A stretch of 10,156 nucleotides of DNA from an uncultured Burkholderiales bacterium. GTDB taxonomy: Bacteria > Pseudomonadota > Gammaproteobacteria > Burkholderiales > Burkholderiaceae_C. The notes under the pieces are model-generated. The model searched no databases. It worked only from the letters and a program-made list of their open reading frames with translations, and was not told where the DNA came from. The translations under genes were made by a program, and so were the position numbers. Where the stretch lies: positions 1 through 10,156 of the forward strand of contig CAIYKK010000354.1 in assembly GCA_903926695.1 (NCBI GenBank), written 5' to 3'. Shown piece after piece: positions 1 through 10,156 of this stretch (position 1 is the first letter of the stretch; each line of letters begins with the position of its first letter).

Positions 1-1168
1 CTATGTCGGTTCCCTTCGTGACTTGCTGCTTGCTCTCGTTGAGGCCGTACTGAACAAATTCCTTCCGCTCTTTGAGGCTGGACACTGATTCGCTAAAGAC
101 GCGTTCTGAAACCCACGGCTCCCGGGGGGCCTCGGGGATGCTGCCGATGAGTTGCCCTGGCTTGACTGGCTTTTTGAGCGCCAGAGACTGCTTAACCTGC
201 TTGCCTGTAGCGTCCGTTAGGAGGAACTCGCGGCTGACCGGCTCGTTTCCAGGATGGATGACAGACATCGAAAAGTTCATGCTCGTGATGAAGGTCACTG
301 GAGTCGTGGCGCTGAGAAGGATGCGCTTTTCCTCATCCCAGATATGCGTGCGCGCCCCGCCGCCCGGAGCGTTGAGCTGAAGTTTCGCCTCATCGGTGGA
401 AATTACAGCCGAATCGAAGCTGGTCACCGTGGAGTCCTGCCAAATCTCAGCAGCAATCCGAACGCTGCGAGGGGGTACGTCAGGATGCCATGTAACGGCC
501 ACGGAGTGATCTCCTTCGGAGGAACTGCGTACTTGGGTGGACATCACCGTCACAGGCAGTTGGATGATGACGTTGCCAAGGCGGTCTGACATTCCATCTA
601 TCTTTATCGGTAGATACCCTCCAACAATCTTTGCAAGGTTGGTGAGTCTGCGCGAGTCATCAAGCAGCGGCCGCACGTACTCCTTGGTGGTATCGAACAG
701 CTCCAGTACGTGGGAGCCTTCAAAGAAGTTATTCTTGAGAACCCCGTTCCAAGGGTGAGGGTCGCATCCGTCTGAGGGTACGAACTGAGGGGATACTGCT
801 GCCAGGATGCCGGTCTGGATTGGAGTCTGCGAGGGTTGCCATTGGCCAGTCTCCCCAAACTCAGCGAATTTCTCCAGAAAGGCCTTGAGCGAGAGACGGT
901 ATTGCACTATGCCGACATCCCATTTTGTCTCGGGCAGCCTATGTCGGTTCTTCCCGTTTAGAAGAACCGACTTCCAATCAATCTCTGAAGGTGCCTCAAG
1001 CGGTTCTGCAACCGCAAGCGTTAGAAAGTTTGTGAATGTCTTGCCTTGAACCCCGAGAATCTCGGTGATCTCAACACTGCGATAGAACCCGACAATGCCA
1101 AGCTCTACCAGTGAGTCAAGCTTGGCCAGTGTTTTTTTTACATCCCAAACAATCGTTTTCTTTTTCAT
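1..1168 (-). CDS. Large accessory protein of unidentified family, 3' end outside the window (VPA1262-like?)
   Basis: One uninterrupted reading frame starts at ATG 1168 and runs off the left edge, giving 389 codons and no stop. The protein begins MKKKTIVWDVKKTL. It has no signal peptide or obvious membrane segment, so it is probably cytoplasmic. Residues 150-205 carry the most distinctive blocks, HVLELFD (153-159) and DRLGNVIIQLPVT (195-207). Residues 220-310 look beta-rich, and a charged stretch WVSERVFSESVSSLKERKEF (352-371) follows, possibly a linker into a second domain outside the window. I do not recognise it firmly. From memory it resembles the N-terminal domain of the uncharacterised VPA1262 family, whose members I recall as large proteins on genomic islands, but no catalytic motif shown here proves this. 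Its start overlaps the preceding small ORF by ATGA, which suggests translational coupling. GC is clearly lower than in ispF and beyond, and ATA, CTA and AGG codons occur, consistent with horizontal acquisition. Confidence 0.8.
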   Translation of the reverse strand, partial: MKKKTIVWDVKKTLAKLDSLVELGIVGFYRSVEITEILGVQGKTFTNFLTLAVAEPLEAPSEIDWKSVLLNGKNRHRLPETKWDVGIVQYRLSLKAFLEKFAEFGETGQWQPSQTPIQTGILAAVSPQFVPSDGCDPHPWNGVLKNNFFEGSHVLELFDTTKEYVRPLLDDSRRLTNLAKIVGGYLPIKIDGMSDRLGNVIIQLPVTVMSTQVRSSSEGDHSVAVTWHPDVPPRSVRIAAEIWQDSTVTSFDSAVISTDEAKLQLNAPGGGARTHIWDEEKRILLSATTPVTFITSMNFSMSVIHPGNEPVSREFLLTDATGKQVKQSLALKKPVKPGQLIGSIPEAPREPWVSERVFSESVSSLKERKEFVQYGLNESKQQVTKGTDI

Positions 1169-1377
1169 GTTTTACCCAATAGAGAGACCGCTTTGGCTGT
1201 GACGCGGGTAGGCGGCTCTGAAGCGTATGAAACCAGCAGGGAGGTTGGCATTCCTGGGTCTTTTGTGACGAAGGCATCACTGGAGCGGCACAAACCCGAT
1301 TGAGCGAAGAGATCGCTTGGCGTCAACTCGGCGGTAGTAGGTGGGATGACACCATCGTCGAAGTTTAGCTTAGGCAT
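1165..1377 (-). CDS. Small ORF (70 aa) coupled to the large accessory gene
   Basis: The 70-residue product begins [20 protein letters not shown] and ends SLLGKT. I chose ATG 1377 over the in-frame TTG at 1380. Its TGA stop (1167-1165) overlaps the ATG of the large downstream gene (1168-1166) as ATGA, the usual geometry of translational coupling and the main reason to think it real. It is soluble, with no transmembrane segment and no motif I recognise. No strong Shine-Dalgarno sequence precedes it. It could be a small partner of the large protein, or simply a translated leader. The function is unknown. Confidence 0.5.
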   Translation of the reverse strand: MPKLNFDDGVIPPTTAELTPSDLFAQSGLCRSSDAFVTKDPGMPTSLLVSYASEPPTRVTAKAVSLLGKT

Positions 1378-1502
1378 CAAGCGGCTTTGCCGGTTATGCG
1401 TTTCTGACGGCTGCAGCTGGCCTTGAATTCTGTGAGTTGTGAGGCAGGCTCAGTTATCCTGTCGCTCCCTTTTTGATTTTTTGCCCCGAAAGCCTTGCCC
1501 AT
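1377..1502 (-). CDS. Possible 41-aa leader peptide (doubtful)
   Basis: A short frame begins at an ATG inside the CATG palindrome shared with the ispF start codon. It encodes a basic peptide beginning [15 protein letters not shown]. Its TGA stop overlaps the ATG of the 70-aa ORF by one base (TGATG), so a reinitiation chain of three frames is possible. Against it: there is no clear ribosome binding site, it fills the space where the divergent promoters must lie, and the same frame stays open into antisense ispF. It is listed only because of the overlap pattern. Confidence 0.18.
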
Positions 1503-2001
1503 GACTTCTGACTCGACTGCCACACGCCCGCCCTTTCGCATCGGCGAAGGCTGGGATTGCCATGCGCTGGTGCCGGGGCGCAAGCTGATTCTCGGCGGCG
1601 TGGAGATTGCCCACACGCTGGGCTTACTTGGTCACTCGGACGCCGATGTGCTGCTGCACGCCATCATCGACGCGCTGATTGGCGCGGCGGGGCTGGGCGA
1701 TATTGGCCGCCATTTTCCCGACACCGATGCACGTTTTAAGGGCGCTGATTCCCTCGTGCTGCTGCGCGAAACCGGTCAGCGCGTGCGCGAAGCGGGCTGG
1801 CGCATCGGCAACATCGACAGCACCGTCGTGGCCCAAGCGCCCAAGCTGGCACCGTACATTGCAGCGATGCGCTCGCGCATTGCCGAAGCTTTGGGGCTGG
1901 ATGCGAGTCAGGTCAACGTCAAGGCCAAGACGGCTGAAAAGCTCGGGCCAGTCGGCCAAGGCTTGAGTCTGGAGGCCCGCGCCGTGGCGCTGCTGTATTG
2001 A
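1501..2001 (+). CDS. ispF: 2-C-methyl-D-erythritol 2,4-cyclodiphosphate synthase
   Basis: IspF converts 4-diphosphocytidyl-2-C-methyl-D-erythritol 2-phosphate to the 2,4-cyclodiphosphate with release of CMP, in the cytosolic MEP isoprenoid pathway. The 166 residues match the family end to end. The zinc ligands are D19 and H21 (in GEGWDCH) and H53 (in [11 protein letters not shown]). [12 protein letters not shown] (65-76), FKGADS (79-84) and [10 protein letters not shown] (111-120) are all present. The C-terminal [14 protein letters not shown] differs from the E. coli ATTTEKLGFTGRGEG; I believe this is normal for Comamonadaceae. ATG 1501 is preferred to the in-frame TTG at 1495 because it gives a normal-length N-terminus. 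ispD, usually just upstream and co-transcribed in this group, is absent, and a divergent accessory block takes its place. The promoter must lie in 1378-1500, but I see no convincing -35/-10 pair there. Confidence 0.97.
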
Positions 2002-2025
2002 AAGCCGCTTGGCGGCGCTGAGTGT

Positions 2026-2060
2026 CGCGTCATGCACGAATTGTTGGCACGCTTGACGCG
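2026..2060. repeat. Inverted repeat between convergent ispF and the kinase gene
   Basis: CGCGTCA (2026-2032) and TGACGCG (2054-2060) form a perfect 7-bp inverted repeat with a 21-nt spacer. A smaller hairpin, GCCGC-TTG-GCGGC (2004-2016), lies directly after the ispF stop. The position between two convergent genes suggests transcript ends in both directions. Neither stem is followed by a T-run, so an intrinsic terminator is not shown. Confidence 0.3.
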
Positions 2061-2063
2061 CCA

Positions 2064-3491
2064 TCAACTGCGGCGCAGCTTGATGTGCGCGGCCAGTCCG
2101 CCCGAACTGGTGTTGGACAGGCTGAACATGCCGCCCATGCGGTGAATCGTCTTTTCGACAATCGCCAGCCCGAGACCCGCACCCGTGGCCGCCGTGCGCG
2201 CCGCGTCGCCCCGGAAAAACGGGCTGGTGAGCTTGCTCAGGCTGGCCGGCGGCACGCCTGGGCCGTGGTCGCGCACCTTGATCACCACCCACTGGTCACG
2301 CACCTTGGCGGTGATTTCCACCATCGTGATGGTGGTTTCAGGCGTTTTGCCATAGCGCCGGGCGTTTTCCAGCAGGTTGGCAATCACCCGCGACAACTCA
2401 ACCTCATCGGCCAGAACGTCGATGTTGTCGGGAATGTTCAGCGTCACCTGCATGTCCGGGTAATCGGCCACGGAATAGACCGCCGCGTCCACCACGGCAT
2501 TGAGCGAAATCGGCTCCAGCATCGCTGGCTCGGGCCGGGCGTAGTCCAGAAACTTGTCGATGATGGCATCTAACTGGGCAATGTCGGCGGCCATGTGCTC
2601 GCGTGCGTCGGGGTCGCTCACGCTCATTTCGGTTTCCAGCCGCAGGCGCGCCAGCGGCGTGCGCAGATCGTGCGAAATGCCCGCGAGCATCACCACGCGG
2701 TCCTGCTCGATTTTCGATAGCTGCTCGGCCATGCGGTTAAAGCCGATATTGACCTCGCGGATTTCGCTGGTCGCCACCTGCTCGTCGAGCAGCGTGGCGT
2801 CGAAATCGCCGTCGCGCATGCGGCTGGCGGCGAACGAGAGCTGCTTGAGCGGCTGGTTGATGAGCCGCGCAATCACGGCGGCACCCGCCAGCGACAAGGC
2901 GGCGGCGGTTAGCAGCCAGATCGCCCAGGTGCTGCTGCGGGGCGGCCCCATTTTGGATAAATCGGTCAGTATCCAGTAAGCATCCCCGTTGATCGAAAAG
3001 CCGACCCACAAGCCGGGCGTGTTGTTGACCGAGCCCGCCACCACGCTATCGCGCCCGAGCCGCTTGGTCAGCTCTTTGGCGACGCGTTCGGCGAATTCAT
3101 CGTCGGTGAACGATTGGTAGCTGTCGGTGGCTCTGCGCGGTTTGATGAACACCTGCTCTTCTTCGGCCAGCACCTTGATCAGCGTGGCACGGGTGACGGT
3201 GTCGGAGTAGCGCAGCGCGGCCTGGGTCAGGTTGACGAGCGAGGCCAGCTGTTGCGCATTTTGCACGGCGCGGGGTTCAGATTCGAGGGCGCGAAAGGTC
3301 TGCAGCCAGGCCACGATGGAGCCAAAAAGCAGCAGCGCGAGAAAGAAAAAAGTCCGCCAGAATAAATTAAAACCCCGGCGTGGCCGCATTTCCAGCGGTG
3401 CCGGGGCAGTTTCAGGTGCGGGCGTAGTAAAGGGTGAAGACACGGGTATTGGCCGAGAATGAGCCGGTCGCGCAGGCCGGACAACGAACAT
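2064..3491 (-). CDS. envZ: EnvZ-type sensor histidine kinase
   Basis: This is an inner-membrane kinase that phosphorylates the OmpR protein encoded just upstream. For the 475-aa form the order is: a Pro/Arg-rich cytoplasmic N-terminus (1-40), TM1 (about 41-65), a periplasmic domain (about 66-186), TM2 (about 187-209) and HAMP (about 209-262). The DHp H-box is GISHDLRTPL with phospho-acceptor H274. The ATPase domain has its N-box at ANLLENARRYG (N376), G1 at RDHGPG (D408), an F-box SPFFRG and G2 at TGAGLGLAI. All catalytic boxes are intact. The start is uncertain. ATG 3491 has a weak GGTGG upstream; ATG 3533 would add 14 residues, and TTG 3575 would overlap the OmpR gene. Even with the shortest choice the proline-rich stretch before TM1 is long. 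The gene order ompR-envZ, 61 bp apart, and the H-box support the EnvZ assignment. Confidence 0.93.
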   Translation of the reverse strand: MFVVRPARPAHSRPIPVSSPFTTPAPETAPAPLEMRPRRGFNLFWRTFFFLALLLFGSIVAWLQTFRALESEPRAVQNAQQLASLVNLTQAALRYSDTVTRATLIKVLAEEEQVFIKPRRATDSYQSFTDDEFAERVAKELTKRLGRDSVVAGSVNNTPGLWVGFSINGDAYWILTDLSKMGPPRSSTWAIWLLTAAALSLAGAAVIARLINQPLKQLSFAASRMRDGDFDATLLDEQVATSEIREVNIGFNRMAEQLSKIEQDRVVMLAGISHDLRTPLARLRLETEMSVSDPDAREHMAADIAQLDAIIDKFLDYARPEPAMLEPISLNAVVDAAVYSVADYPDMQVTLNIPDNIDVLADEVELSRVIANLLENARRYGKTPETTITMVEITAKVRDQWVVIKVRDHGPGVPPASLSKLTSPFFRGDAARTAATGAGLGLAIVEKTIHRMGGMFSLSNTSSGGLAAHIKLRRS

Positions 3492-3552
3492 GATGGGGCG
3501 CCACCACGGTGTGATAGCGGGCGTTCTCCCCATTATGCAAGCACGCTGGTGC

Positions 3553-4290
3553 TCAGTTGGTGCCGTCCGGTACAAATACGTAGCCGATTCCCCAGACCGT
3601 CTGGATGTAGCGCGGCACGGCGGCGTCGGTCTCGATCAGCTTGCGCAGGCGCGAAACCTGCACGTCCAGGCTGCGGTCAAACGGCTCGAACTCGCGGCCA
3701 CGCGCCAGCTGGGCGAGCTTTTCACGCGATAGCGGCTGGCGCGGGTGGCGCACCAGCGTCTTCAGCATGGCGAATTCGCCGGTCGTCAGCGGCAGTTCTT
3801 CGCCGTTTTTGTGCAGAGTCCGCAGGCCCATGTCGAATGAAAACGGCCCGAAGGTGATGACTTCCTGGTCGCTCGACGGCGCGCCGGGCACTTCGGCGGT
3901 GGGGCGGCGGCGCAGCACCGCGTGGATGCGGGCCAGCAGTTCACGCGGGTTGAAGGGCTTGGCCAGATAGTCGTCGGCGCCGACTTCGAGGCCGACGATG
4001 CGGTCCACATCCTCGCCTTTGGCGGTGAGCATGATGATGGGCGTGCGGTCGTTGGCAGCGCGCAGGCGCCGACAAATGGACAGGCCATCTTCGCCGGGCA
4101 TCATCAAATCGAGCACGATCAGATCGACCGCGTCGCGCAGCATGATGCGGTTGAGCGCCTTGCTGTCTTCGGCCAGAATGACATCAAAACCCTCCTGGGC
4201 CAGATAGCGGCGCAGCAGGTCGCGGATACGCGCATCGTCGTCCAGGATAAGAATCTTGTCGGCGCGGGCTGTGGATGGAGCTTGAGTCAT
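3553..4290 (-). CDS. ompR: OmpR-family response regulator
   Basis: This is a DNA-binding regulator activated by phosphorylation from the adjacent kinase. In E. coli its orthologue controls porin genes in response to osmolarity and acidity. The 245 residues consist of a receiver domain (about 11-125) and a winged-helix effector domain (about 145-243). The acidic pocket is D17-D18-D19, the phospho-acceptor is D61 in VLDLMMPGEDG, and the switch residues are T89 and K111 (KPFNPREL). GEDGLSICRRLR, GEDVDRIVGLE, ADDYLAKPFNPRELLARI and PRYIQTVWGIGYVFVPDG match E. coli OmpR almost word for word, so I call it an orthologue and not merely a family member. ATG 4290 gives an N-terminus of normal length; the ribosome site is weak. 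Its promoter should lie in 4291-4651. Confidence 0.96.
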   Translation of the reverse strand: MTQAPSTARADKILILDDDARIRDLLRRYLAQEGFDVILAEDSKALNRIMLRDAVDLIVLDLMMPGEDGLSICRRLRAANDRTPIIMLTAKGEDVDRIVGLEVGADDYLAKPFNPRELLARIHAVLRRRPTAEVPGAPSSDQEVITFGPFSFDMGLRTLHKNGEELPLTTGEFAMLKTLVRHPRQPLSREKLAQLARGREFEPFDRSLDVQVSRLRKLIETDAAVPRYIQTVWGIGYVFVPDGTN

Positions 4291-4651
4291 AGTGGGCTTT
4301 TGATTTGTAACATGGTCATTTTGAATGCTGGAAAACCTGGGTGTCTGTTTTTTGCGTCGATCTCACTTAGTGTTACAGGATTTTCCTCTAAAAGCAGGTG
4401 GTATAAAAAGTGACTGCGGAGCGGTCTCGGGCTTGGCTTTGCGGGCGGGTACAGTGGATGCGGCCTTGTGAGTTCAGATCGGACTGGCGCTGAAACTTTT
4501 TGAAACACTGGATTTTTGCATTTTTTGCGGGCCGGTGTGTGTACCTATGCGGCTGCGCGCCCTCCTTTTGTCTGAGGTTGATCTCCGGCAGTTTCCGAGG
4601 CGTGCCAACAGTTTCTGATTTTTTCATTATCCTGAAAGGAAAATCTCTCCC
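4291..4651. other. Intergenic region between divergent ompR and SIMPL genes
   Basis: These 361 bp hold the promoters for both divergent genes. On the + strand I see an extended -10 candidate (4399-4407) and a purine-rich ribosome site, AAAGGAAAA, about 4635-4643, before ATG 4652. No convincing ompR promoter is visible on the minus strand. Short frames on both strands have no coding character. The region is more AT-rich than the flanking genes, as expected of control DNA. Confidence 0.6.
4399..4407 (+). promoter_or_regulatory. Extended -10 promoter element candidate
   Basis: TGGTATAAA fits the extended -10 pattern TGnTATAAT at all but the last base. No -35 hexamer lies 17 bp upstream (4379-4384 reads GATTTT), which an extended -10 can tolerate. 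It would start transcription near 4414 and leave a leader of about 240 nt before the SIMPL gene, so another promoter nearer the gene is possible. Confidence 0.35.
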
Positions 4652-5380
4652 ATGCGAACCTCCAGACTTATCGCCGCCTGCGCCGTGGCGGCTTGCACAA
4701 CAGCGCTCTTTGCCCAAACCGCGCCGAATGAAGCGCTGAAAAACGTGGCCCAACTCTCGGCCAGCGGGTCGGTCGAGGTGCAGCAGGATTTGCTGTCCAT
4801 TTCCATGAGCACCACGCGCGACGGCAGCGATGCGGGCGCGGTGCAAACCCAGCTCAAACAGGCGCTCGATGCCGCGCTGGCCCAGGCCAAACAGGCCGCC
4901 ATACCGGGCCAGATGGACGTTCGCACCGGCAATTTCAGCCTGTACCCGCGCTACGGCAACAACGGCAAGATCAACGGCTGGCAGGGCTCGGCTGAACTGG
5001 TGCTCGAAGGGCGCGATTTCCCTCGCATCACCGGCACGGCGGGCAAGATTCAGAGCCTGACGCTGGGCGGCGTGAGCTTTTCCCTGAGCCGCGAGCAGCG
5101 CGCCAAGGTCGAGGCCCAAGCGCAGGCGCTGGCGATTGAGCAGTTCAAGGCCAAGGCGGGCGAGATCGCCAAAGGCTTTGGTTTTGGCGGCTACACCCTG
5201 CGCGAAGTGTCCGTCACGGGTAATGACCAGTTTTACGCGCACCGCCCCCGCGTCATGGCGATGAGCGCCAAGTCCGCCGACATGGCCGAGGCGGCCATTC
5301 CCGTGGAAGCAGGCAAAAGCACGGTGCAAGTCAATGTCTCCGGTTCGGTGCAGATGATGCTGTTGCCAGCGCGTCCCTGA
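4652..5380 (+). CDS. Exported SIMPL domain (DUF541) protein
   Basis: The 242-residue product has an N-terminal export signal (MRTSRLIAACAVAACTTALFA) and then one SIMPL/DUF541 domain over most of the rest (about 33-238). The family fingerprint is the beta strand after the signal, QLSASGSVEVQQDLLSISM, a helix rich in Q/A/K (62-83), GWQGSAELVLEGRDF (109-123) and the closing strand VQVNVSGSVQMML. The family is periplasmic or cell-surface and poorly characterised, with members linked to membrane integrity and oxidative stress, so the exact role is unknown. Signal peptidase I could cut after A21. However, VAAC (12-15) and IAAC (7-10) also fit a lipobox, so a lipoprotein is possible. The start is supported by AAAGGAAAA about 8-10 nt upstream. 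The gene is divergent from ompR and convergent with the following outer-membrane protein gene. Confidence 0.9.
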   Translation: MRTSRLIAACAVAACTTALFAQTAPNEALKNVAQLSASGSVEVQQDLLSISMSTTRDGSDAGAVQTQLKQALDAALAQAKQAAIPGQMDVRTGNFSLYPRYGNNGKINGWQGSAELVLEGRDFPRITGTAGKIQSLTLGGVSFSLSREQRAKVEAQAQALAIEQFKAKAGEIAKGFGFGGYTLREVSVTGNDQFYAHRPRVMAMSAKSADMAEAAIPVEAGKSTVQVNVSGSVQMMLLPARP

Positions 5381-5436
5381 CGTGGGCGCATGGCTTCAAG
5401 AGCGCTGGTGCTTGGCTGGCAAGCCGGGCGGGCGCT

Positions 5437-6030
5437 TTAGAAGCGGTAGCGCAGGCCGACAGTCGTCGCGCTGACGCGGTCGCGGCCCGTGGTAATGAAC
5501 TTCAGCCGGTGTTCGTCATACTGCAGCACGGCTGAAACCTGCGGGTTGAACACAAATTCGGCGCCCACGCCATAAGAGGCGCCAAAGCCTCTTTCCGTGC
5601 CGGAGTCAATTCCGCTGGCGGACGCGGCGGACACGTCCGTCCAGCCGTAGGTCACGCCCACTTTGCCGAGCAGATTAAATTCCGGGCTGATGGGCGCACG
5701 TCCGATCAGGCTCAGGTTGGCGCCATCGGACTTGGTTTCGCCGCCGGCGCGGTTGATGGTGCCGAAATGGGTGTAGCCCACTTCCATGCCGAAGTTCGGG
5801 TGGAAAAAGCTGCCGGTGTAAATGTTGTACGCCGTCTTGCGCTTGTCCGAGTCGAAGCCGCCCAAGCCGCTTTCGAGTGAATAGTCGGACTGGCCGATGT
5901 TCAGGCCCACATAGTTAGAACCGGGCGAATAAAGGGAGTAGTTGTTCATCTGGGCCTGGGCGCCCGCGCCAGCAGTCAAGGCGGCTACGGCCAGAACAGT
6001 GGTTGAAAAAGTCCGGGTCAGTGATGGCAT
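5437..6030 (-). CDS. Small outer-membrane beta-barrel protein
   Basis: The 197-residue product has a clear signal peptide (MPSLTRTFSTTVLAVAALTAGAGAQA, cut after A26) followed by alternating amphipathic strands. Examples are YVGLNIGQSDYSL (40-52), AYNIYTGSFFHPNFGMEVGYTHFG (67-90), FNLLGKVGVTYGW (118-130), FGASYGVGAEFVFNPQVSAVLQYD (149-172) and TTVGLRYRF (189-197). The final phenylalanine after aromatic-alternating residues is the beta-signal read by the Bam complex. The size and the motif GxEVGYxHFG resemble the OmpA/OprF N-terminal barrel or OmpX/OmpW-like proteins, without a peptidoglycan-binding domain. ATG 6030 is chosen over an upstream in-frame start at 6093 because it begins the signal peptide and has GAAGGA about 11 nt upstream. 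The substrate or role is unknown. OmpR control is plausible from proximity only. Confidence 0.88.
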   Translation of the reverse strand: MPSLTRTFSTTVLAVAALTAGAGAQAQMNNYSLYSPGSNYVGLNIGQSDYSLESGLGGFDSDKRKTAYNIYTGSFFHPNFGMEVGYTHFGTINRAGGETKSDGANLSLIGRAPISPEFNLLGKVGVTYGWTDVSAASASGIDSGTERGFGASYGVGAEFVFNPQVSAVLQYDEHRLKFITTGRDRVSATTVGLRYRF

Positions 6031-6064
6031 GGTGCTTTTTTCCTTCGTAGGTGAATGTTGGAAC

Positions 6065-6087
6065 CCATGCTTCGGCTCAAAGCATGG
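6065..6087 (-). promoter_or_regulatory. Leader hairpin upstream of the outer-membrane protein gene
   Basis: CCATGCTT (6065-6072) and AAGCATGG (6080-6087) form a perfect 8-bp stem with a 7-nt loop. It lies 35-57 nt upstream of the start codon on the transcribed strand. There is no T-run on either side, so it is not an intrinsic terminator. It could stabilise the mRNA leader or be an operator dyad. The rest of the 6031-6226 gap holds only weak pairing (AACAG-TGGT-CTGTT at 6169-6182) and no obvious promoter. Confidence 0.45.
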
Positions 6088-6226
6088 CGTCAATCAACAC
6101 CACCAAATCTAAGGATGCAAGGCCGCGCTGCCTATCAGCACAAGAGCAAGTTTGTGTAGGACAAGCAGAACAGTGGTCTGTTTGCCCATGCGCTGCGCGC
6201 CGCGCCTGGCTGCGGCAGGTAAAAAC

Positions 6227-7009
6227 TTACTGTGCGGTCCAGCCGCCGTCCATGTTCCAGGCCACGCCGCGCACATTGTTGCCCGCTGGCGAGCACAAAA
6301 ACACCGCCAGCGCACCCAGTTCTTCAGGCGTGGTGAACTGCTTTGATGGCTCTTTTTCACCCAGCAATTCCTGCGTGGCCGCATCGATGGAAATGCCTTC
6401 AGCTGCTGCTCGGGCATCGACTTGTTTTTGCACCAGTGGCGTGAGCACCCAGCCGGGGCAAATCGCGTTGCAGGTGATACCGGTGGTGGCGTTTTCGAGG
6501 GCGGTGACTTTGGTCAGGCCGACAATGCCGTGCTTGGCCGCAACGTAGGCTGATTTGCCCGCCGAGCCGACCAGGCCATGCACCGAGGCGACGTTGATGA
6601 TGCGGCCCCAGCCTTTACCGTCGTTGGACGCCTGCATCGCGGGCAGCGCCAAGCGCGTGGCGTGAAAAGCGCTGCTCAGGTTGATGGCCAGAATAGCGTC
6701 CCACTTGTCAACCGGGAAAGCTTCGATTTTGGCGACGTGCTGGATGCCCGCGTTGTTCACCAAAATATCGAGCTGGCCGAACTGCGCGGCGGCAAACTTG
6801 ATCATGTCTTCGATTTCGGCGGGTTTGCTCATGTCGGCGCCGTGGTAGGCGACTTGCACGCCCAGCGCGGCGACTTCGGCTTTGGGGCCATCGACATCGC
6901 CAAAGCCATTGAGAACGATGTTGGCACCTTGCGCGGCCAGCGCCTTGGCGATCCCCAGGCCGATGCCGCTGGTGGAGCCGGTGACGAGAGCTGTTTTACC
7001 TGTGAGCAT
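6227..7009 (-). CDS. bdhA: D-3-hydroxybutyrate dehydrogenase
   Basis: This cytosolic NAD-dependent short-chain dehydrogenase interconverts (R)-3-hydroxybutyrate and acetoacetate in the breakdown of polyhydroxybutyrate and ketone bodies. The 260 residues are full length. The nucleotide site is TGSTSGIG (10-17), with NNAG at 85-88. The catalytic tetrad is N110, S142, Y155 and K159 (SAYVAAKHG). Features specific to BDH rather than SDRs in general are IQHVAKIEAFPVDKWDAIL (89-107), WGRIINVASVHGLV (134-147), ITCNAICPGWVLTPLV (178-193) and the C-terminal DGGWTAQ. ATG 7009 has GGAG about 8 nt upstream (GGAGAAACTCTATG). A sigma-70 promoter lies at 7114-7142. It reads toward the outer-membrane protein gene, 196 bp downstream on the same strand. 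Confidence 0.96.
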   Translation of the reverse strand: MLTGKTALVTGSTSGIGLGIAKALAAQGANIVLNGFGDVDGPKAEVAALGVQVAYHGADMSKPAEIEDMIKFAAAQFGQLDILVNNAGIQHVAKIEAFPVDKWDAILAINLSSAFHATRLALPAMQASNDGKGWGRIINVASVHGLVGSAGKSAYVAAKHGIVGLTKVTALENATTGITCNAICPGWVLTPLVQKQVDARAAAEGISIDAATQELLGEKEPSKQFTTPEELGALAVFLCSPAGNNVRGVAWNMDGGWTAQ

Positions 7010-7113
7010 AGAGTTTCTCCGAATGATTTACGATGGTTGACTTGATATGGCGCAGTGGCCTGCAGACAAAGTCATGCAAACTTTGCTGAAGTAATTATCA
7101 AGCTTTCTTTCGT

Positions 7114-7142
7114 TTTTTATTCCTGACTGTCTGCACTGTCAA
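7114..7142 (-). promoter_or_regulatory. Sigma-70 promoter for bdhA
   Basis: Read on the minus strand, a perfect -35 TTGACA (7142-7137) is followed after exactly 17 bp by TAAAAA (7119-7114), which matches TATAAT at four of six positions. Transcription would begin near 7107, leaving about 100 nt of leader before ATG 7009. Two GACAGT/GACAGT-like copies in and beside the spacer could bind a regulator, but this is speculative. Confidence 0.6.
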
Positions 7143-7200
7143 CTACCCCATAAAGGGGCATCCAGTCCGCTTGCGTTAGTCACAGGTCGTTCAAATGCAC

Positions 7201-7225
7201 CAGCAAATGCTTCCTCAGTTTGCTG
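7201..7225. repeat. 7-bp inverted repeat upstream of the HEARO-like RNA
   Basis: CAGCAAA (7201-7207) and TTTGCTG (7219-7225) pair perfectly around an 11-nt loop. The repeat lies between the bdhA promoter and the structured RNA. It could be an operator for the original hydrolase promoter or part of the inserted element's left side. No protein or family can be named. Confidence 0.35.
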
Positions 7226-7260
7226 CTCTGCAAGGCTTTCATCATGCAGCCCAAAGGTAA

Positions 7261-7506
7261 AGGGGCGAAGGTTTTAGTCGCTACTCGCAAGAGTAGGAGC
7301 CAGCTGCTGACATTCCCGAGGACATACGCCGCAAGGCGTGGGTCACAAGGCCTTTACGGGCTAGTCGAAAGGCCGAGCAGGTGAAAAGCCTGCACCTTAT
7401 TCACGGGTGGCAAAAAACGGACGCGACAGGTACGCCACCGCTAGCGAAGGAACATTTTGTGTTCCAAGCTCTACCTCCCCGGCCTGAAAGCCGAGGTTTC
7501 ACGCGC
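7261..7506 (+). mobile_element. Putative ORF-less IS200/IS605-type element carrying an IscB omega-RNA (boundaries approximate)
   Basis: The HEARO-like RNA (about 7278-7466) is followed within 12 nt by a hairpin typical of IS200/IS605 right ends: CCCCGGC (7477-7483), loop CTGAAA, GCCGAGG (7490-7496), seven positions with one C-A mismatch, then TTTCACGCGC. In complete IscB or IsrB elements the nuclease gene follows the RNA; here there is no room for one and no remnant is visible. No transposase is present either. The element would therefore be non-autonomous, mobilised in trans if at all. The right end is placed near 7506, just before the hydrolase start. The left end is uncertain, somewhere about 7240-7280, since IscB elements begin where the RNA scaffold begins and take the guide from flanking DNA. 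IS200/IS605 insertion makes no target duplication, so none is expected. Confidence 0.5.
7278..7466 (+). ncRNA. HEARO-like omega-RNA (IscB/IsrB guide scaffold), orphan
   Basis: HEARO RNA (HNH endonuclease-associated RNA and ORF) is the scaffold that guides IscB/IsrB nucleases; the guide is at its 5' end. Seen here in order are CTACTC-GCAA-GAGTAG (7281-7296) and ACGCC-GCAA-GGCGT (7326-7339), both with GNRA loops. Next come GGCCTTT/AAAGGCC (7349-7355 with 7368-7374), GCAGGT-GAAAA-GCCTGC (7377-7393) and GGTGGC/GCCACC (7406-7411 with 7434-7439). The last is GGAACA-TTTTG-TGTTCC (7449-7465). The linking sequences GAGCCAGCTGCTGAC, GGCTAGTCGAAAGGCC, GCACCTTATTCACGGGTGGC and CTAGCGAAGG are what I remember as conserved in this family. 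The assignment rests on memory plus the hairpin order, not on a covariance search. The expected nuclease ORF downstream is missing. Confidence 0.65.
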
Positions 7507-7512
7507 AAACTG

Positions 7513-8442
7513 ATGAAGCAACCCAGCCTGAACTATGTTTCCTGTCCCGATGCCGCAGGCGGTCATCGCATGGCCTATTGGCAGTGGGGCCAGCCCGAGA
7601 GCAGCCACGTTGTGCTGTGCGTGCATGGGCTGACGCGGCAGGGGCGCGATTTTGATGTGCTGGCTCAGGCTTTGTGCGAACAGGCCGATTCGCTGCCCGG
7701 TTTTTCGGACGGCATTCGGGTGATCTGTCCCGATGTGGTGGGCCGGGGCGAAAGCGACTGGTTCCAGGATTCGGCGGGCTATCAGGTGCCCGCTTATGCG
7801 GCGGACATGCTGGCGTTGCTAGCCCAGTTGCACGCCCAGGCGCGCATCGTCACGCTGGACTGGGTTGGCACCAGCATGGGCGGGCTGATCGGCATGGTGG
7901 TGTGCGGCCAGCCTGCGCTGGCGCTGCCAGCTCCGGTGCGAAAACTGGTGCTCAACGATGTCGGCCCCACGCTGGAAGCGCCCGCCATTGCGCGCATTAC
8001 TTCCTACGTTGGAAAGGCCGGGCATTTCGCCACCTTGCAGAATGCGGCCGATGCGATGTGGGAAATTTCCAAGAGCTTTGGCCCGCACACGCCCGAGCAG
8101 TGGCTGGCGCTGTCGCGGCCCATGACCAGGCCCGTCGTGCCCGGCACCGACAGCCCGCTGCGGCTGCATTACGATCCGGCCATCGCCCTGCCATTCAGGT
8201 CGGCAACGCCGGAGTCGGCCCAGCAGGGCGAGGCCATGTTGTGGCATTTATATGACCGGATCGAGGCCAAAACGCTGCTGCTGCGCGGCGCCGTCTCAGA
8301 TTTAATCAGCCACCAAACAGCCCTTGCAATGACGCAGCGCGGCCCGCATGTCCAGTTGATCGAATTTGAAGGCGTCGGCCACGCGCCCACGCTGATCGCC
8401 GAGGACCAGGTCGCTGCCGTGGTCCGTTTCCTGCTTGAGTGA
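7513..8442 (+). CDS. Alpha/beta hydrolase
   Basis: The 309-residue cytosolic protein has the alpha/beta-hydrolase fold. The oxyanion strand is VVLCVHGLTRQGRDFD (33-48), strand-4 region VICPDVVGRGESDW (70-83), nucleophile elbow GTSMGG with S121, acid D263 (GAVSDLIS) and base H290 (GVGHAPTL), so the triad is complete. An insertion of about 100 residues (about 155-250), with MWEISKSFGPHTPEQW, forms the lid. The substrate cannot be read from sequence; esterase-like or C-C hydrolase activity is possible. The frame stays open upstream to a GTG at 7381, but that stretch is the RNA element, so ATG 7513 is chosen. No ribosome site precedes ATG 7513; the nearest GAGG is 16 nt away, inside the element's end hairpin. 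The next gene, relA, begins 28 bp after the stop and is probably co-transcribed. Confidence 0.92.
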   Translation: MKQPSLNYVSCPDAAGGHRMAYWQWGQPESSHVVLCVHGLTRQGRDFDVLAQALCEQADSLPGFSDGIRVICPDVVGRGESDWFQDSAGYQVPAYAADMLALLAQLHAQARIVTLDWVGTSMGGLIGMVVCGQPALALPAPVRKLVLNDVGPTLEAPAIARITSYVGKAGHFATLQNAADAMWEISKSFGPHTPEQWLALSRPMTRPVVPGTDSPLRLHYDPAIALPFRSATPESAQQGEAMLWHLYDRIEAKTLLLRGAVSDLISHQTALAMTQRGPHVQLIEFEGVGHAPTLIAEDQVAAVVRFLLE

Positions 8443-8470
8443 TCTCCGGTAATTGATTGACTGAATTTTC

Positions 8471-10156
8471 ATGAAAAACAAAGTGGCGGCGCTGACCGGA
8501 CCAACATCTTCTCCCGTTACCCTCAGCTCCATCGTCACGGCCACGGCTGACGGCCTGCCCGAGCAGCCCCATGCGCTGATCCGCGCCAGAGCCTTTGCCG
8601 AGCCGCTGCTGGCCAGCGAAACGCTGGACACTGGCGAAAACATCCTCGCCCACGCCGATGCGATGGTGGCCATTCTCGAACTGATAGGCGGCTCCGAAGC
8701 CCTGCAGGCCGCCGCTTACCTCGTTTATTCGTGCCAGCACCTGAACAAGCCGCAGGAAGTGATCGCCAAAGCGTTCGGCCCCAGCTACGCCGCGCTGGCG
8801 GTGGAAACCACCAAGCTGATCCAGGTGCAGCGCCAGACCCGCTCCGCCGATGCCAAAGCGCATTTGCACGACGACCCCGCCGCGCAAACTGAGAGCGTGC
8901 GCAAGATGCTGCTGGCGTTCTCGCGTGACTTGCGCGTCGTCATGCTGCGCCTGGCCTCGCGCCTGCAGACGCTGCGCTATTACGCCGCCAGCCGCCGCGA
9001 AGTGCCGCGTGCGCTGGCGCACGAGTCGCTGAACATTTTTGCGCCGCTGGCCAACCGACTGGGCATTTGGCAAATCAAATGGGAAATGGAAGACCTGGCC
9101 TTTCGCTTTCTCGAACCCGAAACTTATAAACGCATCGCCCGGCTGCTCGACGAAAAGCGCGCCGAGCGCGAAGTGTTCATGGAAGCGCTGCGCGCCCGGC
9201 TTGAGCGCGATTTGAACCACAATGGCATTGCCGCGCTGGTGCAGGGGCGACCCAAACACATTTACAGCATTTTTAAAAAAATGCGCGGCAAGTCGCTCGA
9301 CTTTGACCGGGTGTTTGACATCCGCGCTCTGCGCGTGGTGGCCGCCGATGTCAAAGGCTGCTACGCCGCGCTGGGCTTTGTGCATTCGCACTTCACGCCG
9401 GTGGCGGGCGAGTTTGACGATTACATCGCCAAGCCCAAGGCCAACGGCTACCAGTCGCTGCACACCGTGGTGCGCGACGAGGCCGGGCGGGCCATCGAGG
9501 TGCAAATACGCACCCAAGCCATGCACGACCACGCCGAAAGCGGCGTCGCGGCGCACTGGGCTTATAAAGAAGCGGGCACCAAAGGCTACGGCGGCGGCGT
9601 CAGCGCCAGCAGCGACTACGACGCCAAAATTGCCGTGCTGCGCCAGCTGCTCGCCTGGGAGCGCGATCTGTCCGGCCCGGCCACGCAGCGCGCCCGCGCC
9701 GCCAATCATGGCCTGCTGGAAGACCGGATTTACGTGCTCACGCCGGACGCGGCCATCGTCGAGCTGCCCCAAGGTGCGACGACGGTGGATTTTGCCTACA
9801 GCGTCCACACCAGTCTGGGGCACCGCTGCCGGGGCGCACGCGTCGATGGCGTGATGGTGCCGCTGAACACACCGCTGCAAAACGGCCAGACCGTGGAAGT
9901 CATCACGGCCAAGGAAGGCGGGCCGTCGCGCGACTGGCTCAATCCCGAGCTGGGTTTTTTGTCCAGCAACCGCGCCAGAGCCAAGGTGCGCGCCTGGTTC
10001 AACGCGCTGGCGATGGCGCACACCGTGGCCAGAGGACGCGAAGCAGTCGAAAAACTGCTCCAGCGCGAAGGCAAAACGGCGATGAAGCTCAACGATCTGG
10101 CGCTTCAGTTGGGCTTCAAGACCGCCGATGAGCTGTTTGAAGTGGTGGGAAAGGAC
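8471..10156 (+). CDS. relA: RelA-type (p)ppGpp synthetase, 3' end outside the window
   Basis: This is the ribosome-associated enzyme that makes (p)ppGpp from ATP and GTP/GDP in amino-acid starvation. The frame is open for 562 codons to the right edge; a full RelA is about 740 residues. The N-terminal pseudo-hydrolase domain covers about 40-200. The metal-binding HD of SpoT is replaced by Y86-S87 and the LADR aspartate by S163 (LASR), so it should not degrade ppGpp. The synthetase domain (about 255-370) has GRPKHIYSIFKKM (259-271), FDIRALRVV, the RelA-type acidic loop EFDDY (314-318), NGYQSLHTVV (325-334) and EVQIRTQAMHDHAESGVAAHW (343-363). The TGS domain runs 419-479 (IYVLTP to VEVIT). The ATG lies 28 bp after the hydrolase stop with no strong ribosome site. 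The remaining zinc-finger and ACT domains should lie beyond the window. Confidence 0.95.
   Translation, partial: MKNKVAALTGPTSSPVTLSSIVTATADGLPEQPHALIRARAFAEPLLASETLDTGENILAHADAMVAILELIGGSEALQAAAYLVYSCQHLNKPQEVIAKAFGPSYAALAVETTKLIQVQRQTRSADAKAHLHDDPAAQTESVRKMLLAFSRDLRVVMLRLASRLQTLRYYAASRREVPRALAHESLNIFAPLANRLGIWQIKWEMEDLAFRFLEPETYKRIARLLDEKRAEREVFMEALRARLERDLNHNGIAALVQGRPKHIYSIFKKMRGKSLDFDRVFDIRALRVVAADVKGCYAALGFVHSHFTPVAGEFDDYIAKPKANGYQSLHTVVRDEAGRAIEVQIRTQAMHDHAESGVAAHWAYKEAGTKGYGGGVSASSDYDAKIAVLRQLLAWERDLSGPATQRARAANHGLLEDRIYVLTPDAAIVELPQGATTVDFAYSVHTSLGHRCRGARVDGVMVPLNTPLQNGQTVEVITAKEGGPSRDWLNPELGFLSSNRARAKVRAWFNALAMAHTVARGREAVEKLLQREGKTAMKLNDLALQLGFKTADELFEVVGKD

Follow-up and report, generated by a model that had tools for sequence, protein, structure and literature searches.

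What is the structured sequence that stands directly in front of an alpha/beta-hydrolase gene in the window, the whole 10,156-nt stretch of DNA analysed here, and how did it come to lie there? The window makes up a whole contig of a Polaromonas genome whose assembly is fragmentary, with 751 contigs and a completeness of 86%. A preliminary description had read 7278-7466 as an orphan HEARO RNA, the omegaRNA of IscB-type nucleases, and had offered a decayed element, a non-autonomous element or a guide RNA recruited for host regulation as explanations. The hydrolase gene (7513..8442, plus strand), whose start codon adjoins the structured sequence, was assigned by Pfam and by orthologues in relatives. 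Also in the window are a 3-hydroxybutyrate dehydrogenase gene on the minus strand (6227-7009) and a RelA/SpoT-type gene (8471-10156) which continues past the contig end.

Ends common to sister copies and the empty site in relatives delimit an ORF-less element of 375 bp on the plus strand (7138..7512), running from GTCAACTACCCC to CAAACTG. The left end GTCAACTACCCC corresponds to HEARO model position 1 in the alignments of sister copies. The right limit is 7512, where CTG precedes ATGA, and the hydrolase ATG begins at 7513, so the earlier placement of the sequence in the hydrolase control region was correct. The hydrolase site was compared in 15 relatives, six of the loci being uninformative because they lay on the other strand and one (L075) not being comparable. 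Six relatives of the same genus (G003, G004, G008, G010, G014 and G019) had no element, and their sequence joined ATGA without a break; at L068 and L072 the ATGA was a few bases off the split point. The insertion in the window is precise and directly 5' of ATGA, with no target duplication visible, and the element ends and ATGA target are identical in kind to those of complete iscB copies. The left flank (7122..7137, plus strand), placed by position only, is a putative guide region; we take it from the IscB model that this stretch would serve as the guide were the omegaRNA functional.

As judged from alignment with the sisters and from the sisters' own HEARO alignments, the part derived from HEARO/omegaRNA spans 7138 to about 7329 on the plus strand and has lost about 51 nt close to the 5' end. 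The HEARO identity proposed earlier holds as to origin, but the HEARO part lies mostly upstream of 7278. The HEARO search suggested as a check (Rfam RF02033, cmscan) gave one match in the window, at 7197..7231 of the plus strand (model 93-127 of 211), with 26.6 bits (E 0.026 over the window, 0.0015 over 601 nt), below the Rfam gathering score of 83. An intact orphan HEARO in the window was ruled out by this score, and another RNA family was also rejected, the other listed Rfam matches being weaker than HEARO. In the element alignment the window copy was about 51 nt (net) shorter near the left end than the 426-bp sisters. Through this deletion the first helix has lost its 3' strand, the second hairpin is absent and a long-range helix is without most of one strand; the helices of the HEARO scaffold are accordingly incomplete in the window copy when it is aligned with the sisters and with the HEARO model.

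The ordered hairpins, the two GNRA loops and the sequence blocks described earlier are all present in 7278-7466, which folds better than 200/200 shuffles (z -3.0). The loops are GCAA in hairpin 7326-7339 and GAAA in hairpin 7364-7373; the blocks are GGCTAGTCGAAAGGCC (7359-7374) and CTAGCGAAGG (7441-7450), the second of which sits inside an iscB 3'-end remnant in the alignment. As a HEARO scaffold, however, these hairpins had been misread, since they are mostly leader and iscB remnant. By alignment, 7278-7466 is a composite of the HEARO 3' end, leader hairpins and the iscB 3'-end remnant. Four leader hairpins (7326-7339, 7350-7361, 7364-7373 and 7377-7393, together 7326..7393 on the plus strand) are common to the ORF-less copies, with 97.7% of cells paired in 15 copies, 13 of them distinct. 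Their covariation is modest, with changes on both sides in 3 of 17 pairs, a count matched by 27/500 shuffles; the covariation score was matched by 0/500. Two elements of P. naphthalenivorans CJ2 carry, upstream of iscB, a hairpin like the last leader hairpin followed by CACCTTAT or CACCATAT.

The iscB 3'-end remnant and the right end of the element occupy 7397..7512 (plus strand) in the alignment with iscB 3' ends, and the junction with the leader is at TTAT. In most ORF-less copies the leader passes into the iscB end at TTAT, which points to a deletion at a short repeat. Behind the window RNA no iscB gene was present, only this 3' remnant, in agreement with the earlier remark that the nuclease gene is absent downstream. 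DNA folding gave a left-end hairpin at 7146..7158 (CCCC-ATAAA-GGGG, plus strand), which spans the deletion junction and was equalled as DNA by 36/200 shuffles. It also gave a right-end hairpin at 7473..7497 (plus strand), which differs from the sisters by one base and folds at -5.1 kcal/mol vs -6.9 in the sister copy C749, with 60/200 shuffles folding equally well. A GTG at 7459..7461 (plus strand), a feature of the window's ORF-less type, has AAGGA upstream and is in frame with the hydrolase ATG; as a candidate alternative start, it may be where hydrolase translation begins, or the gene may use its own ATG.

A blastn search with 7100-7530 against the same genome returned 18 matches, the window itself included. 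At 75-89% identity there were four copies uninterrupted by a gene (C749, C565, C740 and C127) and three (C178, C260 and C522) in which about 1.3 kb carrying iscB splits the element between the same ends. The three iscB genes were open over 463 codons and all contained PF14239, and both of the two tested passed the NCBIfam IscB cut-off. PADLOC, run on IscB, matched solely HNH-type PtuB and other models and was uninformative for IscB. The term orphan thus fits the locus but not the genome, where three open iscB genes and another four ORF-less copies were found. The genome search proposed earlier found what it sought in iscB and in further copies; a tnpA with matching ends was not among its results.

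With the HEARO model, 33 places were found in six Polaromonas genomes examined closely. Together with the window and C565, both absent from the HEARO list, they form a set of 35 elements. Of these, 20 belong to the iscB class (G003_C66 being truncated at the end of its contig); the other 15 are ORF-less. The ORF-less copies were distributed over four of the six genomes (G000, 5; G003, 3; G078, 6; G083, 1). Twelve of the 15 were 423-432 bp long, the window copy and C565 were shorter, and G078_310 had no recognisable right end. The HEARO score reached at least 83 bits in nine of the 15 and 78-81 bits in three; besides the window, the low scorers were C749 (39.5 bits) and C565 (no match listed). 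Across the genus, 6/87 genomes were HEARO-positive in a search whose filters lose weak matches, as expected for a mobile element. No phage matched the element; ten plasmid records did, with a best coverage of 56%.

Scaffold damage was counted over 143 columns invariant among 17 iscB copies, G078_2815, G024_2206 and C522 being left out of the 20. The window copy had changes in 7 of the 122 invariant columns that it retains and lacked 21, C749 had 12 changes in 143, and C565 had 5 in 95 with 48 missing. The remaining 12 ORF-less copies had 0-3 changed columns in 11 cases and six in C127; the iscB copies, each left out in turn, had 0-3. The iscB remnant was likewise little altered (in 10 copies, 13 of 260 cells were changed, seven of the changes being in one copy), and for this reason the conservation of omegaRNA in the sisters is no proof of its use in trans.

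The ORF-less family has the same ends, an internal deletion and several dispersed copies, as is found in non-autonomous derivatives. The leader-iscB junction of the window copy recurs elsewhere, in ORF-less copies from four genomes; those that have this junction show 87-94% identity outside gaps. In the alignment two further kinds of 3' part were seen, one in C127, G003_C321, G078_238 and G078_743 and the other in G078_3226; for the copies at L162, L172, L173, L019:4657-5026 and L175, whose 3' part deviates from the iscB end of the main group, no source of that part was found. A tree of the omegaRNA region required four class changes, at least two of them forced by well-supported branches, compared with a shuffled mean of 11.6. 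A single origin of all ORF-less copies was rejected, because they form no single clade in this tree and their 3' parts are of three kinds; their history goes beyond a single event. At one glutathione S-transferase gene, ORF-less elements of different types take up the start in two species (C749 at L015, G003_C321 at L173). The left flanks of the two loci align, and the site may reflect independent insertions or replacement.

We conclude, with a probability of roughly 85%, that the element at 7138-7512 is non-autonomous and arose by deletion from an IscB-type element of the IS200/IS605 superfamily. It belongs, in decayed form, to a non-autonomous family that recurs and that TnpA presumably moves in trans. 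Observed directly were the limits of the element, its precise insertion 5' of ATGA, the ends shared with iscB copies, the loss of the ORF, the junction shared by several ORF-less copies and the damaged HEARO. Decay and non-autonomy, both among the options first proposed, thus combine here in a damaged HEARO and a lost ORF with several ORF-less sisters. Against this conclusion, the end hairpins of the window fold no better than shuffles.

IS200/IS605 elements are moved by TnpA as single-stranded DNA through recognition of their end hairpins; on this model IscB, directed by the left flank through an omegaRNA, would cut the site after rejoining, next to its target-adjacent motif. In the proposed course of events, a deletion that ran from the leader to the iscB 3' end would have cost an iscB element its reading frame, the ORF-less derivative would have kept both ends and spread, and the omegaRNA of the window copy would later have been damaged by a partial loss. 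In the window's own genome we recognised no tnpA whose ends match: there were five Y1 matches, and the ends viewed for four of them looked different by eye. We therefore infer mobility in trans: TnpA supplied from elsewhere would move the element as single-stranded DNA via its end hairpins. An IscB produced at another locus may take up omegaRNAs from intact sisters and cut the rejoined donor site, upon which the element would be copied back. The window copy would be unable to join in this copy-back, because its first helix and most of one long-range-helix strand are gone.

We consider it improbable that a complete iscB element was inserted at the hydrolase site and decayed in place without ever having moved in ORF-less form. 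The further private damage of the window copy and the complete iscB elements in the genome would agree with such a history, but the same leader-iscB junction recurs in ORF-less copies elsewhere in four genomes. Still less credible is control of the hydrolase gene by a domesticated guide RNA or a regulatory RNA. The element is structured and adjoins the start codon; the site is nevertheless empty in at least six relatives, the scaffold is damaged and scores below the cut-off, and the same family precedes many unrelated genes, so the recruitment for host regulation considered earlier found no support. An RNA or repeat family with no relation to HEARO, to which the score of the window far below the gathering score might point, can practically be dismissed, since the whole HEARO model is matched by ORF-less sisters that share the ends of the element, nine of them above the cut-off, and the other listed Rfam matches are weaker.

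IscB-family elements, both ORF-less and with iscB, dock at start codons, which was unexpected. Among 14 right-end-like sequences in the window's own genome, the first ATGA opened a frame that stayed open over the 60 codons read in 13, and in C178 the frame from the first ATGA behind the right end stopped after 13 codons; in two of the 14 (C474 and C127b) the ATGA lay about 9-14 nt behind the aligned end. In the whole set without G003_C66 and G078_310, an ORF of 60 aa or more started from the ATGA in 28/33 elements, compared with 137/333 control ATGA sites, which came from 18 loci of mostly coding sequence, some themselves holding elements. The excess was significant (binomial p 3e-7, Fisher 1.4e-6) in a sample where some sites, coming from related genomes, are not independent of each other, and it may partly reflect selection against insertions within genes. 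A Pfam match at 1e-5 was obtained for 24 of the 28 docked ORFs, and in ten docked ORFs the profile started within the first ten residues, examples being peptidyl-tRNA hydrolase, ATP synthase epsilon, a ThiF-family protein and RmlD. In 13/32 elements (G003_C66, G078_310 and C522 left out) the left flank held a Shine-Dalgarno-like word at the spacing of a start codon, vs 23/333 controls (p 8e-8); the window element was not one of the 13.

Excluding the truncated G003_C66, the iscB frame ended on the junction in 13/19 iscB elements. In 12 of these the stop TG|A was completed by the host ATG, and in G024_1799 the stop was within ATGA; in the remaining six the frame ended earlier than the junction. 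In RefSeq, four of five iscB genes on plasmids of CJ2 and Polaromonas sp. JS666 overlap the next CDS by one base, and these four are a subset of the 13. Of 52 plasmids with a match, 12 further ones were read, the junction sequence being checked in ten: iscB overlaps of 1 and 4 nt were seen on two Cupriavidus plasmids, the Ps. veronii and Deinococcus plasmids had no overlap but an annotated ATGA start immediately behind the right end, and the other eight had neither pattern or were unclear. A crude ORF pass over 18 named iscB loci gave an ORF in 12, some plainly not iscB; the two rows used, Paraburkholderia oxyphila (L097, 271 aa) and Caballeronia glathei (L098, 248 aa), had iscB ending on an ORF-opening ATGA. 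Short overlaps are described in a passage of one source (PMC10666635) as coupled via termination-reinitiation. The ending of iscB on the junction suggests translational coupling to the host gene, and the overlap may spare that gene. No paper among the matches listed dealt with IscB docking at start codons or with an iscB stop-start overlap, and we claim no priority.

Compared with known systems, the window resembles HEARO/omegaRNA (RF02033) in its left end, its segment order and the local match at model 93-127, and differs in the deletion of about 51 nt, the score below the cut-off and the lack of iscB behind it. Like IscB-encoding IS200/IS605-superfamily (ISC) elements it has both ends, ATGA at the right junction and an iscB 3' remnant, but no IscB reading frame. 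MITE/PATE-type non-autonomous derivatives of IS200/IS605 elements keep their ends, have the coding part deleted and occur as dispersed copies of similar size. The ORF-less family is like them in all these respects, whereas most of its sister copies retain a complete omegaRNA scaffold, beyond what the ends need. Standalone trans-acting omegaRNAs, which Altae-Tran is said to have reported with IscB in 2021, are like the window in that its omegaRNA has no adjoining nuclease gene and iscB is elsewhere in the genome; the scaffold of the window is broken, however, and a trans function of the sisters is putative.

Taken alone, the window copy is an ordinary decayed derivative of a known kind, and the interest lies in the family. 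It makes two questions testable: whether elements that have no gene but retain an omegaRNA are served by IscB in trans, and whether the exact insertion of IscB elements at start codons, with the stop-start overlap that they bring along, protects the host. A wider scheme, which we offer tentatively and think rather unlikely to hold as a whole, is that RNA-only OMEGA elements of Polaromonas with their own omegaRNA borrow IscB and TnpA in trans for RNA-guided copy-back, which would maintain them although they have no gene. The ATGA target would place them, like the iscB elements, in a host 5' region where guide and omegaRNA could be transcribed from the host promoter, and the stop codon of iscB, completed by the start codon of the host (TG|ATG), would restore host translation through termination-reinitiation. 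For IsrB, a relative of IscB, ATGA is supported as a target-adjacent motif, since it is described in PMC9581776 as cutting TTGA and ATGA targets.

Fragments of tnpA (Y1) were observed at contig edges of the window's own genome (L031-L034), as expected of a collapsed repeat, and their ends look unlike the IscB element. A candidate tnpA with a similar right end was found in only two relatives, CJ2 and G078 (L181 and L182), where the sequence behind the gene resembles the IscB right end with scores of 22 and 26 of 48. The IscB right end was also seen inverted, again beside ATGA, in elements with a tnpB-like ORF (L024:2062-2109, L025:223-271, L026:1413-1446 and L019:1160-1194); the ORF was read in the first three, and the last was assigned by similarity of its flank sequence.
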